Source of the DNA: Halosimplex salinum
GTDB lineage: Archaea > Halobacteriota > Halobacteria > Halobacteriales > Haloarculaceae
DNA: 64,000 nt
Reading direction: 5' to 3'
Assembly: GCF_003730195.1 (NCBI RefSeq)
Contig: NZ_QWGG01000001.1
Coordinates: forward strand, 744,001-808,000
Shown in pieces: positions 1 through 64,000 of the stretch (its first letter is position 1; each line of letters starts with the position of its first letter). The notes under the pieces are model-generated. The model was given only the letters and a program-made list of their open reading frames with translations. It ran no database searches and had not been told where the DNA came from. A program made the translations under genes and the position numbers.

Positions 1-790
1 TGAGCTTCCCGCCCGCGAGGATCCCGCCGACGAGGATCGGATTCATGCCGAACCGCGTCCGCGCGTAGATGGGGAGAAAGAGGATGACGGCCATCTTCCC
101 GAAACTGAGTCCGAGGCGGAAGACGACCAGCGCACGGATCGCCGTCCGCCCGAGTAGAAGTCTGAGCGTCTCGACTCCCGTCGCCTCGTCGGGGTCGGCC
201 TGCCCGCCGGGGTCGTCGCGCAGGAAGAAGTACACGCCCACGGCCGCCAGCAGCGTCACGCCGCTGAGGACGGTGTACGTGAGCGTGAACCCGCTCGTGT
301 ACAGCAAGATTCCGCCCACGAGGTCGCCCGCCAGGCTGGAGAACGCGCCGACCTGGTTGTACGTGCCGAGCCACTGTCCGCGCTCGGCGTCGGGACTGAT
401 CTCGCCGACGACGGTCGACCCGGTGATCCACAGCAGACTCGCGCCCAGTCCCTGTACCGCGCGCATCAGGACCACGTGACTCACCGTTTCGACGAGCGCG
501 AACCCGACGAAGACGCCGACGTTCAGGACGAGCCCGACCAGCAGGTACCGCTTCGCGTTGCCCGTGTCGATGGCCCGCCCCAGCGGGAGGACGATGACAA
601 GCTGGACGAGCGCGAACGCGGTCCCGAACAGCCCCTCGACGGTCCCCGAGGTGGCGAAGATGTCGGCGTACAGGGCCAGCGCGATCGCGATCGTCGAGTA
701 CGCCTGTGACCGCGCGAACGCGGTGCCCGCGAGTGCGAGGAACTCCGCGTTCCCGAGCAGCCGCAGCGATCCCCCCGAGCCGTCGCTCAC
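1..790 (-). CDS. MFS transporter (C-terminus cut by window edge)
   Basis: The reverse complement reads open from a GTG at 790 to the window edge with no stop, giving about 263 residues beginning VSDGSGGSLRLLGNAEF. It is rich in hydrophobic segments alternating with short charged loops, as in a major facilitator superfamily permease, and has a GxxxDxxxxxR-type loop around LGRAIDTGNAKRYL. About eight membrane segments fall in the visible part. The substrate cannot be inferred. The plus-strand reading frames across the same bases are basic and proline/arginine-rich and are shadows. Confidence 0.8.
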   Translation of the reverse strand, partial: MSDGSGGSLRLLGNAEFLALAGTAFARSQAYSTIAIALALYADIFATSGTVEGLFGTAFALVQLVIVLPLGRAIDTGNAKRYLLVGLVLNVGVFVGFALVETVSHVVLMRAVQGLGASLLWITGSTVVGEISPDAERGQWLGTYNQVGAFSSLAGDLVGGILLYTSGFTLTYTVLSGVTLLAAVGVYFFLRDDPGGQADPDEATGVETLRLLLGRTAIRALVVFRLGLSFGKMAVILFLPIYARTRFGMNPILVGGILAGGKL

Positions 791-903
791 GGATCGTCGG
801 TCCGTCTACAGCGGATAAGACGTTTCGTCACCGGCGGAGCCTTCCGCCTGTCGACGCGCGGTCACGTTCGACCGCCCGGCTCCACCCGGCCCCGTCGCGA
901 CCG

Positions 904-1698
904 CTACAGTTCGATCCGCTCGACGATGTTCTCCCCGCCTTCCGAGGAGTTGACTGCCACGATCCGGACGTGCTCTTCGAGTCCCGACCCGATGAGCTTG
1001 GCCTTGAGCAGTTCGTCGACCTGGTAGACGCCGGCGGCGTTGTGCATCTCGATCTCGACGAGGACGGCCGCGCCGTCGCCCGCTTTCAGCGTCACCGACT
1101 CGATGGCCTGACTGGAGACCGTGTTGATCCCGCGCCCGCCGCGCTCGTAGGGGTACCGCGACCGCCCGCGTTCCATGTCGAGCCCGTCCGCGAGTCGGAG
1201 CACGCCCGCTTCCGTCGTCAGCGGCGTCTCCTCGGTGTGGTGACAGAGGATCGCGTGCAGCACTTCGCCTTTCATCCGAACGGCGTCCGCGGTGTCGTAC
1301 CACTCCGGCAGGATCCGGTCCAGCAGGTCGGCCGCGAGCGGGATGGAGTAGTACGGGTGTTCGTCCCGGTGGACGACGTGGCCGATGTCGTGGAGCGTCG
1401 CCGCGAGCGCGACGATGACCGGTTCGTCGGCCTCGTCGAGCCCCTGGTCGGCCGCCCCGTTGAACTCGACGTTGCCCGCGTGAAAGAGTTCGTACAGCGT
1501 CAGCGCGCGGTCCCGCACGATGCTGACGTGTTTCGCCCCGTGGTCGTTGTACCGCATCCGCGAGACGGGATTGACGTTCTGGGCGTCGAGATACGTCTGG
1601 ACCTCCTCGTCGGCGTCGAGGAAGACGAGTACGTCGTTGAGTCGCTCGTCCGGGAACGCGTGCTCGGCGTCTGGCTCGTAGGAACGGCCGTCACTCAT
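904..1698 (-). CDS. HD-domain metal-dependent phosphohydrolase
   Basis: The protein has 264 residues from the ATG at 1698; an upstream start at 1725 is in frame but adds a basic, unlikely extension. HD superfamily residues are visible: NDHGAKH near residue 53-59, then LHDIGH near 103, then further histidines in HAILCHH. This set is typical of metal-binding phosphohydrolases acting on phosphate esters or nucleotides. The C-terminal third is a beta-rich region without a recognised motif. The substrate is unknown. It ends about 110 bases before the MFS gene on the same strand. Confidence 0.82.
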   Translation of the reverse strand: MSDGRSYEPDAEHAFPDERLNDVLVFLDADEEVQTYLDAQNVNPVSRMRYNDHGAKHVSIVRDRALTLYELFHAGNVEFNGAADQGLDEADEPVIVALAATLHDIGHVVHRDEHPYYSIPLAADLLDRILPEWYDTADAVRMKGEVLHAILCHHTEETPLTTEAGVLRLADGLDMERGRSRYPYERGGRGINTVSSQAIESVTLKAGDGAAVLVEIEMHNAAGVYQVDELLKAKLIGSGLEEHVRIVAVNSSEGGENIVERIEL

Positions 1699-1789
1699 GT
1701 AACCAGTAACCGCCCGCGGACGCAAAAACCCCGCGCGTTCTCGGCTATCTCCTTCGACGTCGCACCGCGTCGCGTCACGCCTGATCCGC

Positions 1790-2266
1790 TCACGAGAGGG
1801 CAGTCACTGCCTCGTGGACCTCGTCGTAGTCCGGTTCGACGCCCGGGTCGTCCGAGACCCAGGCGTACTGGACCACGCCGTCGCTGTCGATCACCAGGAC
1901 CGATCGCTTCGCTACGTCGTCGACGCCGAGCGACGCGAAGTCCATGCTCAGGCCGTACGCGTCGACGATTCGGCGGTTCGTGTCGCTTATCATGTCGAAC
2001 GTCAGGCCGTTCTCCTCGCGGAAGGCGTTCAGCGCGAACGGCGTGTCGACGCTGATCCCGTACACCGTCGCGCCCAGGTCAGCGAACTCGTCGAGTCGGT
2101 CCTCGAACGTCTCCATCTCGTGCGTGCAGACGCCCGTGAACGCTCCGGGGAAGAAGACGAGGACGAGCGGTGCCTCGTCGAGGCGGTCCGACAGCGAGAA
2201 CTCCATCACGTCGCCGTTCGCCAGCGGTGCAGTGAACTCTGGCGCGGCGTCTCCGACGTCGACCAT
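1790..2266 (-). CDS. Peroxiredoxin (AhpC/TSA, BCP-like)
   Basis: A 158-residue thioredoxin-fold peroxidase that reduces hydrogen peroxide and organic peroxides in the cytoplasm. The peroxidatic site motif FPGAFTGVCTHE is intact with Cys47, preceded by the family's P-x3-T spacing. No second cysteine is present, so this is a 1-Cys type that needs an external thiol for recycling. It is divergent from tatA; the roughly 150-base gap between them holds both promoters. Confidence 0.92.
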   Translation of the reverse strand: MVDVGDAAPEFTAPLANGDVMEFSLSDRLDEAPLVLVFFPGAFTGVCTHEMETFEDRLDEFADLGATVYGISVDTPFALNAFREENGLTFDMISDTNRRIVDAYGLSMDFASLGVDDVAKRSVLVIDSDGVVQYAWVSDDPGVEPDYDEVHEAVTALS

Positions 2267-2380
2267 GAGCGAAGGTCGGACTCGCGGCGGAAGGGTGTTG
2301 TGTCACCGGAGGGGGTGGCCGGATCCGCCGGGGAAAGATTGATTTGAGGGATCTCCGGGGAATGATACACAGCAAAAAGG

Positions 2381-2388
2381 TTATAATT
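2381..2388 (+). promoter_or_regulatory. TATA box of tatA
   Basis: The AT-rich octamer TTATAATT sits 26-33 bases before the tatA ATG, the spacing expected for a leaderless haloarchaeal transcript. It is preceded by an A-rich stretch that could act as the BRE. Confidence 0.6.
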
Positions 2389-2413
2389 GGGACCGAGTAA
2401 GCGTCGGGTAGAG

Positions 2414-2725
2414 ATGTTGGACACACTCATCCCCCTGTTCCCGGTCGGGGGTATGCCGGGCGGGACGGAGCTGATCGTCATCCTGCTGATCGCCGTGTTG
2501 CTGTTCGGCGCGAACAAGATCCCGAAACTCGCACGGTCGACCGGTCAGGCCATGGGCGAGTTCCAGAAGGGGCGCGAGCAGGTCGAACAGGAGCTCGAAG
2601 AGATGAAAGAGGGCGCGACTATCGACGACGAGGGCAACATCGTCGACGAGGACGGCGAAATCCTCAAGACCGAGGAAGAGCGCGAGGCCGACAAGGAAGC
2701 GTCGACGTCTTCGGCCGCCGAATAA
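2414..2725 (+). CDS. tatA: Twin-arginine translocase subunit TatA
   Basis: A 103-residue protein starting MLDTLIPLFPVGG. Residues 15-35 form one membrane helix (ELIVILLIAVLLFG), followed by the hallmark FGxxKIPKLARSTGQAMGEF amphipathic helix and a long acidic coiled tail. TatA oligomerises to form the Tat pore that exports folded proteins, the main export route in halophilic archaea. Several Tat substrates are encoded in this window (for example at 26999, 45878 and 63565). The ATG at 2414 is chosen over an in-frame TTG at 2387 because the TATA box overlaps that TTG. Confidence 0.94.
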   Translation: MLDTLIPLFPVGGMPGGTELIVILLIAVLLFGANKIPKLARSTGQAMGEFQKGREQVEQELEEMKEGATIDDEGNIVDEDGEILKTEEEREADKEASTSSAAE

Positions 2726-2803
2726 CGGTCCAGTTCTCCCCCCTTCATCCACCGCAGTGAGCAACAGCAAGGGTTTTTCTCCCGGCGCTCAGTGCTCTCG
2801 GTA

Positions 2804-2876
2804 GGGCGTGTGGCCTAGGGGACAGGGCGAGGGGTTCCTAACCCCTCGATCGCGGGTTCGAATCCCGCCACGCCCG
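2804..2876 (+). tRNA. tRNA-Arg (anticodon CCT)
   Basis: The 73 bases fold as a cloverleaf: acceptor GGGCGTG pairs with CACGCCC, the anticodon stem AGGGG/CCCCT encloses loop TTCCTAA (anticodon CCT, reads AGG), the T-arm is GCGGG-TTCGAAT-CCCGC, and the discriminator base is G. No CCA is encoded and no intron is seen. Its 3' half is repeated several times immediately downstream, which suggests use as an attachment or recombination site. Confidence 0.93.
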
Positions 2877-3080
2877 TGCAGCGACCGAAGGGAGCGAACC
2901 GGCATGGCGGGATTCGCAACCCTGGGAGTCGCAGTGCGCGCAGCGAACGAAGTGAGCGAGCACAACCGTCTCCCTCCGGTTCGAATCCCGCCACGCCCGT
3001 TCTGCGAGGAGCGGACGCGACGAGCGAACGGGCACGGGATTCGAATCAGGGAGGAGCTTTGCTCCGACCGTGGTTCGAAT

Positions 3081-3162
3081 CCCGAAAGACGCCTGCGGCG
3101 TCTCCCGACCATCGCGAAACCTCCGGTTTCGCTCACTCCCGCCACGCCCGCTTCGCGGTTCC
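3081..3162 (+). repeat. Direct repeat copy A (82 bp)
   Basis: Matches 3228-3308 with about eight substitutions and one single-base gap. The unit contains two hairpins (around GACGCCTGCGGCGTC and GCGAAACC/GGTTTCGC) followed by a fragment of the tRNA-Arg acceptor end, CCCGCCACGCCCG. Confidence 0.8.
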
Positions 3163-3227
3163 TCACGTCCGTTCGGAACACGCTCGCGTGCGTGGCGTAG
3201 TTCGCAAACGCTTCGCGTTTGCTCACT

Positions 3228-3308
3228 CCCGGAAGACGCCGGCGGCGTCTTCCGACCCTCGCGAAACCTTCGGTTTCGCTCAGTCCCGCCACACCCGTTC
3301 GCGGTTCC
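3228..3308 (+). repeat. Direct repeat copy B (81 bp)
   Basis: Second copy of the unit at 3081, starting 147 bases downstream of it. Both stems are kept by compensating changes (CCTGCGG to CCGGCGG, and CTCCGG to CTTCGG in the loop), so the folded shape appears conserved. Confidence 0.8.
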
Positions 3309-3353
3309 CAATCACAAGCCTGCAGCGTTGTGAGAGTCGAAATCGGCGGTCGG

Positions 3354-3956
3354 TTACTGGTTCGTCTCCGGTTCGCTGCCAGTCAACGCGGCGTAGCGAT
3401 AGTAGGGCCTGTAGCCGAGTATCCGTCCCACCGGCGCGAGGACTGCGAAGAGCAGCTTCTGTACCCACTGTGGCGGGCCGGCCAGCCGAAAGACATCCCA
3501 GTACGCCTGCATGATAACGGCCGTCTGGAGCAGGTTCGGGACGCCGGCAGCGTTGACCTTTCCCGCTTTCGCGAGTCCAGCCACCGTCTCGATGAACATC
3601 TCGAAGTTGCCCGGCGGTCGGAGCTCCATCGTCCCTCGTACTTGTTCGTCGCTCTCGTTCCAGTACCGGTGGGGTAGCCCCGCTGGCACCGTCGCCGATT
3701 CGCCTTCTTCGAGGATCCATTTCTCGCCGTCGACCTCTAGATTGAGCCTCCCGGCATCTATCTCGAAGGTCTCCGACTGTTTCGGGTGAATATGTAGCGG
3801 TGGCCCCTGTGCGTGCGGCGCTTCGACGATCTCTATCAGGACGTATTCGCCGCCCGTGTCGGCACTACGTTCGAGGAACGTCATCCGCGATCCCGTAACC
3901 GGGTTGTCGACGGTGTCGGTTCCCTCTGATCTGTCGATCGATATCGTGGTGTTCAT
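3354..3956 (-). CDS. Cupin-domain protein with hydrophobic C-terminus
   Basis: A 200-residue protein. The beta-barrel cupin core covers about residues 25-120, with metal-ligand candidates in HIHPKQSETFEI and PAGLPHRYWN. After the barrel comes a helical region and a hydrophobic segment (KLLFAVLAPVGRILGYR) ending in a short polar tail, possibly a membrane anchor. A related cupin with the same LGYR-type ending lies at 45916-46524. Function unknown; small cupins include dioxygenases and isomerases. Base composition is less GC-rich than the flanking core genes. Confidence 0.78.
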   Translation of the reverse strand: MNTTISIDRSEGTDTVDNPVTGSRMTFLERSADTGGEYVLIEIVEAPHAQGPPLHIHPKQSETFEIDAGRLNLEVDGEKWILEEGESATVPAGLPHRYWNESDEQVRGTMELRPPGNFEMFIETVAGLAKAGKVNAAGVPNLLQTAVIMQAYWDVFRLAGPPQWVQKLLFAVLAPVGRILGYRPYYRYAALTGSEPETNQ

Positions 3957-3985
3957 GGAATGGTGGTGGCGTCAGATCTGACCGA

Positions 3986-4432
3986 TCACGGCTGGGCGGG
4001 CATCCCACCGGGGGGAGAGATAATGCCTAGTTGGTGGAGCATACCGAGCGTGTCGGGGTGTAACCAACGCTCGGCGACTTTGCCGTCCTCGATCCGTGTG
4101 AAGACCATATTCTGGATCTCGAAGGACTCGTTCGTCGGTTCCATGCCCATGAAATCCCCCTCGTGGGTTCCCCGTAGCGTCAAGCGCATGGCGACCGTAT
4201 CGCCTTCGGTGATGGCGTCCTCGACGGTCGCACTGAAATCAGGGAACGCCTCCAACCACTGTCCGAGCGACTCTCTGATCTCCTCGGTGCCTCGGGCCTC
4301 CTGACCGAACGGGGCGTGTTCGACTGCGTCCTCGGTGAACAGGTCCCCGACGAGATCGAGATTTCCGTCGGTCGCGACGTCCTCGGGGACGCGTCTGGCG
4401 ATGCGTTCGTTCTCCGTGGTCGGTTCAGCCAT
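3986..4432 (-). CDS. SnoaL-like / ester cyclase family protein
   Basis: A 148-residue alpha+beta-barrel protein of the NTF2/SnoaL type. Typical elements include FTEDAVEHAPFG, EIRESLGQWLEAFPDFSATVED, VAMRLTLRGTHEGDFMGMEPT and RIEDGKVAERWLHPD. Family members cyclise polyketides or act on small hydrophobic substrates, but many are uncharacterised. It lies 29 bases upstream of the cupin gene on the same strand, so the two are probably co-transcribed. An AT-rich ATATCTTTT (reverse strand) about 35 bases before the start is a promoter candidate. Confidence 0.82.
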   Translation of the reverse strand: MAEPTTENERIARRVPEDVATDGNLDLVGDLFTEDAVEHAPFGQEARGTEEIRESLGQWLEAFPDFSATVEDAITEGDTVAMRLTLRGTHEGDFMGMEPTNESFEIQNMVFTRIEDGKVAERWLHPDTLGMLHQLGIISPPGGMPAQP

Positions 4433-4716
4433 TGGAATGTCTCCACGTAGGGATCAACCAGTTAGACAAAAGATATTGTTGCCAGTTAACAGCGAACACG
4501 TAGAGTTCTCGATCAGGTTGTCCCGGGCTCTCCCCTCTAGTAGGCAGGAATTCGGAATGGAGTCCCTGTCTCGGGAAGGCGGGGAGGAGATAACGAAGTT
4601 CCGAAAAAGTAGCTAGAATCAGTTACGAAGAGCGTGCGGAATACAGAGGTTGTAGTCACAGTATCCGCCCTTCCGAGAGCTATCCTTATGCGCGAGCGCG
4701 TCAAACTATCGACGTT

Positions 4717-5520
4717 ATGCCCGGCATCCAGTGTAACGGTGCGGACCTCTACTACGAGGACCAAGGCGATGGAGAGCCCCTCGTCTTCCTGCACGGAGGA
4801 ACCGCGGGCCTCAGGTTCTTCGAACCACAGTTGACCAGCCTATCGGACGAGTACCGCGCGCTCGCCGTCGATTTCAGAGGGCACGGACGATCGGAGAAGA
4901 CGGAGCTCGGTCACACGCTGTCACAGTACGCCCGTGACGTGCGCGAATTTCTCCTCCGACTCGACCTCGATGACGTCGTCGTCGCCGGGTGGTCGATGGG
5001 TGCGCTCGTATCCTGGGAGTACATCCATCAATTCGGGACCGACCGGATTCGATCCATCGTCGATATCGATATGGAGCCCTCGCCGATAAAACGGGACGAC
5101 TACGAATTCGGGAGCTACGGGCGTGACGACCTCGCGGAGGCAGTCGACCGGATTCAGACGGACCCGCTCGACCTCCTCGACGAGCAAGCGACGGCACTGC
5201 TCAAAGAGAGCCCATCCCGTGAGCTTCGCAATCTTGTGCTCGACGAGGGGTCTCGAGTCCCACCGGCGATACAGGGGACTCTCCTGTTCGGATTACTTCA
5301 GCTGCGCGATTACCGGGACGTGCTCCCTTCGATCGACGTCCCGGCGCTAGTGTGTGCCGGTGCAGACGAGAAATGGCGGAGCGTGGAGTCCGTCGAATAC
5401 GCTGCGGAACTCATCCCGGATTCCAGATTCGAACTCTTCGAAGACAGCGGGCACTGCATCACCGTCGAAGAGCCCGAACCGTTCAATCGAATCGTTCGCG
5501 ATTTCATACGCGCCCACTGA
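4717..5520 (+). CDS. Alpha/beta hydrolase
   Basis: A 267-residue alpha/beta-fold hydrolase. Visible elements are the oxyanion HGG (residues 25-27), DFRGHGRS, the nucleophile elbow GWSMGA near residue 91-96, and the catalytic His in DSGHC near the C-terminus, with an acid candidate in CAGADEKW. This supports an active esterase, lipase or C-C hydrolase of unknown substrate. A TATA-like CCTTATGC about 28 bases before the start suggests its own promoter. It is divergent from the SnoaL-like gene and may act in the same small-molecule pathway. Confidence 0.88.
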   Translation: MPGIQCNGADLYYEDQGDGEPLVFLHGGTAGLRFFEPQLTSLSDEYRALAVDFRGHGRSEKTELGHTLSQYARDVREFLLRLDLDDVVVAGWSMGALVSWEYIHQFGTDRIRSIVDIDMEPSPIKRDDYEFGSYGRDDLAEAVDRIQTDPLDLLDEQATALLKESPSRELRNLVLDEGSRVPPAIQGTLLFGLLQLRDYRDVLPSIDVPALVCAGADEKWRSVESVEYAAELIPDSRFELFEDSGHCITVEEPEPFNRIVRDFIRAH

Positions 5521-5771
5521 CGACTGCGAGCCGTGTATCTTGGACGCCTCGGTCGGCCGATAAAGGATTCCTCGGCCGTGTTTAGACGGCGGAGAGCACG
5601 GCTCACGAAAGCAGCCCGGAAACAGAACGACTCGATTATCGTGCACGGACGCTGTTCCGCGTCTAAACGAGGCCAGAGAGAGAGTATTTGGCGGGAAGCT
5701 ACCGTATCGTCGGTATCCGTGCCGGTAGATGCGGAGGAGATTCTTAGTAGCTGGTCAGTGTGGAACTGTCT

Positions 5772-6419
5772 ATGCGGGACGACCGGACGTGCTCGGGTGT
5801 CGGGATAGCGGTCTGTCTCTCGGCTTCCGCGCTCGCGCTCGCAGTCGCACCATTGTTCATGCCCGAGGGATACTCCTGGGTCACCCACACGACCAGTGAG
5901 TCGGCTGCTCAAGGCCTTGGGGAAGCGTGGATCGCCCGACTCGGGTTTCTCTCGTTCGGACTCGGCGTCATCTGGCTAGCCGCGGAGCGACGGGCCGCCT
6001 GGCAGCGGTGGACCAGCGTCTTCCACGCCGGGTTCGGTGTCTTCATGGTCGCAACGGCAGTGTTCTCGACGCGGTCGTGGGACGCGGCGATGCCGTACAG
6101 TCCAGTCGAGGACGCCCTTCACTCGGTAACCGCTACACTTCTGGGGTTCTGTTTCGCGTTCGGTGTGTTGACCCTCTCGCTGCGACGACTGAAGGAACAG
6201 CGTGCCGTTCGGTGGTTCGATTTGTTCGCTCTCGGCGCGACCGTCGCGGTACCGGCAGCGATGACGCTGCTGGCCCAGTTCGCTGGCGTGTTCCAGCGAA
6301 TCATGTTCCTCGTGGCCTACGTCTGGTACCTGCGAGAGGCCTATCTGCTTTCGAGTCACTCTGACCGCCACACGAGGCCGTCACGGAGCGAGTCTTCCGG
6401 TGGGCGCAGCGACCCGTGA
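5772..6419 (+). CDS. DUF998-type membrane protein
   Basis: A 215-residue protein from the ATG at 5772; an in-frame GTG at 5760 adds four residues. Six hydrophobic segments are separated by short loops, with PEGYSWVTHTTSESAAQG between the first two, the pattern of DUF998 integral membrane proteins. Function unknown. The 251-base gap upstream contains the 9-base inverted pair GTTTAGACG (5580) and CGTCTAAAC (5660) but no gene. Confidence 0.7.
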   Translation: MRDDRTCSGVGIAVCLSASALALAVAPLFMPEGYSWVTHTTSESAAQGLGEAWIARLGFLSFGLGVIWLAAERRAAWQRWTSVFHAGFGVFMVATAVFSTRSWDAAMPYSPVEDALHSVTATLLGFCFAFGVLTLSLRRLKEQRAVRWFDLFALGATVAVPAAMTLLAQFAGVFQRIMFLVAYVWYLREAYLLSSHSDRHTRPSRSESSGGRSDP

Positions 6420-6553
6420 GCGAGTCAGCACCCGCAACCTCCGCTTCCGAACCGCGTTCGGGTGGGAAACTCGTCGTGGCCCGAGTCCCGCCCCACCTGC
6501 GACGCCGGGAACACGCGGCGAACGTGTGGCTGACGCGAAACGAGGGGCCGGAC

Positions 6554-7558
6554 TCACGGGCGTTCGACGAGGAAGGTCTCCAGCGGCCACCGGGGAGTGT
6601 GATCCTGTTCCGCTCGCGGATACCCGAGACGGAATAGGTGCTGTGGCGAACCGTCGTGCCCGTCGAGCAGGGACGTCAGTTCCGTGCGCATCTCGGGGCG
6701 TTCCAGGATCTGGCTCATCGGGTGGACCGCGACGCCGTTGCGTTCCGCGGCCAGAGCCGCGCGCTCGAAGACCTGACCGGCCCTGATGCGTGCCGACGGG
6801 TCGTCCGAGTCAGTCACGAGCAGACCGACGGCCGGTGCACTCTGGATCAGTTTCGAGTTCTTTTTCGCTTCGCTGTCCCCGATATCCAGGTGACTGACGA
6901 CCGCCTGCCCGATCCGTGCCTTGAGCCACGAATCGCCGAGCGCACCGATCCCGATCCAGTACCCCAGCTCTCTGCGATACTCCGAGTCGTCCATCTGGAG
7001 ACGGTCGGCCTCGGCCTGTAACTCGGCGATCGATGCCTTCCGCTCTGGCTCGTCGACCATCACGAGTGTCACGTCGTCCCCCAGGACGCAGTTTCGGAGT
7101 TCGTCCCGAACTGCGTCACCGAGTGGCGCGTCCCGGAAGAGGTGGTGATTCGTGACTCGCTCGGTGATCGCGTCGAACAGTTCTGGCGGACGGTCTGACG
7201 ACGGCTCGCTGTCGGGCTGAAGGGTGACGACGACTGGCGGCGTATCGTCGTGATACGCCACATCGAAATCGACGTCGAACCGTTCAGCGGCGACACAGAG
7301 GTTCTCGACGGCACACCCGAGGCTGACGTACAACTCTCGCATGTCGTGGTCAGCCGCGTCCAGCCAGCGGTCTTCGGCCGCGTGAACTTCGATCCGTCCG
7401 CCGTCGACGTGGAACTCCCAGGGCTGGGAGTTGTGGCTCGACGGGGCGAGAATCGCGTACCGGAGGAGGAACCGCGCACGGTCCGGGAGCGGCGCGTCGG
7501 CCGGAAATCTCCCGTCGTCGATGTTCCAGACCTCGTGCGTCAGGTCGGAGGACGCCAT
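6554..7558 (-). CDS. Acg-type nitroreductase-family protein
   Basis: A 334-residue protein with the flavin-binding start SSHNSQPWEF near residue 40 and late elements APAVGLLVT, GQVFERAALAAERNGVAVHPMSQ and LFRLGYP. This two-half arrangement matches the Acg subgroup of the nitroreductase superfamily, which binds FMN but often lacks classical nitroreductase activity. It lies 71 bases after the P450 gene on the same strand and may be co-transcribed with it. The substrate is not inferable. Confidence 0.83.
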   Translation of the reverse strand: MASSDLTHEVWNIDDGRFPADAPLPDRARFLLRYAILAPSSHNSQPWEFHVDGGRIEVHAAEDRWLDAADHDMRELYVSLGCAVENLCVAAERFDVDFDVAYHDDTPPVVVTLQPDSEPSSDRPPELFDAITERVTNHHLFRDAPLGDAVRDELRNCVLGDDVTLVMVDEPERKASIAELQAEADRLQMDDSEYRRELGYWIGIGALGDSWLKARIGQAVVSHLDIGDSEAKKNSKLIQSAPAVGLLVTDSDDPSARIRAGQVFERAALAAERNGVAVHPMSQILERPEMRTELTSLLDGHDGSPQHLFRLGYPRAEQDHTPRWPLETFLVERP

Positions 7559-7629
7559 GCCACGACATTACACGCCTACTTCATTGAGACTACCGCTGCG
7601 AGTCCCCGGCCGAACGGCGGTGACCCATC

Positions 7630-8979
7630 TCAGTCCCGCTCGTGGATCCGCATCATCACCGGATCGCGCGGTCGCGCGGTGATCGTCGCGACCAGATCGA
7701 GCGAGGGGTCCGACACCAGTTCGAGGTGGTAGCGCTGGAGCAGCGTGGCGAGGACGACCTTCGCCTCCAGCATCGCGAAGCGGTCCCCGACGCAGCGCCG
7801 CGGACCGGCGGAGAACGGGAAGTACGCCAGAGGCGGAAGCTCGGCCTCCATCTCGGCGGTCCAGCGCTCCGGTCGGAACGCCATCGGGTCGTCGTAGTAC
7901 TCGGGGTCGCGGTGGACGGTCCACTGGTTGATGGATATCGTCGCCCCCTCCGGGATCGTGTAGCCCGCTATCTCGTCGCGGTCGGTGGCCTCGCGGATGA
8001 TCCCGGGTACTGGCGGGTAGAGCCGCATCGATTCCTCGACCACCTTCTCGAGATAGGGGAGGTTCCGCACGTCTTCGAAGCCGGATGGATCGCCCCCCAG
8101 TTGCTCGTCGAGTTCGTCGAGCAGACGCCGTTCGACCCTCGGATGCTGGGCGAGCAGGAAGGTGGTGAACGTGAGCGCGAGCGCGGTGGTCTCGTGGCCG
8201 GCGAGCAGGAGCGTCATCACCTCGTCGCGGATCTGCTCGCGGGACATCCCCCTCCCGGTCTCGTCTTCCACCGAGAGCATCCGCGAGACCACGTCGTCGC
8301 CGGGATTCCGCGACCGCTCGTCGACGATCCGGTAGACGACGCGTTCCAGGTCCGCGATGGCGCGGTCGAGGCGGCGCTTCCCCGGCGTCGGCACGTCGAC
8401 GGGGAGCATGTCCGCGCTCAGCCCCTCCTGGTAGTCCATCACGACTTCAAGGGAGGACGCGACGGTGTCGACGTCCCGGCCCACGTCCACGCCGAAGAGC
8501 GCGTCGGCGACGATCTCGAGGGTGAGCTCCATCATGTCCTCGTTCACGTCGCGGACGGCGCCGTCGCGCCACTGCGCGGCGGTCTCTTCCGTGCGCTCGA
8601 CCATCGTCTCGGCGTACTCGGCGATGCGGTCGGGTTCGAACGCCGGGCCGATGAGGTGGCGCTGGCGCCGCCAGAACTCGCCCTCGCTGTTGAGCAGACC
8701 GTTGCCGAGGACCGGTCCGAGCGACTCCTGGAACAGTTCCCCCTTGACGTAGTTCTCGTTGTTGTGGACGAGGACATGCTCGATCCCCTCGGGACTGTTC
8801 ACCTGGTAGAACGATCTCCCGAGCACCTCGTAGTAGGCGATGTCGCCGTACTCTCGGGCACAGCGTTCCGTGAAGGCGTACTGGTCGCGGACGAACTCGA
8901 CGAGGTTGCCGACCACCGGGTAGCCGCTCGGTCCCGGCGGGCGGATCACGTCCGTCGCCGCAGTCGGTTCCTGTTCCAT
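7630..8979 (-). CDS. Cytochrome P450
   Basis: A 449-residue soluble P450 monooxygenase from the ATG at 8979; a longer in-frame start at 9096 would overlap the upstream gene and add a basic tail. Motifs in order are the I-helix LLLAGHETTA, the K-helix ESMRLYPP (ExxR), FRPERW, and the haem loop FSAGPRRCVG with the thiolate Cys at residue 396. There is no N-terminal membrane anchor. Resemblance to CYP102-like fatty-acid hydroxylase cores is general only. An enoyl-CoA hydratase gene lies upstream and a nitroreductase-like gene downstream. No ferredoxin or reductase is adjacent. Confidence 0.95.
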   Translation of the reverse strand: MEQEPTAATDVIRPPGPSGYPVVGNLVEFVRDQYAFTERCAREYGDIAYYEVLGRSFYQVNSPEGIEHVLVHNNENYVKGELFQESLGPVLGNGLLNSEGEFWRRQRHLIGPAFEPDRIAEYAETMVERTEETAAQWRDGAVRDVNEDMMELTLEIVADALFGVDVGRDVDTVASSLEVVMDYQEGLSADMLPVDVPTPGKRRLDRAIADLERVVYRIVDERSRNPGDDVVSRMLSVEDETGRGMSREQIRDEVMTLLLAGHETTALALTFTTFLLAQHPRVERRLLDELDEQLGGDPSGFEDVRNLPYLEKVVEESMRLYPPVPGIIREATDRDEIAGYTIPEGATISINQWTVHRDPEYYDDPMAFRPERWTAEMEAELPPLAYFPFSAGPRRCVGDRFAMLEAKVVLATLLQRYHLELVSDPSLDLVATITARPRDPVMMRIHERD

Positions 8980-9052
8980 GCCAACTGATACGCGGGCAAC
9001 AGGAATAATGCCTCGGCGGATCGGCCTCTCCGACCGCTCCCGCTCGGGAGGC

Positions 9053-9844
9053 TCACTTCCCCTCGAACTCGGGGTCGCGGCCCTCGCGGAAGGCACGTCG
9101 ACCCTCCTCGAAGTCCTCCGTGGTCGTGAGAAAGCCGAAGGCCTGACTCTCCATGGCTATCCCGGCGGCGAGGCTCGTGTCCTCGGCGTTGTTCAACACG
9201 TTCTTCGCGACCTTGAGCGCCAGCGGCGGCCCCGATACGAGGTCTTCGACGTACGAGTCGACTGTCTCGTCGAACTCCGCCGGCGGGACGGCGCGGTTGA
9301 TCAGCCCCCAGTCCGCGGCGCGCTTGGCGTCGATGCGGTGGCCGCGGAAGACGAGTTCCTTCGCACGCGCTTCGCCGACGAGTCGGACGAGTCGCTGTGT
9401 CCCCCCGCCGCCCGGGAGGAGGCCGAGACCGACCTCCGGGAACCCGAACTCCGCGTCGGCGGTCGCGACGCGCATGTCGCAGGCGAGCGCGAGTTCGTGG
9501 CCGCCGCCGAGGCAGTACCCCCGGATAGCGGCGAGCGTGGGGCGGGGATACTCGGCGACTACCTCGTACAGGGGCGTCACGTCGATCGCTTCGGCTGGCG
9601 TGCGGTCGGCGACGCTCTCCACGTCCGCGCCGGCGCTGAACGCCTCGTCGCCGGCCCCCTCGAACGTCACACACCGGACACGCTCGTCGTCGATGCGTTC
9701 CAGCAGGTCCACGACCCCTTCGCGGACCGCGTCGTCGATGGCGTTGAGGCTGTCGGGACGGTCGATCGTGATCGCGAGGCGGCCGCGTTCGTTTAGCTCA
9801 CAGGCGATCGAATCGTGCTCGCTGTCGAACTCCACCACGTCCAT
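9053..9844 (-). CDS. Enoyl-CoA hydratase/isomerase family protein
   Basis: A 263-residue crotonase-fold enzyme. The oxyanion-hole segments are SAGADVES and RGYCLGGGHELALACDM. The two acid positions used by hydratases are in the CLGGGHELAL helix and FGFPEVGLGLLPGGGGTQRL. It probably hydrates 2-enoyl-CoA in fatty-acid or related acyl-CoA breakdown. It is followed after 73 bases by the P450 gene on the same strand. It is distinct from menB at 15726, which carries the naphthoate-synthase signature. Confidence 0.92.
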   Translation of the reverse strand: MDVVEFDSEHDSIACELNERGRLAITIDRPDSLNAIDDAVREGVVDLLERIDDERVRCVTFEGAGDEAFSAGADVESVADRTPAEAIDVTPLYEVVAEYPRPTLAAIRGYCLGGGHELALACDMRVATADAEFGFPEVGLGLLPGGGGTQRLVRLVGEARAKELVFRGHRIDAKRAADWGLINRAVPPAEFDETVDSYVEDLVSGPPLALKVAKNVLNNAEDTSLAAGIAMESQAFGFLTTTEDFEEGRRAFREGRDPEFEGK

Positions 9845-9985
9845 GTGCGGAGTCCTCGCGGCAGGGGCAAGAAGACGGCGGCGAGAGCGGCGGCTGGTGC
9901 GGCGTGGACGCCGTGAGAACTGCAGATAGGGCGGGTCGGGAGAGACCGACCGCGCTTCGGACGAACTCCGGGGGCGCCGAGAGCC

Positions 9986-10264
9986 TTACAGCTTCTTCTC
10001 GGCGTCTTCGGCGAGTTCCTTCATGCGCTTGCCGACGCGGCCGGCGTCGGAGAACTCGTCTTCGCTCATCGCGGTGGCGAGCGCGTTGCCGAGGACGAAC
10101 ACGGCGTGTTTGTGCTCGCTCTTGGACTTGTGGACGTCGTCGGGCGTCACGTCGAGTTCGCCGTAGGGGTCGAACAGCGTCTCGTCGACCTCCTCCAGGT
10201 CGGCGAAGTACTGCATGATCGTGACCATCTGCGCGTGAAGTTCGAGAAGCTCGTCCTTGTGCAT
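9986..10264 (-). CDS. UPF0058 family protein
   Basis: A 92-residue acidic helical protein starting MHKDELLELHAQMVTIMQYF, a start strongly conserved in the archaeal UPF0058 family. Function unknown; conserved His and Cys-free helices suggest a small metal- or RNA-associated protein. A TATA-like GTTAAACC lies about 26 bases before the start on its strand. Confidence 0.88.
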   Translation of the reverse strand: MHKDELLELHAQMVTIMQYFADLEEVDETLFDPYGELDVTPDDVHKSKSEHKHAVFVLGNALATAMSEDEFSDAGRVGKRMKELAEDAEKKL

Positions 10265-10334
10265 GGGGGTCTGTAGGGTAACCGCCGGTTTAACAATTGT
10301 CCGTCAGAGGGTCACACGGGGACCTGCGCGGCCG

Positions 10335-10550
10335 TCAGAACACGTACTCGTCGTCGTGGCCCATCATCCCGTCGTCCTCGTACCCCGCGTCCTCGTCGTC
10401 GTCCATCGGTCCGCTCGTCTTGTACGCCTTCAACCCTGTCGAGAGCAGGTCCTCGATCGCCTCCTCCCGGTTGAGGAACTCACCCTGCTCGACGAGCTGG
10501 GTGATACGCATCTCGAGGTGCTCGGGGATCGTCAGGTCAACCTTGGGCAT
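10335..10550 (-). CDS. Ribbon-helix-helix (CopG-like) regulator
   Basis: A 71-residue protein from the ATG at 10550. Residues 1-45 (MPKVDLTIPEHLEMRITQLVEQGEFLNREEAIEDLL) match a beta-strand plus two helices of the ribbon-helix-helix DNA-binding fold. The last 20 residues are an acidic, Met/Asp-rich tail. A TATA sequence (reverse strand of GTATATAAC near 10577-10587) sits at promoter distance, so the in-frame start at 10616 is rejected. Target genes are unknown. Confidence 0.83.
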   Translation of the reverse strand: MPKVDLTIPEHLEMRITQLVEQGEFLNREEAIEDLLSTGLKAYKTSGPMDDDEDAGYEDDGMMGHDDEYVF

Positions 10551-10782
10551 CGGATCGGTCGACTCTTCGGTGAGGGGGTATATAACTCTGACGGGGGTGG
10601 GCACGGGACTGATCACCTTCTCTCGTGCGACTTTTCAAGATCTGATCGCCGCGGCCGCGGCGGAATCGATCGCCCGTCGAGTGGTGGCGCGCACGCGCCT
10701 CTCCCACCGATGGTACGCGTCGGGCGCACGGGACGGGCGGAAGTAGTTAGGCTGAAAGGCATACGGTCCTAAGCGGCTGGAG

Positions 10783-12129
10783 ATGGAACCTCTGCGTGGT
10801 GACGAGTCGTCGGTCGAGCCCGGCGAGACGACCATCGCGACGCGCGGCCGCGAGGTGGGCCCCGTGCCGGTCGGGGCCGTCCTGCGTGAACTCCCCCGGC
10901 CGACGGTCGCCTGGTCCGAGGACGGGCAGCAGGTCGCCGCCGGCGGGTCGGCGGCGACGATCACCGCCGACGGTGCGGGCCGCTTCGACACGGTTCGCCG
11001 GGCCGGAGAAGCCCTCTTCGGCGGTCGAACCGTCGCGTCGGACCTGCCGCGGGCCGCGCGCCCCCGCCTGTTCGGCGGGTTCGCGTTCCACGACGACGAC
11101 AAGGACGACGGCGGGTCGCCGTGGACCGGATTCCCCGACGCGCAGTTCGTCCTCCCGGCCGTGCAGGTCGTCAGGACCGAGGACGGCTCGACGTGGGTCG
11201 TCGCGACGGCGACCGGACCGGACGCGGAGACACGGGCCGACAGCCGACTCGACGAGTGGGCCGAGCGCGTCGACGCGCTGGAGCCCGTCCCGCACGACGG
11301 CGGGCCCGGCATCGAACGACGGAGCTACACGCCGGACGACGCCGGCTGGCGCCGCCAGGTCGAGGCCGCGGTCGAACGCATCGAGCGCGGGACCCTGCGG
11401 AAGGTCGTCCTCGCCCAGTCGCTGACCGTCGACCTGCGGAGCGACCTCTCGGTCCCGGCCGTGTACGACCGGCTCACCGAGACGTACCCGGACTGCTTCC
11501 GGTTCATCGTCGCCCCCGAGGGCGGCGGCCGATTCTTCGGCGCGACGCCGGAGCGGCTGGTCAGCCGCGACGGCCGGACCGTCAGGACCGAAGCGCTCGC
11601 CGGCTCCACCGGTCGCGGCGACACGCCCGAGGAGGACGAGTGGCTCGCGAGCGAACTCCAGGAGAGCCAGAAGGACAGCCACGAACACGAACTCGTCGTC
11701 GAGGCGATCAAGGCCCAGCTCGACCCGTTCGCGACGTCCATCTCGACGGGCGACCGGACGGTCCGCCGGCTCGCGACGGTCCAGCACCTCCAGACGCCGG
11801 TGACGGCCGACCTCGCCGAGGACGACCACGTCCTCTCGCTCGTCGAGGCGCTCCACCCGACGCCGGCCGTGGGCGGGCTCCCGCCGGACGAGGCGCTTGA
11901 GACGATCACAGAGACCGAGACGTTCGAGCGCGGCTGGTACGCCTCGCCGGTCGGCTGGTTCGACGCCGAAGGGAACGGCACGTTCGCCGTCGCCATCCGC
12001 TCGGCCGTCGCGACCGACCGACAGGCGACGCTGTTCGCGGGCAACGGCATCGTCGGCGACAGCGACCCCGACCGCGAGTGGGACGAGGTCCAGCTGAAGT
12101 ACCGCCCGGTCCTGGACGCGCTCGAATGA
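10783..12129 (+). CDS. menF: Isochorismate synthase
   Basis: A 448-residue chorismate-utilising enzyme that converts chorismate to isochorismate, the first step of menaquinone synthesis. The C-terminal catalytic domain shows LRKVVLAQSLTV, FFGATPERLVSRDG, EALAGSTGRG, SQKDSHEHELVVEAI, LHPTPAVGGLP, GWYASPVGWFD and AGNGIVGDSDPDREWDE, all conserved in MenF/EntC. Magnesium ligands are expected in the HEHE and final E segments. It starts the men cluster and is followed 37 bases later by menD. Confidence 0.95.
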   Translation: MEPLRGDESSVEPGETTIATRGREVGPVPVGAVLRELPRPTVAWSEDGQQVAAGGSAATITADGAGRFDTVRRAGEALFGGRTVASDLPRAARPRLFGGFAFHDDDKDDGGSPWTGFPDAQFVLPAVQVVRTEDGSTWVVATATGPDAETRADSRLDEWAERVDALEPVPHDGGPGIERRSYTPDDAGWRRQVEAAVERIERGTLRKVVLAQSLTVDLRSDLSVPAVYDRLTETYPDCFRFIVAPEGGGRFFGATPERLVSRDGRTVRTEALAGSTGRGDTPEEDEWLASELQESQKDSHEHELVVEAIKAQLDPFATSISTGDRTVRRLATVQHLQTPVTADLAEDDHVLSLVEALHPTPAVGGLPPDEALETITETETFERGWYASPVGWFDAEGNGTFAVAIRSAVATDRQATLFAGNGIVGDSDPDREWDEVQLKYRPVLDALE

Positions 12130-12166
12130 CGGGGCAGGAGCCACGCGAGACGCAGGTGATCCTCCG

Positions 12167-13933
12167 ATGAACGCGCCGAACCGAGCGACCCTGTGGGGCC
12201 GAACGCTCGTCGACGAACTCGCCGCGAGTGGCGTCCAAGCCGTCGTTATCGCTCCGGGGAGCCGTTCGACGCCGCTGACGGTCGCCTTCGACGAGCACCC
12301 CGACATCGAGACGTTCTCCGTGCTCGACGAGCGGTCGGCGGCCTTCTTCGCGCTCGGACGCGGGCGGCGGACGGGGGAGCCGACGGCGGTCGTCTGCACG
12401 TCGGGGACTGCGGCGGCGAACTACCACCCGGCCGTGATCGAGGCGAGCCAGTCCCGCGTCCCGCTGCTCGTGCTCACGGCCGACCGTCCCGCGGAACTCT
12501 CCGACAGCGGCGCCAACCAGACGGTCGACCAGCAGCAACTCTACGGCGACGCCGTGCGCTGGTATCGACAGCTTCCCGAACCCGCACCGGAGGCGCGCCG
12601 TCTCCGGTCGCTTAGGGTCGCTGCCGACCGCGCCGTCGCGAAGACGACCGGCGCGAACCCCGGCCCCGTCCACCTGAACGTCCCGGTCGCGAAGCCGCTG
12701 GAACCGACCGAGAAACCGGGAGATGTGCCCGACTCGCTGTCGGAGACCGCACCGCTCGGCGCCGAGGGACGCGACGGACCGTTCGTCCGAACGTCGAGCG
12801 GGCGACTCTCCCCCGACGACGCGGCGATGGACGACATCGCGGGCGCGCTGGCGGCCGCCGAGCGCGGATTGATCGTCGCCGGGCCGCTGAATCCCGGCGT
12901 CTGCGACCATGCCGCAGTCGCGGACCTGCTCGACGCGACGGGCTGGCCGCTCCTCGCGGACCCGCTCTCCGGCCTCCGGTACGGGCCGCTCGTCGACGAC
13001 CACCTCGTCTGTGGCGGCTACGACTCCTATCTCGCCGCCGAGGGGTGGCCCGACCCGGACGTGGTCCTCCGCGTCGGTGCCTCGCCCACGTCGAAGGTAC
13101 TCCGGCAGTTCCTCCGTGACGCCGACGCGCGACAGGTCGTCGTCGACCCGGCTGGCGACTGGCCCGAGGCCGAGTTCACGGCCACGGACTACGTCGAGGC
13201 AGACCCCGGTGCGGTCGCGACCGAACTCGCGAGCCGACTCGACGGCCGTCCCACGTTCGGAGGCGACTGGCGCGACCGCTTCGGGCGTGCCGAGTCGACC
13301 CACTGGGAGACAGTGGGGGCGGGCGCTGACGAGCAGTTCTTCGAGGGGGCAGTTCTCGCCGAGGTGCTGGCCGAAGCGCCCGACCCGGCGACCGTGTTCG
13401 TCTCGAACAGCATGCCCGTCCGGGACTGCGACCGGTTCGGCCGGCCGCGGACGGCGGATCTCACAGTTCTCGGCAACCGCGGTGCCAGCGGCATCGACGG
13501 GATCACCAGTTCGGCCCTGGGCGCGGGCAGCGCGACCGACGACCCACTCGTGCTCGTGACGGGCGACCTCGCGTACTACCACGACATGAACGGGCTCCTC
13601 TCGGTCGCTCGATGCGGCGTCGACGCGACCATCGTCCTGATCAACAACGACGGCGGCGGCATCTTCCACCTCCTCCCCATCGAGTCGTTCGACCCGCCGT
13701 TCACCGACCAGTTCGTGACGCCCCACGGCCTCGACTTCGGACCCTCGGCCGACATGTACGGTCTGGAGTTCCGCCGCGTCGCGGACGCGGCCGGGTTCGC
13801 CGACGCCTACCGCGAGTCGCTCGCGAGCGACGGGACGCAGGTGATCGAAGCACGGACCGACGGCGAGGCGAGTCACCGATTCAGGGAGTCGCTTCACGAA
13901 CGCGTCCGCGAGCGCGTGAGCGACGAGTTCTGA
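12167..13933 (+). CDS. menD: SEPHCHC synthase (thiamine-diphosphate enzyme)
   Basis: A 588-residue ThDP enzyme joining isochorismate and 2-oxoglutarate. The N-terminal domain has the MenD signature VIAPGSRSTPL, VLDERSAAFFALG and VCTSGTAAANYHPAV, then LTADRPAEL and NQTVDQQQLYG. The C-terminal ThDP domain has GNRGASGIDG and the cofactor motif GDLAYYHDMNGLL...INNDGGGIF. Length fits the family. It lies directly after menF and is probably co-transcribed. Confidence 0.96.
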   Translation: MNAPNRATLWGRTLVDELAASGVQAVVIAPGSRSTPLTVAFDEHPDIETFSVLDERSAAFFALGRGRRTGEPTAVVCTSGTAAANYHPAVIEASQSRVPLLVLTADRPAELSDSGANQTVDQQQLYGDAVRWYRQLPEPAPEARRLRSLRVAADRAVAKTTGANPGPVHLNVPVAKPLEPTEKPGDVPDSLSETAPLGAEGRDGPFVRTSSGRLSPDDAAMDDIAGALAAAERGLIVAGPLNPGVCDHAAVADLLDATGWPLLADPLSGLRYGPLVDDHLVCGGYDSYLAAEGWPDPDVVLRVGASPTSKVLRQFLRDADARQVVVDPAGDWPEAEFTATDYVEADPGAVATELASRLDGRPTFGGDWRDRFGRAESTHWETVGAGADEQFFEGAVLAEVLAEAPDPATVFVSNSMPVRDCDRFGRPRTADLTVLGNRGASGIDGITSSALGAGSATDDPLVLVTGDLAYYHDMNGLLSVARCGVDATIVLINNDGGGIFHLLPIESFDPPFTDQFVTPHGLDFGPSADMYGLEFRRVADAAGFADAYRESLASDGTQVIEARTDGEASHRFRESLHERVRERVSDEF

Positions 13934-13972
13934 GTCCGGCGGCCCGTTGCATTCTTCTCCCGACGCGACCGC

Positions 13973-15085
13973 TCAGGGACGGACGAGCGAGAGCGTCAGT
14001 ACCGACAGCCCCAGCGGCACCCACGTCGTGGTCAGGGCTATGACGCCGACGAGCGAGAAGACGCTGACGCCGGGGAACGCGAGCAGGAAGATGAGCGCGA
14101 CGACGCTCCAGAGACCGAAGATACCGACAGCGGCCTCCGGGATCGAGAGCAGGTACGCGAACGTCAGGAGCGTACAGACCGCGACGACGAACCGCGCGAT
14201 CAGCGGGAACGGCGGGAACAGCATCGCGCCGACGAAGAACGGATAGAGGAAGAACGTCGAAGCGAGCAGGACGACCGACTGGTCCAGCGGGAAGATCCGA
14301 CTCAACCGGAGTGGGGTCCGCCCGTCCGATCCCTGCCTGACCGCCCACGACCGTGTCGTGTCCCAGGCGTTCCACGACCAGTCCGCGTTCGGGCCGTCGG
14401 TCGCCCCCGCCGCGGCCTGTCGTCGCGCCGAGGGAGACGCCCTACCGGCCGTGGCGCTGTTCGACTGCCACGAGGGCCCCGTCGAATCGCCGCGCGACCG
14501 GGTGGTTCCGTCCGCGTGCTTTCGCGTCCCGGAACTCCCCGTCTCTCCGCCCCGCCAGCCGTTCGTCCGTTCGCGGCGTCGGCGGCCGCTCTCGCGCCCG
14601 TTCGGGCCGCGTGCGGACCGTCTGCCGCGCTGCTGGGACCCGCGCCAGGTGCTCTCGGAGGACCCGGTGTCGTCCGTGTCGGACCCCGACCCTGACCCCG
14701 ACCCCGGCCCCGACCCTCTCCCCCATCCCGCGCTCGCTCTCGAAGCCGTATCGGCCCCCGCGGCCGTCCCGTTGTGCGTCGCACTGGCTTCGTCCACAGT
14801 CGTCTCGCGAGCCCGTGACGAACCGCTCGACGACCCGTTACCGCCCGTCCCGTCCGTGTCGTCACCGGTGTACGTCTCGTGACCCAGCCGGTCGTACCGC
14901 GCTCGCTCCTCCTCGTCGGTGAGGACCCGTTTGGCCTTGTTGAGCCGTTTCGTCCGCTCGCCCGCGTCGACGTCGTCACTCACGTCCGGGTGGACCCGCT
15001 TGATGGCCTCCCGATAGGCGGTCTCTATCTCCGCCGTGGTCGCGTCCTCGGCGACGTCCAGGCGGTCGTAGAACGTCTCTGTCAT
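13973..15085 (-). CDS. Membrane-anchored J-domain protein
   Basis: A 370-residue protein. Residues 1-70 form a J-domain with the HPD motif in KRVHPDVSD and YDRLGHE, able to stimulate an Hsp70. Residues 75-255 are a low-complexity Gly/Ser/Arg/Thr-rich linker, unusually basic for a halophile. The last 105 residues contain four or so membrane helices. It has no zinc-finger domain, so it is not classical DnaJ. It sits on the opposite strand inside the menaquinone cluster, between menD and the ridA-menB pair. A recruiting role for DnaK at the membrane is inferred. Confidence 0.85.
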   Translation of the reverse strand: MTETFYDRLDVAEDATTAEIETAYREAIKRVHPDVSDDVDAGERTKRLNKAKRVLTDEEERARYDRLGHETYTGDDTDGTGGNGSSSGSSRARETTVDEASATHNGTAAGADTASRASAGWGRGSGPGSGSGSGSDTDDTGSSESTWRGSQQRGRRSARGPNGRESGRRRRERTNGWRGGETGSSGTRKHADGTTRSRGDSTGPSWQSNSATAGRASPSARRQAAAGATDGPNADWSWNAWDTTRSWAVRQGSDGRTPLRLSRIFPLDQSVVLLASTFFLYPFFVGAMLFPPFPLIARFVVAVCTLLTFAYLLSIPEAAVGIFGLWSVVALIFLLAFPGVSVFSLVGVIALTTTWVPLGLSVLTLSLVRP

Positions 15086-15269
15086 GCGAGCGCGGGGAAT
15101 CGTTCGGAGTTCGTCTGCCGGTATTAAAATGCCACCGGCCGGAGTATCGAAACCGATAGCCGTTGACTGACCGCTCCAGCCGCCCCGGCCACCCCGGCTG
15201 CGAACGACTGCCCGTGGACCGAACGCGGCGACCGCAACGCCGATGTACTCGGCACGTCGGTCAGTTCAC

Positions 15270-15656
15270 ATGTCCCGGGAGACCGTCACCAGCGGCACCG
15301 AGTGGGAATCGTACGTCGGTTACTCGCGCGCTATGGCCGTCGACGGACACGTCCACGTCTCCGGCACCACCGCAGTCGACGACGACGGCGACGTCGTCGG
15401 CGAGACGCCCTACGAGCAGACCCGCGCCGCGCTGGACATCGTCGAGGGCGCGCTCGGCGAGGTCGGTGCGGAACTCGCCGACGTCGTCCGAACGCGGATG
15501 TACGTGACCGACATCGACGACTACGACGAGGTCGGCCGCGCCCACGGCGAGGTGTTCGGGGACGTGCGCCCGGCCGCGACGATGGTCGAAGTGAACCGCC
15601 TCGTCGACGACGACCTCTGCGTCGAGGTCGAGGCGACCGCGGTCGTCCCGGACTGA
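15270..15656 (+). CDS. RidA/YjgF family protein
   Basis: A 128-residue protein of the Rid superfamily, which hydrolyses reactive enamine/imine intermediates. It shows the family core GHVHVSGTTAVDDDG, YEQTRAALDIVEGAL, VVRTRMYVTDIDDYDEVG and FGDVRPAATMVEV. The catalytic Arg expected before PAATM is present (VRPAATM). The ATG at 15270 is chosen over the upstream 15243 start because the extra residues are basic and not conserved. It lies 69 bases before menB. Confidence 0.9.
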   Translation: MSRETVTSGTEWESYVGYSRAMAVDGHVHVSGTTAVDDDGDVVGETPYEQTRAALDIVEGALGEVGAELADVVRTRMYVTDIDDYDEVGRAHGEVFGDVRPAATMVEVNRLVDDDLCVEVEATAVVPD

Positions 15657-15725
15657 CGCCGGAGAGGGGACCGCCCCGGCACCCACTGAGGAATCTTTTT
15701 GCGCGGTCCGACCCCAGCACCGCCC

Positions 15726-16643
15726 ATGGTTTCCGAGATCTTCGACCCCGACCGATGGGAGCCGGTCGATGCCTTCGACTTCCGCGATATCACCTACCAC
15801 CGCGGCACCGACGTGGACGCGGTCCGCATCGCCTTCGACCGCCCGGCGGTCCGCAACGCCTTCCGCCCCGGCACCGTCGACGAACTCTACACCGCGCTCG
15901 ACCACGCCAAGCGACAGTCCGACATCGGCTGTGTCCTCCTCACCGGCAACGGCCCCTCTCCGAAAGACGACGGCTGGGCGTTCTGCTCCGGCGGCGACCA
16001 GTCCGTTCGCGGCGACTCGGGCTACGAGTATCGAAACGATGGTGAGGGGGACGAAGAGGTGGACGGCGACGCGCGGGACGCCGCCGAGGCCGGACGCCTC
16101 CATATCCTCGAAGTCCAGCGGCTCATCCGCCACATCCCGAAGCCCGTGATCTGTGTCGTCCCCGGCTGGGCCGTCGGCGGCGGCCACTCCTTGCACGTCG
16201 TCTGTGACCTCACCCTCGCCAGCGACGACCACGCGAAGTTCCTCCAGACCGATCCCGACGTCGCTTCCTTCGACGCCGGCTTCGGGTCGGCCTATCTCGC
16301 CCAGCAGGTCGGTCAGAAGAAGGCCCGCGAGATATTCTTCCTCGGGAAAACATACGACGCCGAAGAGGCCGCCGACATGGGCATGGTCAACGAAGCCGTC
16401 CCGCACGACGAACTGGAGGCGACCGCCCTCGACTGGGCCGACCGCATCACCAGCAAGTCCCCCATGGCCATCCGCATGCTCAAGTACGGCTTCAACATGG
16501 CCGACGACGGCATGGTCGGCCAGCAGGTGTTCGCCGGCGAAGCCACCCGCCTCGGCTACATGACCGACGAAGCCCGAGAAGGCCGCGAGGCCTTCAACGA
16601 GGGCCGCGACCCCGAGTTCGACGACTACGAGTGGTACTACTAG
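15726..16643 (+). CDS. menB: 1,4-dihydroxy-2-naphthoyl-CoA synthase
   Basis: A 305-residue crotonase-fold enzyme that cyclises o-succinylbenzoyl-CoA. MenB-specific features include AVRNAFRPGTVDELY, WAFCSGGDQSVRG, VPGWAVGGGHSLHVVCDLTLAS, FDAGFGSAYLAQQVGQKKAREIFFLG and the ending EGRDPEFDDYEWYY. The ATG at 15726 begins the conserved MVSEIFDP. An acidic insertion (NDGEGDEEVDGDARDAAEAG) follows the GGDQ motif. It completes the men set with its neighbours. Confidence 0.96.
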   Translation: MVSEIFDPDRWEPVDAFDFRDITYHRGTDVDAVRIAFDRPAVRNAFRPGTVDELYTALDHAKRQSDIGCVLLTGNGPSPKDDGWAFCSGGDQSVRGDSGYEYRNDGEGDEEVDGDARDAAEAGRLHILEVQRLIRHIPKPVICVVPGWAVGGGHSLHVVCDLTLASDDHAKFLQTDPDVASFDAGFGSAYLAQQVGQKKAREIFFLGKTYDAEEAADMGMVNEAVPHDELEATALDWADRITSKSPMAIRMLKYGFNMADDGMVGQQVFAGEATRLGYMTDEAREGREAFNEGRDPEFDDYEWYY

Positions 16644-16943
16644 GAACCATCTTTTTCCCGCTCGGGTGTCCTCGGGCCTTCGGCCCTGCGGGCACCGCTC
16701 GCGGCAAAAACATGGGTGAAAAAGGCGCGGCCTCACTTCGTCCTCGTGAGCGGTGCGAACGAGGGCTCGGGAGAGCTTGCTCTCCCGGCGTTCGGCCGCG
16801 TGAACCGCCTCGCTCCCGCCGGTCGCTCGGCGGATGCGACCGCACAGCTATCATAACACCACCGCACCGCCACCGCAACGCCGCCGCACCGCTGCCGCAA
16901 CACTCACCACAAACGGTTTCCCGACCCGCCGACACCGCCGCGT
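16644..16943. other. Intergenic: T-run, hairpins, trinucleotide-like repeat
   Basis: The 300 bases carry no convincing gene. A T-rich run (CTTTTTCCC near 16650) just after menB is a terminator candidate. Perfect hairpins follow, such as GGGCCTTCGGCCC (16674-16686) and GGGAGAGCTTGCTCTCCC (about 16769-16786). At about 16857-16905 there is an imperfect CACCGC/CGCCGC repeat. The open frame running out of it into the Nudix gene is a shadow. Confidence 0.6.
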
Positions 16944-17549
16944 ATGACCGACGGCGAGGACGCTGTCGACCTCCTGCCCTTGCTCGACGAGTTCCGCGCG
17001 ATGGCACAGACCGGGCTCCACTACGCCGACGACCCATACGAAGAGGAGCGCTACGAGCGCATGCTCGACCTCGTCGCGGAGCAGTACGGCGAGACGTTCG
17101 AACTGCCGCCAGCGGAGGTCCGCGAGCGACTGGCGGGAGATCTCGGCGAGATCACCCCGAAGATCGCGGCCATCGCACTCGTCTTCGACGACGAGGACCG
17201 ACTGCTCGTCATCGAGCGGACCGACGGCCTGGGGTGGTGCCCGCCCGGCGGGAAACTCGACCTCGGTGAGACGCCCGCGGCGGCGGCCGAACGTGAGACT
17301 CGCGAGGAAACCGGGCTCGAAGTCGACGCGCGGGAACTCGTCGACACGTACGCCGTCGAACCGCCCGGCGAGTTTCCCCACTACAGCGTCTCACACGTCT
17401 ATCGCTGCGAGGCCGTCGGCGGGGAACTCACGACGACCTACGAGTCCCGGCAGGTGCAGTACATGCCCGTCGACGAGGTCCCCGAGTGGTCGCTGGCGTA
17501 TTACCCGGAGGCAGTCCGGGACGCGCTGAAGACCCGCCGCGACGGGTGA
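16944..17549 (+). CDS. Nudix hydrolase
   Basis: A 201-residue protein. The C-terminal half is a Nudix domain with the full box GGKLDLGETPAAAAERETREETGLE (GX5EX7REUXEEXGU) starting near residue 98. An N-terminal helical extension of about 70 residues precedes it. Nudix enzymes cleave nucleoside diphosphates linked to another group; the substrate here is unknown. It stands 81 bases upstream of menA in the menaquinone cluster, so acting on a nucleotide or prenyl-diphosphate side product is possible but unproven. Confidence 0.9.
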   Translation: MTDGEDAVDLLPLLDEFRAMAQTGLHYADDPYEEERYERMLDLVAEQYGETFELPPAEVRERLAGDLGEITPKIAAIALVFDDEDRLLVIERTDGLGWCPPGGKLDLGETPAAAAERETREETGLEVDARELVDTYAVEPPGEFPHYSVSHVYRCEAVGGELTTTYESRQVQYMPVDEVPEWSLAYYPEAVRDALKTRRDG

Positions 17550-17630
17550 GGCGCGGCCGTCCCGCGCGACCGGTTCGCCGGCCGGTGCGGATGCCAACTT
17601 TGACACTTGCGCCACCCCGAGTGTCCGCCA

Positions 17631-18587
17631 ATGTCGACCGCAGACGCGCAGGTCTCGAAGACCCGCGCCTGGCTGATGGCCGCACGGCCACAGACCCTCC
17701 CTGCGGGGTCCGCGCCGGTGATCGTCGGCGCGGGGCTGGCCGTCCACGCCGACGTGTTCGCGCCGCTCCCGTGGCTCGCCGCCCTCGTCGGCGCGCTCCT
17801 CATCCAGGTGGGGACGAACTTCGCGAACGACTACTACGACGCCGTCAAGGGCGCCGACACCGACGACCGCGAAGGGTTCACTCGCGTCACCGCCGGCGGA
17901 CTCATCCCCGCCGCGCAGGTCAAGTGGGCGATGGTCGCCACCTACGGACTCGCCGTCGTCGTCGGCGCCTACCTCGTCGCCATCGGCGGCCTCCCCATCC
18001 TCGCCGTCGGCCTCACCAGCATCGCCGCCGGCATCCTCTACACCGGCGGTCCCTACCCCTACGGCTACCGCGGGCTCGGCGACCTCTTCGTCTTCGTCTA
18101 CTTCGGCGTCGTCGCCGTCACGGGCACTTACTACGTTCAGGCGGTGACGGAGACCGACGCCGGGCTGTTCCCCATGGGACTCCCCGCGGAGACGCTCCCG
18201 CTCGCGGCGGTCGTCGCGAGCCTCCCTGCGGCCGGCCTTTCGACGGCCATCCTCGTGGTCAACAACGTCCGCGACAGGGAGACCGACGCCGCCGCGGGCA
18301 AGCGGACGCTTGCCGTGCTGTTCGGCTACCGCTGGAGTCGCGTCGAGTTCCTCCTGCTCGTCGGGATGGCGTACGTCGTCCCCGTCCTGTTCGCGCTCGA
18401 CCCGGACTACGGCCGCTGGGCGCTCGCACCGCTCGCGTCGCTCCCGCTCGCGGCGAGCGTGAGCAAGACCGTTCTCGAACGCACCGACGGCGAAGCGCTC
18501 AACCCGGCGCTCGAACGGGTGGGGCAGACGCTCTTCCTCCACTCGCTCCTGTTCGCCGCCGGACTCGCCACTCCCGCCCTGCTATGA
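17631..18587 (+). CDS. menA: 1,4-dihydroxy-2-naphthoate polyprenyltransferase
   Basis: A 318-residue UbiA-superfamily membrane enzyme that prenylates and decarboxylates dihydroxynaphthoate. The first Asp-rich motif is NFANDYYDAVKGADTDDR, and the second region has NNVRDRETDAAAGKRTLAVLFG. Eight or nine membrane helices are visible. The ATG at 17631 starts MSTADAQVSKTRAWLMAARPQTLPA, the usual MenA beginning. Its stop overlaps the menC start by four bases (ATGA), showing translational coupling. Confidence 0.95.
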   Translation: MSTADAQVSKTRAWLMAARPQTLPAGSAPVIVGAGLAVHADVFAPLPWLAALVGALLIQVGTNFANDYYDAVKGADTDDREGFTRVTAGGLIPAAQVKWAMVATYGLAVVVGAYLVAIGGLPILAVGLTSIAAGILYTGGPYPYGYRGLGDLFVFVYFGVVAVTGTYYVQAVTETDAGLFPMGLPAETLPLAAVVASLPAAGLSTAILVVNNVRDRETDAAAGKRTLAVLFGYRWSRVEFLLLVGMAYVVPVLFALDPDYGRWALAPLASLPLAASVSKTVLERTDGEALNPALERVGQTLFLHSLLFAAGLATPALL

Positions 18588-19645
18588 CAGACGCAGACTC
18601 GCCGCACCCGCTCGACCGGTTCACGCTCCCGCTCCGTTCCCCGCTCTCGACCGCCGCCGGGGACATCGAGGAGCGCTCCGGTTTCGTCGTCAGGTACGAC
18701 CACCGCGGCGAGACCGGACTGGGCGAAGCCACGCCGCTCCCGGGCTGGACCGAATCGCTCGAAGACTGCGAGCGCGGGCTGGAACGTGCGCTGGAAGCCG
18801 GCGCGGGCGGCGAGCACAGCACCGGACTGCTCGAACTCGACGCCGACGAGGAGCCCGCGGCCCGCCACGGGTTCGCGACCGCGCTCCTCGACGCGGACGC
18901 CCGAGCCGACGGCGTCCCGCTCTACCGCTGGTTCGACGACTCCCGGCAGGTCCACCGCGTCCCGGTCAACGCCACCGTCGGCGACGCCGACCGCGAGACG
19001 ACCGTGGAGCGGTCCGAGGCCGCGGTGGGACGGGGATTCGACTGCCTCAAACTGAAGGTCGGCGCGCGCTCCGTCGACGAGGACGCGGACCGTGTGCGCG
19101 CCGTCCGGGAGGCGGTCGGCGACGAAGTGACGCTTCGACTCGATGCGAACGGTGCGTGGAGTCGAGAGGAGGCGGAACGAGCCATCGAGCGCGTGGCTCC
19201 GCTGGACGTGGCGTACGTCGAGCAACCCCTCCCGGTCGAGGACCTGTCCGGACTCGCCGACCTTCGCGGTAGCGGGGTCGACGTCGCCGCCGACGAGACG
19301 TTCGTCGAGCACTCCATGGCGGACGTGTTCGAGGCGGGAGCGGCCGACGTGGTGATACTCAAGCCGATGGTACTCGGTGGACCCGGGAACACGCACACCC
19401 TCGCGATGCGTGCCCGAGAGGAAGGGATCGAACCGGTCGTGACGACGACGGTCGACGCTGTCGTCGCCCGCACCGCCGCCGTCCACGTCGCGGCCGCCAT
19501 CCCCGACGTGGTCCCGTGTGGGCTCGCGACTGCGGACCTGCTCGCCGAGGACCTCGCACCGGACCCCGCGCCGGTCTCGGACGGGAGTATCGAAGTCCCG
19601 CAGGACGACGGGCTCGGGATCGACCAGGGGGCGGTGGGGCGGTGA
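18584..19645 (+). CDS. menC: o-Succinylbenzoate synthase
   Basis: A 353-residue enolase-superfamily enzyme that dehydrates SHCHC to o-succinylbenzoate. The catalytic lysine motif is CLKLKVG (KxK), and metal ligands are in RLDANGAW, VEQPLP and AADETF, with a later lysine in DVVILKPMVLGG. The true start is the ATG at 18584 overlapping menA; the same frame is open further upstream through menA but that part is a shadow. It ends with a GTGA overlap onto menE. Confidence 0.95.
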   Translation: MTDADSPHPLDRFTLPLRSPLSTAAGDIEERSGFVVRYDHRGETGLGEATPLPGWTESLEDCERGLERALEAGAGGEHSTGLLELDADEEPAARHGFATALLDADARADGVPLYRWFDDSRQVHRVPVNATVGDADRETTVERSEAAVGRGFDCLKLKVGARSVDEDADRVRAVREAVGDEVTLRLDANGAWSREEAERAIERVAPLDVAYVEQPLPVEDLSGLADLRGSGVDVAADETFVEHSMADVFEAGAADVVILKPMVLGGPGNTHTLAMRAREEGIEPVVTTTVDAVVARTAAVHVAAAIPDVVPCGLATADLLAEDLAPDPAPVSDGSIEVPQDDGLGIDQGAVGR

Positions 19646-21207
19646 CGCTGCCGTCGCCCGACGCCTGGCCTGTGGACGACCCGGTCGAGGACCCCTCGGC
19701 GGACGTACTCCGCCAGCGCGCGGACTCGACGCCCGAAGCGACTGCCGTCGTGGCCGCCGACGAGGGAAGGATGTGGACCTACGACGAGTTCGACGAGCGC
19801 GTCGCGGAACGCGCGGACCGACTCGCCGACGTGCTCGACGCCGACGGGGGTCGCGTCGGACTCCTCCTCGGAACGAGAGTCGCCTTCGCCGATCTGTACT
19901 TCGCGGTCGGCCGTCTCGGCGCGAGCGCCGTGCTGTTGAACGTCGAACTCCCCACCGAGCGACTCCGCTCGCAGGCCACGCGAGCGGCGGTCGACGCGAT
20001 AGTCTGCGATCGTTCGACGGAGTCGCTGGCGACCGAGATCGCCCCCGACGACGTACCAGTCGCGTCCGTGGACGCCCCCGAGTCGGACGAAGTCGGGCCT
20101 CTCGGACGATCGGACTCCCAGTCGGTCGAGCCGTCGGATCGTGCACTCGACACCGAGCGAGCCGTCCTGTTCACTTCCGGCACGTCGGGCGATCCGAAGG
20201 GCGTGCGCCTCACTCGACGGAACCTCGTCGCGAGCGCCGTGGGCTCGGCCCACCGACTCGGCGTCGAACCCGGCGACCGCTGGCTGGTCTGTCTCCCGAT
20301 GTACCACATGGGCGGGCTCGCGCCGCTCGTTCGCTCGACCCTCTACGGGACGACGACGGTGATTCAGCGCGAGTTCGACGCCGAAGCGACCGCGCGGGTC
20401 CTCGACGAGTTCGGCGTCTCTGGAGTGTCGCTGGTCCCGACGATGCTCACCAGACTCCTCGACGCGGGCTGGACCTCCTCCGAGTCGCTCCGGTTCGTCC
20501 TCCTCGGCGGCGCGCCGGCCTCCCGCGACCTGATAGAGCGGTGCGCGGACCGCGGTGTACCAGCGTACCCGACCTACGGGATGACGGAGACGGCGTCGCA
20601 GGTCGCGACCGCGACGCCAGCGGAGGCGCGCGCGCACCCCGACACCGTCGGGCGACCGCTTCGGAACACGACGGTCGACGTGCTTTCCAGCGAGGGCGGC
20701 AGAGAACGCGCGGACCCGGGCGACACCGGCGAACTCGTCGTCGACGGTCCGACGGTGACGCCGGGGTATCTCGACGACGAGCAGACCGCGGCGGCGTTCG
20801 ACGACCGCGGCTTCCACACCGGCGATCTGGGGTACGCCGACGCGGACGGGCGGCTCTGGGTCGTCGGCCGCGTCGACGACGCGATAGTCACCGGCGGCGA
20901 GAACGTTCACCCCGCCCGCGTCGCCGACGCGCTCCGCGAGATCGGTGGAGTCGGTGACGCCGCAGTCGTCGGCCTCCCGGACGAGGAGTGGGGCGAGCGC
21001 GTCGCTGCGCTGGTGGTTCCGGCCGGCGCGACTCCCGCCGCCGCCGCGCTCACCGCCGAGCAGGTGCGCGACGGCGCTCGCGAGCGACTGGCGTCGTTCG
21101 CCGTCCCGAAGACCGTCGCGTTCGCCGACGAACTGCCACGAACCCACTCGGGGACGGTGGACCGCGACGCGGTCCGCGAGCGCCTCGCAAACGCCCGATC
21201 CGGGTGA
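19642..21207 (+). CDS. menE: o-Succinylbenzoate-CoA ligase
   Basis: A 521-residue adenylate-forming enzyme starting at the GTG at 19642 (VTLPSPDAWPV), which overlaps the menC stop. Signature motifs are the phosphate loop LFTSGTSGDPKGV, YGMTETASQ, TGDLGYADADGRLWVVGR and a late lysine in HSGTVDRD context. It makes o-succinylbenzoyl-CoA for MenB. An internal Asp/Ser-rich segment (residues about 140-165) is a typical haloarchaeal insertion. Confidence 0.94.
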   Translation: MTLPSPDAWPVDDPVEDPSADVLRQRADSTPEATAVVAADEGRMWTYDEFDERVAERADRLADVLDADGGRVGLLLGTRVAFADLYFAVGRLGASAVLLNVELPTERLRSQATRAAVDAIVCDRSTESLATEIAPDDVPVASVDAPESDEVGPLGRSDSQSVEPSDRALDTERAVLFTSGTSGDPKGVRLTRRNLVASAVGSAHRLGVEPGDRWLVCLPMYHMGGLAPLVRSTLYGTTTVIQREFDAEATARVLDEFGVSGVSLVPTMLTRLLDAGWTSSESLRFVLLGGAPASRDLIERCADRGVPAYPTYGMTETASQVATATPAEARAHPDTVGRPLRNTTVDVLSSEGGRERADPGDTGELVVDGPTVTPGYLDDEQTAAAFDDRGFHTGDLGYADADGRLWVVGRVDDAIVTGGENVHPARVADALREIGGVGDAAVVGLPDEEWGERVAALVVPAGATPAAAALTAEQVRDGARERLASFAVPKTVAFADELPRTHSGTVDRDAVRERLANARSG

Positions 21208-21272
21208 ATGGACCGGGCGGACGACTCGCGACCGCCGCGGCCTTTAATCGCGCCGACCGCCTACACGGAGGC

Positions 21273-22082
21273 GTGTGTACGCTCGTCTTCGCCTGGCAGG
21301 TCTTCACCGACACCCCGGTCGTCGCGGCGGCCAACCGCGACGAACTGCTCGACAGGCCTTCCAGACCGCCAGCACTGATCGAGGAGTCGCCGCGCGTCCT
21401 CGCCCCGCGCGACGAGGCGGCCGACGGCACCTGGATCGGGTACAACGAACACGGCGTCTTCGTCGCGATCACCAACCGCTGGGTCGATCGCGAGGCCGAC
21501 CGCAGTGAGGCCTCGGAATCAGTGAGCGGGGAGGGACGACCCGCGAGCCGCGACGACGAGGACGCCCCCGACCGCTCCCGCGGCCTGCTCGTCCGCGACG
21601 CGCTCCGTGAGCCATCCGCGGAAGCGGCGACCCGCCACGTCGAGTCGGAACTGGACGACCGACGGTACGACGGGTTCAACCTCGTCCTCGCCGACGAGAA
21701 CGCCGCCCTGTTCGTCGAGTGGGACGGCGAGACCCGCCGGGTTCGCAACTTCGATCCCGGCGTTCACGTCGTCGTGAACGTCGGCGCCGACGGGGAGTAC
21801 GCGATCCCGGCGGTCCGCGCAGACGCGGGCGAGGCGCAGGCCCAGAACGCGGACGAGGTCGCGATGGTGCTCCAACCCGAACCCGGGGAGACCAGCACGG
21901 CGTGGCTGGATCGCGCGGCCGACGTGATCGCCGACCACGAGTACGGCGTCTGCGTCCACCACGACCGCTTCGGGACGCGTTCGTCGTCGCTGGTCGAGAT
22001 CGGTCGCGAGGCGTCCCGGTATCGCTACGCGGACGGGCCGCCCTGCGAGACGGGGTACCGGGACGTCGACAGCCAAATTTAA
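21273..22082 (+). CDS. NRDE (TANGO2-like) family protein
   Basis: A 269-residue protein from the GTG at 21273, giving the family start (M)CTLVFAWQ with Cys2 and the name-giving motif AANRDELLDRPSRPP near residue 20. Further features are DGTWIGYNEHGVFVAITNR and GFNLVLADENAALFVEWDG. Family members share an Ntn-hydrolase-like fold; TANGO2 relatives are linked to haem or lipid handling, but the enzymatic role is not settled. It stands 65 bases after menE and could be transcribed from its own TTTAA element near 21243. Confidence 0.9.
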   Translation: MCTLVFAWQVFTDTPVVAAANRDELLDRPSRPPALIEESPRVLAPRDEAADGTWIGYNEHGVFVAITNRWVDREADRSEASESVSGEGRPASRDDEDAPDRSRGLLVRDALREPSAEAATRHVESELDDRRYDGFNLVLADENAALFVEWDGETRRVRNFDPGVHVVVNVGADGEYAIPAVRADAGEAQAQNADEVAMVLQPEPGETSTAWLDRAADVIADHEYGVCVHHDRFGTRSSSLVEIGREASRYRYADGPPCETGYRDVDSQI

Positions 22083-22108
22083 ACGGCCCTGACACGGACC
22101 GTACTGGT

Positions 22109-22453
22109 ATGGCCGCTGCCGAAGCCGAACTCAACGAGGACGAGCGCGCGGGACTGGAACTCATCCGCGAGTCGGGTGGCATCCACCAGAGCGACTTCTG
22201 GAAGGAGTTGGACGTGAGTTCCCGCAAGGGCAGCCGTATCGCCGACGCGCTGGCCGACCAGGAACTCATCCAGCGCGAGGAGACCGTCTACAACGGTCAC
22301 AACACCTACTACCTCACGCCCGCCGCCCGCGACCTCGACTTCTCCCTGCTGATGGCCGGCGACATGCTCTCCCCGTTCGTCGGCGACGACGAGGTCAACG
22401 CCCACAGCGACACCTTCTCGCAGTTCGTGATGAACCTCGCCTACGAGGAGTAG
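22109..22453 (+). CDS. Winged-helix transcriptional regulator
   Basis: A 114-residue protein. Residues 10-70 form a winged helix (ELIRESGGIHQSDFWKELDVSSRKGSRIADALADQELIQREE), followed by a helical C-terminal part. It resembles haloarchaeal Lrp/MarR-like small HTH regulators without an effector domain. The upstream ATTTAAAC at 22077-22084 is a TATA box 25-32 bases from the ATG, pointing to a leaderless mRNA. Confidence 0.85.
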   Translation: MAAAEAELNEDERAGLELIRESGGIHQSDFWKELDVSSRKGSRIADALADQELIQREETVYNGHNTYYLTPAARDLDFSLLMAGDMLSPFVGDDEVNAHSDTFSQFVMNLAYEE

Positions 22454-22555
22454 CGCCGCTCGATTCTGCATCCGGCCGCTCTTCTCTCTCAGACACACCC
22501 CACCGGAGCCGTGGCTCCCCGGTGAGAACGCGAAGAAACGGCGACGGCGACGACC

Positions 22556-23017
22556 TCAGTCCTCGAGCGCGTCGGCGATGCGACCGAGCTCTCGTCGGGC
22601 GTCGTGGACCTCGTCGCGGAGTTTCCGCACCTCGCGGACGAGTTCCTCGTCGGCCTTCGAGGACTCCTCCTCGCCGCGACCGCCGGGGCCGCCGGGGCCG
22701 CCCATGCCGGGCGGGCCGCCACCGCCGCCGCCCATCATGCCGCCCATCATCTGCGCGAAGGGGTTGCCGCCGCCACCGCCGCCCATGCCGGGCGGGCCGC
22801 CACCACCGCCGCCCATCATCTCTTCCATGCGCTCCTCGCGGCTCATGCCCTCGCCGTCCTCGTCGCCCTCTTCGGCGCGCTGCTGGCGGATCTCCTCGAC
22901 GCGCTCGCGGAAGGACTTGGACTCTCCCTCGCTCTCGCCCGCTCCGTCGGCGTCGGGCGCCTCCTCTGTCGACTCCTCGGCCGGTGCGTCGCTCTCCTCG
23001 GAAGTATCGTCTGCCAT
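22556..23017 (-). CDS. Gly/Met/Pro-rich low-complexity protein
   Basis: A 153-residue protein with three zones: an acidic Glu/Ser-rich N-terminus (residues 1-60), a middle stretch of repeated MMGGGGGGPPGMGG-type blocks containing NPFAQ (about 65-115), and a predicted coiled coil (EELVREVRKLRDEVHDARRELGRIADALED). No domain is recognised. The two GGGGGGPPGMG blocks are near duplicates at the DNA level. It is the last gene of a likely three-gene minus-strand operon with a small membrane protein and a PGF-CTERM protein. Confidence 0.8.
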   Translation of the reverse strand: MADDTSEESDAPAEESTEEAPDADGAGESEGESKSFRERVEEIRQQRAEEGDEDGEGMSREERMEEMMGGGGGGPPGMGGGGGGNPFAQMMGGMMGGGGGGPPGMGGPGGPGGRGEEESSKADEELVREVRKLRDEVHDARRELGRIADALED

Positions 23018-23057
23018 ACCAGGGATTCGCCGTCGCGTCCCAAAAGGGTTGTCGTAC

Positions 23058-23447
23058 TCAGGCGATACGCCGGACCAGGAGCGAGATACCGACGGCCGAG
23101 GCGACCAGGACGACGAGGTTGAACACGGCCTGGAACACGGGCACGAAGTCGGGGCTGAACCACACTCGGATCGCCTCCGAGGCGGCGAAGTAGAAGCGGA
23201 ACGTCGCCACCAGCGCCAGCAGACACAGGATGCCGAACGCCGCCCACTGGACGTACGACCGGATGTCTCGGCCGCCACCGCCGTCCCGGTCGTTCCGCCT
23301 GTCGACCGAGGCCGGCGCCGACGCCGTCCGGCCGCCGTCCGCCGTGCGGTCGTCGCCCGACTGGGAAGGTCCGTCGGGTTCGTCGGGCACGTCGTGGTCG
23401 GGAGTCGATCCGTCGTTGCCGTCGCCGTCGCGATTCGTGTCAGTCAT
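23058..23447 (-). CDS. Small membrane protein with acidic cytosolic tail
   Basis: A 129-residue protein: a disordered Asp/Gly/Ser-rich N-terminus (residues 1-62), then two membrane helices (about 65-85 and 100-125) separated by FRFYFAASEAIRVWFSPDFVPVFQ. No named family recognised. It overlaps the upstream PGF-CTERM gene by four bases, so the two are translationally coupled. It lies 40 bases before the Gly-rich gene. Confidence 0.78.
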   Translation of the reverse strand: MTDTNRDGDGNDGSTPDHDVPDEPDGPSQSGDDRTADGGRTASAPASVDRRNDRDGGGGRDIRSYVQWAAFGILCLLALVATFRFYFAASEAIRVWFSPDFVPVFQAVFNLVVLVASAVGISLLVRRIA

Positions 23448-24457
23448 GCGTTCCTCCGTGCCGCGAGTGCCGCGAGTCCGACCAGCGCGACGAGGGCGCC
23501 GACCGCGCCGAAGCCGGGGCCACTACTGCTCTCGGTCGGGATCGGGGTGTCCGCTTCCTGGCGCGGCTGGGGCGTCCGCTCGAAGTCGCCGGCCTGGAAG
23601 TCGACCTCCTCGCGCGTCTGGTTCTTCGGAGCGGGGCGCGACGGGTCGAGTTTCGCCCGCGCGGTCGCCGTGCCGACGATGACGCCGTCTTTCAGCAGGA
23701 TGCCGTCGAGGTAGTAGTTGTAGCTGGACGGGACTTCGAGTTCGGCCGTCTGCGTCGTCGTCCGCCCGGGACCGATCTCGTCGATGGTCACGCTCGCGCG
23801 GTCCGCGATGACGTTCGACTCGACCTGTCGCGCCAGCACGACGAGTTCGAGCCCGCCAGCGGGCTCGTCCCCGCGGTTGGTGAGATAGGTGCCGGTACGG
23901 AGCGTCGTCCGGTTGTTCTCCTCGCCGGCGATGTCGTAGGTGATCACGGGCAGGCTCGCCTCGTCGCTGCCGAAGCGGTGGAACCCGACGCTCGTCCGGG
24001 CGTAGTCCGGCGTCAGCGAGTCGACGCCCCGGATGTCCGTGCTCCCGGTCTCGATGCGCCGCCCGTCCTCGTAGACCCGGATGAGGAGCCGGTAGCCGCC
24101 CTGGCGGTCGACGGTCACGTTCATGCGGGTGCGGACCTCGCGGTCGCCCTCTATCGTGCCCAGTCGCTTCCGAACCGTCGTCGCGACGAGTCCGGTGTCC
24201 GTGTCGACGGCCTGTACCTCGACGGTGACGTTCTCCGCGTCGCCGCCGCGGTGGTCCATCCGCAGGTCGAGCGAGAGTTCGGCGCGCTCGCCGCCGACGG
24301 CTCCGGCGGCGACGCGCGGTTCCTGGAGGGACATGCGACTCGGTCTGACGTCCTCGTCGGTCCGCTCGGCGAGCGCGCCGGGGACCGCGACGACGACCCC
24401 TGCGGCGGCCACGACGAGGAGGAGAGCGAGGACGCCCAGCCACGCTTCTCGATTCAC
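23444..24457 (-). CDS. PGF-CTERM surface protein (DUF7490-like)
   Basis: A 337-residue secreted protein. A signal or anchor helix (WLGVLALLLVVAAAGVVVAV) is followed by beta-rich extracellular domains with several N-x-S/T sites. The C-terminus is a PGF-CTERM tripartite tail: SSSGPGFGAVGALVALVGLAALAARRNA, processed by archaeosortase A and lipid-anchored. The GTG at 24457 is preferred over the GTG at 24502: the reverse-strand TATA-like CATTTAC at 24481-24487 lies 24-30 bases before it. Confidence 0.82.
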   Translation of the reverse strand: MNREAWLGVLALLLVVAAAGVVVAVPGALAERTDEDVRPSRMSLQEPRVAAGAVGGERAELSLDLRMDHRGGDAENVTVEVQAVDTDTGLVATTVRKRLGTIEGDREVRTRMNVTVDRQGGYRLLIRVYEDGRRIETGSTDIRGVDSLTPDYARTSVGFHRFGSDEASLPVITYDIAGEENNRTTLRTGTYLTNRGDEPAGGLELVVLARQVESNVIADRASVTIDEIGPGRTTTQTAELEVPSSYNYYLDGILLKDGVIVGTATARAKLDPSRPAPKNQTREEVDFQAGDFERTPQPRQEADTPIPTESSSGPGFGAVGALVALVGLAALAARRNA

Positions 24458-24567
24458 GTTCCACTGCGCAACCCGATCGGGTAAATGTCTTGTGTGCGAC
24501 ACCAGTGCGAGCGCGGGGCCCTGCCAGGGGCTCTACCGGTCGATCCGTGACGCCGGATCGGCGGTCC

Positions 24568-25323
24568 TTACCCGAACGCGCCGAGACTCGACTGGAGGTT
24601 CCGGTCGCTCTCCCCCGGTTCCACGTCGTAGCCGACCAGGTCGCGCATGTCGACGGCGTAGGTGCTCCCGCCGTTGTCGAGTAACAGCACCCTACCCTGT
24701 GCGCCCCGCACCGTCCCCGACGCGATGGTCTCCGCGACCGGCCGGTCCGCGAGGTCGAACCCGTAGTCGAAGTCGAAGGTCTCGACGGGGTCGAAGTCGG
24801 CGAGCAGTGCCTCCCAGGCGTCGACGTCGACCGATTCGTGGAGACCCAGGAGTTTCGTCGGGACGCGGACCCGGTCTCCGATGTCCGTCGCGATCTCCGC
24901 CTCGATCTGTCGGGCGACTCGGCCGTCTTTGACGGTGCGGAGGTGGGCGGCGCGGTCGGCGCCCTGCTCGCGGAGTCGGGTGTTCAGCCGCCAGGAGCGC
25001 GTCACGCCGACTTTGAACGTGTCGGGGGCGAACGCGGCGAGGTAAATGGCGTGTTCCTCCCGACAGGATTCGAGCGGGAGCGAGCACTCGCCGGTGCAGA
25101 TCGCACAGGGCCAGCGGGAGGTGTGGTCGTCGCAGTACGGCGCGTCGTCGTGTGGACAGGGCGTGTGTCCGGTGTCGTCGACGACGCCCGCACAGTGGCG
25201 TCGGTCGAGGGAGTAGGCGAGTTCCGTCCCGGGTTCGAGGGGCTCTCGGTCGACGGTGCCGTCGCTGGCGACCAGCAGTGCCGGCGGTCCGTCGACGCCC
25301 GCGGCGTACCCCACGACTTGCAC
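24568..25323 (-). CDS. DUF2797 protein with Cys/His cluster
   Basis: A 251-residue protein. Residues 40-90 hold a metal-binding cluster (HCAGV, HTPCPHDDAPYCDDH, WPCAICTGEC, SCREEH). The next segment, HAIYLAAFAPDTFKVGVTRSWRLNTRLREQGAD, has the character of a GIY-YIG-like core, as noted for DUF2797. An RNA- or DNA-related role is possible but unproven. The minus-strand gene stands alone between the PGF-CTERM operon and the PEBP gene. Confidence 0.82.
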   Translation of the reverse strand: MQVVGYAAGVDGPPALLVASDGTVDREPLEPGTELAYSLDRRHCAGVVDDTGHTPCPHDDAPYCDDHTSRWPCAICTGECSLPLESCREEHAIYLAAFAPDTFKVGVTRSWRLNTRLREQGADRAAHLRTVKDGRVARQIEAEIATDIGDRVRVPTKLLGLHESVDVDAWEALLADFDPVETFDFDYGFDLADRPVAETIASGTVRGAQGRVLLLDNGGSTYAVDMRDLVGYDVEPGESDRNLQSSLGAFG

Positions 25324-25468
25324 GGCCGCGGGTTGGAAACGCCGGGATATAGACGTGGCGTTCCCGCTGAGGCCCGCGACCCCTCCCGGAAATCGACGCC
25401 TATCGTCCGGCCGAACAGTGGTGCGGGTTTATCTGTCGGGCCCCCGTCGTGTCGCGTGAGACGATAGC

Positions 25469-25930
25469 ATGGCGGACCTGCAACTCACGAGCCCGGCGTT
25501 CGAAGACGGCGACCGGATCCCAGAGAAGTACGGGTACACGGAGGAGAACGTCAACCCGCCGCTCGGGATATCGGACGCGCCCTCGAGTACGGAGTCGTTC
25601 CTCATCGTCGTCGACGACCCCGACGCGCGCGAACCGGCGGGGCAGATATGGGACCACTGGGTCGTCTGGAACGTCGACCCCGACGTCGAGTCGATCCCCG
25701 AGGACTGGGACCCCTCGTCGGCCGGCGCCGTCGCCGGCGAGAACGACTACGGCGAGACCGGCTGGGGCGGCCCGAACCCGCCGGACCGCGAACACACCTA
25801 CCGGTTCCTCCTGTACGCGCTCGACGACACGCTCGACCTGTCGCGGGACGCGACGAAAGACGACGCCTACGACGCCGCGGAAGGCTGTGTCGTCGGAAAA
25901 GCCCATCTCGAAGGCACGTACGCGCCCTGA
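25469..25930 (+). CDS. YbhB/YbcL-type PEBP family protein (cytosolic)
   Basis: A 153-residue phosphatidylethanolamine-binding-protein fold. Ligand-site motifs are VNPPLGISDAP, IVVDDPDAREPAGQIWDHWVVWNV, NDYGETGWGGPNPPDREHTYRFLLYALDD. It lacks a signal peptide. Bacterial and archaeal members are of unknown function, named for similarity to Raf kinase inhibitor. A second, secreted lipoprotein member is encoded at 62966-63565. Confidence 0.93.
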   Translation: MADLQLTSPAFEDGDRIPEKYGYTEENVNPPLGISDAPSSTESFLIVVDDPDAREPAGQIWDHWVVWNVDPDVESIPEDWDPSSAGAVAGENDYGETGWGGPNPPDREHTYRFLLYALDDTLDLSRDATKDDAYDAAEGCVVGKAHLEGTYAP

Positions 25931-25960
25931 CTGTCGTTCCCCGCACGGCGCAGTCGCCGC

Positions 25961-26884
25961 TCAGTCCGCGAGGAGCGCCCGCGTCGCTCGCCGCACCGCG
26001 TCGTCGCTCGATCCCTCGGGCTCCCAGCCGAGCGCCGAGAGCTTCTCGATGGAGAGGCGCATCCGGGGCACGTCGCCGACCCACCCGCGGTCGCCGCCGG
26101 TGTACTCGTACTCGGGGTCGAGTCCCATCTCCTCGCTGACGATGTCGGCGATGGTCGTGACCGACGTGGTCGTCCGCGTCCCGAGGTTGTACACGTTGAA
26201 GTCGCCCGGCGCGTGCTCGACGACGTGGCACATCGCGTCGACGCAGTCCTCGACGTGCATGTACGACTTCTCCTGGCGACCGTCGCCGAGGATCGTGAGG
26301 GAGTCGGGGTCGTCCTCGAGCTTGTCGACGAAGTCCGGGATCACGGCGCCGAGCTGGAGGCGCGGGCCGACGATGTTCGCGAAGCGGTACACCCAGACCG
26401 TGAAGTCGTGGCTGTGGGCGTACACCGAGAGGAGGCTCTCCTCGCCGAGCTTGCTCGCCCCGTAGATGCTGATGGGTTCGAGGGGCGCGTAGTCCTCCGG
26501 GGTCGGTCGGGGGGCCTCGCCGTAGACGGTCGAGGAGGAGGTGAAGGCGATGTTCTCGACGCCGACCTCGTCCATGCGCTCGATGACCGTTTCGGTGAGG
26601 CGGTTGTTGACGCGGTACTGGTCCACGTCGTCGGCGGCGGCGTTCTTGTTCGCCGCGAAGTGGAAGACGCCGTCGACGTCGGCAGTGATGGCCTCGGCGG
26701 CCACGTCCGGGTCTGTCAGGTCGCCCTCGACGATTTCGACGCCGTCGGGGAGCCAGTCGCGTTCGCCGTTCGAGAAGTCGTCGACGACGACGACCTCGTT
26801 GTCGTCGACGAGCCGCGCACAGAGGTGCGAGCCGACGAAGCCGGCGCCCCCCGTGACGACCAGTCGCTTTCCGGTGAGTTCCAT
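25961..26884 (-). CDS. NAD-dependent sugar-nucleotide epimerase/dehydratase
   Basis: A 307-residue extended short-chain dehydrogenase. The Rossmann motif GGAGFVGSH is at residues 12-20, the catalytic Ser/Thr in SSSTVYG near 115, and YGASK near 140. Features such as YRFANIVGPR and EKSYMHVEDCVDAM match UDP-glucose/UDP-GlcNAc 4-epimerases. The exact sugar is not inferable. It probably supplies nucleotide sugars for surface glycans. Confidence 0.9.
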   Translation of the reverse strand: MELTGKRLVVTGGAGFVGSHLCARLVDDNEVVVVDDFSNGERDWLPDGVEIVEGDLTDPDVAAEAITADVDGVFHFAANKNAAADDVDQYRVNNRLTETVIERMDEVGVENIAFTSSSTVYGEAPRPTPEDYAPLEPISIYGASKLGEESLLSVYAHSHDFTVWVYRFANIVGPRLQLGAVIPDFVDKLEDDPDSLTILGDGRQEKSYMHVEDCVDAMCHVVEHAPGDFNVYNLGTRTTTSVTTIADIVSEEMGLDPEYEYTGGDRGWVGDVPRMRLSIEKLSALGWEPEGSSDDAVRRATRALLAD

Positions 26885-26998
26885 GCGCGGAGATTGTCCA
26901 CCGGCGACATGTGTGTTCCGATGGCGCCGGACGGAAGCCGCACTCGCCCGAACGTGTCACCGTCAGCCGTAAATCGGTGGGGGCGCCACTGTCGACCT

Positions 26999-27670
26999 AT
27001 GGAAGAACGTGGCAGAAACACGGGGGCGCCGACGAGGCGTCGATTCCTCGCCGGCGCGGCGGCGAGCGTCGCGGCCGGTCTGGCGGGGTGTAGCGGTCTC
27101 GTCACCGGCCAGGACGATGGCGACCTGGCGACGACGGCCGACGCGTCGCTCTCGACGCCGACGCTGGGGGCGGACGACGCGCCCGTGACGGTCGGGGTGT
27201 ACAAGGACTTCGCGTGCCCGGCCTGCGCGCAGTTCAACGAGCAGATCACGCCGCTGATCGAGCGCGACTACGTCGAGGAGGGCGTCGTCCGGTACGAGCA
27301 CTACGACTTCCCGCTCGACATGCACGACCCGGAGTCGTACACGGCCGCGAACGCCGCCCGCGCCGTGCAGGACCTCGCGGGCGACGACGCGTTCTTCGCG
27401 TTCGCCGACGCGCTGTTCGCGAACCAGTCGGATCAGAGCCCGGGGACGTACGCTGAACTGGCCGGCGACGTCGACGTCGAGGGCGACCGGGTCCGTTCGG
27501 CCGCCGAGGGACGGACCTACCGTCACGTCGTGAGCGCGGACAAGGACCGCGGGCTCGACGAGGGGGTCCGCGGGACGCCGACGGTCGTCGTCGACGGGTC
27601 TATCGTCGACGAACTGAGCTGGGAGGGGATCCGCTCCGACATCGAGGCCGCTCGGCCCGACGGCGGCTGA
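26999..27670 (+). CDS. DsbA-family thioredoxin-fold lipoprotein (Tat-exported)
   Basis: A 223-residue protein. The N-terminus has a twin-arginine signal (TRRRFLAGAAASVAAGLAGC) with a lipobox Cys, so it is exported folded and lipid-anchored. The mature domain carries the active site FACPACAQF (CPAC) and the cis-proline loop RGTPTVVVDG. It is expected to act in disulfide exchange at the cell surface. The ATG at 26999 is fixed by the Tat motif; the longer open frame upstream is the shadow of the epimerase gene. Confidence 0.92.
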   Translation: MEERGRNTGAPTRRRFLAGAAASVAAGLAGCSGLVTGQDDGDLATTADASLSTPTLGADDAPVTVGVYKDFACPACAQFNEQITPLIERDYVEEGVVRYEHYDFPLDMHDPESYTAANAARAVQDLAGDDAFFAFADALFANQSDQSPGTYAELAGDVDVEGDRVRSAAEGRTYRHVVSADKDRGLDEGVRGTPTVVVDGSIVDELSWEGIRSDIEAARPDGG

Positions 27671-27730
27671 GTCGTCGCTCGCGCGGTCGGTTCGGAAGGC
27701 TCCTAAACGGGGGTTCCGTAGCCGACGCGC

Positions 27731-28279
27731 ATGAACGACGAACCCGAAGTCGCCGTGTTGCGCCTGGGCCACCGGCCGGGCCGCGACGACCGGATGACGA
27801 CGCACGTCGGCCTCACGGCGCGGGCGCTGGGCGCCGACCGCGTCGTCTTCGGACCCGAGGCCTCGGGGGCGGGCGACACCGTCCGTGACATCACTGACCG
27901 CTTCGGCGGTCCCTTCGAGGTGGAACTCACCGACTCGCCGAAGGGGGTCATCGGCGACTGGGAGGGCCTCGTCGTCCACCTCACGATGTACGGCCTGCCG
28001 ATTCAGGACGTCGAGGGCGACCTGCAGGAGTCGCTCGCCGAGGGGACGCCGCTCCTGTTCGTCGTCGGTGCCGGGAAAGTCGACTTCGACGTGTACGAGC
28101 GGGCCGACCACAACGTCGCGGTGACCAACCAGCCCCACTCGGAGGTGGCGTCGCTGGCGGTGACGCTCGACCGACTGTTCGACGGGCGGGAACTCGACCG
28201 GGAGTGGGCGGACGCCGACCGGACGGTCGTGCCGAAGGAGACGGGCAAGCGCGTCGTCGACCCGGGCGACGAGGAGTAG
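27731..28279 (+). CDS. trm56: tRNA (cytidine(56)-2'-O)-methyltransferase
   Basis: A 182-residue SPOUT-fold methyltransferase of the archaeal aTrm56 family, modifying C56 in the T-loop. The conserved start EVAVLRLGHRPGRDDRMTTHVGLTARALGA and the knot segments LLFVVGAGKVDFDVY and NVAVTNQPHSEVASLAVTLDRLF are present. A CCTAAACG element about 25 bases upstream may be its promoter. Confidence 0.95.
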   Translation: MNDEPEVAVLRLGHRPGRDDRMTTHVGLTARALGADRVVFGPEASGAGDTVRDITDRFGGPFEVELTDSPKGVIGDWEGLVVHLTMYGLPIQDVEGDLQESLAEGTPLLFVVGAGKVDFDVYERADHNVAVTNQPHSEVASLAVTLDRLFDGRELDREWADADRTVVPKETGKRVVDPGDEE

Positions 28280-28378
28280 CTGTTTCGGCGCTCACAGGTC
28301 CGCGGTGGCCAGTTCCGGGGCGATGGGCCCGCCGAGAGACGGTCTCGGAGGGCGCAGAGAGGGACCCACCATCCGGTG

Positions 28379-28387
28379 CTTTTAAAC
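28379..28387 (+). promoter_or_regulatory. TATA box of tfe
   Basis: CTTTTAAAC lies 25-33 bases before the tfe ATG at 28412, at leaderless-promoter distance. It also excludes the in-frame start at 28376, which lies upstream of it. Confidence 0.6.
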
Positions 28388-28411
28388 TTCTCACGCTCTG
28401 AGACGGACGTA

Positions 28412-28942
28412 ATGGCTTTTGACGACCTTCTGGAGGACCCCGTTATACAGAAGTACCTGCACGAGCTGGTCGGCCCGAAAGGGATGCCGGTGGCGGCGGC
28501 GCCGCCGGACGGCGAAGTGACCGACGAGGAGCTCGCCGAGGAGCTCGGGCTGGAGCTCAACGACGTGCGCCGCGCGCTGTTCATCCTCTACGAGAACGAC
28601 CTCGCGAGCTACCGGCGGCTCCGCGACGAGGACTCGGGGTGGCTCACGTACCTCTGGACCTTCGAGTACGAGAAGATCCCCGAACAGCTCCAATCGGAGA
28701 TGCACCGCCTGCTCGACGCGCTGGAGGAACGCGAGAACTACGAGAAGGACAACGAGTTCTACCTGTGTGAGACCTGCGGCATCCGCTTCGAGTTCGGCGA
28801 GGCGATGGAGTTCGGCTTCGAGTGCCCCGAGTGCGGGAACCCGGTCGAGGCGATGGAGAACACGCGACTCGTGGACGCGATGGAGACGCGGATCGAGAAA
28901 CTGCGTGACGAACTGAACGTCGAACACGGACAGGAAGCCTGA
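28412..28942 (+). CDS. tfe: Transcription factor E (TFE, TFIIE-alpha homologue)
   Basis: A 176-residue basal transcription factor that helps open promoters with RNA polymerase. Residues 1-90 form an extended winged helix (DPVIQKYLHELVG, LGLELNDVRRALFILYENDLASYRRLRDEDSGWLTYLW). After a helical linker comes a zinc ribbon CETCGIRF...FECPECGNP, then a C-terminal helix. It overlaps the next gene by one base (TGATG), a linkage common in haloarchaea. Confidence 0.96.
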   Translation: MAFDDLLEDPVIQKYLHELVGPKGMPVAAAPPDGEVTDEELAEELGLELNDVRRALFILYENDLASYRRLRDEDSGWLTYLWTFEYEKIPEQLQSEMHRLLDALEERENYEKDNEFYLCETCGIRFEFGEAMEFGFECPECGNPVEAMENTRLVDAMETRIEKLRDELNVEHGQEA

Positions 28943-29628
28943 TGGTCGTACTCGCAACCAAGGTCTACGTCGAGGGCGACGCCCGCGACCGGTCCATGGA
29001 CTCGCTGCGCTCGCTGGTCGACAACGCCATCGGCGACCTGGACGTGTCGTTCGAGGTCGGCCTGCGCGACGACGAGTTCCCGAGCGTCACGGTCGAGGGC
29101 GACGACGAGACGGTCGCGCGGAACGTCCTCGCCGAGGAGTGGGGGGAGCTGACGCCGCAGTTCGAGCCCGGCGAGACCTACGTCGGCACGCTCGATAGCT
29201 GGGACGACGACGGGTTCGTGCTCGACGTCGGCTTCGGGAACGAGGTGCGGGTCCCGGCCGAGGAGATCGGGCTCGGGCAGGGGACGCCCGAGCAGATCCG
29301 GACGCGGTTCGGCCTCGTCCAGCACCTCCCGATGCAGTTCGTGTCCGCCCTCCCCGAGGAGGGGAACCCGGTGCGCCTCGCCGACGAGGAACGAGACCGC
29401 CTCTACGAGTGGACCCGCGGGAACGGCCGCGTCAACGTCAACTCGGCGACGCGGGCCGAGGCGCGAGCGACGGTGAATCGCGCGGGCCACGCACAGGACA
29501 TCGTGACCGTCGAGCGCCTCGGACTGCTCGAACAGAGCATCGTCTGTAGCGAGGGGACGGACCCGCCGGGACTCCTGGCGAGCATCGGGCAGTACATGCC
29601 CTCGGAACTGCTCTGCGTCGTCCCATGA
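28942..29628 (+). CDS. DUF2110 family protein
   Basis: A 228-residue protein starting MVVLATKVYVEGDARDRSMDSL. The middle (GTLDSWDDDGFVLDVGFGNEVRVPAEEIGLG) reads like an S1/OB-type beta barrel, hinting at nucleic-acid binding. The C-terminal region has VNVNSATRAEARATVNRAGHAQDIVTVERLGLLEQSIVC. DUF2110 proteins are archaeal and typically next to tfe, so a role in transcription or RNA handling is inferred. The stop overlaps the following lipoprotein start. Confidence 0.88.
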   Translation: MVVLATKVYVEGDARDRSMDSLRSLVDNAIGDLDVSFEVGLRDDEFPSVTVEGDDETVARNVLAEEWGELTPQFEPGETYVGTLDSWDDDGFVLDVGFGNEVRVPAEEIGLGQGTPEQIRTRFGLVQHLPMQFVSALPEEGNPVRLADEERDRLYEWTRGNGRVNVNSATRAEARATVNRAGHAQDIVTVERLGLLEQSIVCSEGTDPPGLLASIGQYMPSELLCVVP

Positions 29629-30413
29629 GGCGCAGGCTGGTCCTCGCGCTCGGACTGCTCGCCGTACTGGTCGCGCTGGGCGGCTGTACGTCGCTGTTCG
29701 GCGGTGGACCGGACGAGACGGAGCTCAACCGGAACGCGACCTACGACTGGGACACAAACGCGACGACGACGTACAACGTCTCCAAGGGCCAGTTCGCGGG
29801 GATCATCAGCGTCGAGAACGACTCGCACATCGAGCTGTACCAGCGCGACGAACTCGGGACCGAAGAGCCGCTCGAGATCGCAGCGCTGCGCTTTCGCTAC
29901 CCGAACGGGACCGTCGTCGCACCGGCCAACCGGTCGAACTTCGGCGTGGAGCACGGCCAGTCGAGAGCGAACGTCTCGCTCCCACAGGCCGGCGGACAGA
30001 TGGCGTTCACCGCCGACCGCCCCAACGCCAAGCGGTTCGCGACGCCGCTGTTCCTGGACTCTCCCCACTCCGTCGAGGTGATGCTCCCGCCGCAGGCACG
30101 GGTCGGGATCCCACTCGTCTCCAAGGTGTCGCCGGGCGATTCGTCGACGCGGATCCCCGAGGGCTCCGACCGGATGACCGTCCGCTGGGAATCGGCCGAG
30201 CGAGGGCCGCTGGTCGTCAGGTACTACCTCGCGCGTGACATCCTGCTGTTCGGCGGGGTCGGCGGCGTGCTCACGCTCGTGGGCATCGCCGGCGCGCTGT
30301 ACTACCTCCGGCAGATCCGCGTCCTCGAACGCCGTCGCGAGGAGATCGGACTCGACGTGGACATGGAGGGCGACGAGTTCGACGACGACGGCCCGCCGCC
30401 GGGGATGCGGTAG
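29625..30413 (+). CDS. DUF5803 lipoprotein with C-terminal membrane helix
   Basis: A 262-residue membrane protein. The signal and lipobox ALGGCTS are at residues 17-23. The extracellular domain is Asn-glycosylation-rich (several N-x-S/T). Near residues 205-230 there is a membrane helix (DILLFGGVGGVLTLVGIAGALYYL) followed by a charged cytosolic tail ending PPPGMR. Function unknown. It overlaps DUF2110 by four bases and belongs to the tfe operon. Confidence 0.84.
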   Translation: MRRRLVLALGLLAVLVALGGCTSLFGGGPDETELNRNATYDWDTNATTTYNVSKGQFAGIISVENDSHIELYQRDELGTEEPLEIAALRFRYPNGTVVAPANRSNFGVEHGQSRANVSLPQAGGQMAFTADRPNAKRFATPLFLDSPHSVEVMLPPQARVGIPLVSKVSPGDSSTRIPEGSDRMTVRWESAERGPLVVRYYLARDILLFGGVGGVLTLVGIAGALYYLRQIRVLERRREEIGLDVDMEGDEFDDDGPPPGMR

Positions 30414-30495
30414 CGCGGCGACGGCGGCGCAGCGACCGACCGCCGACGGACCGGGAAGCAGTCGTCCTTTTACGGGTCGGGTTCCAACGGCGGGT

Positions 30496-31191
30496 ATGCG
30501 CGTGGCCATCGTCACGGTCGGCGACGAGTTGCTCGTCGGCGACACCGTGAACACGAACGCCGCCTGGCTGGGGGAGCGACTGCACGAGCGCGGCGTCGAC
30601 GTCGAGCGAGTCACGACCCTCCCGGACAAGGTCGCCGACATCGCTCGCGTCGTCAACGAGTACCGCGCGGCGTACGACGCCGTCCTCGTCACCGGGGGCG
30701 TGGGCCCGACCCACGACGACATGACGATGGACGGCGTCGCAGCCGCGTTCGGCCGCGAGGTCGTCGAGAGCCAGGAGGTACTGGACTGGCTGGAAGAAGC
30801 AGGGGGGTACGCGGCCGACGACCTGGCGGAGGGGACCGCCGACATCCCTCGCGGGGCACGCCTGCTGAAGAACCCGGAGGGCGTCGCACCGGGCTGCGTC
30901 ATCGGGAACGTCTATGTGCTCCCGGGCGTCCCGACGGAGATGAAGGCGATGTTCGAGACGGTCGCAGACGACTTCGCCGGCGAGGTGAAACACGTCGCGA
31001 CGGTCGTCGCCGACGAACCCGAGAGCGCGCTGCTGGATCGCATCGCCGACCTGCGCGACGAGTTCGACGTGACCGTCGGGAGCTACCCCGGCGACTCCGT
31101 CCGCGTGAAGATACAGGGCGAGGAGGCGGTCGTCGAGGCGGCGGCGACGTGGCTCCGTGAACGCGTCGAACTGGCCGAAGTAGAACAGTAG
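30496..31191 (+). CDS. MoCF-domain (CinA N-terminal/MoaB-like) protein
   Basis: A 231-residue protein. Starts MRVAIVTVGDELLVGDTVNTNAAWLGERL, with TGGVGPTHDDMTMDGVAAAFG, the substrate-binding motif of molybdopterin-binding and CinA N-terminal domains, and VYVLPGVPTEM. The C-terminal deamidase domain of full CinA is missing. Possible roles are molybdopterin processing or ADP-ribose pyrophosphatase-type activity. A CTTTTACGG element about 25 bases upstream of the ATG is the likely promoter. Confidence 0.88.
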   Translation: MRVAIVTVGDELLVGDTVNTNAAWLGERLHERGVDVERVTTLPDKVADIARVVNEYRAAYDAVLVTGGVGPTHDDMTMDGVAAAFGREVVESQEVLDWLEEAGGYAADDLAEGTADIPRGARLLKNPEGVAPGCVIGNVYVLPGVPTEMKAMFETVADDFAGEVKHVATVVADEPESALLDRIADLRDEFDVTVGSYPGDSVRVKIQGEEAVVEAAATWLRERVELAEVEQ

Positions 31192-31209
31192 CGCCGTCGA
31201 ACTGCGATT

Positions 31210-31335
31210 CTATCGGTAGAGGACTTTCCACCAGAGGGCCGTGAGGGCGAGCCCGCCCAGCAGTAACACGAACCCCGCGGTGTTGATGAGCCCGCCCTGA
31301 ACGGCTTCGGCGCTCTCCTGGAGTGGGACGATCAT
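31210..31335 (-). CDS. Single-helix small membrane protein (41 aa)
   Basis: A 41-residue protein from the ATG at 31335: a short amphipathic start (MIVPLQESAEAVQGG), then one membrane helix TAGFVLLLGGLALTALWW with a Lys-Val-Leu-Tyr-Arg end. The in-frame start at 31428 would add a basic tail and is rejected. Convergent with the MoCF gene and divergent from the NAD-kinase-like gene. Similar tiny membrane proteins are common in haloarchaea; function unknown. Confidence 0.65.
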   Translation of the reverse strand: MIVPLQESAEAVQGGLINTAGFVLLLGGLALTALWWKVLYR

Positions 31336-31442
31336 ACCACCCCCTTTCGCGCCACCCGATGTAAAACCGCCCGATTTCCGCCGCGACCGCCCGCGAACTC
31401 CGAGGCGGGTGGCTTTTGAGCGGCGCACCCCTACCGCCGCCG

Positions 31443-32579
31443 ATGCGACGGATCGGCGTGGTCGTCAACCCGATCGCCGGCATGGGCGGGCGAGTCGGGC
31501 TGAAGGGCACCGACGGGAAAGTCGAGGCGGCGCGCGAACGGGGAGCGGAACCGCGAGCGCCGGGGCGAGCGCGAGCCGCGCTGGACGCGCTCGCCGAGAC
31601 CGATCCGAGCATCGAGATCTACGCCGCGGCGGGCGTCATGGGCGAAGACGCCGCCCGTGAAGCCGGGTTCGACCCGGTCGTGGTCGAGGGCGGTGACGAT
31701 ACCGATCCCGAACGCGCCGAGACGACGGCCGCCGACACCCGGGCCGCAGTCCGGGCGTTCGTCGACCACGAGGTGGACCTGGTCCTGTTCGTCGGCGGCG
31801 ACGGGACGGCCGTCGACGTGGCCGAGACGCTGGCGGAACTGGACAGCGAGACCCCGATACTGGGGGTCCCTGCGGGCGTGAAGATCTACTCGTCGGTGTT
31901 CGCGGTGCGCCCGCGGGAGGCGGGGATCGTCGCCGCGTCGTTCTCGGACGTGGAGACCGGCGAGGTCAACGACGTGGACGAGGACGAGTACCGCGCACAG
32001 GAGGTCTCGACGGAACTGCGAGCGATCGCGAAGACGCCCGTCGCCGAACAGCGCCAGGCGAGCAAACAGAGCGGGGGCGGAACCGTCGAGACGCTGGCAG
32101 AGGGGGTCGCCGAGGAGGTCGAGAACGGCGTGACGTACGTGCTGGGGCCGGGCGGTACCGTCGGGGCGATCAAGGCGAACCTCGGCTTCGAGGGGACGCC
32201 GCTGGGCGTCGACGTGTGGCGGGCGGGCGAGCGAAGCGAGTCCCCCGAAAGAGCGAGCGGCAACGCCGAGAGCCGGGACGGCGACGTCGTCGTGCGGGAC
32301 GGCGGCGCGGACGAAATCGAAGCGGCACTGGGCGACCGCAACGTAGTCGTCGTCTCGCCCATCGGCGGACAGGGGTTCGTCTTCGGCCGCGGCAACCAGC
32401 AGATCTCGCCCGAGGTGATCCGCCGGTCCGAGGTGGAGATCATCGCGACGCGGGCGAAACTCGACGGGCTCGACGCCCTGCGGGTGGACACCGGCGACCC
32501 CGACCTCGACGAACAACTGCGCGGCTGGCACCGCGTCCGCGTCGGCCGCTACGAGCGCCGACTCGTCAAGGTCGAGTGA
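31443..32579 (+). CDS. ATP-NAD kinase family protein
   Basis: A 378-residue protein. It starts MRRIGVVVNPIAGMGGRVGLKGTDG and has the family's GGDGT motif (LFVGGDGTAVDVAETL) and a later VLGPGGTVGAIKANLG and IGGQGFVFGRGNQQISPEV. This is the long archaeal/AcoX-like branch of the NAD kinase superfamily. It phosphorylates NAD or a related substrate. An acidic/serine insertion (GERSESPERASGNAESRDGDV, residues about 260-285) looks like a later addition. Confidence 0.88.
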   Translation: MRRIGVVVNPIAGMGGRVGLKGTDGKVEAARERGAEPRAPGRARAALDALAETDPSIEIYAAAGVMGEDAAREAGFDPVVVEGGDDTDPERAETTAADTRAAVRAFVDHEVDLVLFVGGDGTAVDVAETLAELDSETPILGVPAGVKIYSSVFAVRPREAGIVAASFSDVETGEVNDVDEDEYRAQEVSTELRAIAKTPVAEQRQASKQSGGGTVETLAEGVAEEVENGVTYVLGPGGTVGAIKANLGFEGTPLGVDVWRAGERSESPERASGNAESRDGDVVVRDGGADEIEAALGDRNVVVVSPIGGQGFVFGRGNQQISPEVIRRSEVEIIATRAKLDGLDALRVDTGDPDLDEQLRGWHRVRVGRYERRLVKVE

Positions 32580-32670
32580 GCGCCGGGGCCCGACTCCCGT
32601 GTTCTACTCGGTCGAACCGACAGACAGCAGCGGGTGTGTCACTCCGTCAGCGAGTCGCCCTCCGATCGCT

Positions 32671-32682
32671 GGACGTTCGTCC
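32671..32682. promoter_or_regulatory. Palindrome upstream of PhoU-type gene
   Basis: GGACG-TT-CGTCC is a perfect inverted repeat about 25 bases before the second palindrome at 32697. It could be a regulator site or a transcript hairpin. Confidence 0.4.
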
Positions 32683-32696
32683 AGTGAACGTAATAG

Positions 32697-32717
32697 TATT
32701 CGGACGAATATTATACC
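32697..32717 (+). promoter_or_regulatory. TATA box overlapped by palindromic operator candidate
   Basis: TATTCG-GA-CGAATA (32697-32710) is a perfect inverted repeat, and its right half runs into the AT-rich AATATTATACC (32707-32717), the best TATA box for the gene at 32760. A protein bound to the palindrome would block TBP, so repression is the simplest reading. Confidence 0.5.
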
Positions 32718-32759
32718 GTGTATGGATACAACTAAGGTCGAGAGAGGATAAGTAAGGGT

Positions 32760-33812
32760 ATGGAAACACGGAAAGTCCAGCGGCTGGGTCCGTCGACGCT
32801 CGCGATGACCCTGCCTGCGAAGTGGGCAAAGGAGCACAACGTCGAGAAGGGCGACGAAGTTTCGCTGCGGATGGGCGGCAAGGGGACGCTGACGGTGATG
32901 CCCGAGTCCGTGCAGGGCGAGGACTCCGAGGCCATCATCCACGCGGAGAACCTCGACGCCGACGCGCTCGAACGGGCGATCCTCTCGCAGTACGTCCTCG
33001 GGCGGCGGATCATCCACGTCGACGCCGGCGACGGCGGGACGCTCGAGAGTTCGCACATCAACGCGGTGTACAACGCGGAGACCCAGCTCATGGGCCTCGG
33101 CGTCGTCGAGGAGACGCCCGAGCGGATCGCGATCCGCTGTTCGGTCGACCCCGAGGACTTCACGCTCGACAACCTGCTCGAACGCCTGGAGAGCACGGGC
33201 TCGACGATGCGAAACGAGGCGGTCAAGGCGCTCGCCCACGGCAACCCGGACCTCGCCCAGCGGGCGCTCAACCGGGAGCGACAGGCCAACAAGATCTTCG
33301 TCCTCCTCCTGCGCCTGATCTTCACCTCCTACCAGAACCCGAACCTCGCCCGGGCCGTCGGACTCGACGACGGCTTCCCGCTGATCGGCTACCGGTCGAT
33401 CGCGAAGAACCTCGAACTCACCGCGGACAACGCCGAGGACATCGCGGAGATCGCGCTGGAGACGGAGGGCCACTCGCTCAACGTCGACTCCGCGACGATG
33501 CGGCGCATCCGGGAGTTCACCGACCAGGTCAACGACATCACCGAACTCGCCGTCGAGGCCGCCGTCGAGCGCGACTACGACATGGCCATCGAGGTCCGCG
33601 AGAAGTTCGCGGAGGTCGGCGACCGCGAGGCCGACATCCTCTCCGACCTGGACGAGATGTCCAACGAGGAAGTCCTGCGAGTGCGGGAAGTGCTCGTCAG
33701 CCTCCAGCAGACCGCCCAGTACGCCGTTCGGAACGCCGAGATCGCGACGAACCTCGCGCTCAGCGAGGAGTCCGAACACACGACGATCCAGTCCGACTCC
33801 ACGGACGACTGA
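32760..33812 (+). CDS. PhoU-type regulator with AbrB/SpoVT N-terminal domain
   Basis: A 350-residue protein. Residues 1-45 (METRKVQRLGPSTLAMTLPAKWAKEHNVEKGDEVSLRM) are a swapped-hairpin AbrB DNA-binding domain. Two PhoU-like helical repeats follow (about 115-220 and 230-325) with NEAVKAL, ERQANKIFVLLLRL, DNAEDIAEIALETE and RDYDMAIEVREKF. Such fusions are common archaeal regulators linked to phosphate uptake. No pst genes are adjacent. The promoter has a palindromic operator candidate, suggesting autoregulation. Confidence 0.9.
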   Translation: METRKVQRLGPSTLAMTLPAKWAKEHNVEKGDEVSLRMGGKGTLTVMPESVQGEDSEAIIHAENLDADALERAILSQYVLGRRIIHVDAGDGGTLESSHINAVYNAETQLMGLGVVEETPERIAIRCSVDPEDFTLDNLLERLESTGSTMRNEAVKALAHGNPDLAQRALNRERQANKIFVLLLRLIFTSYQNPNLARAVGLDDGFPLIGYRSIAKNLELTADNAEDIAEIALETEGHSLNVDSATMRRIREFTDQVNDITELAVEAAVERDYDMAIEVREKFAEVGDREADILSDLDEMSNEEVLRVREVLVSLQQTAQYAVRNAEIATNLALSEESEHTTIQSDSTDD

Positions 33813-33913
33813 CGCGGCGGGTCGGCGTCTGTCCTGTCGCCACGGGCCACGGACGCCGGGCCGTCCGCGCGGACCCCGAATGAATTAAGTGCGGAGTGAC
33901 GGAAGCTGGTGGT

Positions 33914-34111
33914 ATGACCGAGGCAGCCGCGGGTTCGGACATGGGCATCGGACTGGGACTTGCGTTCGGCGCGCTCGCGGTCGCCGGCGCGCTCGGTATG
34001 CTGGTCGCCTACAGCGATCAGGTCGTCGCGGGCTGGAGTTTCGCGCTGGCGATGACGGCCGGTATCCTCTCGATCGCCGGTGTCCACCTCTACGGCCGGC
34101 GAGACGCGTAA
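33914..34111 (+). CDS. Two-helix small membrane protein
   Basis: A 65-residue protein from the ATG at 33914 with two membrane helices (MGIGLGLAFGALAVAGALGMLVAY and WSFALAMTAGILSIAGVHLY). It has a short charged C-terminus (GRRDA). A GAATTAAG element about 30 bases upstream is the likely promoter. It resembles conserved haloarchaeal small membrane proteins (DUF7525-like), function unknown. Confidence 0.72.
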   Translation: MTEAAAGSDMGIGLGLAFGALAVAGALGMLVAYSDQVVAGWSFALAMTAGILSIAGVHLYGRRDA

Positions 34112-34147
34112 GGAATTCTTAAGAGTATTCGAGCCCTACGGCGGCGT

Positions 34148-34372
34148 ATGAGCGAACTCGGCGAGGAGGACAGGCAGATCCTCGATTATCTGCGCGATAG
34201 CGTCTCACGAGGGGAGAGCTACTTCAGAGCGAAGAACATCGCGGAGCAGATCGGCCTCTCGTCGAAGCAGGTCGGGGCGCGCCTGCCGAAACTCGACGAG
34301 GAGTCCGACGAAGTAGAGATCGAGAAGTGGGGGCGCGCTCGGTCGACGACGTGGCGAGTCACGCTCAGTTAA
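34148..34372 (+). CDS. Small winged-helix protein (DUF7123-like)
   Basis: A 74-residue protein that reads as one winged helix: EEDRQILDYLRDSVSRGESYFRAKNIAEQIGLSSKQVGARLPKLDEES followed by a beta wing EIEKWGRARSTTWRVTLS. It is probably DNA-binding. The upstream TTCTTAAGA at about 34113-34121 is a TATA-like element 27-35 bases from the ATG. Confidence 0.83.
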   Translation: MSELGEEDRQILDYLRDSVSRGESYFRAKNIAEQIGLSSKQVGARLPKLDEESDEVEIEKWGRARSTTWRVTLS

Positions 34373-34408
34373 CGGGCTCTTTTAGGTGCACCAGTCCGAA
34401 GCGAGGAC

Positions 34409-34837
34409 ATGACAGTACGGGTGGAGCGGTCCTTCGAGCTACCGGTCGAGCGCGAGCGCGTCTGGGAGTTCATCGCCGACCCGGGACGACGAGCGACCGC
34501 CATCAGCGTCGTCGAAGACTACACCGTCCACGACGACGGCAGCGCGACCTGGCACATCAGGCTCCCGATCCCCGTCGTCGACAAGACCATCGCGGTCGAG
34601 ACCGAGGACGAGGAGGTCCGCGAGCCCGAGTACGTCCGCTTCGTCGGTCGCTCGAAGGTGATGAAGGTCGTCGGCGAACACGAACTCGCAGAGACCGAGA
34701 CGGGGACGAAGGTCACCAATCGCTTCGTCGTCGACGGGTCCCTGCCCGGCGTCGAACGCTTCTTCAAGAAGAACCTCGACGGCGAGCTCAAGAACCTGGA
34801 GGAGGCGCTCGCCGAGGACCTCGGTGTCGAGGTGTGA
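34409..34837 (+). CDS. SRPBCC (CoxG-like) family protein
   Basis: A 142-residue START/Bet v 1-like ligand-binding fold. The family pattern is visible: VERSFELPVERERVWEFIADPGRRATAI, WHIRLPIPVVDKTI, YVRFVGRSKVMKVVGEHELAETETGTKVTNRF and a long C-terminal helix FFKKNLDGELKNLEEALAEDLG. It likely binds a hydrophobic ligand. Its stop overlaps the GTG start of the next gene (GTGA), so the two are coupled. A CTTTTAGGT element lies about 25 bases upstream. Confidence 0.88.
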   Translation: MTVRVERSFELPVERERVWEFIADPGRRATAISVVEDYTVHDDGSATWHIRLPIPVVDKTIAVETEDEEVREPEYVRFVGRSKVMKVVGEHELAETETGTKVTNRFVVDGSLPGVERFFKKNLDGELKNLEEALAEDLGVEV

Positions 34838-35643
34838 AGCTCGCGCTCGCCCAGCTCCGGATCGAGAGCGGGGAGGTGGACGCGAACCTCGAGCGAGCCC
34901 GTACCGCCGTCGCCGACGCCGCCGCCGCGGGCGCGGATCTGGTCGCGCTCCCCGAGATCTTCAACGTGGGATACTTCGCGTTCGACCTCTACGAGCGCCG
35001 CGCCGAGAGCGTCGACGGGCCGACGGTAACCGCCCTCGCAGAGAGCGCGCGCGAACACGGCATCGGCGTCCTCGCCGGGAGCGTCGTCGAGGACCTGGCG
35101 GCCTCCCGCGAGGCGGGCGTCGAGACGCCGGCGTCCGACGGACTCGCCAACGCCTCCGTCTTCCTGGACCGCGACGGGGAGCGCCGCGCGGTGTACCGCA
35201 AACACCACCTCTTCGGGTACGGCTCCGCGGAACAGGAGCTGTTGATCCCGGGCGACTCTGTCCCGGTGGTCGAGTTCGAGGACCACGTCGTCGGGATGAC
35301 GACTTGCTACGACCTGCGCTTCCCGTCGCTGTATCGCGACCTGGTCGACCGCGGTGCGACGATGGTGCTCGTCCCCAGCGCGTGGCCGTACCCCCGCGTG
35401 GAGCACTGGAACCTCTTCCCGGAAGCCCGCGCCGTCGAGAACCTGCTGTACGTCGGCGCCGTCAACGGCGTCGGGAGCTTCGACGACGCGGAGTTGCTGG
35501 GTCGGTCGGCGATATACGACCCCTGGGGCACGACGCTCGCGAGCACGGGCGACCGGCCCGGGCTCGTGACCGCGGACGTGCCGGCCGAGCGCGTCGGCGA
35601 GGTGCGCTCCGAGTTCCCGGCGCTCGACGACCGGCGTCGATAG
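34834..35643 (+). CDS. Carbon-nitrogen hydrolase (nitrilase superfamily)
   Basis: A 269-residue amidase starting at GTG 34834. The catalytic triad is complete: Glu in LPEIFNVGYF, Lys in YRKHHLFGYG and Cys in MTTCYDLRFPSLY. The end (SAIYDPWGTTLASTGDRPGLVTADV) is also typical. It resembles the omega-amidase/Nit2-like branch, which hydrolyses small amides. The specific substrate is unknown. Coupled to the SRPBCC gene. Confidence 0.92.
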   Translation: MKLALAQLRIESGEVDANLERARTAVADAAAAGADLVALPEIFNVGYFAFDLYERRAESVDGPTVTALAESAREHGIGVLAGSVVEDLAASREAGVETPASDGLANASVFLDRDGERRAVYRKHHLFGYGSAEQELLIPGDSVPVVEFEDHVVGMTTCYDLRFPSLYRDLVDRGATMVLVPSAWPYPRVEHWNLFPEARAVENLLYVGAVNGVGSFDDAELLGRSAIYDPWGTTLASTGDRPGLVTADVPAERVGEVRSEFPALDDRRR

Positions 35644-35702
35644 CTCAAGCGCGCGTTTGAAGCCGCGATACCCCTTTACTGTCGGCGCCGGATCGGAGCG
35701 GT

Positions 35703-36776
35703 ATGGTTCGAAAGTCGGTCGTACTGGTCGCTGCACTGGTCGTTCTCGCGGGCTGTGCGGGACTCGGGGCGAGCGAAGACGACGCCGGCGAAGCACCCGA
35801 CCAGCGGGCCGACGGCGGCGGCGACGCCGGGGCCCGGGACGGCAGCGGCGGGGACGGGGGCGGCGATAACCAGGCGGATCCCGCTGTGGGAGAGAGCGAC
35901 AGCGAAGGCGGTGGTCAGCCGAGCGCCGCGGCCCGCGTCGACCGGGCGCTCGTCAAGACGGGACAGGTGACCCTCGAAGTCGAGAACTACTCCGCGGCAG
36001 AGACGGCCGTCGAGTCGCGTGCGACCGAGCTTGGCGGATACGTCGCGGGGTCGGAGGTGACGCTCCACCACGAGAACGACGCCACCTGGCGCACGGGCTA
36101 CGTGGAGGTCCGCGTCCCGTCGGAGAACTTCACGGCGATGTTCGACTCGACGCGGGGAGCGGGGACGGTGCTGTCGGCCGACTCCAGTATAGAGGACGTG
36201 ACCGACCAGCTCGTCGACATCAACGCGCGTCTGGAAAATCTCCGGTCCCAGCGGGACCAGCTCCGCTCGCTGTACGAGTCGGCGAACACGACCGAGGAAC
36301 TGCTCCGGGTCCAGGAGCGACTCTCGGCGGTGCAGGGGGACATCGAACGCCTCGAAGCCAAGAAGCGGTCGCTCGGTGACAGAGTGGCCTTCTCCACGGT
36401 CCGCGTCGAACTGCGTGAGCCGGTGCCGGAGCCAGTGCCCGACGAGGAACCGACGCCGTTCCACGAGCAGTCGCCCGTGGCCGTCTTCCTCGCTTCGGTC
36501 CAGGGGTTCGTCACCTTCGGACGGACGGTCTTCATCGCGGGCGTCGCCGCCGTGCCGTGGGTCGTCGGACTGGGCGTCCCGGCCCTCCTCGTCGTCGGCG
36601 CCGGCAGCCGCTTGCGCGGACCGTCGCGACTACCGCTCGTGGGCAGGCGAACCCGACTCGGACGCGGCACCGACGAGCGTGACCGGACGGACGAGTCCTC
36701 CGGCGAGACACCGCGGTCCGACGACGCGGAGCACTCGACGGACACGCCATCGGACGAAGACTCCGGTGGGCGCTGA
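35703..36776 (+). CDS. DUF4349 lipoprotein
   Basis: A 357-residue protein with a lipobox signal (VLAGCAG), a disordered Gly/Asp-rich spacer (about 25-75), a DUF4349 domain (LVKTGQVTLEVENYSAAETAVESRATELGGYV, VRVPSENFTAMFDSTRGAGTVLSADSSIEDVT), a coiled coil (RLENLRSQRDQLRSLYESANTTEELLRVQERLSAVQGDIERLEAKKRSLGD) and one C-terminal membrane region near residue 270-300. The tail is acidic and Ser-rich. It is probably surface-exposed and double-anchored; function unknown. Confidence 0.88.
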   Translation: MVRKSVVLVAALVVLAGCAGLGASEDDAGEAPDQRADGGGDAGARDGSGGDGGGDNQADPAVGESDSEGGGQPSAAARVDRALVKTGQVTLEVENYSAAETAVESRATELGGYVAGSEVTLHHENDATWRTGYVEVRVPSENFTAMFDSTRGAGTVLSADSSIEDVTDQLVDINARLENLRSQRDQLRSLYESANTTEELLRVQERLSAVQGDIERLEAKKRSLGDRVAFSTVRVELREPVPEPVPDEEPTPFHEQSPVAVFLASVQGFVTFGRTVFIAGVAAVPWVVGLGVPALLVVGAGSRLRGPSRLPLVGRRTRLGRGTDERDRTDESSGETPRSDDAEHSTDTPSDEDSGGR

Positions 36777-37148
36777 ACCGGGTCCGTCGGGCGGCGGAGA
36801 CGTATCCGCGGCGAACCGTGGGACGGGACGCCGCTGCCAGCCACGAGGTTTATAACGGAGGGGGCTGTATTGCCGCTTGCCGGTGAGACGCTTTTCACGT
36901 CGTACCCGGCAATCCAACCGCGCTCGGCCAGGCCCACGTCGACCACATGCCGCGGCCGACCTGTCCGGACAGGTCGCTCGCGGCTCGCCTCCTCGTCTCG
37001 AACTCGCCTCTCGCTTCGTGAGTGTCCCGCTCTCATAGTCGGTGCCGTGGCTCGGTTTCGCCGACCCGCTCTGAGTCGCGACGCTGACGAGATCGATCGA
37101 ACGCGTGAGAGCACGCTCCACGACGGCCGGAAGGAGAGAATCTGTCTC
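36777..37148. other. Intergenic 372 bp with an orphan TATA box
   Basis: No convincing coding sequence is seen. A strong TATA-like element, GTTTATAACGG (about 36848-36858), has no gene behind it. An open frame from the GTG at 36883 would give a short arginine-rich peptide ending near a TAG, unlike any haloarchaeal protein. A noncoding transcript is possible. Confidence 0.5.
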
Positions 37149-38684
37149 TCAGCGGTCGTCGCTGGTCGTGATGTCGGCCGAGAGGCCCTGTGCCATCTCG
37201 ATGTCCTTCGAGTTGTTGAGTGTCCACGCCGTGCGTTCGGTGACGGCCTCGATGACCTCGCGGGCGCTGGGCGAGCCCTTGCCGGACTTCTTCACGCCGC
37301 CGAAGGGGAGCTGGACCTCCGCGCCGATGCACGGGAGGTTGCCGTAGGCCAGCCCCACCTCGGCGTAGTCGCGGAAGTAGTTGATCTGGCGGTAGTCCTC
37401 CGAGATGATAGCCGCGGCGAGGCCGTAGTCGGTGTCGTTGTGGATCTCGACCGCCCGCTCGATGTCGCCGGAGTACTCCATCAGCGCGACGTGTGGGCCG
37501 AACACCTCCTCGTGGATGCAGCGCAGGTCAGGGTCGTAGTCGATCTCGTAGACGAACGGACCGATCCAGTAGCCGTCCTCGTGGCCGTCGGGGATCTCGT
37601 CGGGGTCGAGTTCGGCGCGGTCGACGAGCACTTCCGCCCCTTCCTCCCGGGCCAGGTCGTTGTACTGGTGGAACTTCTCGACCTGTCCCTCGTCGACGAC
37701 CGGCCCCATGAACGTGTCCTCGTCGAGCGGGTCGCCGACGGCCACGCTCTCGGCGAGGTCGACGAACTCCGCTTTGAACTCGTCGTATACCGCCTCGTGG
37801 ACGATGAGACGCTCGCTGGAGACACAGCGCTGTCCCGTCGTCTTGAACGAGGACATCACCGCCGAGTGCAGAGCGATGTCCATGTCGGCGTTCTCGGTGA
37901 TCACGATGCCGTTTTTCCCGCCCATCTCCAGCGCGGCGTCGCGGCCGGGGACGCCGCCGAGTTTCTCGTCGATCTTGTGGCCGACTTCCGCAGATCCCGT
38001 GAAGAGCACCGTACTCACGCGCTCGTCCTCGACGATGGCGTTGCCGGCGTCGCCGAAGCCCTGAACGACGTTGAACACGCCGTCGGGGACGCCGGCGTCG
38101 ATCATCATCTCCGAGACGGTGTGGCCACACCACGGCGTCTGCTCGGCGGGCTTCCAGACGACGGTGTTGCCCTCGACGAGTGCGACGGCCATGTGCCAGA
38201 ACGGGATGGCCACTGGGAAGTTCCACGGCGTGATACACCCGACGACGCCGCGGGGCTTGCGTCGCATGTACGCGTCCTTCTCGGCGATCTCCGACGGGAC
38301 CACGTCGCCGTGGGGGTGACGGGCGTTGCCGGCGGCCCACTCGACCATGTGGGCGGCCTCGACCACGTCGGCGCGGCCCTCGCTTATCTCCTTCCCGCTC
38401 TCCTTCGTGACGATTTCGCCGAGTTCGTCCGTGCGGTCGCGGAGTTCGTGGTACACGTCCCAGAGGACCTCCGCGCGGTCGATGTACGACATCGCGCGCC
38501 ACTCCTCGAAGGCGTCGTCGGCGGCGGTGACGGCCTCCTCGACGTCGGCGGGGGTCGCGCGGTAGAACTCCCCGAGGGTCTCCCCCGTCGCGGGGTTCTC
38601 GCTCTCGAAGGTCTCCCCGCTCTCGCCGGTCGTCCACTCGCCGTCGACGTAGTGCCGGTACGGTTGCTGGTCGTGGTCACTCAT
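37149..38684 (-). CDS. Aldehyde dehydrogenase
   Basis: A 511-residue NAD(P)-dependent ALDH. Motifs include PWNFPVAIPFWHMAVALVEGNTVVWKPAEQTPW (cofactor), FTGSAEVGHKI, the general-base Glu in LEMGGKNGIV and the catalytic Cys in TTGQRCVSSERLI. The sequence around CIGAEVQLPFGGVKKSGKGSPSA resembles the ALDH7-like (aminoadipate semialdehyde-type) group. The substrate is not certain. It lies 88 bases downstream of cdcH on the same strand. Confidence 0.94.
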   Translation of the reverse strand: MSDHDQQPYRHYVDGEWTTGESGETFESENPATGETLGEFYRATPADVEEAVTAADDAFEEWRAMSYIDRAEVLWDVYHELRDRTDELGEIVTKESGKEISEGRADVVEAAHMVEWAAGNARHPHGDVVPSEIAEKDAYMRRKPRGVVGCITPWNFPVAIPFWHMAVALVEGNTVVWKPAEQTPWCGHTVSEMMIDAGVPDGVFNVVQGFGDAGNAIVEDERVSTVLFTGSAEVGHKIDEKLGGVPGRDAALEMGGKNGIVITENADMDIALHSAVMSSFKTTGQRCVSSERLIVHEAVYDEFKAEFVDLAESVAVGDPLDEDTFMGPVVDEGQVEKFHQYNDLAREEGAEVLVDRAELDPDEIPDGHEDGYWIGPFVYEIDYDPDLRCIHEEVFGPHVALMEYSGDIERAVEIHNDTDYGLAAAIISEDYRQINYFRDYAEVGLAYGNLPCIGAEVQLPFGGVKKSGKGSPSAREVIEAVTERTAWTLNNSKDIEMAQGLSADITTSDDR

Positions 38685-38772
38685 CGTTCCGGTAAATATT
38701 GCGGCGGCGGCGTGAAAAACCCATCCGCTGCAGGGGCGGCCTCCGATTCGCAGTCCCGCGACGTATCCGTCG

Positions 38773-41004
38773 TTATCGGTTGGCTGCGACCCTCTCGAGC
38801 GCAGCCTCGAAGTCGTCCCGGCCGATCACCACGTCGTCGGCGCGTTCGTTGGCTTCCTCGGGCGGGACGCCGGCGGCGACTTCGCTGATGGCGCGCATCG
38901 ACGCCTCGCGGACGACCGACTCGATCTGCGCGCCCGAGAGGCCGTCGGCCTCGGCGGCCAGTTCGTCGAGGTCCACGTCGTCGCCGAGGGGCTTGCCCTC
39001 GGTGTGGACGGCGAGGATCTCCCGACGCCCGTGCTCGTCGGGGTTCGGGACTTCGACGTGCTGTTCGAGACGACCGGGGCGGAGGAGCGCGTCGTCGAGC
39101 ATGTCGCGGCGGTTCGTGGCCGCGATCACGACGATGTTGGGGTTCTCGGCCGCGCTGTCCATCTCCGTCAACAGTTGCGAGACGACCCGCTCTGTCACTT
39201 CGTTGCCCTCCACGCGTCCGCCGGCGATGCCGTCGATCTCGTCGAAGAAGACGATCGCCGGCGCGGTCTGGCGGGCGCGGTCGAACACCTCCCGGACCGC
39301 CTTCTCGCTCTCGCCGACGTAGCGGTCCATGAGTTCCGGCCCGGCGACGCGAATGAAGTTGACGCCGCTCTCGCCGGCCACTGCCCGGGCCAGCAGGGTC
39401 TTCCCGGTTCCCGGCGGCCCGTGGAGTAACACGCCCGAGGGCGGGTCGGTGTTAGTGGCGGTGAACAGCGGGCCGTACTCCAGCGGCCACTCGACGGCCT
39501 GTTCGAGCGTCGATTTGGCCGCCGCCAGTCCCCCCACGTCCTCGAACGTGACCGTCGGCGACTCGGCGACGTACTCGCGCATGGCGGATGGCTCGACCGC
39601 CCGCAGCGCAGCCTCGAAGTCCTCCCGCGTGACCTGTGGTTCGTCGCGCGTCCGCCGGAGCGCGTGCATCGCCGCCTCGGTCGTGAGCGTGTGCAGGTCC
39701 GCGCCGACGAACCCGTGAGTCCGGCCGGCGATCCGGTCGAGGTCCACGTCGTCTGCCAGCGGCATGCCGCGGGTGTGGACGTCCATGATCTCCCGTCGGC
39801 CCGTCTCGTCGGGGACGCCGATCTCGATCTCGCGGTCGAAGCGCCCGCCCCGCCTGAGTGCGGGGTCGATGCTGTCGACCCGGTTGGTCGCGCCGATGAC
39901 GATGACCTGCCCGCGCTCTTCGAGGCCGTCGAGGAGTGTCAGCAGTTGCGCGACCACGCGGTTCTCCATGTCCGAGTCCTCGTCGCGCTCGCCGGCGATG
40001 GCGTCGATCTCGTCGATGAAGACGATGGCGGGCGCGTTCTCCTCGGCGCGGGCGAACGCCTCGCGCAGGCGCTCCTCGCTCTCGCCCTTGTACTTCGAGA
40101 CGACCTCCGGCCCGGAGATCACGTCGAAGTACGCGTCGACCTCGTTGGCGACAGCCCGGGCGATGAGCGTCTTCCCCGTCCCGGGCGGCCCGTGGAGCAA
40201 CACGCCCCGCGGCGGCGAGATACCGAGCCTGGTGAAGAGATCGGGGTTCGACAGGGGGAGTTCGATCATCTCGCGGACCTGGTCGAGTTCCTCGTCCAGC
40301 CCCCCGATGTCCTCGTAGGAGACGCCGGTCCGCGAGGCGGACTCGTCCGGGGTGGACCCCGCTCCTGCTCCCGCTCCCGCCCCTGACGCCGGCGCCGACC
40401 CGGACGTCGACGCGCCCGAACCGGCGGACCCACCGGACGCGCCGCTCGCGCTCCCGCCGGTGGCGTCGTCACCGCTACTGCTCCCGCCGACGCCGACGTT
40501 GCCCGTCCGGTCGGCGCTGATCGGCGGAAGGACCGTGATGTCCGTCTCGTCGGTCACGCGGACCGCGCCGCCGGGGTCGGTCCCCGAGACGGCGAAGGCG
40601 CCGACGCCGTCGATGTGGACCTGCTCACCCTCGCGGAGCGGGCGGTCCAGCAGCGCGCGACGGACGGCCGATTCCTTCTGGGCCTCGTCCAGCCCGACAG
40701 ACTGCGCCAGTCGGACGGTGAGGCTGTCGGCCTCGCGGACGGAGGTCTGTTCGACGGTGACGGTGTCGCCGATGTTCACGCCGGCGTTGGCCCGCGTGTC
40801 GGCGTCGATACGGATGTACGAGCCGTTCCCGGTCTCCGGCCAGGCCTTCGCGACGGTGGCGCGTTCCCCCTGGATGACCAGCGGGTCGCCGCTCAACACG
40901 CCCAGTTCCGAGCGAACGCGCTCGGGGACGCGGGCGATCCCCCGCCCGGCGTCGCGTTTGTTCGCACCCTCCACAGAGACCTCGATAGCGTCGCCGCTTC
41001 CCAT
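38773..41004 (-). CDS. cdcH: AAA ATPase, Cdc48/VAT family
   Basis: A 743-residue double-AAA unfoldase working in protein quality control, likely feeding the proteasome. The N-domain (residues 1-160) has the double-psi barrel features ARVPERVRSELGVLSGD. An Ala/Gly/Ser-rich linker (about 165-220) precedes AAA domains D1 (Walker A GPPGTGKTLIARA, Walker B VFIDEIDAIAG) and D2 (GPPGTGKTLLARA, VFFDEIDGIAGG). Both arginine fingers and sensor motifs (GATNR, AATNRR) are present. A GATTAAG element about 25 bases before the ATG is the promoter. Confidence 0.96.
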   Translation of the reverse strand: MGSGDAIEVSVEGANKRDAGRGIARVPERVRSELGVLSGDPLVIQGERATVAKAWPETGNGSYIRIDADTRANAGVNIGDTVTVEQTSVREADSLTVRLAQSVGLDEAQKESAVRRALLDRPLREGEQVHIDGVGAFAVSGTDPGGAVRVTDETDITVLPPISADRTGNVGVGGSSSGDDATGGSASGASGGSAGSGASTSGSAPASGAGAGAGAGSTPDESASRTGVSYEDIGGLDEELDQVREMIELPLSNPDLFTRLGISPPRGVLLHGPPGTGKTLIARAVANEVDAYFDVISGPEVVSKYKGESEERLREAFARAEENAPAIVFIDEIDAIAGERDEDSDMENRVVAQLLTLLDGLEERGQVIVIGATNRVDSIDPALRRGGRFDREIEIGVPDETGRREIMDVHTRGMPLADDVDLDRIAGRTHGFVGADLHTLTTEAAMHALRRTRDEPQVTREDFEAALRAVEPSAMREYVAESPTVTFEDVGGLAAAKSTLEQAVEWPLEYGPLFTATNTDPPSGVLLHGPPGTGKTLLARAVAGESGVNFIRVAGPELMDRYVGESEKAVREVFDRARQTAPAIVFFDEIDGIAGGRVEGNEVTERVVSQLLTEMDSAAENPNIVVIAATNRRDMLDDALLRPGRLEQHVEVPNPDEHGRREILAVHTEGKPLGDDVDLDELAAEADGLSGAQIESVVREASMRAISEVAAGVPPEEANERADDVVIGRDDFEAALERVAANR

Positions 41005-41264
41005 AACCGACCTATCAGGCGGACGGTCTTAATCCGTTCCCTACCACCTTTTCGCTCGAGGGGCGCCGGCGGCGATCCCGTCATAAAACATGGGGCGAAA
41101 CGGCCGCTCGTGCGGAGCGCGAGCGGGCTCGAAAGGCGCGAAGTACCTTTTAGCGCCGTCGGCGTCGGATACTCGGTACAGGAAGCAGACTGACCGAGCG
41201 CTGGAAATTCCTTCGAGGATACAGCGGCGACTAACCAAATAGGGTGACCGCCTAATCGACTAGC

Positions 41265-41915
41265 ATGGCCATCGAAGCCTCGTTCGTCATCCAGCGAGAA
41301 GACTTCCCGCTGAATGCCGTGTTCGAGCAGATGACTGATGCCAGAATCGAGTTAGATCGCGTCGTGCCGACGGGTAGGTCTATCATCCCCTACTTCTGGA
41401 TCTCCGGCGACGACACCGACAAACTCACGACGGATCTGAGCGACGATATCGGGGTCGAGAAGGTCGAAGTAATCGACAGAGTGGAGAAACAGATGTTCGT
41501 CCGTATCGACTGGAACCTCGACAGCGACAACATTCTCACCGCGATCGTCAACACCGACATCGTGCTCGTTTCGGGCATCGGCAACGACAAGCAATGGACC
41601 TTCGACGTCCGTGCGAGCGAGCAACAGGACCTCTCCGACTTCCAGACGTACTGCCGAGACAACGACATCCCAATCGAACTGACCGAATTACACGCGATCT
41701 CGTCGCTCAGGTCCGCCCGAGAGTACGACCTGACCGACGGGCAACGGAAAGCGCTGGTCATGGCGTATTCGATGGGGTACTTCGACTCGCCACGGGACGC
41801 CACGCAAGACGATCTCGCAGACGAACTCGGGATCTCCCGGCAAGCAGTTTCGTCCCGGTTACAGCGGGGGATGCGCCGACTCGTAGCGAGCACCCTCGTC
41901 ACTCACGAAGCGTGA
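41265..41915 (+). CDS. Bacterio-opsin-activator-like HTH regulator
   Basis: A 216-residue transcription factor. The C-terminal HTH_10 domain is clear: LTDGQRKALVMAYSMGYFDSPRDATQDDLADELGISRQAVSSRLQRGMRRLVAS. The N-terminal 150 residues form the Bat-type GAF/HTH-associated sensor domain without a recognised ligand. The target is unknown. It is the first of three small signalling genes lying between cdcH and a zinc-finger gene, in less GC-rich DNA. Confidence 0.9.
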   Translation: MAIEASFVIQREDFPLNAVFEQMTDARIELDRVVPTGRSIIPYFWISGDDTDKLTTDLSDDIGVEKVEVIDRVEKQMFVRIDWNLDSDNILTAIVNTDIVLVSGIGNDKQWTFDVRASEQQDLSDFQTYCRDNDIPIELTELHAISSLRSAREYDLTDGQRKALVMAYSMGYFDSPRDATQDDLADELGISRQAVSSRLQRGMRRLVASTLVTHEA

Positions 41916-41992
41916 GCGGAGCAGTTCCGTATAAATGCGTGTTGCGTGAGCAAAAGTCACCTTCTCTTCGATACGAGGGCTCTGTTCGGGTG

Positions 41993-42334
41993 ATGGAAGC
42001 TTTTCAAACGATACCCGCGAATTCGGATATCGCAGACTCTCTGAGCCCCGTCGAATTCGATACCGAGAGCGAAACTTTCCAGGCTACGTACGACAGCACC
42101 CGTGACTCGACGAGTTTCGCGGTCGTTGCAGTGGTCGCGACCGCCCTTCAGAAAGACCAGCAGGCCCTGACACCCCTTCAGACCGTCATCGACACGGACG
42201 CGCTCGACAAACTGGCGTCGGAGTCACCGACTGGTTCCGGGAACTGTGACACCATCTCCTTCAGATACGACGGATTCGAGGTCACAGTCACCAGTCAGGA
42301 CGAAATCGAGGCGGATCCTATCGAGAGCGCGTAA
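41993..42334 (+). CDS. HalOD1 output-domain protein
   Basis: A 113-residue protein from the ATG at 41993. The core DSTRDSTSFAVVAVVATALQKDQQALTPLQTVIDTDALDKLASES and ISFRYDGFEVTVTSQDEI matches the HalOD1 haloarchaeal output domain, thought to act downstream of signalling regulators. The longer open frame upstream is a shadow of the HTH gene. Confidence 0.85.
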   Translation: MEAFQTIPANSDIADSLSPVEFDTESETFQATYDSTRDSTSFAVVAVVATALQKDQQALTPLQTVIDTDALDKLASESPTGSGNCDTISFRYDGFEVTVTSQDEIEADPIESA

Positions 42335-42488
42335 TTGGCACCGATGCTTCCGTCTCTCACTGCGTTTGCTGGCCGTGAACTGCCTCGAACAGGTCGGAAC
42401 CGGACTCCTGATACTGCGGCCGTTCCGTATCGGGACACGTGTTCGGAGAGTAAATGCGAGACCTTCGAGCTAGGAGGCGCGACCGGAG

Positions 42489-42803
42489 ATGAGTGAGCAG
42501 GCCGCTTCGAGTCGTGACGACTTCCGGACCGTGCTGGGAGACCAGCAGCGACGAGTGGTGGCTGCCGTAGCAACAGAGAAGACGATAGATCCCACACCTA
42601 TCGTTCGCGACGACGAAGTCATCTCCTGCGAGGAGTACGTCACACTCGTCTACGAGCTCCACCACGTCCAGCTCCCCGAGCTAGAGGCCGGCGGGGTGAT
42701 CGAGTTCGATCGACGCGAAGAGACAGTGAGCCGAGGGACACACTTCGACGAGGCGCGCCCGCTGTGCAAACCCGGAGACGATCAGGGAGACACTCCGGGC
42801 TAG
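42489..42803 (+). CDS. Small HTH protein (DUF7344-like)
   Basis: A 104-residue protein. Features FRTVLGDQQRRVVAAVATEKT, EEYVTLVYELHHVQLPELEAGGVIEFDRREETVSRG match haloarchaeal winged-helix DUF7344 proteins that read as DNA-binding outputs. It follows HalOD1 by 154 bases. Confidence 0.8.
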   Translation: MSEQAASSRDDFRTVLGDQQRRVVAAVATEKTIDPTPIVRDDEVISCEEYVTLVYELHHVQLPELEAGGVIEFDRREETVSRGTHFDEARPLCKPGDDQGDTPG

Positions 42804-42952
42804 AAGCCGCCGCTCCGATAGCCCCGGTCCCCCCGGATCGCCGTGAGATTCGCAACTGTACGTACCGGGGATGTGTGTCAGCGTCGCGGACGAAACGACC
42901 CGGGACGGAGACCGGAGAAACGCCTTTACCGTCTCCCGACGCACACGCTACT

Positions 42953-43087
42953 ATGGTCGTGACAACCGAGCGCGACGAGATGACCTGGTACAAGTGCGAG
43001 GCCTGCGGGTTGATGTTCGACGACCAGTCCGACGCGCGACAGCACGAGGAGAACTGCGACGCCGAAGAGCCGTCGTACATCCAGTGA
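42953..43087 (+). CDS. C2H2-like zinc-finger microprotein (44 aa)
   Basis: From the ATG at 42953: MVVTTERDEMTWYKCEACGLMFDDQSDARQHEENCDAEE. The CxxC...HxxxC pattern (CEAC, H, C) makes one zinc knuckle, as in haloarchaeal DUF7128 proteins. A CCTTTACC element about 27 bases upstream is a promoter candidate. Nucleic-acid or protein contact is inferred only. Confidence 0.82.
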   Translation: MVVTTERDEMTWYKCEACGLMFDDQSDARQHEENCDAEEPSYIQ

Positions 43088-43134
43088 CGGGTCGTTCGAG
43101 CGGCGAGTGAAAATTCGACTGTGACCCGCGCCGG

Positions 43135-43563
43135 CTACGCGTTCTCGACGATCTCGTAACTCTGCTCGCCCATCTCGTCCTCGGCGAAGACGAACACCCG
43201 ACCGTCGACGACCGACAGGTCCGCCTCGATAGCGACCCGGTGGGCCTTCGCGGTCGCGGTCACCCCCTGAAACAGCGTCTCCTCCTCGCCGCCCTCGATC
43301 ATGACCCGCCCCACGCCGGTCTCCTCGAGGATGTCGTCGTGGGTGTTCAGGTCGTTGATGTACAGCATGATCCCCTGGGTCTCGGTCTCGTCGGTGACCA
43401 GGACGTGTACGTCCTTGCCCGGGGCGGCGCGGACGCGGTCTTCGACCGCCGTCGGGACGCCGCGGTAGAACACCTCTCGACCGTCGAGATACTCGACGGC
43501 GATGCCGTCCTCGGTCAACTCGACGCCCAGCGTGTCCGGCGGCACGTCGTTTCGCGCGCTCAT
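43135..43563 (-). CDS. DUF5796 family protein
   Basis: A 142-residue protein from the ATG at 43563 (MSARNDVPPDTLGVELTEDGIAVEYLDGREVFYRGVP). Beta-rich and acidic, with KDVHVLVTDETETQGIMLYINDLNTHDDILEETGVGRVMIEGGEEE. DUF5796 is restricted to haloarchaea. Function unknown. Convergent with the zinc-finger gene. Confidence 0.83.
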   Translation of the reverse strand: MSARNDVPPDTLGVELTEDGIAVEYLDGREVFYRGVPTAVEDRVRAAPGKDVHVLVTDETETQGIMLYINDLNTHDDILEETGVGRVMIEGGEEETLFQGVTATAKAHRVAIEADLSVVDGRVFVFAEDEMGEQSYEIVENA

Positions 43564-43616
43564 ACCCGGGCGTTCCAGCCAGCGCCCCAAAAGCGTCGCG
43601 TTCCCGTCGGCGGTCG

Positions 43617-43795
43617 CCTCGTCTGCTCACGGGTCGCTCCGCTCACCGGAAGACTCACTCCGTTCATCTTCCGAGCCCTGTCTCACTTCGTTCGACAGGA
43701 CCCCGTCCGTTTCGAGGTGCTCCCTTCGTCTGCTCACGGCGCGTCGCGCCGTTCGCATGGTATGAGGGACCTCCGGTCCCTCACTGGTCGCGCCT
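43617..43795. repeat. Hairpin-rich intergenic repeat element
   Basis: This roughly 180-base gap is packed with short stem-loops: GGAAGACTCACTCCGTTCATCTTCC (around 43648), CCTGTC...GACAGG (43678-43700), GGCGCGTCGCGCC (about 43739) and GAGGGACCTCCGGTCCCTC (about 43763-43781). The TCACGGGTCGCTCCGCTC block near 43627 recurs as TCACGGGTCACTCCGTTC at about 63955, so it belongs to a repeat family. No gene is present. Confidence 0.7.
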
Positions 43796-43843
43796 CGCTT
43801 GATTCCCACAGAGGTAAATACTGCCCGGGAAGACAGAGAGACG

Positions 43844-44698
43844 ATGGAAGGACAGGCAGTCGCCCCCGCGGCGGGGACGGTGTTGAACGCCCTCGCGAAC
43901 GGGAAGGGCTCGGCGTTCGCCATCGACGAGTACACGACGGCGACAGTCGAACTCGACCCCGAGCGCGACGGTGTCGTCGGTCGCGTCGCCGAAGAGGCCG
44001 ACGCCGACACGACGCTGATCGAACGGTGCGTCGCCACGGTCACCGACCGCTTCGGCGACGGCGAAGGCGGGCGCGTCCACACCGAGAGCGACGTGCCGAT
44101 GGCCTCCGGGCTCAAGAGCTCCAGCGCCGCGGCCAACGCGACCGTGCTGGCGACGCTGGACGCGCTCGACGCGGCCGACGAGGTCTCCCGCGAGGACGCC
44201 TGTCGCATCGGCGTCGACGCCGCCCGCGACGCCGGCGTCACGGTGACCGGCGCGTTCGACGACGCGAGCGCGAGCATGCTCGGCGGCGTCACCGTCACCG
44301 ACAACGCCTCGGACGAACTGCTCGCCCGCGAGGAGCGCGACTGGCACGTCCTCGTCTGGACGCCGCCCGAACGCTCCTTCTCCGCGGACGCCGACGTCGA
44401 CCGCTGTCGACAGGTCGCGCCGATGGCCGACCTCGTCGCGGACCTCGCGCTCGACGGCGACTTCGGCCGCGCGATGACGGTCAACGGGCTGGCTTTCTGC
44501 GCGGCGCTCGACTTCCCGACCGACCCAGTCGTCGAGGCGATGCCGACCGTCGAGGGCGTCTCGCTGTCGGGCACCGGGCCGAGTTTCACCGCCGTCGGCG
44601 AGCGCGAGGCGCTCGAAGCGCTGCGGGAGCGGTGGAGCGAGCGCGAGGGGCGGACCTGGCTGACGACGACGCAGACGGAGGGAACACAGATCACATGA
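43844..44698 (+). CDS. aroK: Shikimate kinase, archaeal GHMP type
   Basis: A 284-residue GHMP-family kinase phosphorylating shikimate, step five of chorismate synthesis. The ATP-binding motif is PMASGLKSSSAAANATVLATLDAL (near residue 85) and the late substrate motif GVSLSGTGPSFTAVG. The ATG at 43844 gives the conserved MEGQAVAPAAGTVLNALANGKG. The stop overlaps the next ATG by four bases (ATGA), coupling it to chorismate mutase. Confidence 0.95.
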   Translation: MEGQAVAPAAGTVLNALANGKGSAFAIDEYTTATVELDPERDGVVGRVAEEADADTTLIERCVATVTDRFGDGEGGRVHTESDVPMASGLKSSSAAANATVLATLDALDAADEVSREDACRIGVDAARDAGVTVTGAFDDASASMLGGVTVTDNASDELLAREERDWHVLVWTPPERSFSADADVDRCRQVAPMADLVADLALDGDFGRAMTVNGLAFCAALDFPTDPVVEAMPTVEGVSLSGTGPSFTAVGEREALEALRERWSEREGRTWLTTTQTEGTQIT

Positions 44699-44997
44699 GC
44701 GACGACGAATCCACAGCGTACGCCGAGGAGATGAACCTGGACGAACTGCGCGACGAGATACGGGCGATCGACCGCGAGATCGTCGAACTGATCGCCCAGC
44801 GGACCTACGTCGCAGACACCATCGCCCAGGTCAAGGACGAACAGGGCCTCCCGACCACCGACGAGGACCAGGAACAGGCCGTCATGGACCGCGCCGGCGA
44901 GAACGCCGAGCAGTTCGACGTCGACTCCAACCTCGTCAAGGCCATCTTCCGACTGCTGATCGAGTTGAACAAGGTCGAACAGCGGGAGAGCCGGTAG
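44695..44997 (+). CDS. Chorismate mutase
   Basis: A 100-residue AroQ-type helical mutase converting chorismate to prephenate. The pattern DELRDEIRAIDREIVELIAQRTYVADTIAQVKDEQGLPTTDEDQEQAVMDRA has the expected Arg, Lys and Glu/Gln positions. Its last 31 bases are repeated at 47959-47989, next to the lrp gene, so the ending may have been supplied by an inserted element. Prephenate would feed the TyrA-like enzyme at 58488. Confidence 0.94.
   Translation: MSDDESTAYAEEMNLDELRDEIRAIDREIVELIAQRTYVADTIAQVKDEQGLPTTDEDQEQAVMDRAGENAEQFDVDSNLVKAIFRLLIELNKVEQRESR
44966..44996 (+). repeat. Direct repeat, left copy (chorismate mutase 3' end)
   Basis: Thirty-one bases beginning TGAACAAGGTCGAAC are matched at 29 of 31 positions by 47959-47989. 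The copy covers the last codons of the chorismate mutase gene. The two copies bracket a 3-kb islet. Confidence 0.85.
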
Positions 44998-45077
44998 TCG
45001 AATTCAGCACACGGGAACTGTATCCTTCACTCAGCGAAACTCGTTCACGGAAAACGGAAGTCAAAATAGGCGAGATC

Positions 45078-45878
45078 TCAGGTCGGACCTGGGGCCGTTA
45101 TCGTTACCTCGAGATCGATACCCAGGTCGTCCCCAGAGATCGGCCCGTTGTCGACGATGTTCTGCGGTTCCATGTCTGGATGACCGATGTCGCCGTCTAC
45201 TCCCGTCCCGAGGAGCGCGCCGGTCATCGGAAGCGGTGGACGACCGGGAGCCCGGACGACATCGCCGGGATCGTCTCCGACGACGATCCGCATGCCCATC
45301 CCGCCCCATTCGTGCGGGGCACAGAACAGGTCGTACACGCCTTCTTCCTCGAAGCGATAGAGCCAGAACCCGTGGTGCTCGTTGACCGTCGACGAGAACG
45401 CCGGAACGCCGTCGGGGACGCGTTGCTGGCGCTCTTGACCAGGGTGGTACGCCGTCGCCGTGTGTTCCGGCGTGTCGAAATCGAATTCGACTATCGCCCC
45501 CGGATCCACGTGGAGTCCCACGGGAGCGAAGTGGAACGCACCGAACTCGACCGTTAGAGCCGGGAGATTCGAATCGTCGATCTTGTCCTCGTCGACGTGG
45601 AGTTCGACGGTCTCGTCCGGTTCCAACCGATTCGGGATCTCGTCCTCACTCGTCCCTGAATAGCCGAAGTGGGAGTGGATACTCGGTGGACGGGCAGTAT
45701 CGGCCTCATCCCGCTCGTTTGGCGGTTCGGAGGCACTCTCTTTCGCCCCAGCAACGTCTCCGAATATCGGGAGCGCCGCGCCGAGTCCGGTCGCTCTGAG
45801 CACGGTTCTGCGTCGGCAGATCGGTTGACTGTTCGCCGCGTCTGATTTCCCCATTCGATGGTCTGATGATCGTGTCAT
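45078..45878 (-). CDS. Tat-exported cupredoxin (halocyanin-like) protein
   Basis: A 266-residue protein with a twin-arginine signal (CRRRTVLRATGLGAALPIFG). The C-terminal half is a plastocyanin/azurin-type domain with ligand motifs EHTATAYHP and YDLFCAPHEWGGMGM (His...Cys-x-x-His-x4-Met type-1 copper site). A His-rich spacer is present. An internal ATG at 45854 is a possible alternative start. It is 37 bases after the cupin gene on the same strand, within the chorismate-mutase islet. Confidence 0.84.
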   Translation of the reverse strand: MTRSSDHRMGKSDAANSQPICRRRTVLRATGLGAALPIFGDVAGAKESASEPPNERDEADTARPPSIHSHFGYSGTSEDEIPNRLEPDETVELHVDEDKIDDSNLPALTVEFGAFHFAPVGLHVDPGAIVEFDFDTPEHTATAYHPGQERQQRVPDGVPAFSSTVNEHHGFWLYRFEEEGVYDLFCAPHEWGGMGMRIVVGDDPGDVVRAPGRPPLPMTGALLGTGVDGDIGHPDMEPQNIVDNGPISGDDLGIDLEVTITAPGPT

Positions 45879-45915
45879 CGTCGATTTCGAATCGTATTAC
45901 TGGAAGTCACTGGTG

Positions 45916-46524
45916 TTATCTGCGGTGTCGGTCAGTCGGCAGACGGTATCCCAACACACGTCCGAGGACAGCCAGGGCCCTGAAGGCCCAATGCGGCGGG
46001 CTCACCGCGCAGATATCCTCCTCGTGTTCCGTCGTCAGCATCGCTAACAGCAGGATATCGTTGAATCCCGCCGGAGGCAGCGACACTCCTCGCTCGGTGA
46101 CGAGCCGATGGAACCGCCGAAAGAACTCCTCGTGCTGTAGCGCGGGCTGGTGGACGTTGATGACTTCGACGGGCGTCTTGTTCCTGAACGTGTGCGGCGT
46201 CCCTGGCGGGACCGTGTGTTCCTCACCAGCCGAAACGTCCATCCACTCCCCGTCCACGTACACTTCCAGCACACCTGAAACCACTTCGTAGCGCTCTTCG
46301 GCGTGTGGATGGGTGTGGACGAACGGACCGTCCTCGGGGACGGTCTCGATGTCGAATCTCATTTCCAACAGTTCGCCGTCCGTATCCGCTGTCGATCGCG
46401 TGATCTCCCAGTAACCCGGGAAACCGCCCCAGTCGAGGATTCGGTCCTGCTCGCCGCTATCTACTGTCGTCGTAGCGTTGCCCTCGCCAACACCCTCGCC
46501 GTTCGGCATTGATTTCCTTGTCAT
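45916..46524 (-). CDS. Cupin-domain protein (islet copy)
   Basis: A 202-residue protein. The cupin core has HTHPHAEERYEVVSGVLEVYVDGEWMDV and VPPGTPHTFRNKTPVEVINVH, giving several histidine ligands. A C-terminal hydrophobic helix (PHWAFRALAVLGRVLGYRLP) resembles that of the cupin at 3354. It probably binds a metal and a small substrate. An in-frame ATG at 46512 is an alternative start. Confidence 0.8.
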   Translation of the reverse strand: MTRKSMPNGEGVGEGNATTTVDSGEQDRILDWGGFPGYWEITRSTADTDGELLEMRFDIETVPEDGPFVHTHPHAEERYEVVSGVLEVYVDGEWMDVSAGEEHTVPPGTPHTFRNKTPVEVINVHQPALQHEEFFRRFHRLVTERGVSLPPAGFNDILLLAMLTTEHEEDICAVSPPHWAFRALAVLGRVLGYRLPTDRHRR

Positions 46525-46662
46525 GGTCCGTTGTCACCTCCTGTAGCGTCCGTTCCGCCGCTCGATATCGCCCCGGGCGCTCCACGTGACGGACGCCGTT
46601 TGCTGGATTCCGGCCCGAGACGAGCAGCTAATGCTATCGGCGGGACTGCGCTTATTTATTAG

Positions 46663-46678
46663 GAGAATAATATTTCTC
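46663..46678. promoter_or_regulatory. AT-rich palindrome in islet
   Basis: GAGAA-TAATAT-TTCTC is an inverted repeat in a strongly AT-rich gap between the regulator stop and the cupin start. It may be an operator for the cupin-cupredoxin pair, possibly bound by the regulator at 46702. It lies about 140 bases before the cupin start. Confidence 0.4.
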
Positions 46679-46701
46679 TGAGCGAACGAGACGTATCCGG
46701 G

Positions 46702-47694
46702 TCACGAAACAACGGCGTCAGTCCGGGGTTCTCGGTCGAACTCGACGAGATTCATCTCGTCGTCCAACGTGAGAGCGAACGCTGCCGTCTCGACCTCGAT
46801 ACGAAGTGATACGCGGAGGGGCTCCGTCGAAACGTCCGTCTCGACGTTGTTCTGAAGCAGTTCGATAGCCTCGTCGACCGCAGGTGAGTCGAGATCTAGC
46901 TCGGGATCGCCCGTCAGTTCGGTCGCAAGGACGAGACCAGTCGCAAACATCTCGACCGGTAACCGCTTGGCGAACCCGCAGGTGCGACACCTCATTTCCG
47001 CCCAGACCGGAAACAGAGTTCCACAGGTATCACAGGGCTGACCATCGGTATCGTGCGTGTCACAGACTGTCACTGACGACGAGATCTGGCCCGCACACTC
47101 ACGACAGATACCGTACATCAGATAGGTGATGTCCAGAGCACACCGATAGAGTCCGGTTGCGAGCGCTTGCTCGGAGTCACGGGTCGTCAGACCCGCTGCT
47201 GGATAGCTCGTGAGGAAGAGCGTCCCAGTCGGCGCCTGGTCACCGAACAATCCGTAGCACTCGGTACACCTGACTCGGAGCCATTGATCCTCGTAGGTGA
47301 CTACAACAGCTGCCCCGCATAACGGGCAGCCCTCATCGAGCTCCTGGGAGAACCCGAGGCTTCCCGCTCCGGACACGGCTATCACCGTTCTGGCGATCTG
47401 CTTCCCCGCACTGCTCAACCGGTATCCGTCGTCAGTTCGTCGGACGAAATGGGGAGCGAGTTTCGAAAGGTGGTAGTTGAACTTCCCGTTATCGTCGATA
47501 TCAATCTCGGATTGTAGCTCGGAGTACGACACCGTCTCGACGGCGTCAGAGCCGTCGTCGTATTCGTGGGCAGCACCTGCCCGCCAGAGCACGCGGATGA
47601 TGTCTAGCCGTATTTCGTTCCCCAGAGTGGCGAAGGCCTCGTCTGGGGAAAGCCGGTCGAGTTCGAGATCGGGAGTGAATCGAGTTTGACCCAT
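46702..47694 (-). CDS. Winged-helix regulator with zinc ribbons
   Basis: A 330-residue protein from the ATG at 47694. Residues 10-95 form an ArsR-like winged helix (FATLGNEIRLDIIRVLW, SYSELQSEIDIDDNGKFNYHLSKLAPHFVRR). The rest has zinc knuckles CPLC...CTEC, CREC...C, CDTC...CRTC and a terminal beta region. It is typical of haloarchaeal one-component regulators. A TATA-like TTTTATGAATT on its strand lies about 20-30 bases upstream. It is the likely regulator of the islet genes. Confidence 0.85.
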   Translation of the reverse strand: MGQTRFTPDLELDRLSPDEAFATLGNEIRLDIIRVLWRAGAAHEYDDGSDAVETVSYSELQSEIDIDDNGKFNYHLSKLAPHFVRRTDDGYRLSSAGKQIARTVIAVSGAGSLGFSQELDEGCPLCGAAVVVTYEDQWLRVRCTECYGLFGDQAPTGTLFLTSYPAAGLTTRDSEQALATGLYRCALDITYLMYGICRECAGQISSSVTVCDTHDTDGQPCDTCGTLFPVWAEMRCRTCGFAKRLPVEMFATGLVLATELTGDPELDLDSPAVDEAIELLQNNVETDVSTEPLRVSLRIEVETAAFALTLDDEMNLVEFDREPRTDAVVS

Positions 47695-48051
47695 GCTAAC
47701 TATACGCACCCCAATTCATAAAACTCACCTCCAGACGATCCGCGGGAGACTGAGAAAATTGCATAGTGCGTGCCGTCTAATCACCACTACCTCAGCAGTG
47801 TTCCCCGACTGGAAGATGTCGACATGCCCTCATCACCGGTAGCGCACGTTTGTCGGTATGTGTCTCCCTCTCTGAGCGTCTAAATCGCTTGTTTTCGGCA
47901 CACTGAAAGTCCCAGAATTGGTTTATTGCGCCGTATTGCGTCACGGATTTCAACTATCTGAACAAGGTCGAACGGCGCGAGAGCCGGTAACCGAGACGGA
48001 CCCGGGCGCGGCAGCCGAAGTTCCTTATGTGCTCCGGCGGGAATCGGGGGT
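47695..48051. other. Intergenic: islet right end and lrp promoter
   Basis: These 357 bases carry the promoter of the regulator (near 47713-47723, minus strand), AT-rich DNA without a gene, the right copy of the duplicated chorismate mutase 3' end (47959-47989), and a CCTTATGT TATA-like element about 27 bases before the lrp ATG. Confidence 0.6.
47959..47989 (+). repeat. Direct repeat, right copy
   Basis: Matches the last codons of the chorismate mutase gene at 44966-44996 (two substitutions) but has no gene upstream. It stands just before the lrp-type gene, so it is probably the original gene end displaced by an insertion between the copies. Confidence 0.85.
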
Positions 48052-48516
48052 ATGGCCGACTACGAACTCGACGAGATCGACCGGGAGATCCTCGCCGCGC
48101 TGCAGGAGGACGCGCGGAGCCTCTCTTCGGGCGAGATCGCCGAGCGGACCGACGCCTCGTCGAGCACGGTTCGAAAGCGCATCCAGCGGCTCGAATCGGA
48201 GGGGGTCGTCAAGGGGTACAGCGCCGACGTCGACTACCAGAAGTCCGGCTACCCGCTCAGGATGCTGCTGTTCTGCACCGCCCCCATCCCGGAGCGGGGC
48301 GAACGCATCGACGACATTCTCGACATCCCCGGCGTCGTCTCGGTCCAGGAACTGGTCACGGGCGAACAGAACCTCCTCGTGACGGCCGTCGGCGAGTCCG
48401 ACGACGACATCACGCCGGTGGCACAGGAACTGCTCGACATGGGGCTGACCGTCGCCGACGAGGTACTCGTCCGCAGCCATGAGACGACGCCGTTCGACGA
48501 CTTCTCCTCGGAGTAA
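48052..48516 (+). CDS. Lrp/AsnC-family regulator
   Basis: A 154-residue regulator. The N-terminal HTH is DEIDREILAALQEDARSLSSGEIAERTDASSSTVRKRIQRLESEGVVKGYSADVDYQ, followed by an RAM/Lrp ligand domain (RMLLFCTAPIPERGERIDDILDIPGVVSVQELVTGEQNLLVTAVGESDDDI). It could respond to an amino acid or another small ligand. Its nearest downstream neighbours are the dab genes 515 bases away, on the same strand. Confidence 0.9.
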   Translation: MADYELDEIDREILAALQEDARSLSSGEIAERTDASSSTVRKRIQRLESEGVVKGYSADVDYQKSGYPLRMLLFCTAPIPERGERIDDILDIPGVVSVQELVTGEQNLLVTAVGESDDDITPVAQELLDMGLTVADEVLVRSHETTPFDDFSSE

Positions 48517-48872
48517 CTCCGGCGACCGCACCCACCACACGCTTCCCGTACCTCTGCGTTCTCGACGGGCCGTCTCTCGGAGCGACCGATCCACGTTGGC
48601 GTCGCACTCGGGACGAACGAAGCGTCGAACGAACCGTCGAACGAGCTCGGAAACTGACCACCGTCCCCGATCGAACTGTTCGTTCGTCGCCCATCGGATA
48701 CCGAACTGTTCGCAAGACGGGTTCCCGTACCTCGATCTCCCGGCTCGGAACTAGCGCGACTACGTTCCCGACAGGGGCCCCAGAACGCACCGGAGAATGT
48801 CTGAGTCGACCGTTTCGGCCAGCACCGCACTCCGTCGGCAGCCCTTCCAGAGTGGGATCGTCCGTAATGACC
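48517..48872. other. Intergenic before dab promoter
   Basis: No gene is supported in these 356 bases. The first half has short inverted pieces (CGAACGAACCGTCGAACG type). The AT content rises toward the dab promoter. Confidence 0.4.
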
Positions 48873-48947
48873 ATAATGTTCTTTCATACAATTAGTTCGA
48901 ACGAATCGGTAAGATCGAAGTCTATAATAACCAGATTGTTCTACAGT
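48873..48947 (+). promoter_or_regulatory. dabB promoter with palindromic operator candidate
   Basis: A perfect interrupted palindrome ATT-A-GTTCGAAC-G-AAT (48891-48906) lies 15 bases before the TATA box TCTATAATAACC (48921-48932). Flanking it are two similar words, ATAATGTTCTTTCAT (48873-48887) and AGATTGTTCTACAGT (48933-48947). The start codon is about 100 bases downstream of the TATA box, giving an unusual leader of roughly 75 bases. Confidence 0.5.
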
Positions 48948-49031
48948 GGTGTAACGACGACCAGTTCGTCTACGGCCCCGCCGGGGGTTCGGCGTCGTGG
49001 CAGCGACACGGACTGGTCGAGGACCCAAACG

Positions 49032-50519
49032 ATGACAGGCCAACCGAGAGCGAACGACGCCGTACAGCCCCTCGAGGAACCGGATTCGACGGCTTCGTTC
49101 GTTCCCCGAGCGACGACGGCGACGGTCTGGGTCCTCTTTCTCCTCGGCGTGGGGGCGCTCGCCCTGTCGGTGACGAACGGGTTCGAGTGGGGAATCGCGG
49201 GCGTGCTCGTCTACGACGGACTGACCGCGGTGATGTGGGTCGTGGTCACCTTCTTCAGCGGGATCGTCCACAGTTACTCCCGCCGCTACATGGCCGGCGA
49301 CCGCCACCTCGACGCCTTCTTCGCCCGTATCTTCGCCTTCACGCTCGTCGTCATGACGACGACCGCGGCCGACCACGTCGCGCTGTTCGCGGGGGCGTGG
49401 CTGGCGATGGGACTCCTCATGGCGTCGCTCATCGGCCACGTCCGCGACTGGCCGCAGGCACAGGCCGCAGCGAGGACCGCTCGCCGGTACTTCCTCGCCA
49501 GTAGCGGACTGCTGGCGGTCGGCCTGACCGCGCTGGTCTGGGCGACGGGCACGACCGGTCTCTCCGGTATCCTCGGACAGGTCGAGACCGTCCCACAGAC
49601 CGTCGCGCTCTTCGCCGCGGGCAGCGTCTTCCTCGCGGCGATCATCCAGTCGGCGCTGTTCCCGTTCCACTCGTGGCTGCTGTCGTCCATGACGGCGCCC
49701 ACCCCGGCGTCGGCGCTGATGCACGCCGGCTTCGTCAACGCGGGCGGCATCCTGCTCACCCGGTTCGCGCCGCTGTTCGCCGGCGAGACCGCCCTCATGT
49801 CGGCTATCGTCCTCGTCGGCGCGGTCAGCGCCCTGCTCGGACAGGCGCTGTTGCTCGTCCAGACCGACGTGAAGCGCAAACTCGGCGCCTCGACCATGGC
49901 CCAGATGGGCTTCATGATACTCCAGTGCGGGCTCGGCTTCTTCGCCGCCGCCATCACCCACCTCGTCCTCCACGGGTTCTACAAGGCGTACCTGTTCCTC
50001 TCGTCGGGCGAGGCGGTCGAGCAGACGACCCCGAAGGGCGCGAAACGGAATCGGCTCACCGCCCCGGGCGCCGTCGTCAGCCTGCTCACGGCGCTGGGTG
50101 GCGGCGCCCTGTTCGCCGTCCTCACCGGGAAGGGAATGCACCCGGACAGCGGGCTCTTCCTGGCGTTCGTCGTCGTCCTGACGACCATGCACGCGGCCCG
50201 GGACATCTTCCGACGGTCGACCCTCTCGCCGTCGGTCAGGCTCCTGAGCGTCCCGCTCGTGGTCCTGACCGCTATCGGCGGGTACGCCCTGCTCTTCAAC
50301 GCCATCTCGACCGTGATCGCGGGCGCGCCGATGGCGACGGCACCGACCGACCTGACGGTCGTCCACGTCGGCGTCGCCGGTCTGTTCGCCCTGTCGTATC
50401 TGGCGACGGAGCTCGGCTGGCACCGCTCCAGCAAGCGGCTCTACGTCGCCCTGCTCAACCGCTCGCAGCCTGATCCGGAGACGATTCTCACCCGCAAGGA
50501 GGACTACAATGACGCTTGA
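49032..50519 (+). CDS. dabB: DabB, NuoL/MrpA-like proton-channel subunit
   Basis: A 495-residue membrane protein with about 12-13 helices. It belongs to the proton-translocating antiporter-like family: FFSGIVHSYSRRYMAGDRHLD, SALFPFHSWLLSSMTAPTPASALMHAGFVNAGGILLTRF and QTDVKRKLGASTMAQMGFMILQCGLGFFAAAITHLVLHGFYKAYLFLSSG keep the conserved Lys, His and Glu of this fold. In characterised DAB systems DabB passes protons to power DabA. The ATG at 49032 is preferred over upstream in-frame starts lacking a family match. It overlaps dabA by 11 bases. Confidence 0.9.
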   Translation: MTGQPRANDAVQPLEEPDSTASFVPRATTATVWVLFLLGVGALALSVTNGFEWGIAGVLVYDGLTAVMWVVVTFFSGIVHSYSRRYMAGDRHLDAFFARIFAFTLVVMTTTAADHVALFAGAWLAMGLLMASLIGHVRDWPQAQAAARTARRYFLASSGLLAVGLTALVWATGTTGLSGILGQVETVPQTVALFAAGSVFLAAIIQSALFPFHSWLLSSMTAPTPASALMHAGFVNAGGILLTRFAPLFAGETALMSAIVLVGAVSALLGQALLLVQTDVKRKLGASTMAQMGFMILQCGLGFFAAAITHLVLHGFYKAYLFLSSGEAVEQTTPKGAKRNRLTAPGAVVSLLTALGGGALFAVLTGKGMHPDSGLFLAFVVVLTTMHAARDIFRRSTLSPSVRLLSVPLVVLTAIGGYALLFNAISTVIAGAPMATAPTDLTVVHVGVAGLFALSYLATELGWHRSSKRLYVALLNRSQPDPETILTRKEDYNDA

Positions 50520-52959
50520 ACGCGCCACCGTCGAAGACAGCATCGAACGCGCGGCCGACACCGTCGGCTCGGTGTGGCCGCTGCACTCCTTCGTCACCGC
50601 CAACCCCCTCTCGGGGTTCGAGGACCGACCGTTCCACCGCGCGGTCGAGGAAGCCGAGGAACTGTTCGGCGGTCGCGGCTACCCCCGACCCTCGGTGTTC
50701 CGTCAGGCGTGGGAGCAAGGCCGGATCGACCCGGACGTGCTGGGCGCGGAACTCGACGCCCACGGCGTCTCCGGCGAGCCCGAGGCCCTGCTCGACGAGA
50801 TGGCCACGGCCGAGTCCGAGCGCGACGGCCAGGGCGAGACCGACCACGCGACCGAGACGGTCGACCGCGTGCTCTCGAAGTGGCTCGCCGCGTTCCTCGA
50901 CCAGGGACAGGCCCAGTGGTCGATGCCCGACCGCGAGCGCGGCTTCTACGCCGCCTGGCGCGCACTCGCCCCGTACGACGACGAGGTGCCCGGCTGCGAC
51001 GACCCCGCCGACCTCCCAGAGACGCCGACGGCGGCGGTGGAGGCCGCCCTCTCGGACCACCCGCAGGGGCGCTGGGAGGACATCTTCGAGCACCATCTCG
51101 CCGCGCTCCCGGGGTGGACCGGGTTCGTCAAACAGCGGGCCGACGACGACGACGCCGGGCCGTGGCAGGAAGCGTACCCCATCTCGCTGCTGGAGTACCT
51201 CGCGGTGCGCCTGACCCTGGCGGACCTGCTCGACGCGTCCGTCGAACCCGACGAGGGGCTGGCCGCCGTGTCCGACGGGGTGGCCGCTGGGTCCAACGGG
51301 GTGGCCACCGGGTCCGGTGAGACCGACGACGGTGACGTTCCCCTGTCGGAGATCTGGCTGACCGCGTGGGAGAACAGCTACCGCGACCGCCTGCTCGACG
51401 GCATCGACCGGACGGTCACGGAGCCCGCCACCGAGAACGACGAGCGCCCGGCCGCACAGCTCGTCTTCTGTATCGACACCCGCTCGGAGGTCGTCCGCCG
51501 TCACATCGAGGCCGCCGGCCCGTACGAGACCCACGGGTACGCGGGCTTCTTCGGCGTCCCGATGCGCTATCAGGGGTACGACTCGGACGTAGATATCGAC
51601 GCCTGTCCCCCCATCGTCGACCCGCAACACCGCATCACCGACCGCCCGGAACACGACCATCGCGACGACAGGGCTGCCCACGACCGGTGGACCGACCTGG
51701 CCTCGGCCGGTCGGAAGCACCTCAAGTCGCTCAAGACCAACGTGGCCGCCGCGTTCACCTTCGTCGAGGGCGGCGGGAGCGCCTACGGCGCGGCGATGGC
51801 CGCGCGGACGCTGCTCCCGTCGGCCGTCGCCGACCTCTCGGGCGCCGTCGACGACAGGGTCCCGTCTCAGGGCGAGTTCTGCGAGCCGACGATCGACCGT
51901 CAGTGCGACGGCGACGTCGGCGACCTCCCGAAGGGGATGACGCTGGCGGAGAAGGTCTCCTGCGCCGAGACCGCCTTCGAGCTGATGGGCTGGGAGCAGT
52001 TCTCCCGATTGGTCGTCTTCGCGGGCCACGCGAGCGAGACGACGAACAACCCGTTCGACTCGAGCCTCGACTGCGGCGCCTGCGCCGGCAACCCCGGCGG
52101 CCCGAACGCTCGCGTCCTCGCCGCCATCTGCAACGACGAGGCGGTCAGGGCCGAACTCCGCGAGCGCGGGTTCGACGTCCCCTCGGACACCGTCTTCCTC
52201 GCCGGCGAGCACAACACGACCACCGACGAGATCACGCTGTTCGACGGGCACGTCCCCGAGAGCCACCGCGAGGACCTCGAACGCCTCCGTGACGACCTCG
52301 AAGCGGCGCGGGCCGCCGCGGCGGCCGAGCGCACGGAGTCGATGGCGGGCGGCGACGCCGGGGACGCCGTCCGCGAGACGGAGCGCCGGGCGGCCGACTG
52401 GGCGGAGACCCGCCCCGAGTGGGGGCTGGCCGGCAACGCCTCGTTCGTCGTCGGTCCGCGAGCGCTGACCGAGGACGAGAACCTCGACGGCCGGGCGTTC
52501 CTGCACTCCTACGACTGGTCGACCGACCCCGGCGGGGAGGCGCTGGAGGCCATAATGACGGGGCCGCTGGTGGTCACCCAGTGGATCAACGACCAGTACT
52601 ACTTCGCGACGGTGGACAACGCCGTCTACGGGAGTGGCTCGAAGGTCACGCAGAACCCGCGCGGCAACGTCGGCGTCGTGCAGGGCAACGGCGGCGACCT
52701 GATGACCGGGCTGCCGCTCCAGTCCCTCAAGGTCGACGATGAACAGCCGTACCACCAGCCGCTCCGTCTCACGGCGGTCATCCACGCGCCCATCGAGCGC
52801 GTCAACGATATCATCGGTCGCCACGAGGAGGTCGCGACGCTGCTCGACAACGGCTGGATATCGCTGACGGTCGTCGACCCCGAACAGGACAACGACGCGT
52901 TCCACTACCAGGGCGACCTGGAGTGGGAGCCGACGCTAGCGAAGCCGCTCGTCCACTGA
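50509..52959 (+). CDS. dabA: DabA (DUF2309), inorganic-carbon uptake subunit
   Basis: An 816-residue protein of the DUF2309/DabA family, a beta-carbonic-anhydrase-like membrane-associated enzyme that hydrates CO2 directionally. The predicted zinc and active-site residues line up with family: Cys321 and Asp323 in VFCIDTR, His507 in FAGHAS and Cys522 in DCGACAGN; the 15-residue His-Cys spacing equals that known for the bacterial protein. No membrane helix is needed, as DabB anchors it. An Asp/Gly-rich repeat region (about residues 245-270) is haloarchaeal. Confidence 0.94.
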   Translation: MTLERATVEDSIERAADTVGSVWPLHSFVTANPLSGFEDRPFHRAVEEAEELFGGRGYPRPSVFRQAWEQGRIDPDVLGAELDAHGVSGEPEALLDEMATAESERDGQGETDHATETVDRVLSKWLAAFLDQGQAQWSMPDRERGFYAAWRALAPYDDEVPGCDDPADLPETPTAAVEAALSDHPQGRWEDIFEHHLAALPGWTGFVKQRADDDDAGPWQEAYPISLLEYLAVRLTLADLLDASVEPDEGLAAVSDGVAAGSNGVATGSGETDDGDVPLSEIWLTAWENSYRDRLLDGIDRTVTEPATENDERPAAQLVFCIDTRSEVVRRHIEAAGPYETHGYAGFFGVPMRYQGYDSDVDIDACPPIVDPQHRITDRPEHDHRDDRAAHDRWTDLASAGRKHLKSLKTNVAAAFTFVEGGGSAYGAAMAARTLLPSAVADLSGAVDDRVPSQGEFCEPTIDRQCDGDVGDLPKGMTLAEKVSCAETAFELMGWEQFSRLVVFAGHASETTNNPFDSSLDCGACAGNPGGPNARVLAAICNDEAVRAELRERGFDVPSDTVFLAGEHNTTTDEITLFDGHVPESHREDLERLRDDLEAARAAAAAERTESMAGGDAGDAVRETERRAADWAETRPEWGLAGNASFVVGPRALTEDENLDGRAFLHSYDWSTDPGGEALEAIMTGPLVVTQWINDQYYFATVDNAVYGSGSKVTQNPRGNVGVVQGNGGDLMTGLPLQSLKVDDEQPYHQPLRLTAVIHAPIERVNDIIGRHEEVATLLDNGWISLTVVDPEQDNDAFHYQGDLEWEPTLAKPLVH

Positions 52960-53012
52960 CCGGGCGTCCGACCCGGTTTGCCGGGCCGGGTCAGTACCGT
53001 TCGCCGCGCGGG

Positions 53013-53693
53013 TCAGTACTCCCAGATCCGGTCGATGCGCCCCTCGACGTCCGGGTGGGCGTCGCGGAGCGCGTCGACGTCGTGCACGCCGTCGACGTTG
53101 ACCACGTGTATCTCCCCACGCTCGCCGTCGTACACGTCCTGGAAGTCGTACACCGCGCCGACGACGTCAACCGACTCGGGCACCCCCTCGCTCTCGACGA
53201 GCGACTCGACCTGCTGGTCGACGTTGTACTCGACGAGGTGGTTGACGGCCGCGCCCTCGTCGAGGCCGTCGGGGAGCGCCGCGATGCCAGGCGCGACGTG
53301 TGGCTCCAGCAGGTCGAGACAGTGTTCGATCCCGGGCGGTTCGGAGAGCTCGCCGGTCAGCTTCCGGTACGTCGCGGTCACGGCGCCACAGCCGGTGTGC
53401 CCGACGACGACGGCGGTCTCGGTCCCGGTGTGGGCGATGGGGTAGAGCACGTCTCCCGAGAGCTCCTCGCCGGTGTCGCCCCGCTGGACGACGCGGTTGC
53501 CGATGTTGCCGACCGTGAAGAGGTGACCGGGCTGTTCGTTACCCCACATCTGGTCCTGGAGGACCCGCGAGTCCGAGCAACAGACCGTGACCGCAGCGGG
53601 GTGCTGGGCGTCCTGTACGTCGTCGAAGCGGTCAGCGAACTGTTCGGCGTGTCGCGCGTTCCCCTCCAGCAGTTCGACGACCGTCCGATCCAT
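53013..53693 (-). CDS. Beta-class carbonic anhydrase
   Basis: A 226-residue enzyme interconverting CO2 and bicarbonate. Zinc ligands are Cys39 in CCSDSR, His99 and Cys102 in GHTGCGA; Asp41/Arg43 form the catalytic dyad. No signal peptide is seen. It is convergent with dabA 53 bases away, so it probably works on the same CO2/bicarbonate pool. Confidence 0.93.
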   Translation of the reverse strand: MDRTVVELLEGNARHAEQFADRFDDVQDAQHPAAVTVCCSDSRVLQDQMWGNEQPGHLFTVGNIGNRVVQRGDTGEELSGDVLYPIAHTGTETAVVVGHTGCGAVTATYRKLTGELSEPPGIEHCLDLLEPHVAPGIAALPDGLDEGAAVNHLVEYNVDQQVESLVESEGVPESVDVVGAVYDFQDVYDGERGEIHVVNVDGVHDVDALRDAHPDVEGRIDRIWEY

Positions 53694-53783
53694 ACCGCCT
53701 CCTACTCGTGGTACCCATATAGCTCTTCGACGAATTATAAACCATCTGCCACTCCGTACACTCTGCGTCGGTCGCCGAGCGAC

Positions 53784-54596
53784 TCAGCGGTTCGTGTCGA
53801 ACCACTCGACGGCGAAGTCGACGAGTTCGGGCTGGCCGACCAGGACCGTCTCGGCGTCGCCCACGCGTCCCGTCTCGACCGCGTCCGCCCGTTCGGCCTC
53901 GAAGTCCGAGCCGAGCGAGACGAAGTCCGACGTGTCTCGCCTGATGTCCTCGTAGGACACTCGGACGCTATCGCCGTCCGCGACGACGGGGACCTCGTTC
54001 CTGTGGGTCTCCTTCGGGAACTCGGCGCGGTACTCGGCGAGGTGGATCGACGTGTTCGTCCCCCAGTCGGTGCCGAGCATCAGCACGTCGCCGTCGCGGT
54101 CGTACACCGACGCGAGCGGGGAGTGCTCGCCGAGGCCGTAGTCGTAGTGGTGGTCGGCGACGACCTCGTCGGCGTCGGCGCCCCACGCCGCGAACGAGGT
54201 CGTCGGATGCTGACTCCTGACGACGTCGGGATAGGCGCGGAAACACTCGGCGATCACACCCATCCCTCTGGTCGGCGTGCTCTCGGGTCGGAACGGCGGT
54301 CGTTCGGCCTCGATGGTCTCGACCCAGTCGTCGGGGACCGGCGGGTTCGACCACACCGACGGATCGGTGTACTGGCCGGTGTGAGCCGGCATCACGAGCG
54401 TCCCGGCCTCGGTGACTGCCTCGCGGAGCGCGTCGACGACGGCCTGCGCGTCGCCACACACCCAGCCGAGCGCGCTCAGCGACGAGTGGACGAGCAGTGT
54501 GTCGCCCGGCGCGACGCCGAGTTCGCGGAGGTCGTCGACTATCGTCGAGACCGTCACGGGGGCCTCGACCCTATCGACCGCTGCGCGTTCTCCCAT
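53784..54596 (-). CDS. AAC(3)-family N-acetyltransferase
   Basis: A 270-residue protein from the ATG at 54596. Features are GDTLLVHSSLSALGWVCGDAQAVVDALREAVTEAGTLVMPAHTGQYTDPSVWSN, PTRGMGVIAECFRAYPDVVRSQHPTTSFAAWG and GTDWGTNTSIHLAEY. Members acetylate aminoglycosides, but environmental homologues often have other amine substrates. An open frame extending upstream past 54596 is a shadow of the HVO_1808-type gene. Confidence 0.87.
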   Translation of the reverse strand: MGERAAVDRVEAPVTVSTIVDDLRELGVAPGDTLLVHSSLSALGWVCGDAQAVVDALREAVTEAGTLVMPAHTGQYTDPSVWSNPPVPDDWVETIEAERPPFRPESTPTRGMGVIAECFRAYPDVVRSQHPTTSFAAWGADADEVVADHHYDYGLGEHSPLASVYDRDGDVLMLGTDWGTNTSIHLAEYRAEFPKETHRNEVPVVADGDSVRVSYEDIRRDTSDFVSLGSDFEAERADAVETGRVGDAETVLVGQPELVDFAVEWFDTNR

Positions 54597-54663
54597 GGGC
54601 GGCGTTCGAGCAGGCCGGATTTGAGTGTTACGTGGCGGTGAGTGCCCGTGGCACCGAGTGTCG

Positions 54664-56055
54664 TCAGTTCGTCGCGGAGACGGTGACGTTCGCGTTCGAC
54701 CCGGTGGCCGCCGCCGTCTCGACGAACCCGTCGTCACCGGCGAAGACGGCGACCGTCTGGGAGTCGACGCGCACGAGGCGGTACGCGGTGTCGTCGCTCT
54801 CGGCTCGCTCGGCCCGCCAGGACTCGAACGCGTCGGCGAACTCGTCGGCCTCGCCGGCGTCGTCCCAGCGGAGCGCCCAGGCGATGCCGAGCCTGCTGTG
54901 GTTCTCGCCGTGACGCATGCGGACGGCGTGATCACTCCCCCACCCCTCGGCCGCCGTCGACGCGACCGAGTGGTTCAGTTCGGCGCGGAGCATCGTCCGC
55001 ACGACGATCTCGCCTTTGGTGTCGTGGTGGCGGGACGCGACCGACCAGTTCCCGGTCCCGTTCACCGAGAGGTCGAGGTCGAGTTCCGGCTCTTCGTCCG
55101 GTGTGTAGCCGTGGATCAGCTGTTCGCCGGTGACCGGCGTCGGCGTCGACTCGTCGTAGAGCCAGGAGACGTTGTGCGGGCTCTCGACCCGCGAGTCGAT
55201 GTACTGTGCGCCGTAGAGGTAGCGCGCGCGGAAGAGCCGCCGGCCGGCCGGCCCCTCCTCGTACTGCTCTTCGAGTTCCTGCGTCTGGTTCCACTCGGTG
55301 TCCATGTACCGGTCGACGTAGGCGTCGGTGACGTACACCGACGCGCCCTCGACGAGACCGGCGGCGACCTGCTGGGAGTCGGTGTCGTCGACGAACTCGC
55401 CGAAGCCGTCGATGTCGATCACGTCGCTGTGGAACTGCATCCAGTGGACGTACTCGTGGGCGAGCAGCGTCCGCTCCTGCCGTTCGCTCGCGTTCTTCGG
55501 CATCACGACGATCCGGCGGGTGGTGGCCGACCCGTGGTAGACGCTCGTGTCGATGAACTCCTCGCCGTAGCCGAACGTGTCGTAGAACGGGTCCGACGCG
55601 AGCTGGTCGTTGTAGCGTTCGAGCGCCGGCATCTCGTCGCGGACGTACACCGTCGGCGGGTCTACGTCCGTCCCGAGCAGTTCCTGTACGTCGGCGTAGA
55701 CGGCGTCCTCGTCCACTGAGAGGTTCCCGCCGCGGACTGCGACGTCCGGCGCGTCGGCGGACCCGGGCGTCTCGGTCGGCGTCGGCGTGTCGGTCGAGCG
55801 CTCCGTCGGTGACGGAGTCACGGTCGGCTCGTCCGTCGAAGCGGGCGTGGCCGCGTCTGTCGGCGTGGCCGTCGGTGTGTCGGCGGCCGTCGAGTCCGCC
55901 GGGTCGGCCGTCGCGTCCGCCTGCGTCGCAGTCGGTTCGTCGGTCGATGCGTCGGTCTGGGTCGGCGCCGCCGTGTCCTGTCCGCCGAGGAGGCTCCCGC
56001 AGCCGGCGAGCAGGAGGAGGGCGACGACGCCGAGGGTAGCGACTGTTTCTCTCAT
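54664..56055 (-). CDS. HVO_1808-type surface lipoprotein with HExxH motif
   Basis: A 463-residue secreted protein. The N-terminus is a lipoprotein signal with lipobox LLLAGCGS, followed by a Thr/Asp/Pro-rich stalk (residues about 28-100). The domain contains HEYVHWMQ, a HExxH zinc-protease-type motif, near residue 198, and LVEGASVYVTDAY with a downstream Glu that may be the third ligand. The stalk suits O-glycosylation. It is probably a membrane-anchored extracellular protease or protease-like protein. Confidence 0.85.
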   Translation of the reverse strand: MRETVATLGVVALLLLAGCGSLLGGQDTAAPTQTDASTDEPTATQADATADPADSTAADTPTATPTDAATPASTDEPTVTPSPTERSTDTPTPTETPGSADAPDVAVRGGNLSVDEDAVYADVQELLGTDVDPPTVYVRDEMPALERYNDQLASDPFYDTFGYGEEFIDTSVYHGSATTRRIVVMPKNASERQERTLLAHEYVHWMQFHSDVIDIDGFGEFVDDTDSQQVAAGLVEGASVYVTDAYVDRYMDTEWNQTQELEEQYEEGPAGRRLFRARYLYGAQYIDSRVESPHNVSWLYDESTPTPVTGEQLIHGYTPDEEPELDLDLSVNGTGNWSVASRHHDTKGEIVVRTMLRAELNHSVASTAAEGWGSDHAVRMRHGENHSRLGIAWALRWDDAGEADEFADAFESWRAERAESDDTAYRLVRVDSQTVAVFAGDDGFVETAAATGSNANVTVSATN

Positions 56056-56132
56056 CGGTCGGGACCGCTGGAGGGCGGTTCGTTCGGCGTGTCACTCGGC
56101 GGGAAGGTATACGTTTCGACTCCGCGACGTGA

Positions 56133-56924
56133 TCACTCCCCGGGGTCGTACTCCGCGGCAAGCACGTCCAGTCGCTCGTGGTGTTCGGTCGTGTGCGGGG
56201 CCGTCAGCGGTGAGACGCTCACCTGTCCGTCGACGACGGCGCGGCGGTCGCTCCCCTCTGGGTCGGGGATATCGCCGTCGGCCATTCGCTCCCAGATCCC
56301 GTCGTGCAGTTTGATGTCGCCCGCGTCGCGCGTGGCGGTCATCTGGTACACCGCCGAGGGGAAGGTGACCGCCATCTCGGCCGGCCCCCACTCCGCGACG
56401 GGGGCGTTGACGTTGAGATAGTCGGCCTGTTCGAAGACGCCCGTCTCCGGGGCCTGTTCGACGAGGTACTCGGTGGCGGCCGCGGCCTCGGCGTAACTGT
56501 CGGGGTCGACCTGCACCGCCTCGTAGGCGGTGTCCTCGCGGACGGGGATGTACATCGAGACGGCGATGGCGGGCACGTCGAAGAACGTCGCCTCGACGGC
56601 GGCCGAGACGGTCCCGGACCGCCCGAGGACGTACGCCCCGAGGTTGGCCCCCTGGTTACAGCCCGCGACCACGATGTCGGTCTCGGGAGCCAGCGACCCG
56701 AGACCCGCGACCGTGCAGTCCGCCGGCGTCCCCTCGATAGCGTAGCCGAGTTCGTGCTCGTGGACGGTCACGTCGTGTGAGAGCGACCGTCCCACCGCGC
56801 TCTGGTCCTCGGCGGGCGCCACGACTGTCACGTCGCCCACGGCCGTGAGCGTGTCGTAGAGCGCCCGGAGGCCCGCGCTCTCGATACCGTCGTCGTTCGT
56901 CAACAGGATCGACGGCTCGTCCAT
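56133..56924 (-). CDS. surE: 5'/3'-nucleotidase SurE
   Basis: A 263-residue phosphatase. The active-site start ILLTNDDGIESAGLRALYDTL and APAEDQSAVGRSLSHDV, plus VVAGCNQGANLG and GTVSAAVEATFFDVPAIAVSM, match SurE. It dephosphorylates nucleoside monophosphates. The gap to the HVO_1808-type gene contains only 77 bases. Confidence 0.95.
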   Translation of the reverse strand: MDEPSILLTNDDGIESAGLRALYDTLTAVGDVTVVAPAEDQSAVGRSLSHDVTVHEHELGYAIEGTPADCTVAGLGSLAPETDIVVAGCNQGANLGAYVLGRSGTVSAAVEATFFDVPAIAVSMYIPVREDTAYEAVQVDPDSYAEAAAATEYLVEQAPETGVFEQADYLNVNAPVAEWGPAEMAVTFPSAVYQMTATRDAGDIKLHDGIWERMADGDIPDPEGSDRRAVVDGQVSVSPLTAPHTTEHHERLDVLAAEYDPGE

Positions 56925-57009
56925 ACCGTCCGTGAGGTTGGCGGTCGCAAAAGCCCACCGCTCAGTCGACCGGGAGCGCGGTCGCGCCGTTCGGCGCGGG
57001 GTCCGGCGG

Positions 57010-58491
57010 TCAGACCGGGATGCGGTCGACGACGGTCTGGCCGTCGACGACGAGGTTGTACGCCGCCTCGTCGTCGTTCCAGAGGACGAGCACGTTCTCG
57101 AAGCCGAGCACGTCGCCGTAGGCCGCTGTCAGCAGGTCGGCGTTGAGCGACGACTCGTCGGTCAGCACGGCGAAGTGGTCCACGCGTTGACTCCCGTCGC
57201 CGATGCGGAAGAGCGGGTGCCCGTCGTCCGAGAGGTCGCGGCTGAGTTTCGCCGCGTAGCAGTCCACCCTGTCGGTGACGTGCGCCTCGCTGTCGGCCAG
57301 TTTCGCTACCCGCGACCCGTCGGGCGTGAAATCGACCCGTCGCAGGCCGTCGCGACGGAGGAACGTGTAGGCGTACTGCACGTCCGTGTTGACGAACTCC
57401 CCGGAGCGCCGGTCCGCGCCGTCGAGTCCCGCCTCGCCGGGGTCGCCCTCGTCGAGGCGGCGCTGGAAGACCGGCGTCTCGAGGTCCGGGCGGGTGTCGA
57501 ACGACCAGCAGTCGTCCGACGGCGTCTCGCCCGGCCAGAGCCTGACCGTCGGCCCGTAGATAGTGAGCGGCCCGCGGTCCGCGACCGCACGCTCGATCTC
57601 CCGGAGGCCGATCGCCGTGTTGCGGTCCGCGGGAGCGAGCCCGACGATCGTCCCGTCCTCGGCCAGCGCATCCGCGTATCGGCGCACGACGGCCTCGGGG
57701 TCGTCGAGCTCGCTCAGGACGTTCGAGAACAGGATCAGGTCGAACCCGTCGGTGGCGGCTCCGCCCTCGGGAGCGTCGCCGTCGGTGACGCCGGCGACCG
57801 CGTTCGGGTCGAACGCTTCGGCGGTCTCCCGGTGGACCGCCGGGTGGAAGTTCCGGCCCGTCTCGTCGAGCACGGCTGTCAGCACGTCGGCAGCGTCGCT
57901 CGGTTCGACGGCGTGGTAGTCGACCAGTGCATCCTCGGGCAGGAGGTCGTGCAGGCCCAGCGCCGGGCCGCCGACGCCGGCGCCCACGTCGAGGACGCGC
58001 AGACGTCGCGGGACCAGCTCTTCGCGGATCAGGTCCGCGACGACGTACTGGACGACCGCGTAGTAGTCCGGGAGGTGGTAGAGTGCGTACGCGAGCGCGG
58101 TCTCTTCGTCGTAGGCGACGTCGCGCTGGTGGTAGTAGTCGTCCTTGATCGCGCGGATCCGCTCGCGCAGTCGGTCGCCCGAGTCGCCGTCCGGCCAGCC
58201 AGCGCCGTAGCGCTCGACCAGCAGGTCCTCGAGGACGCGACCGTACTCGACGGGGAACGCCTCGACGCCGTCGAACGCCACCGACACCGGTCCCTCGGCG
58301 ACCGGTTCGAAGGTGCCGTCCTCGCGTTCGACGAGTCCGAGGTCGACCGCGGACTCCCGGAGCACCTGTTTGACGGCCGCCGGGTGGGGCTGGCCGTCGA
58401 CGTACTCGTATATCTCGTCGGCGTCGACGGGGCGCACCTCCCGGAGGTACTTCGCGTTCGAGCGGACCTGCTCGCGCTGGTCGTCGTTCAT
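57010..58491 (-). CDS. Rsm22-like SAM methyltransferase
   Basis: A 493-residue protein. The centre has a SAM-binding motif LRVLDVGAGVGGPALGLHDLL near residue 165 and FDLILFSNVLSELDDPEAVVRRYADALAEDGTIVGLAPADRN. The overall layout resembles the small-subunit ribosomal Rsm22 family, thought to help ribosome assembly. The four-Cys cluster of mitochondrial forms is not evident. It starts inside the tail of the TyrA-like gene. Confidence 0.84.
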   Translation of the reverse strand: MNDDQREQVRSNAKYLREVRPVDADEIYEYVDGQPHPAAVKQVLRESAVDLGLVEREDGTFEPVAEGPVSVAFDGVEAFPVEYGRVLEDLLVERYGAGWPDGDSGDRLRERIRAIKDDYYHQRDVAYDEETALAYALYHLPDYYAVVQYVVADLIREELVPRRLRVLDVGAGVGGPALGLHDLLPEDALVDYHAVEPSDAADVLTAVLDETGRNFHPAVHRETAEAFDPNAVAGVTDGDAPEGGAATDGFDLILFSNVLSELDDPEAVVRRYADALAEDGTIVGLAPADRNTAIGLREIERAVADRGPLTIYGPTVRLWPGETPSDDCWSFDTRPDLETPVFQRRLDEGDPGEAGLDGADRRSGEFVNTDVQYAYTFLRRDGLRRVDFTPDGSRVAKLADSEAHVTDRVDCYAAKLSRDLSDDGHPLFRIGDGSQRVDHFAVLTDESSLNADLLTAAYGDVLGFENVLVLWNDDEAAYNLVVDGQTVVDRIPV

Positions 58492-59297
58492 CGGTCCTCA
58501 CCGTCGGTCGGGACGGTCGCCGAGTTCCCCGCCTCGCGATAGAGGTCCTCGAAGGTCCCCCGGTCGGCGTCGGCGAGTCGGCGCGCGGCCGTGGCGACGC
58601 TCTCTGCGCCCTCGAACGTCGCCTGTATGTCAGCGTATACGCCCGGGTCGTTCCCGGTGACCGTCTCCAGGACGTCGAACAGCGCCGCGGAGACGGGCGT
58701 CTGGAACTCCTCGGCCACCGGTTCGGCCGCGAGCCCGAAGGCGAGGACGGCCGCGTGAACGCGCGCCTGGATGGTCTCCATCGCCCGGTCGTGTTCGCTC
58801 GCCGTGGTCTCGAAACAGTCGTTCCCGGCCTCGGCCAGGGCCGCACGGATCTCGTCGGTGACGGGACCGGGCGCGTCTGCGACGACGGCCACGTTGCCCG
58901 GCGCGTTCGAGGCGGCGAACAGCGGGTGGAGACTCACCCGTTCCAGGTCGGGCCCCGCGTCGGCCATCGCGTCGACCGCCGCACCCATGACGCCCGAGAC
59001 GTCGACGAGCGCGCGGTCCGCGCGGTCGGCGTGGGCCGTGACTGCCGCCTCGACGGCCGGGATCGGTACGGCGAAGACGACAACGTCGAATCGCTCCTCG
59101 GTGTCGGTCGGGACTGCACGGGCGCTCGATTCGTCGCTCGACGCGTGGGTCGAACGGGAGAGTTCGGCGGCGGCATCGCGGGCGACGCTCGGGTCGGTGT
59201 CGGTGAACGCGACCGCCGGCGGGTCGGGCGTCCCGGCGGCGACGGTCCGGGCGAACCACCGCCCCATCTCGCCGGCGCCGACCACGAGCAGGTTCAT
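58488..59297 (-). CDS. tyrA: Prephenate/arogenate dehydrogenase family (TyrA-like)
   Basis: A 269-residue enzyme. The Rossmann motif VVGAGEMGRWFARTV is at the N-terminus, the DVVVFAVPIPAVEAAV and LVDVSGVMGAAVDAM helices follow, and SLHPLFA marks the substrate region. It converts prephenate toward tyrosine, linking to the chorismate mutase at 44.7 kb. Coupling to the Rsm22-like gene through a four-base overlap is unexpected functionally. Confidence 0.88.
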   Translation of the reverse strand: MNLLVVGAGEMGRWFARTVAAGTPDPPAVAFTDTDPSVARDAAAELSRSTHASSDESSARAVPTDTEERFDVVVFAVPIPAVEAAVTAHADRADRALVDVSGVMGAAVDAMADAGPDLERVSLHPLFAASNAPGNVAVVADAPGPVTDEIRAALAEAGNDCFETTASEHDRAMETIQARVHAAVLAFGLAAEPVAEEFQTPVSAALFDVLETVTGNDPGVYADIQATFEGAESVATAARRLADADRGTFEDLYREAGNSATVPTDGEDR

Positions 59298-59424
59298 ACG
59301 GCCGGCTACTGTGTCGCCTCTCAAAAGCAGTTCGGTCAGTCGACTCCGCTGACCCGCAGCGCGGGGTGTGTCACCCGGTACCGTTCTGAAAACGCTTATG
59401 GGCCGGCCCCGAGATGTCCGTGAC

Positions 59425-60207
59425 ATGAGACGCGTCCGCTTTCGCGATTCCGCCGGCAACGTCCGGGGCGGCCGGTGGACGACTCGAGACGGGGAGGAGG
59501 TGGTCACCGCCGCCGCGGGGCCGTACGGGCGCATCGCCTTCGGCGACGAGACGTTCGACCCGGACGAGGTCGACATTCTCGCACCCTGCGAGCCGACCAA
59601 GATCGTCTGCGTCGGCCGTAACTACGCCGACCACGCCGACGAGCGCGGCGAGGAGGTCCCCGACCGCCCGCTCCTGTTCATCAAGACGCCGAACACCGTC
59701 GCCACCCACGGGAGCACGGTCACGCTCCCCGCCGGCAAGGAGCGCGTCGAGTACGAGGCGGAGCTCGGCGTCGTCATCGGCGAGCAGTGTCGCAACGTCG
59801 ACGCCGTCAACGCCGACGACGTGATCGCCGGCTACACCTGTTTCAACGACCTCTCGAACCGCGACGACCAGGACCGCGAACAGAACTGGGTCCGCGGCAA
59901 GGCCTTCGACGGCGCCGCGCCCATCGGCCCGGTCATCGCCACGCCCGAACACCTCGCCGACGACGCCACCATCGAAGCGCGCGTCAACGGCGAGACCAGG
60001 CAGTCCTCGACAATCGACAGGATGATCTTCTCGATCCCGGAACTGATCGAGGAGATCACGGAGTACATGACGCTCGAACCGGGCGACGTGATCGCCACCG
60101 GAACCCCCGAGGGCGTCGGCCCGCTCTCCGACGGCGACGAAGTAGAGATAGAAGTCGACGACGTGGGCACCTTGCGCCACACCGTCCGGTTCCCGGACGC
60201 CAACTGA
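59425..60207 (+). CDS. Fumarylacetoacetate hydrolase family protein
   Basis: A 260-residue FAH-fold enzyme from the ATG at 59425. Motifs are KIVCVGRNYADHADE, PLLFIKTPNTV, the metal-binding VEYEAELGVVIGEQCRN, NDLSNRDDQ, KAFDGAAPIGPVIAT and DVIATGTPEGVGPLSDGD. Members cleave or decarboxylate beta-diketo and oxalocrotonate-type acids. An AACGCTTATGG sequence about 35 bases upstream is a promoter candidate. It is divergent from the TyrA-like gene. Confidence 0.93.
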   Translation: MRRVRFRDSAGNVRGGRWTTRDGEEVVTAAAGPYGRIAFGDETFDPDEVDILAPCEPTKIVCVGRNYADHADERGEEVPDRPLLFIKTPNTVATHGSTVTLPAGKERVEYEAELGVVIGEQCRNVDAVNADDVIAGYTCFNDLSNRDDQDREQNWVRGKAFDGAAPIGPVIATPEHLADDATIEARVNGETRQSSTIDRMIFSIPELIEEITEYMTLEPGDVIATGTPEGVGPLSDGDEVEIEVDDVGTLRHTVRFPDAN

Positions 60208-60234
60208 CGCGAAACGAGCGGGTGCGGTCGCTTC

Positions 60235-61596
60235 TCAGATCGAGTACTCGTCCTGCCTGATCTGCACGTACGCGCCGTCGCGGTAGCCGCGTTTCGTCCA
60301 CTTGTAGTCGGCGACGATCCGGAGCGCCGTCGCCCCGGAACGCAGGGCGCCGACCCAGTCGTAGCCGCCCTTGCGCTGCATCTGCCGGGTCGCGGCGAAC
60401 ACCTCGTCCCAGTCGTCCGGTTCCCACCCGCGGACGACGTCGGCGAAGGTGACGTTGCGGAGCACTTCCTCGCCGATGGCGCTCTTCCAGCGGCCGTTGT
60501 ATCGACCTAACTGGTCGTTGGCGGCGAGTTCGCCGGCGATCTTGCCGGTGCGGACCGCCACGTGGTCGCCGCCCTCGTGGAACGCCGAGGTGGCCCCCAT
60601 CGCCCCGCCGACGACGGCGATGCCGGCGTTCACCGGCGAGTCGATCGGTCGCGTCGAGGAGATGGGGTAGGCCTCCGTCCCGGCCGATTTCCCGCGGTCC
60701 TCGACCAGCGGGAAGTCGTCCAGGTCGTAGCCGGGGTACTCCCGTTCGAGCAGGCGGCGCAGGTAGACGGCGCCGGCCGGGATGCGCTCGTCGTCGGCGT
60801 CGAGGAGCGCGTAGTCTTCGGGGTTCTCCACGTCGGCCAGATCCATCCCCATGGGCATGGTCAGGCCGACGCGCGCGACGTTGTCGTCGTTCGGGAAGAT
60901 CCACGGGTAGGCCGTGTGTCCGGGGATGACACCCCACCAGAACTTGATGTGGGCGGGGTCGAACAGCTCCTCGGGGATGCGGCGGTGCTCCTGGTAGGCG
61001 ATGTGGTTGGCCTGACTCGGCCCGAGGTAGTCCGAGACGCTCTGCCCGCCGGGCAGGAACTGGTCGAGCGCGTCGGTCGTGACCGTCCGCTGGGGGCCGT
61101 CGGCGAGGATCAGGTAGTCCGCACCGATCTCGTCGCCGTCTGCGAGGGTGAGCGTGTGGCGGGGGTCGCCCGACAGATCGGTCTCGACGCCGTTGACGCT
61201 GGTGCCGACGTGGTAGGTGCCGCCGGCTTCCTCCGCGCGGTCGCGAAGCCAGTCGTCGAACTTCGCGCGGTGGAAGGCGAAGCCGAAGTGGTCGTAGGAG
61301 GCGTCGATGCCGGTCTGCTCGAGCGTGACCGACTCGTTCGGGCCGATGAACTCGGCGCCGTCGAGGACGCTCAGGATGACGTCGTCGGGGATCTCCTCGG
61401 GCGACACGTCCATGATGTCGACCCAGTAGTCGAGCATCCCGGCGGCGTCCGTCGAGTCGGGGCCGATCCGGTCGCGGTCGGCGCGGGGGACGCCCTTCTC
61501 GACGACGAGGGCGTCGGCGCCCTCTCGGGCGGCCGCCCACGCCGCCGAGGTGCCCGCAGGGCCCCCGCCCACGATCGCTACGTCTACGCGGTCCAT
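60235..61596 (-). CDS. Geranylgeranyl-reductase-family FAD oxidoreductase
   Basis: A 453-residue flavoprotein from the ATG at 61596. The FAD motif DVAIVGGGPAGTSAAWAA is at the start, with FHRAKFDDWLRDRAEEAGG, ADYLILADGPQRTV, and a late GGAMGATSAFHEGGDHVAVRTGKIAGELAA. It is likely to saturate isoprenoid chains of lipids or quinone side chains. The TATA element (reverse strand of GAGTATAAATC) near 61618-61627 fits a leaderless start at 61596. Confidence 0.88.
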   Translation of the reverse strand: MDRVDVAIVGGGPAGTSAAWAAAREGADALVVEKGVPRADRDRIGPDSTDAAGMLDYWVDIMDVSPEEIPDDVILSVLDGAEFIGPNESVTLEQTGIDASYDHFGFAFHRAKFDDWLRDRAEEAGGTYHVGTSVNGVETDLSGDPRHTLTLADGDEIGADYLILADGPQRTVTTDALDQFLPGGQSVSDYLGPSQANHIAYQEHRRIPEELFDPAHIKFWWGVIPGHTAYPWIFPNDDNVARVGLTMPMGMDLADVENPEDYALLDADDERIPAGAVYLRRLLEREYPGYDLDDFPLVEDRGKSAGTEAYPISSTRPIDSPVNAGIAVVGGAMGATSAFHEGGDHVAVRTGKIAGELAANDQLGRYNGRWKSAIGEEVLRNVTFADVVRGWEPDDWDEVFAATRQMQRKGGYDWVGALRSGATALRIVADYKWTKRGYRDGAYVQIRQDEYSI

Positions 61597-61726
61597 ACCC
61601 CTACCCCTGCCTCGCCGGAGTATAAATCCCCCTCCATTCCGCCGAGCCAGTGGCCCAGAACGCTCGCCCGCACGGCCCGTTCGGTCAGACACAATAGCTA
61701 ACAGTGCGCTCGTCCAACCGTCGCCG

Positions 61727-62179
61727 ATGCCAGACCTGCAGGATACGTTTCTCGAGAACCGCTACATGGTCCAGCCGAACCACGCTAACTCGCTCGGGAC
61801 CACCCACGGCGGGAACGTGCTCAAGTGGATGGACGAGGTCGGCGCGATGTCCGCCATGCGCTTCGCCGGCCGCGACTGCGTCACCGCCCGCATGGACCAG
61901 GTCGACTTCAAGCAGCCCATCCCCGTCGGCGAGACCGCACTCGTCGAGGCCTACGTGTACGAGACCGGCCGCTCCAGCGTCCGCGTCCGCCTGCGGGTCT
62001 TCCGCGAGGACCCCCGCTCCGGCGAGCGCGAGCTCACCACGGAGTCCTACTCCGTCTACGTCGCCATCGACGACGACCGCGAGCCCGTCGCGGTCCCGGA
62101 GCTGACCGTCGAGACGGACGAGGGCGAACGGCTCCGCGCCGAGGCACTCGACGGCGACAACAAGGGGAACACCGCCTGA
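61727..62179 (+). CDS. Acyl-CoA thioesterase (hotdog fold)
   Basis: A 150-residue hotdog-fold enzyme. The pattern ANSLGTTHGGNVLKWMDEVGAMSAMRFAGRDCVTARMDQVDFKQPIPVGETALVEAYV is that of YciA/BFIT-like acyl-CoA hydrolases, with the catalytic Asn/Asp region in GNVLKWMDE. The ATG at 61727 starts MPDLQDTFLENRYMVQP. The acyl length preference is unknown. Confidence 0.92.
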   Translation: MPDLQDTFLENRYMVQPNHANSLGTTHGGNVLKWMDEVGAMSAMRFAGRDCVTARMDQVDFKQPIPVGETALVEAYVYETGRSSVRVRLRVFREDPRSGERELTTESYSVYVAIDDDREPVAVPELTVETDEGERLRAEALDGDNKGNTA

Positions 62180-62250
62180 CGGCGCCCGCCAGCGAAGACG
62201 CTCTCGCCCGTGTACGGGGACTTATCCGGTGACCCGCCGTACCCGGAGAC

Positions 62251-62712
62251 ATGACTCTGGACGTCGACCCGCCCACCCCGCCCGAACTGGAGACGATCGA
62301 CCCCAACGAGTACGACGACACGCAGGTCGTCGACGACACGGACTATCGTCGCGAGGAGATCGAATCGTATCTCCGAGACGGCGCGTGGGCCCAGGCCTTC
62401 GAGACGTGGGCCGCGAGCACGGCGATGGACCCCGAGGATTTCGAGATCGTCGTCGACCTCGACCTGATAGCGCGGTTCGACTTCTTCTGGGACTCCTACG
62501 CCGAGCGGGTGGGGTATCACGCGCCCGGGCTCCCGGAGGACTGGAAACAGCGGGACATTCACCCCGAACTCGACTCCTGGGGGACCGTCTCGGCGATCAA
62601 CGCGGGACTGACGGAACTGGGTCAGGAGGTTTGTGACGTGCTCAAAGACGAGTACATCGAGTGGGAGACCGAGTACGAAGCGCCCGACGACCTCCCCGAC
62701 TTCGACGAGTAG
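62251..62712 (+). CDS. Conserved haloarchaeal hypothetical protein
   Basis: A 153-residue acidic protein (MTLDVDPPTPPELETIDPNEYDD...). No domain is recognised. It reads as helical, with EEIESYLRDGAWAQAFETWAASTAMDPEDFEIVVDLDLIARFDFFWDSYAERVGY. It starts 71 bases after the thioesterase gene and may share its transcript. Confidence 0.75.
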   Translation: MTLDVDPPTPPELETIDPNEYDDTQVVDDTDYRREEIESYLRDGAWAQAFETWAASTAMDPEDFEIVVDLDLIARFDFFWDSYAERVGYHAPGLPEDWKQRDIHPELDSWGTVSAINAGLTELGQEVCDVLKDEYIEWETEYEAPDDLPDFDE

Positions 62713-62731
62713 CCGCCTCGGGAGCGACCGC

Positions 62732-62875
62732 TCACTCCCGCGGCACGGCCACGTTCTTCGTCCGACCGCCACACTCCGGGCAGGACCCGATCGTCCCGTC
62801 TGTCGTCGTTCTGTGCAGACAATCGACACACTCGTACCGGGACTTTTCCGGCGTATACGGATCTTCGCGGAGCAT
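62732..62875 (-). CDS. Rubrerythrin-like zinc-ribbon microprotein (47 aa)
   Basis: The minus strand from the ATG at 62875 encodes MLREDPYTPEKSRYECVDCL, then an Arg/Thr/Gly-rich bridge with SCPECGGR and a TKNVAVPRE ending. Two CxxC pairs make a rubredoxin/rubrerythrin-type zinc ribbon. Such tiny proteins are common in haloarchaea. Function unknown. It is convergent with the preceding hypothetical gene. Confidence 0.8.
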   Translation of the reverse strand: MLREDPYTPEKSRYECVDCLHRTTTDGTIGSCPECGGRTKNVAVPRE

Positions 62876-62965
62876 GTGATATAGATGGACACTCGTCTGC
62901 AAAAGCGTTCCTTCAAGGTTCTTCTAGGAGTATAATTCCAAAAAACGACTACAACCGTCCAACGG

Positions 62966-63565
62966 CTACCGCTCGAACCGGCCCGTGAACGCGTATCCGT
63001 TCAGTACGTGTCCGTCGAGCGCCGATTCGAGCGGGCCGCGACCGGCGCCTGCTTCGAGGTCGAGCGTCGTGTCGACCGCGTAGGCCGAGAACCGGTAGGT
63101 GTGAGGGCCGTCGTCGGTGGGCGGGAGCGGACCGCGATATCCGATCTCGCCGAAGTCGTTGGTCCCCTGACGCGCGCCGTCGAGCGAGTCGACGGACTCG
63201 GTCCGCGGAATCTCCTCCGGGATCTCCGTCGTCTCGGCCGGGACGTTCCAGATCAGCCAGTGCAGGTAGTCGTCCGCGTCCGGGTCGTCCATCACGAGGG
63301 CGTACGTCTCCGCCGCCGCCGGTGCCGACTCCACCGTCAGCGGCGGCGACACGTCCTCGCCGACGCCCGTGTGTCGCTCCGGGATCGTCTCCCCGTCGTC
63401 GAACGCGTCCGAGGACACGACGAGCGGGTCTGTCTGCGCCGGGACGTCGGTGCCGTCGTCGTCCGTGGGGTCGTCTCTCGTTATCGTCAGGCCGTCGGAG
63501 TCGGAGCCACAGCCGGCGAGGAGGGCGGCCCCGGTGGCGACCAGGAACTTTCGTCTCGATGTCAT
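62966..63565 (-). CDS. Secreted PEBP-family lipoprotein (YbhB/YbcL)
   Basis: A 199-residue protein. The N-terminus TSRRKFLVATGAALLAGCGS has a twin-arginine motif and lipobox, so it is Tat-exported and lipid-anchored. The PEBP domain has GEDVSPPLTVESAP, ALVMDDPDADDYLHWLIWNVPAETTEIPEEI, and FGEIGYRGPLPPTDDGPHTYRFSAYAVD. It is the exported counterpart of the cytosolic member at 25469. Confidence 0.92.
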   Translation of the reverse strand: MTSRRKFLVATGAALLAGCGSDSDGLTITRDDPTDDDGTDVPAQTDPLVVSSDAFDDGETIPERHTGVGEDVSPPLTVESAPAAAETYALVMDDPDADDYLHWLIWNVPAETTEIPEEIPRTESVDSLDGARQGTNDFGEIGYRGPLPPTDDGPHTYRFSAYAVDTTLDLEAGAGRGPLESALDGHVLNGYAFTGRFER

Positions 63566-63655
63566 ACTCGGCGCTACGACCGGTCGGCCTTTCAGCGTGG
63601 GGGGTCTCGCCCCGAGCCCACGAGATTAATTACCCCCCGTCACAGAGACTGGTGT

Positions 63656-63844
63656 ATGACAACCATCGTCCCCCCGAGAGAGCGAGAGTGTGAGCGCTGC
63701 GGCCGGTGCGACGTCTGGGACGACGACACCGGGACCTGGACCGTCGCGACCGACGAGGACGGCGACCGACTCGCCGGCGACCGCTTCTGCCTCCACGAGT
63801 GGGACATCAACGGCACGTACAACCCGCTCGAAGGGGGCGCCTGA
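63656..63844 (+). CDS. HEWD-type small zinc protein (62 aa)
   Basis: A 62-residue protein, MTTIVPPRERECERCGRCDVWDDDT...FCLHEWDINGTYNPLEGG. CxxCGxC-type cysteines and a late Cys-Leu-His make a zinc site; HEWDIN gives the family name. The ATTAATTACC sequence about 25-33 bases before the ATG is a TATA box. Function unknown. Confidence 0.82.
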   Translation: MTTIVPPRERECERCGRCDVWDDDTGTWTVATDEDGDRLAGDRFCLHEWDINGTYNPLEGGA

Positions 63845-64000
63845 ACCCCGGTTCAGGTCAGTCGCAAGCCGAAATACGATCGCTCTCCCGTCGATTCGCA
63901 AACGTTCGCAGGTACAGTGTAGAGCAGTCGCTCCGAGCAGACGCTCACGTCCGTTCACGGGTCACTCCGTTCCCCGTTCACACCGAGGCGCTCACTCCGT
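63845..64000. repeat. Hairpin-repeat DNA at window edge
   Basis: No gene is seen. The last 70 bases have several CTCCG/CACTCCGTTC words. The TCACGGGTCACTCCGTTC segment near 63955 matches 43627 in 15 or more of 18 positions, so this is another member of the same repeat family; it continues past the window. Confidence 0.55.

Follow-up and report, generated by a model that had tools for sequence, protein, structure and literature searches.

What does a heterotrophic, non-photosynthetic haloarchaeon do with a DAB-type inorganic-carbon complex, and which of the neighbouring genes belong with it? A locus of Halosimplex salinum raises this question. It lies in a 64,000-nucleotide stretch of DNA, hereafter the window, taken from an assembly of 5.07 Mb in 28 contigs (G000). 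A preliminary description of the stretch had read an Lrp-type regulator gene, dabB, dabA and a beta-carbonic anhydrase (CA) gene as one inorganic-carbon module. The genes are arranged as follows:

48052-48516, forward strand: lrp, 154 amino acids, regulator with an AsnC-type HTH (Pfam HTH_24/HTH_AsnC)
49032 (ATG)-50519 (stop), forward strand: dabB, 495 amino acids, NuoL/Mrp-like membrane subunit (PF00361, E 1e-39; PF00662)
50509-52959, forward strand: dabA, 816 amino acids, zinc-dependent beta-CA-like subunit with a transmembrane finger (PF10070, E=1.3e-268)
53013-53693, reverse strand: beta-carbonic anhydrase, 226 amino acids (PF00484, E=6e-27), with C39, D41, R43, H99 and C102 by sequence

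This arrangement is real and not a chance pattern. As first described, the lrp gene (48052-48516, forward) lies upstream of dabBA, dabB and dabA overlap by 11 bases (50509-50519), and the CA gene is convergent, the two stops being separated by the 53 bases from 52960 to 53012. The dabB reading frame is open up to a GTG at 48852; since the protein sequence is conserved among Halosimplex only from the ATG at 49032 onwards, this ATG is the probable start codon.

DabA matches H. neapolitanus DabA2 (PDB 9rd0_A) end to end (residues 4-808; phmmer E 6.9e-116), and its closest named relatives are the DabA proteins of Halosimplex pelagicum, Halosimplex aquaticum and Halosimplex carlsbadense (80-81%). 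Cryo-EM of DabA2 established C351, H524 and C539 as zinc ligands, a D353-R355 dyad, Glu444 in the finger, R653 and W656 as gates and an unusual Leu658 (PMC13144422). The Cys321/Asp323/His507/Cys522 set pointed out in the preliminary description, with its 15-residue His-Cys spacing, aligns with C351/D353/H524/C539. R325 and E420 correspond to R355 and Glu444, and the catalysis-linked residues R635, W638 and L640 to R653, W656 and Leu658. C321, D323, R325, the finger Glu E420, H507 and C522 are kept in all 129 distinct DabA proteins compared, so that the zinc residues are not misplaced, and L640, a Leu where beta-CAs have Gln or His, is kept in 127. The best PDB match of DabB is DabB2 (9rd0_B, E 1.6e-37), and its half-channel (proton-path) residues S227, H231, K281, S287, H310, H314 and K318 are kept in 131/131 haloarchaeal DabB proteins. 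At the position of K235 in the DAB2 DabB, the window has Q206 (Gln in 129 of the 131), and neither alignment register places an acidic residue at the D185 position of the window DabB, which is Ser or Gly depending on the register. Bacterial relatives mostly carry Lys with Asp or Glu at these ion-pair positions, with variation in Phaeobacter (Ala) and Nocardia (Arg). The Lys235/Asp185 terminal ion pair is a tuning feature and not a defining one for the DAB family. Since haloarchaeal DabB proteins lack the Lys/Asp pair of DAB2 and NuoL, their coupling may differ from that of DAB2. Judged by sequence, dabB and dabA are bona fide DAB/DAC complex genes.

We detected DabA in 234 of 378 good Halobacteria genomes, including 75 of the 96 good genomes of the window's family. 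It is also found in plasmid records, on megaplasmids of Haloarcula and other haloarchaea, where it is labelled only 'proton-conducting transporter' and 'DUF2309'. A DAB system as such is not new for haloarchaea: Haloferax volcanii HVO_2410/HVO_2411 were annotated by homology as dabAB in 2021 (PMC8305020), and DACs of heterotrophic Halobacteria, of the same protein family and from the same class, were mentioned in a 2024 review (PMC10880623). Neither text contains the word 'Lrp' or mentions an operator or a CA linkage. A search of the non-subscription literature with the Haloferax locus tags, aimed at experimental work on a haloarchaeal DAB, returned the annotation paper only. What appears to be new is that nearly all relatives share the same private regulator gene and a three-part control site.

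A few dab loci depart from this picture. On a contig of the Bradymonadaceae MAG LUM.15 (L150 4863-11736), a haloarchaeal-type lrp-dabB-dabA-CA set encodes a DabA that is 61% identical; the contig looks bacterial, with an HflX-like GTPase gene upstream, and either transfer of the whole cassette or misbinning is possible. In the Pseudomonadota plasmid loci that we viewed, an adjacent LysR regulator on the opposite strand takes the place of Lrp. On plasmids of Nocardia and Salinivibrio (L238 1-739 and L242 5505-6476), dab has in its vicinity a gene for threonylcarbamoyladenylate synthase, an enzyme that consumes bicarbonate. Decaying dabA remnants occur at L215 6010-6501 (genome G006) and at G088:C88:12679-12792, and these genomes have lost the lrp orthologue too.

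Across 80 regions of the window's family and 80 named loci, the core of the locus is lrp-dabB-dabA, and lrp adjoins dabB in 154 of the 160. The Lrp, not the CA, is, therefore, the constant partner of dabBA. An lrp orthologue (74-95% identity) is present in 99/104 genomes with DabA versus 1/42 without (p ~1e-29, ignoring phylogeny; because the genomes are related, such p-values and counts overstate independence). The five genomes with a DabA match and no lrp orthologue carry DabA fragments only. The regulator is also the more conserved protein, with a mean column identity of 85% among 43 orthologues, versus 71% for six DabA proteins. It contains a winged HTH of the AsnC type (PF13412 and PF13404, both above cut-off). 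Its C-terminus has no Pfam match to the RAM domain; in an AF2 model of low confidence (mean pLDDT 59.5), used for the order of secondary-structure elements and the fold family only, the order beta-alpha-beta-beta-alpha-beta fits that domain, and Foldseek matches the model to Lrp/AsnC structures (143 columns, E 2e-8).

The alignment of Halosimplex lrp-dabB spacers revealed near-invariant blocks inside an otherwise unalignable spacer. These form a candidate operator in which three copies of an 11-bp site, CCANNNTGTTC, surround the presumed TATA box of dabB, copies D and P in forward and copy M in inverted orientation. The control features upstream of lrp and dabB are:

48013-48029, forward strand: lrp promoter block AGCCGAAGTTCCTTATG, identical at all 17 columns among six Halosimplex sequences and some 25 bases ahead of the lrp ATG
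48871-48881, forward strand: site D, CCATAATGTTC, 0 mismatches to CCANNNTGTTC
48872-48887, forward strand: 16-mer CATAAYGTTCTWTMAT, overlapping site D, unique in the genome
48899-48909, reverse strand: site M, GAACGAATCGG, inverted, 2 mismatches to CCANNNTGTTC
48922-48930, forward strand: putative dabB TATA box, CTATAATAA, between M and P, kept in Halosimplex and across families
48931-48941, forward strand: site P, CCAGATTGTTC, 0 mismatches to CCANNNTGTTC, directly 3' of the TATA box

The lrp promoter is probably of the leaderless type. Sites M and P constitute an inverted repeat around the TATA box. The k-mer TAATGTTC is present in 65 of 126 distinct loci (0.4 expected). Scanning for the 11-bp site, we retrieved the M+P pair in 114 of 125 distinct dabB upstream regions, versus 4.1 in shuffles, and D+M+P in 95 of them, versus 0.5. 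Spacing is nearly fixed, the M-P offset being 32 bases in 112/114 loci, including the window, and the D-M offset 28-29 bases in 93/95. In 52 genomes of the family the 16-mer CATAAYGTTCTWTMAT is present in exactly one copy, which in all 52 falls within the lrp-dabA interval; dab-less genomes of the family have no copy, and a reversed-pattern control also gave 0. This genome-wide scan covered one family with the exact 16-mer, so weaker second Lrp targets are possible. Throughout 1.13 Mb of dab regions, site pairs with <=2 mismatches are nearly confined to the operator (palindromes being scored on both strands). The suggestion in the preliminary description that the upstream Lrp could be a dedicated switch has, thus, gained considerably in strength from the co-occurrence and from the conserved candidate operator. 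Archaeal Lrp proteins are known to occupy groups of sites spaced by two or three helical turns, and LrpA of P. furiosus blocks RNA polymerase from the TATA box's downstream edge (PMC2995911). By co-occurrence, neighbourhood and conservation, Lrp would be the protein that binds D, M and P.

Haloarchaea also contain a second, divergent DAB (type 2), with a DabA about 57% identical, at L103 5794-9119, L104, L105 and L107 (genomes G015, G028, G023 and G032, respectively). Its dabB and dabA genes lie back to back, with neither lrp nor such an operator at these loci. A cyanase gene (PF02560) and a formate/nitrite transporter gene follow in three of the four, and a nitrite reductase-like gene is found beside all four. 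As cyanase uses up bicarbonate, this neighbourhood resembles the bacterial pairing of CA and cyanase. We rejected cyanase linkage as a general DAB role: only 10 of 392 genomes encode cyanase, and where it lies next to dab, this is always the rare type-2 form of a single genus.

Regarding the fate of the bicarbonate, a search for the RuBisCO large subunit (PF00016) returned no match in the whole assembly, while the control search matched in Haloferax volcanii. The absence of RuBisCO genes first noted for the window, thus, extends to the genome, and RuBisCO-linked CO2 concentration is rejected. A search for carboxylases found a PEP carboxylase of the PF00311 type about 39 kb downstream of dab (C11:835504-838173), with the PF14010 type absent from the genome, and three biotin carboxyltransferases encoded elsewhere. 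Given the lack of RuBisCO, the PEP carboxylase, the three carboxyltransferases and a second, distant beta-CA on contig C22, we favour bicarbonate supply for anaplerosis and biosynthesis, a role already proposed in the preliminary description and one that these genes support.

We consider it probable that the locus encodes a PMF-driven, CO2-hydrating complex that supplies biosynthetic carboxylases under a dedicated, single-target Lrp. DabB would sit in the membrane and DabA on the cytoplasmic face. On the model of the solved H. neapolitanus DAB2, the membrane potential would drive ions through DabB and the finger of DabA (E420), and this flow would open the buried zinc site of DabA, where CO2 would be hydrated one way to bicarbonate, to be released into the cytoplasm. 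Rather than the Calvin cycle, the consumers of this bicarbonate would be PEP carboxylase, biotin-dependent acyl-CoA carboxylases and further carboxylation steps of biosynthesis. The adjacent Lrp, with essentially one target, would set dabBA transcription through the three 11-bp sites, M and P lying on either side of the TATA box, at a distance of three helical turns, and D 28-29 bp upstream of M. Bound at P, which abuts the TATA box, it would block RNA polymerase, as the precedent of P. furiosus LrpA suggests (PMC2995911); bound at D and M, it could activate. A more specific proposal, which we advance only tentatively, is that this Lrp is a dedicated archaeal inorganic-carbon sensor with a single target, reading CO2/bicarbonate or a direct carboxylation product through a three-site operator present across most haloarchaeal families.

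The place of the CA in this scheme bears on the first of the rival explanations, namely, that lrp, dabB, dabA and CA form one functional module in which a cytosolic CA works with DAB. The CA has both the CxDxR (C39 D41 R43) and HxxC (H99 C102) motifs, with PDB beta-CA matches at E 1.6e-14, and the four genes are contiguous in the window, as they are in five further genomes of Halosimplex. Moreover, CAs of different subfamilies and orientations recur next to dab: downstream and convergent in Halosimplex, G063/G065 and Natrialbaceae, downstream and co-directional in G114, Halospeciosus and several Haloferax, and divergent from lrp in Halorhabdus-type genomes and G118. Such recurrence is unlikely by chance, and mpsAB is immediately followed by a CA gene in S. 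sciuri, B. anthracis and B. subtilis (PMC8552792). However, 108 of 158 scored dab loci have no CA in their neighbourhood, and CA presence is independent of dab (92/104 genomes with dab versus 39/42 without; Fisher p=0.56). In the CA tree the dab-adjacent proteins do not form one clade, and the window CA groups with CAs encoded elsewhere in related genomes. In the site-pair scan of dab regions, the CA genes of Halosimplex had no operator ahead of them; outside this genus, a single CA gene was preceded by a weak match with 3 mismatches. In Halosimplex genome G092, lrp, dabB and dabA are deleted together and the CA is kept in its syntenic place; remnants similar to the 3' end of lrp and to its promoter block could be recognised by eye at the deletion site. 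A free CA would, in energetic terms, turn bicarbonate back to CO2, and CA co-expression brought no benefit in staphylococci (PMC8552792). A fixed DAB-CA module as a general rule is, therefore, rejected by synteny, the CA tree, co-occurrence, the operator scan and the natural deletion, and we regard joint function of the four genes in the window as unlikely. Of the expected dab-CA synteny, what stands is a linkage that recurs in different lineages, not a CA neighbour in most relatives. The CA is probably a housekeeping gene, located next to dab in Halosimplex and outside the regulated unit; the recurrent linkage of dab with unrelated CAs suggests a loose functional affinity.

The control of dabBA could also be read differently, with the three-site element bound by another factor, such as a particular TFB or another regulator, and lrp merely linked to it. 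We infer the binding of Lrp from sequence, Natrialbaceae lack the distal site D and retain the TATA-proximal part, and genome G120 has operator-like sites with lrp 54 kb away from dabA. Yet gains and losses of lrp and dabA coincide, type-2 loci without lrp show no such element, and semi-palindromic sites three turns apart around a TATA box are typical of archaeal Lrp proteins, which makes another factor improbable. We give about as little credence to DabAB being a Na+-coupled bicarbonate importer. Such a sodium bicarbonate cotransporter has been proposed for staphylococcal MpsAB (PMC8552792), and it would suit molar NaCl and the altered ion-pair residues of haloarchaeal DabB in a high-Na+ setting. 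Nevertheless, the zinc, Asp-Arg and finger Glu residues for CO2 hydration are kept in every DabA, the His, Lys and Ser residues of the proton path are unchanged, and DAB2 neither requires sodium nor rescues a Na+/H+ antiporter mutant (PMC13144422). More improbable still is a complex mainly for pH or ion homeostasis instead of carbon supply. The host is a heterotroph, DabB is NuoL/Mrp-like, and hydration would use the ion gradient and yield acid and base; however, when CO2 is limiting, CA-deficient E. coli is rescued by known DABs independently of pH (PMC13144422), and mpsAB mutants are CO2-dependent (PMC6689103).

Several further genes were observed near dab and CA. An AAC(3)-like N-acetyltransferase family gene (PF02522; window 53784-54935, reverse strand) adjoins the CA gene, and homologues also follow the CA in other Halosimplex genomes and in the dab-less G092. 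In 28 of the 80 family regions, lrp and dabB are separated by an amidohydrolase gene (PF01979; c3 family) of the opposite strand, for example at L067 2481-3497 (reverse strand); this gene is found in other families as well and is absent from the window. At L067 3645-4322, L089 3628-4323, L094 3628-4323, L154 and L166, a degenerate beta-CA-like gene is interposed between the amidohydrolase gene and dabB; its catalytic Asp-Arg pair appears to be lost, since CSMSDC or CSMSSC replaces CxDxR.

Compared with H. neapolitanus DAB2/DAC (PDB 9rd0, 9rd8 and 9rd9; PMC13144422), the window complex is alike in its two subunits, in full-length DabA homology and in the zinc ligands, Asp-Arg dyad, finger Glu, gating Arg/Trp, hydrophobic Leu and DabB proton-path residues. 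It differs in having Q206 and a non-acidic residue in place of K235/D185, in belonging to a heterotroph without detectable RuBisCO and in its archaeal Lrp and operator. Staphylococcus aureus MpsAB and its relatives (PMC6689103, PMC8552792) likewise represent DAB-family inorganic-carbon supply in heterotrophs, with a CA downstream in some Firmicutes. However, MpsAB and CA rarely coexist in Firmicutes, whereas dab and CA usually do in the window's family (92/104), and the sodium coupling proposed for MpsAB is a further difference. Ss-LrpB, P. furiosus LrpA and Ptr2 (PMC2995911) resemble the window regulator in the Lrp fold predicted for it, in a gene beside the target and in clustered semi-palindromic sites two or three turns apart, one of them bordering the TATA box. 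Known archaeal Lrp proteins mostly act on their own gene or on amino-acid metabolism, unlike the one conserved set of sites at a CO2-hydration operon found here.

DAB pumps have been studied mostly in autotrophs and pathogens. In haloarchaea, dab is constantly accompanied by a regulator and by a control site that hardly varies, and not by a carboxylase or a CA, which makes inorganic-carbon regulation in heterotrophic archaea directly testable. Haloferax volcanii, with the same genes and good genetics, would be a suitable host, and haloarchaeal DabB, naturally devoid of the Lys/Asp pair, could serve to test the coupling model derived from the DAB2 structure.
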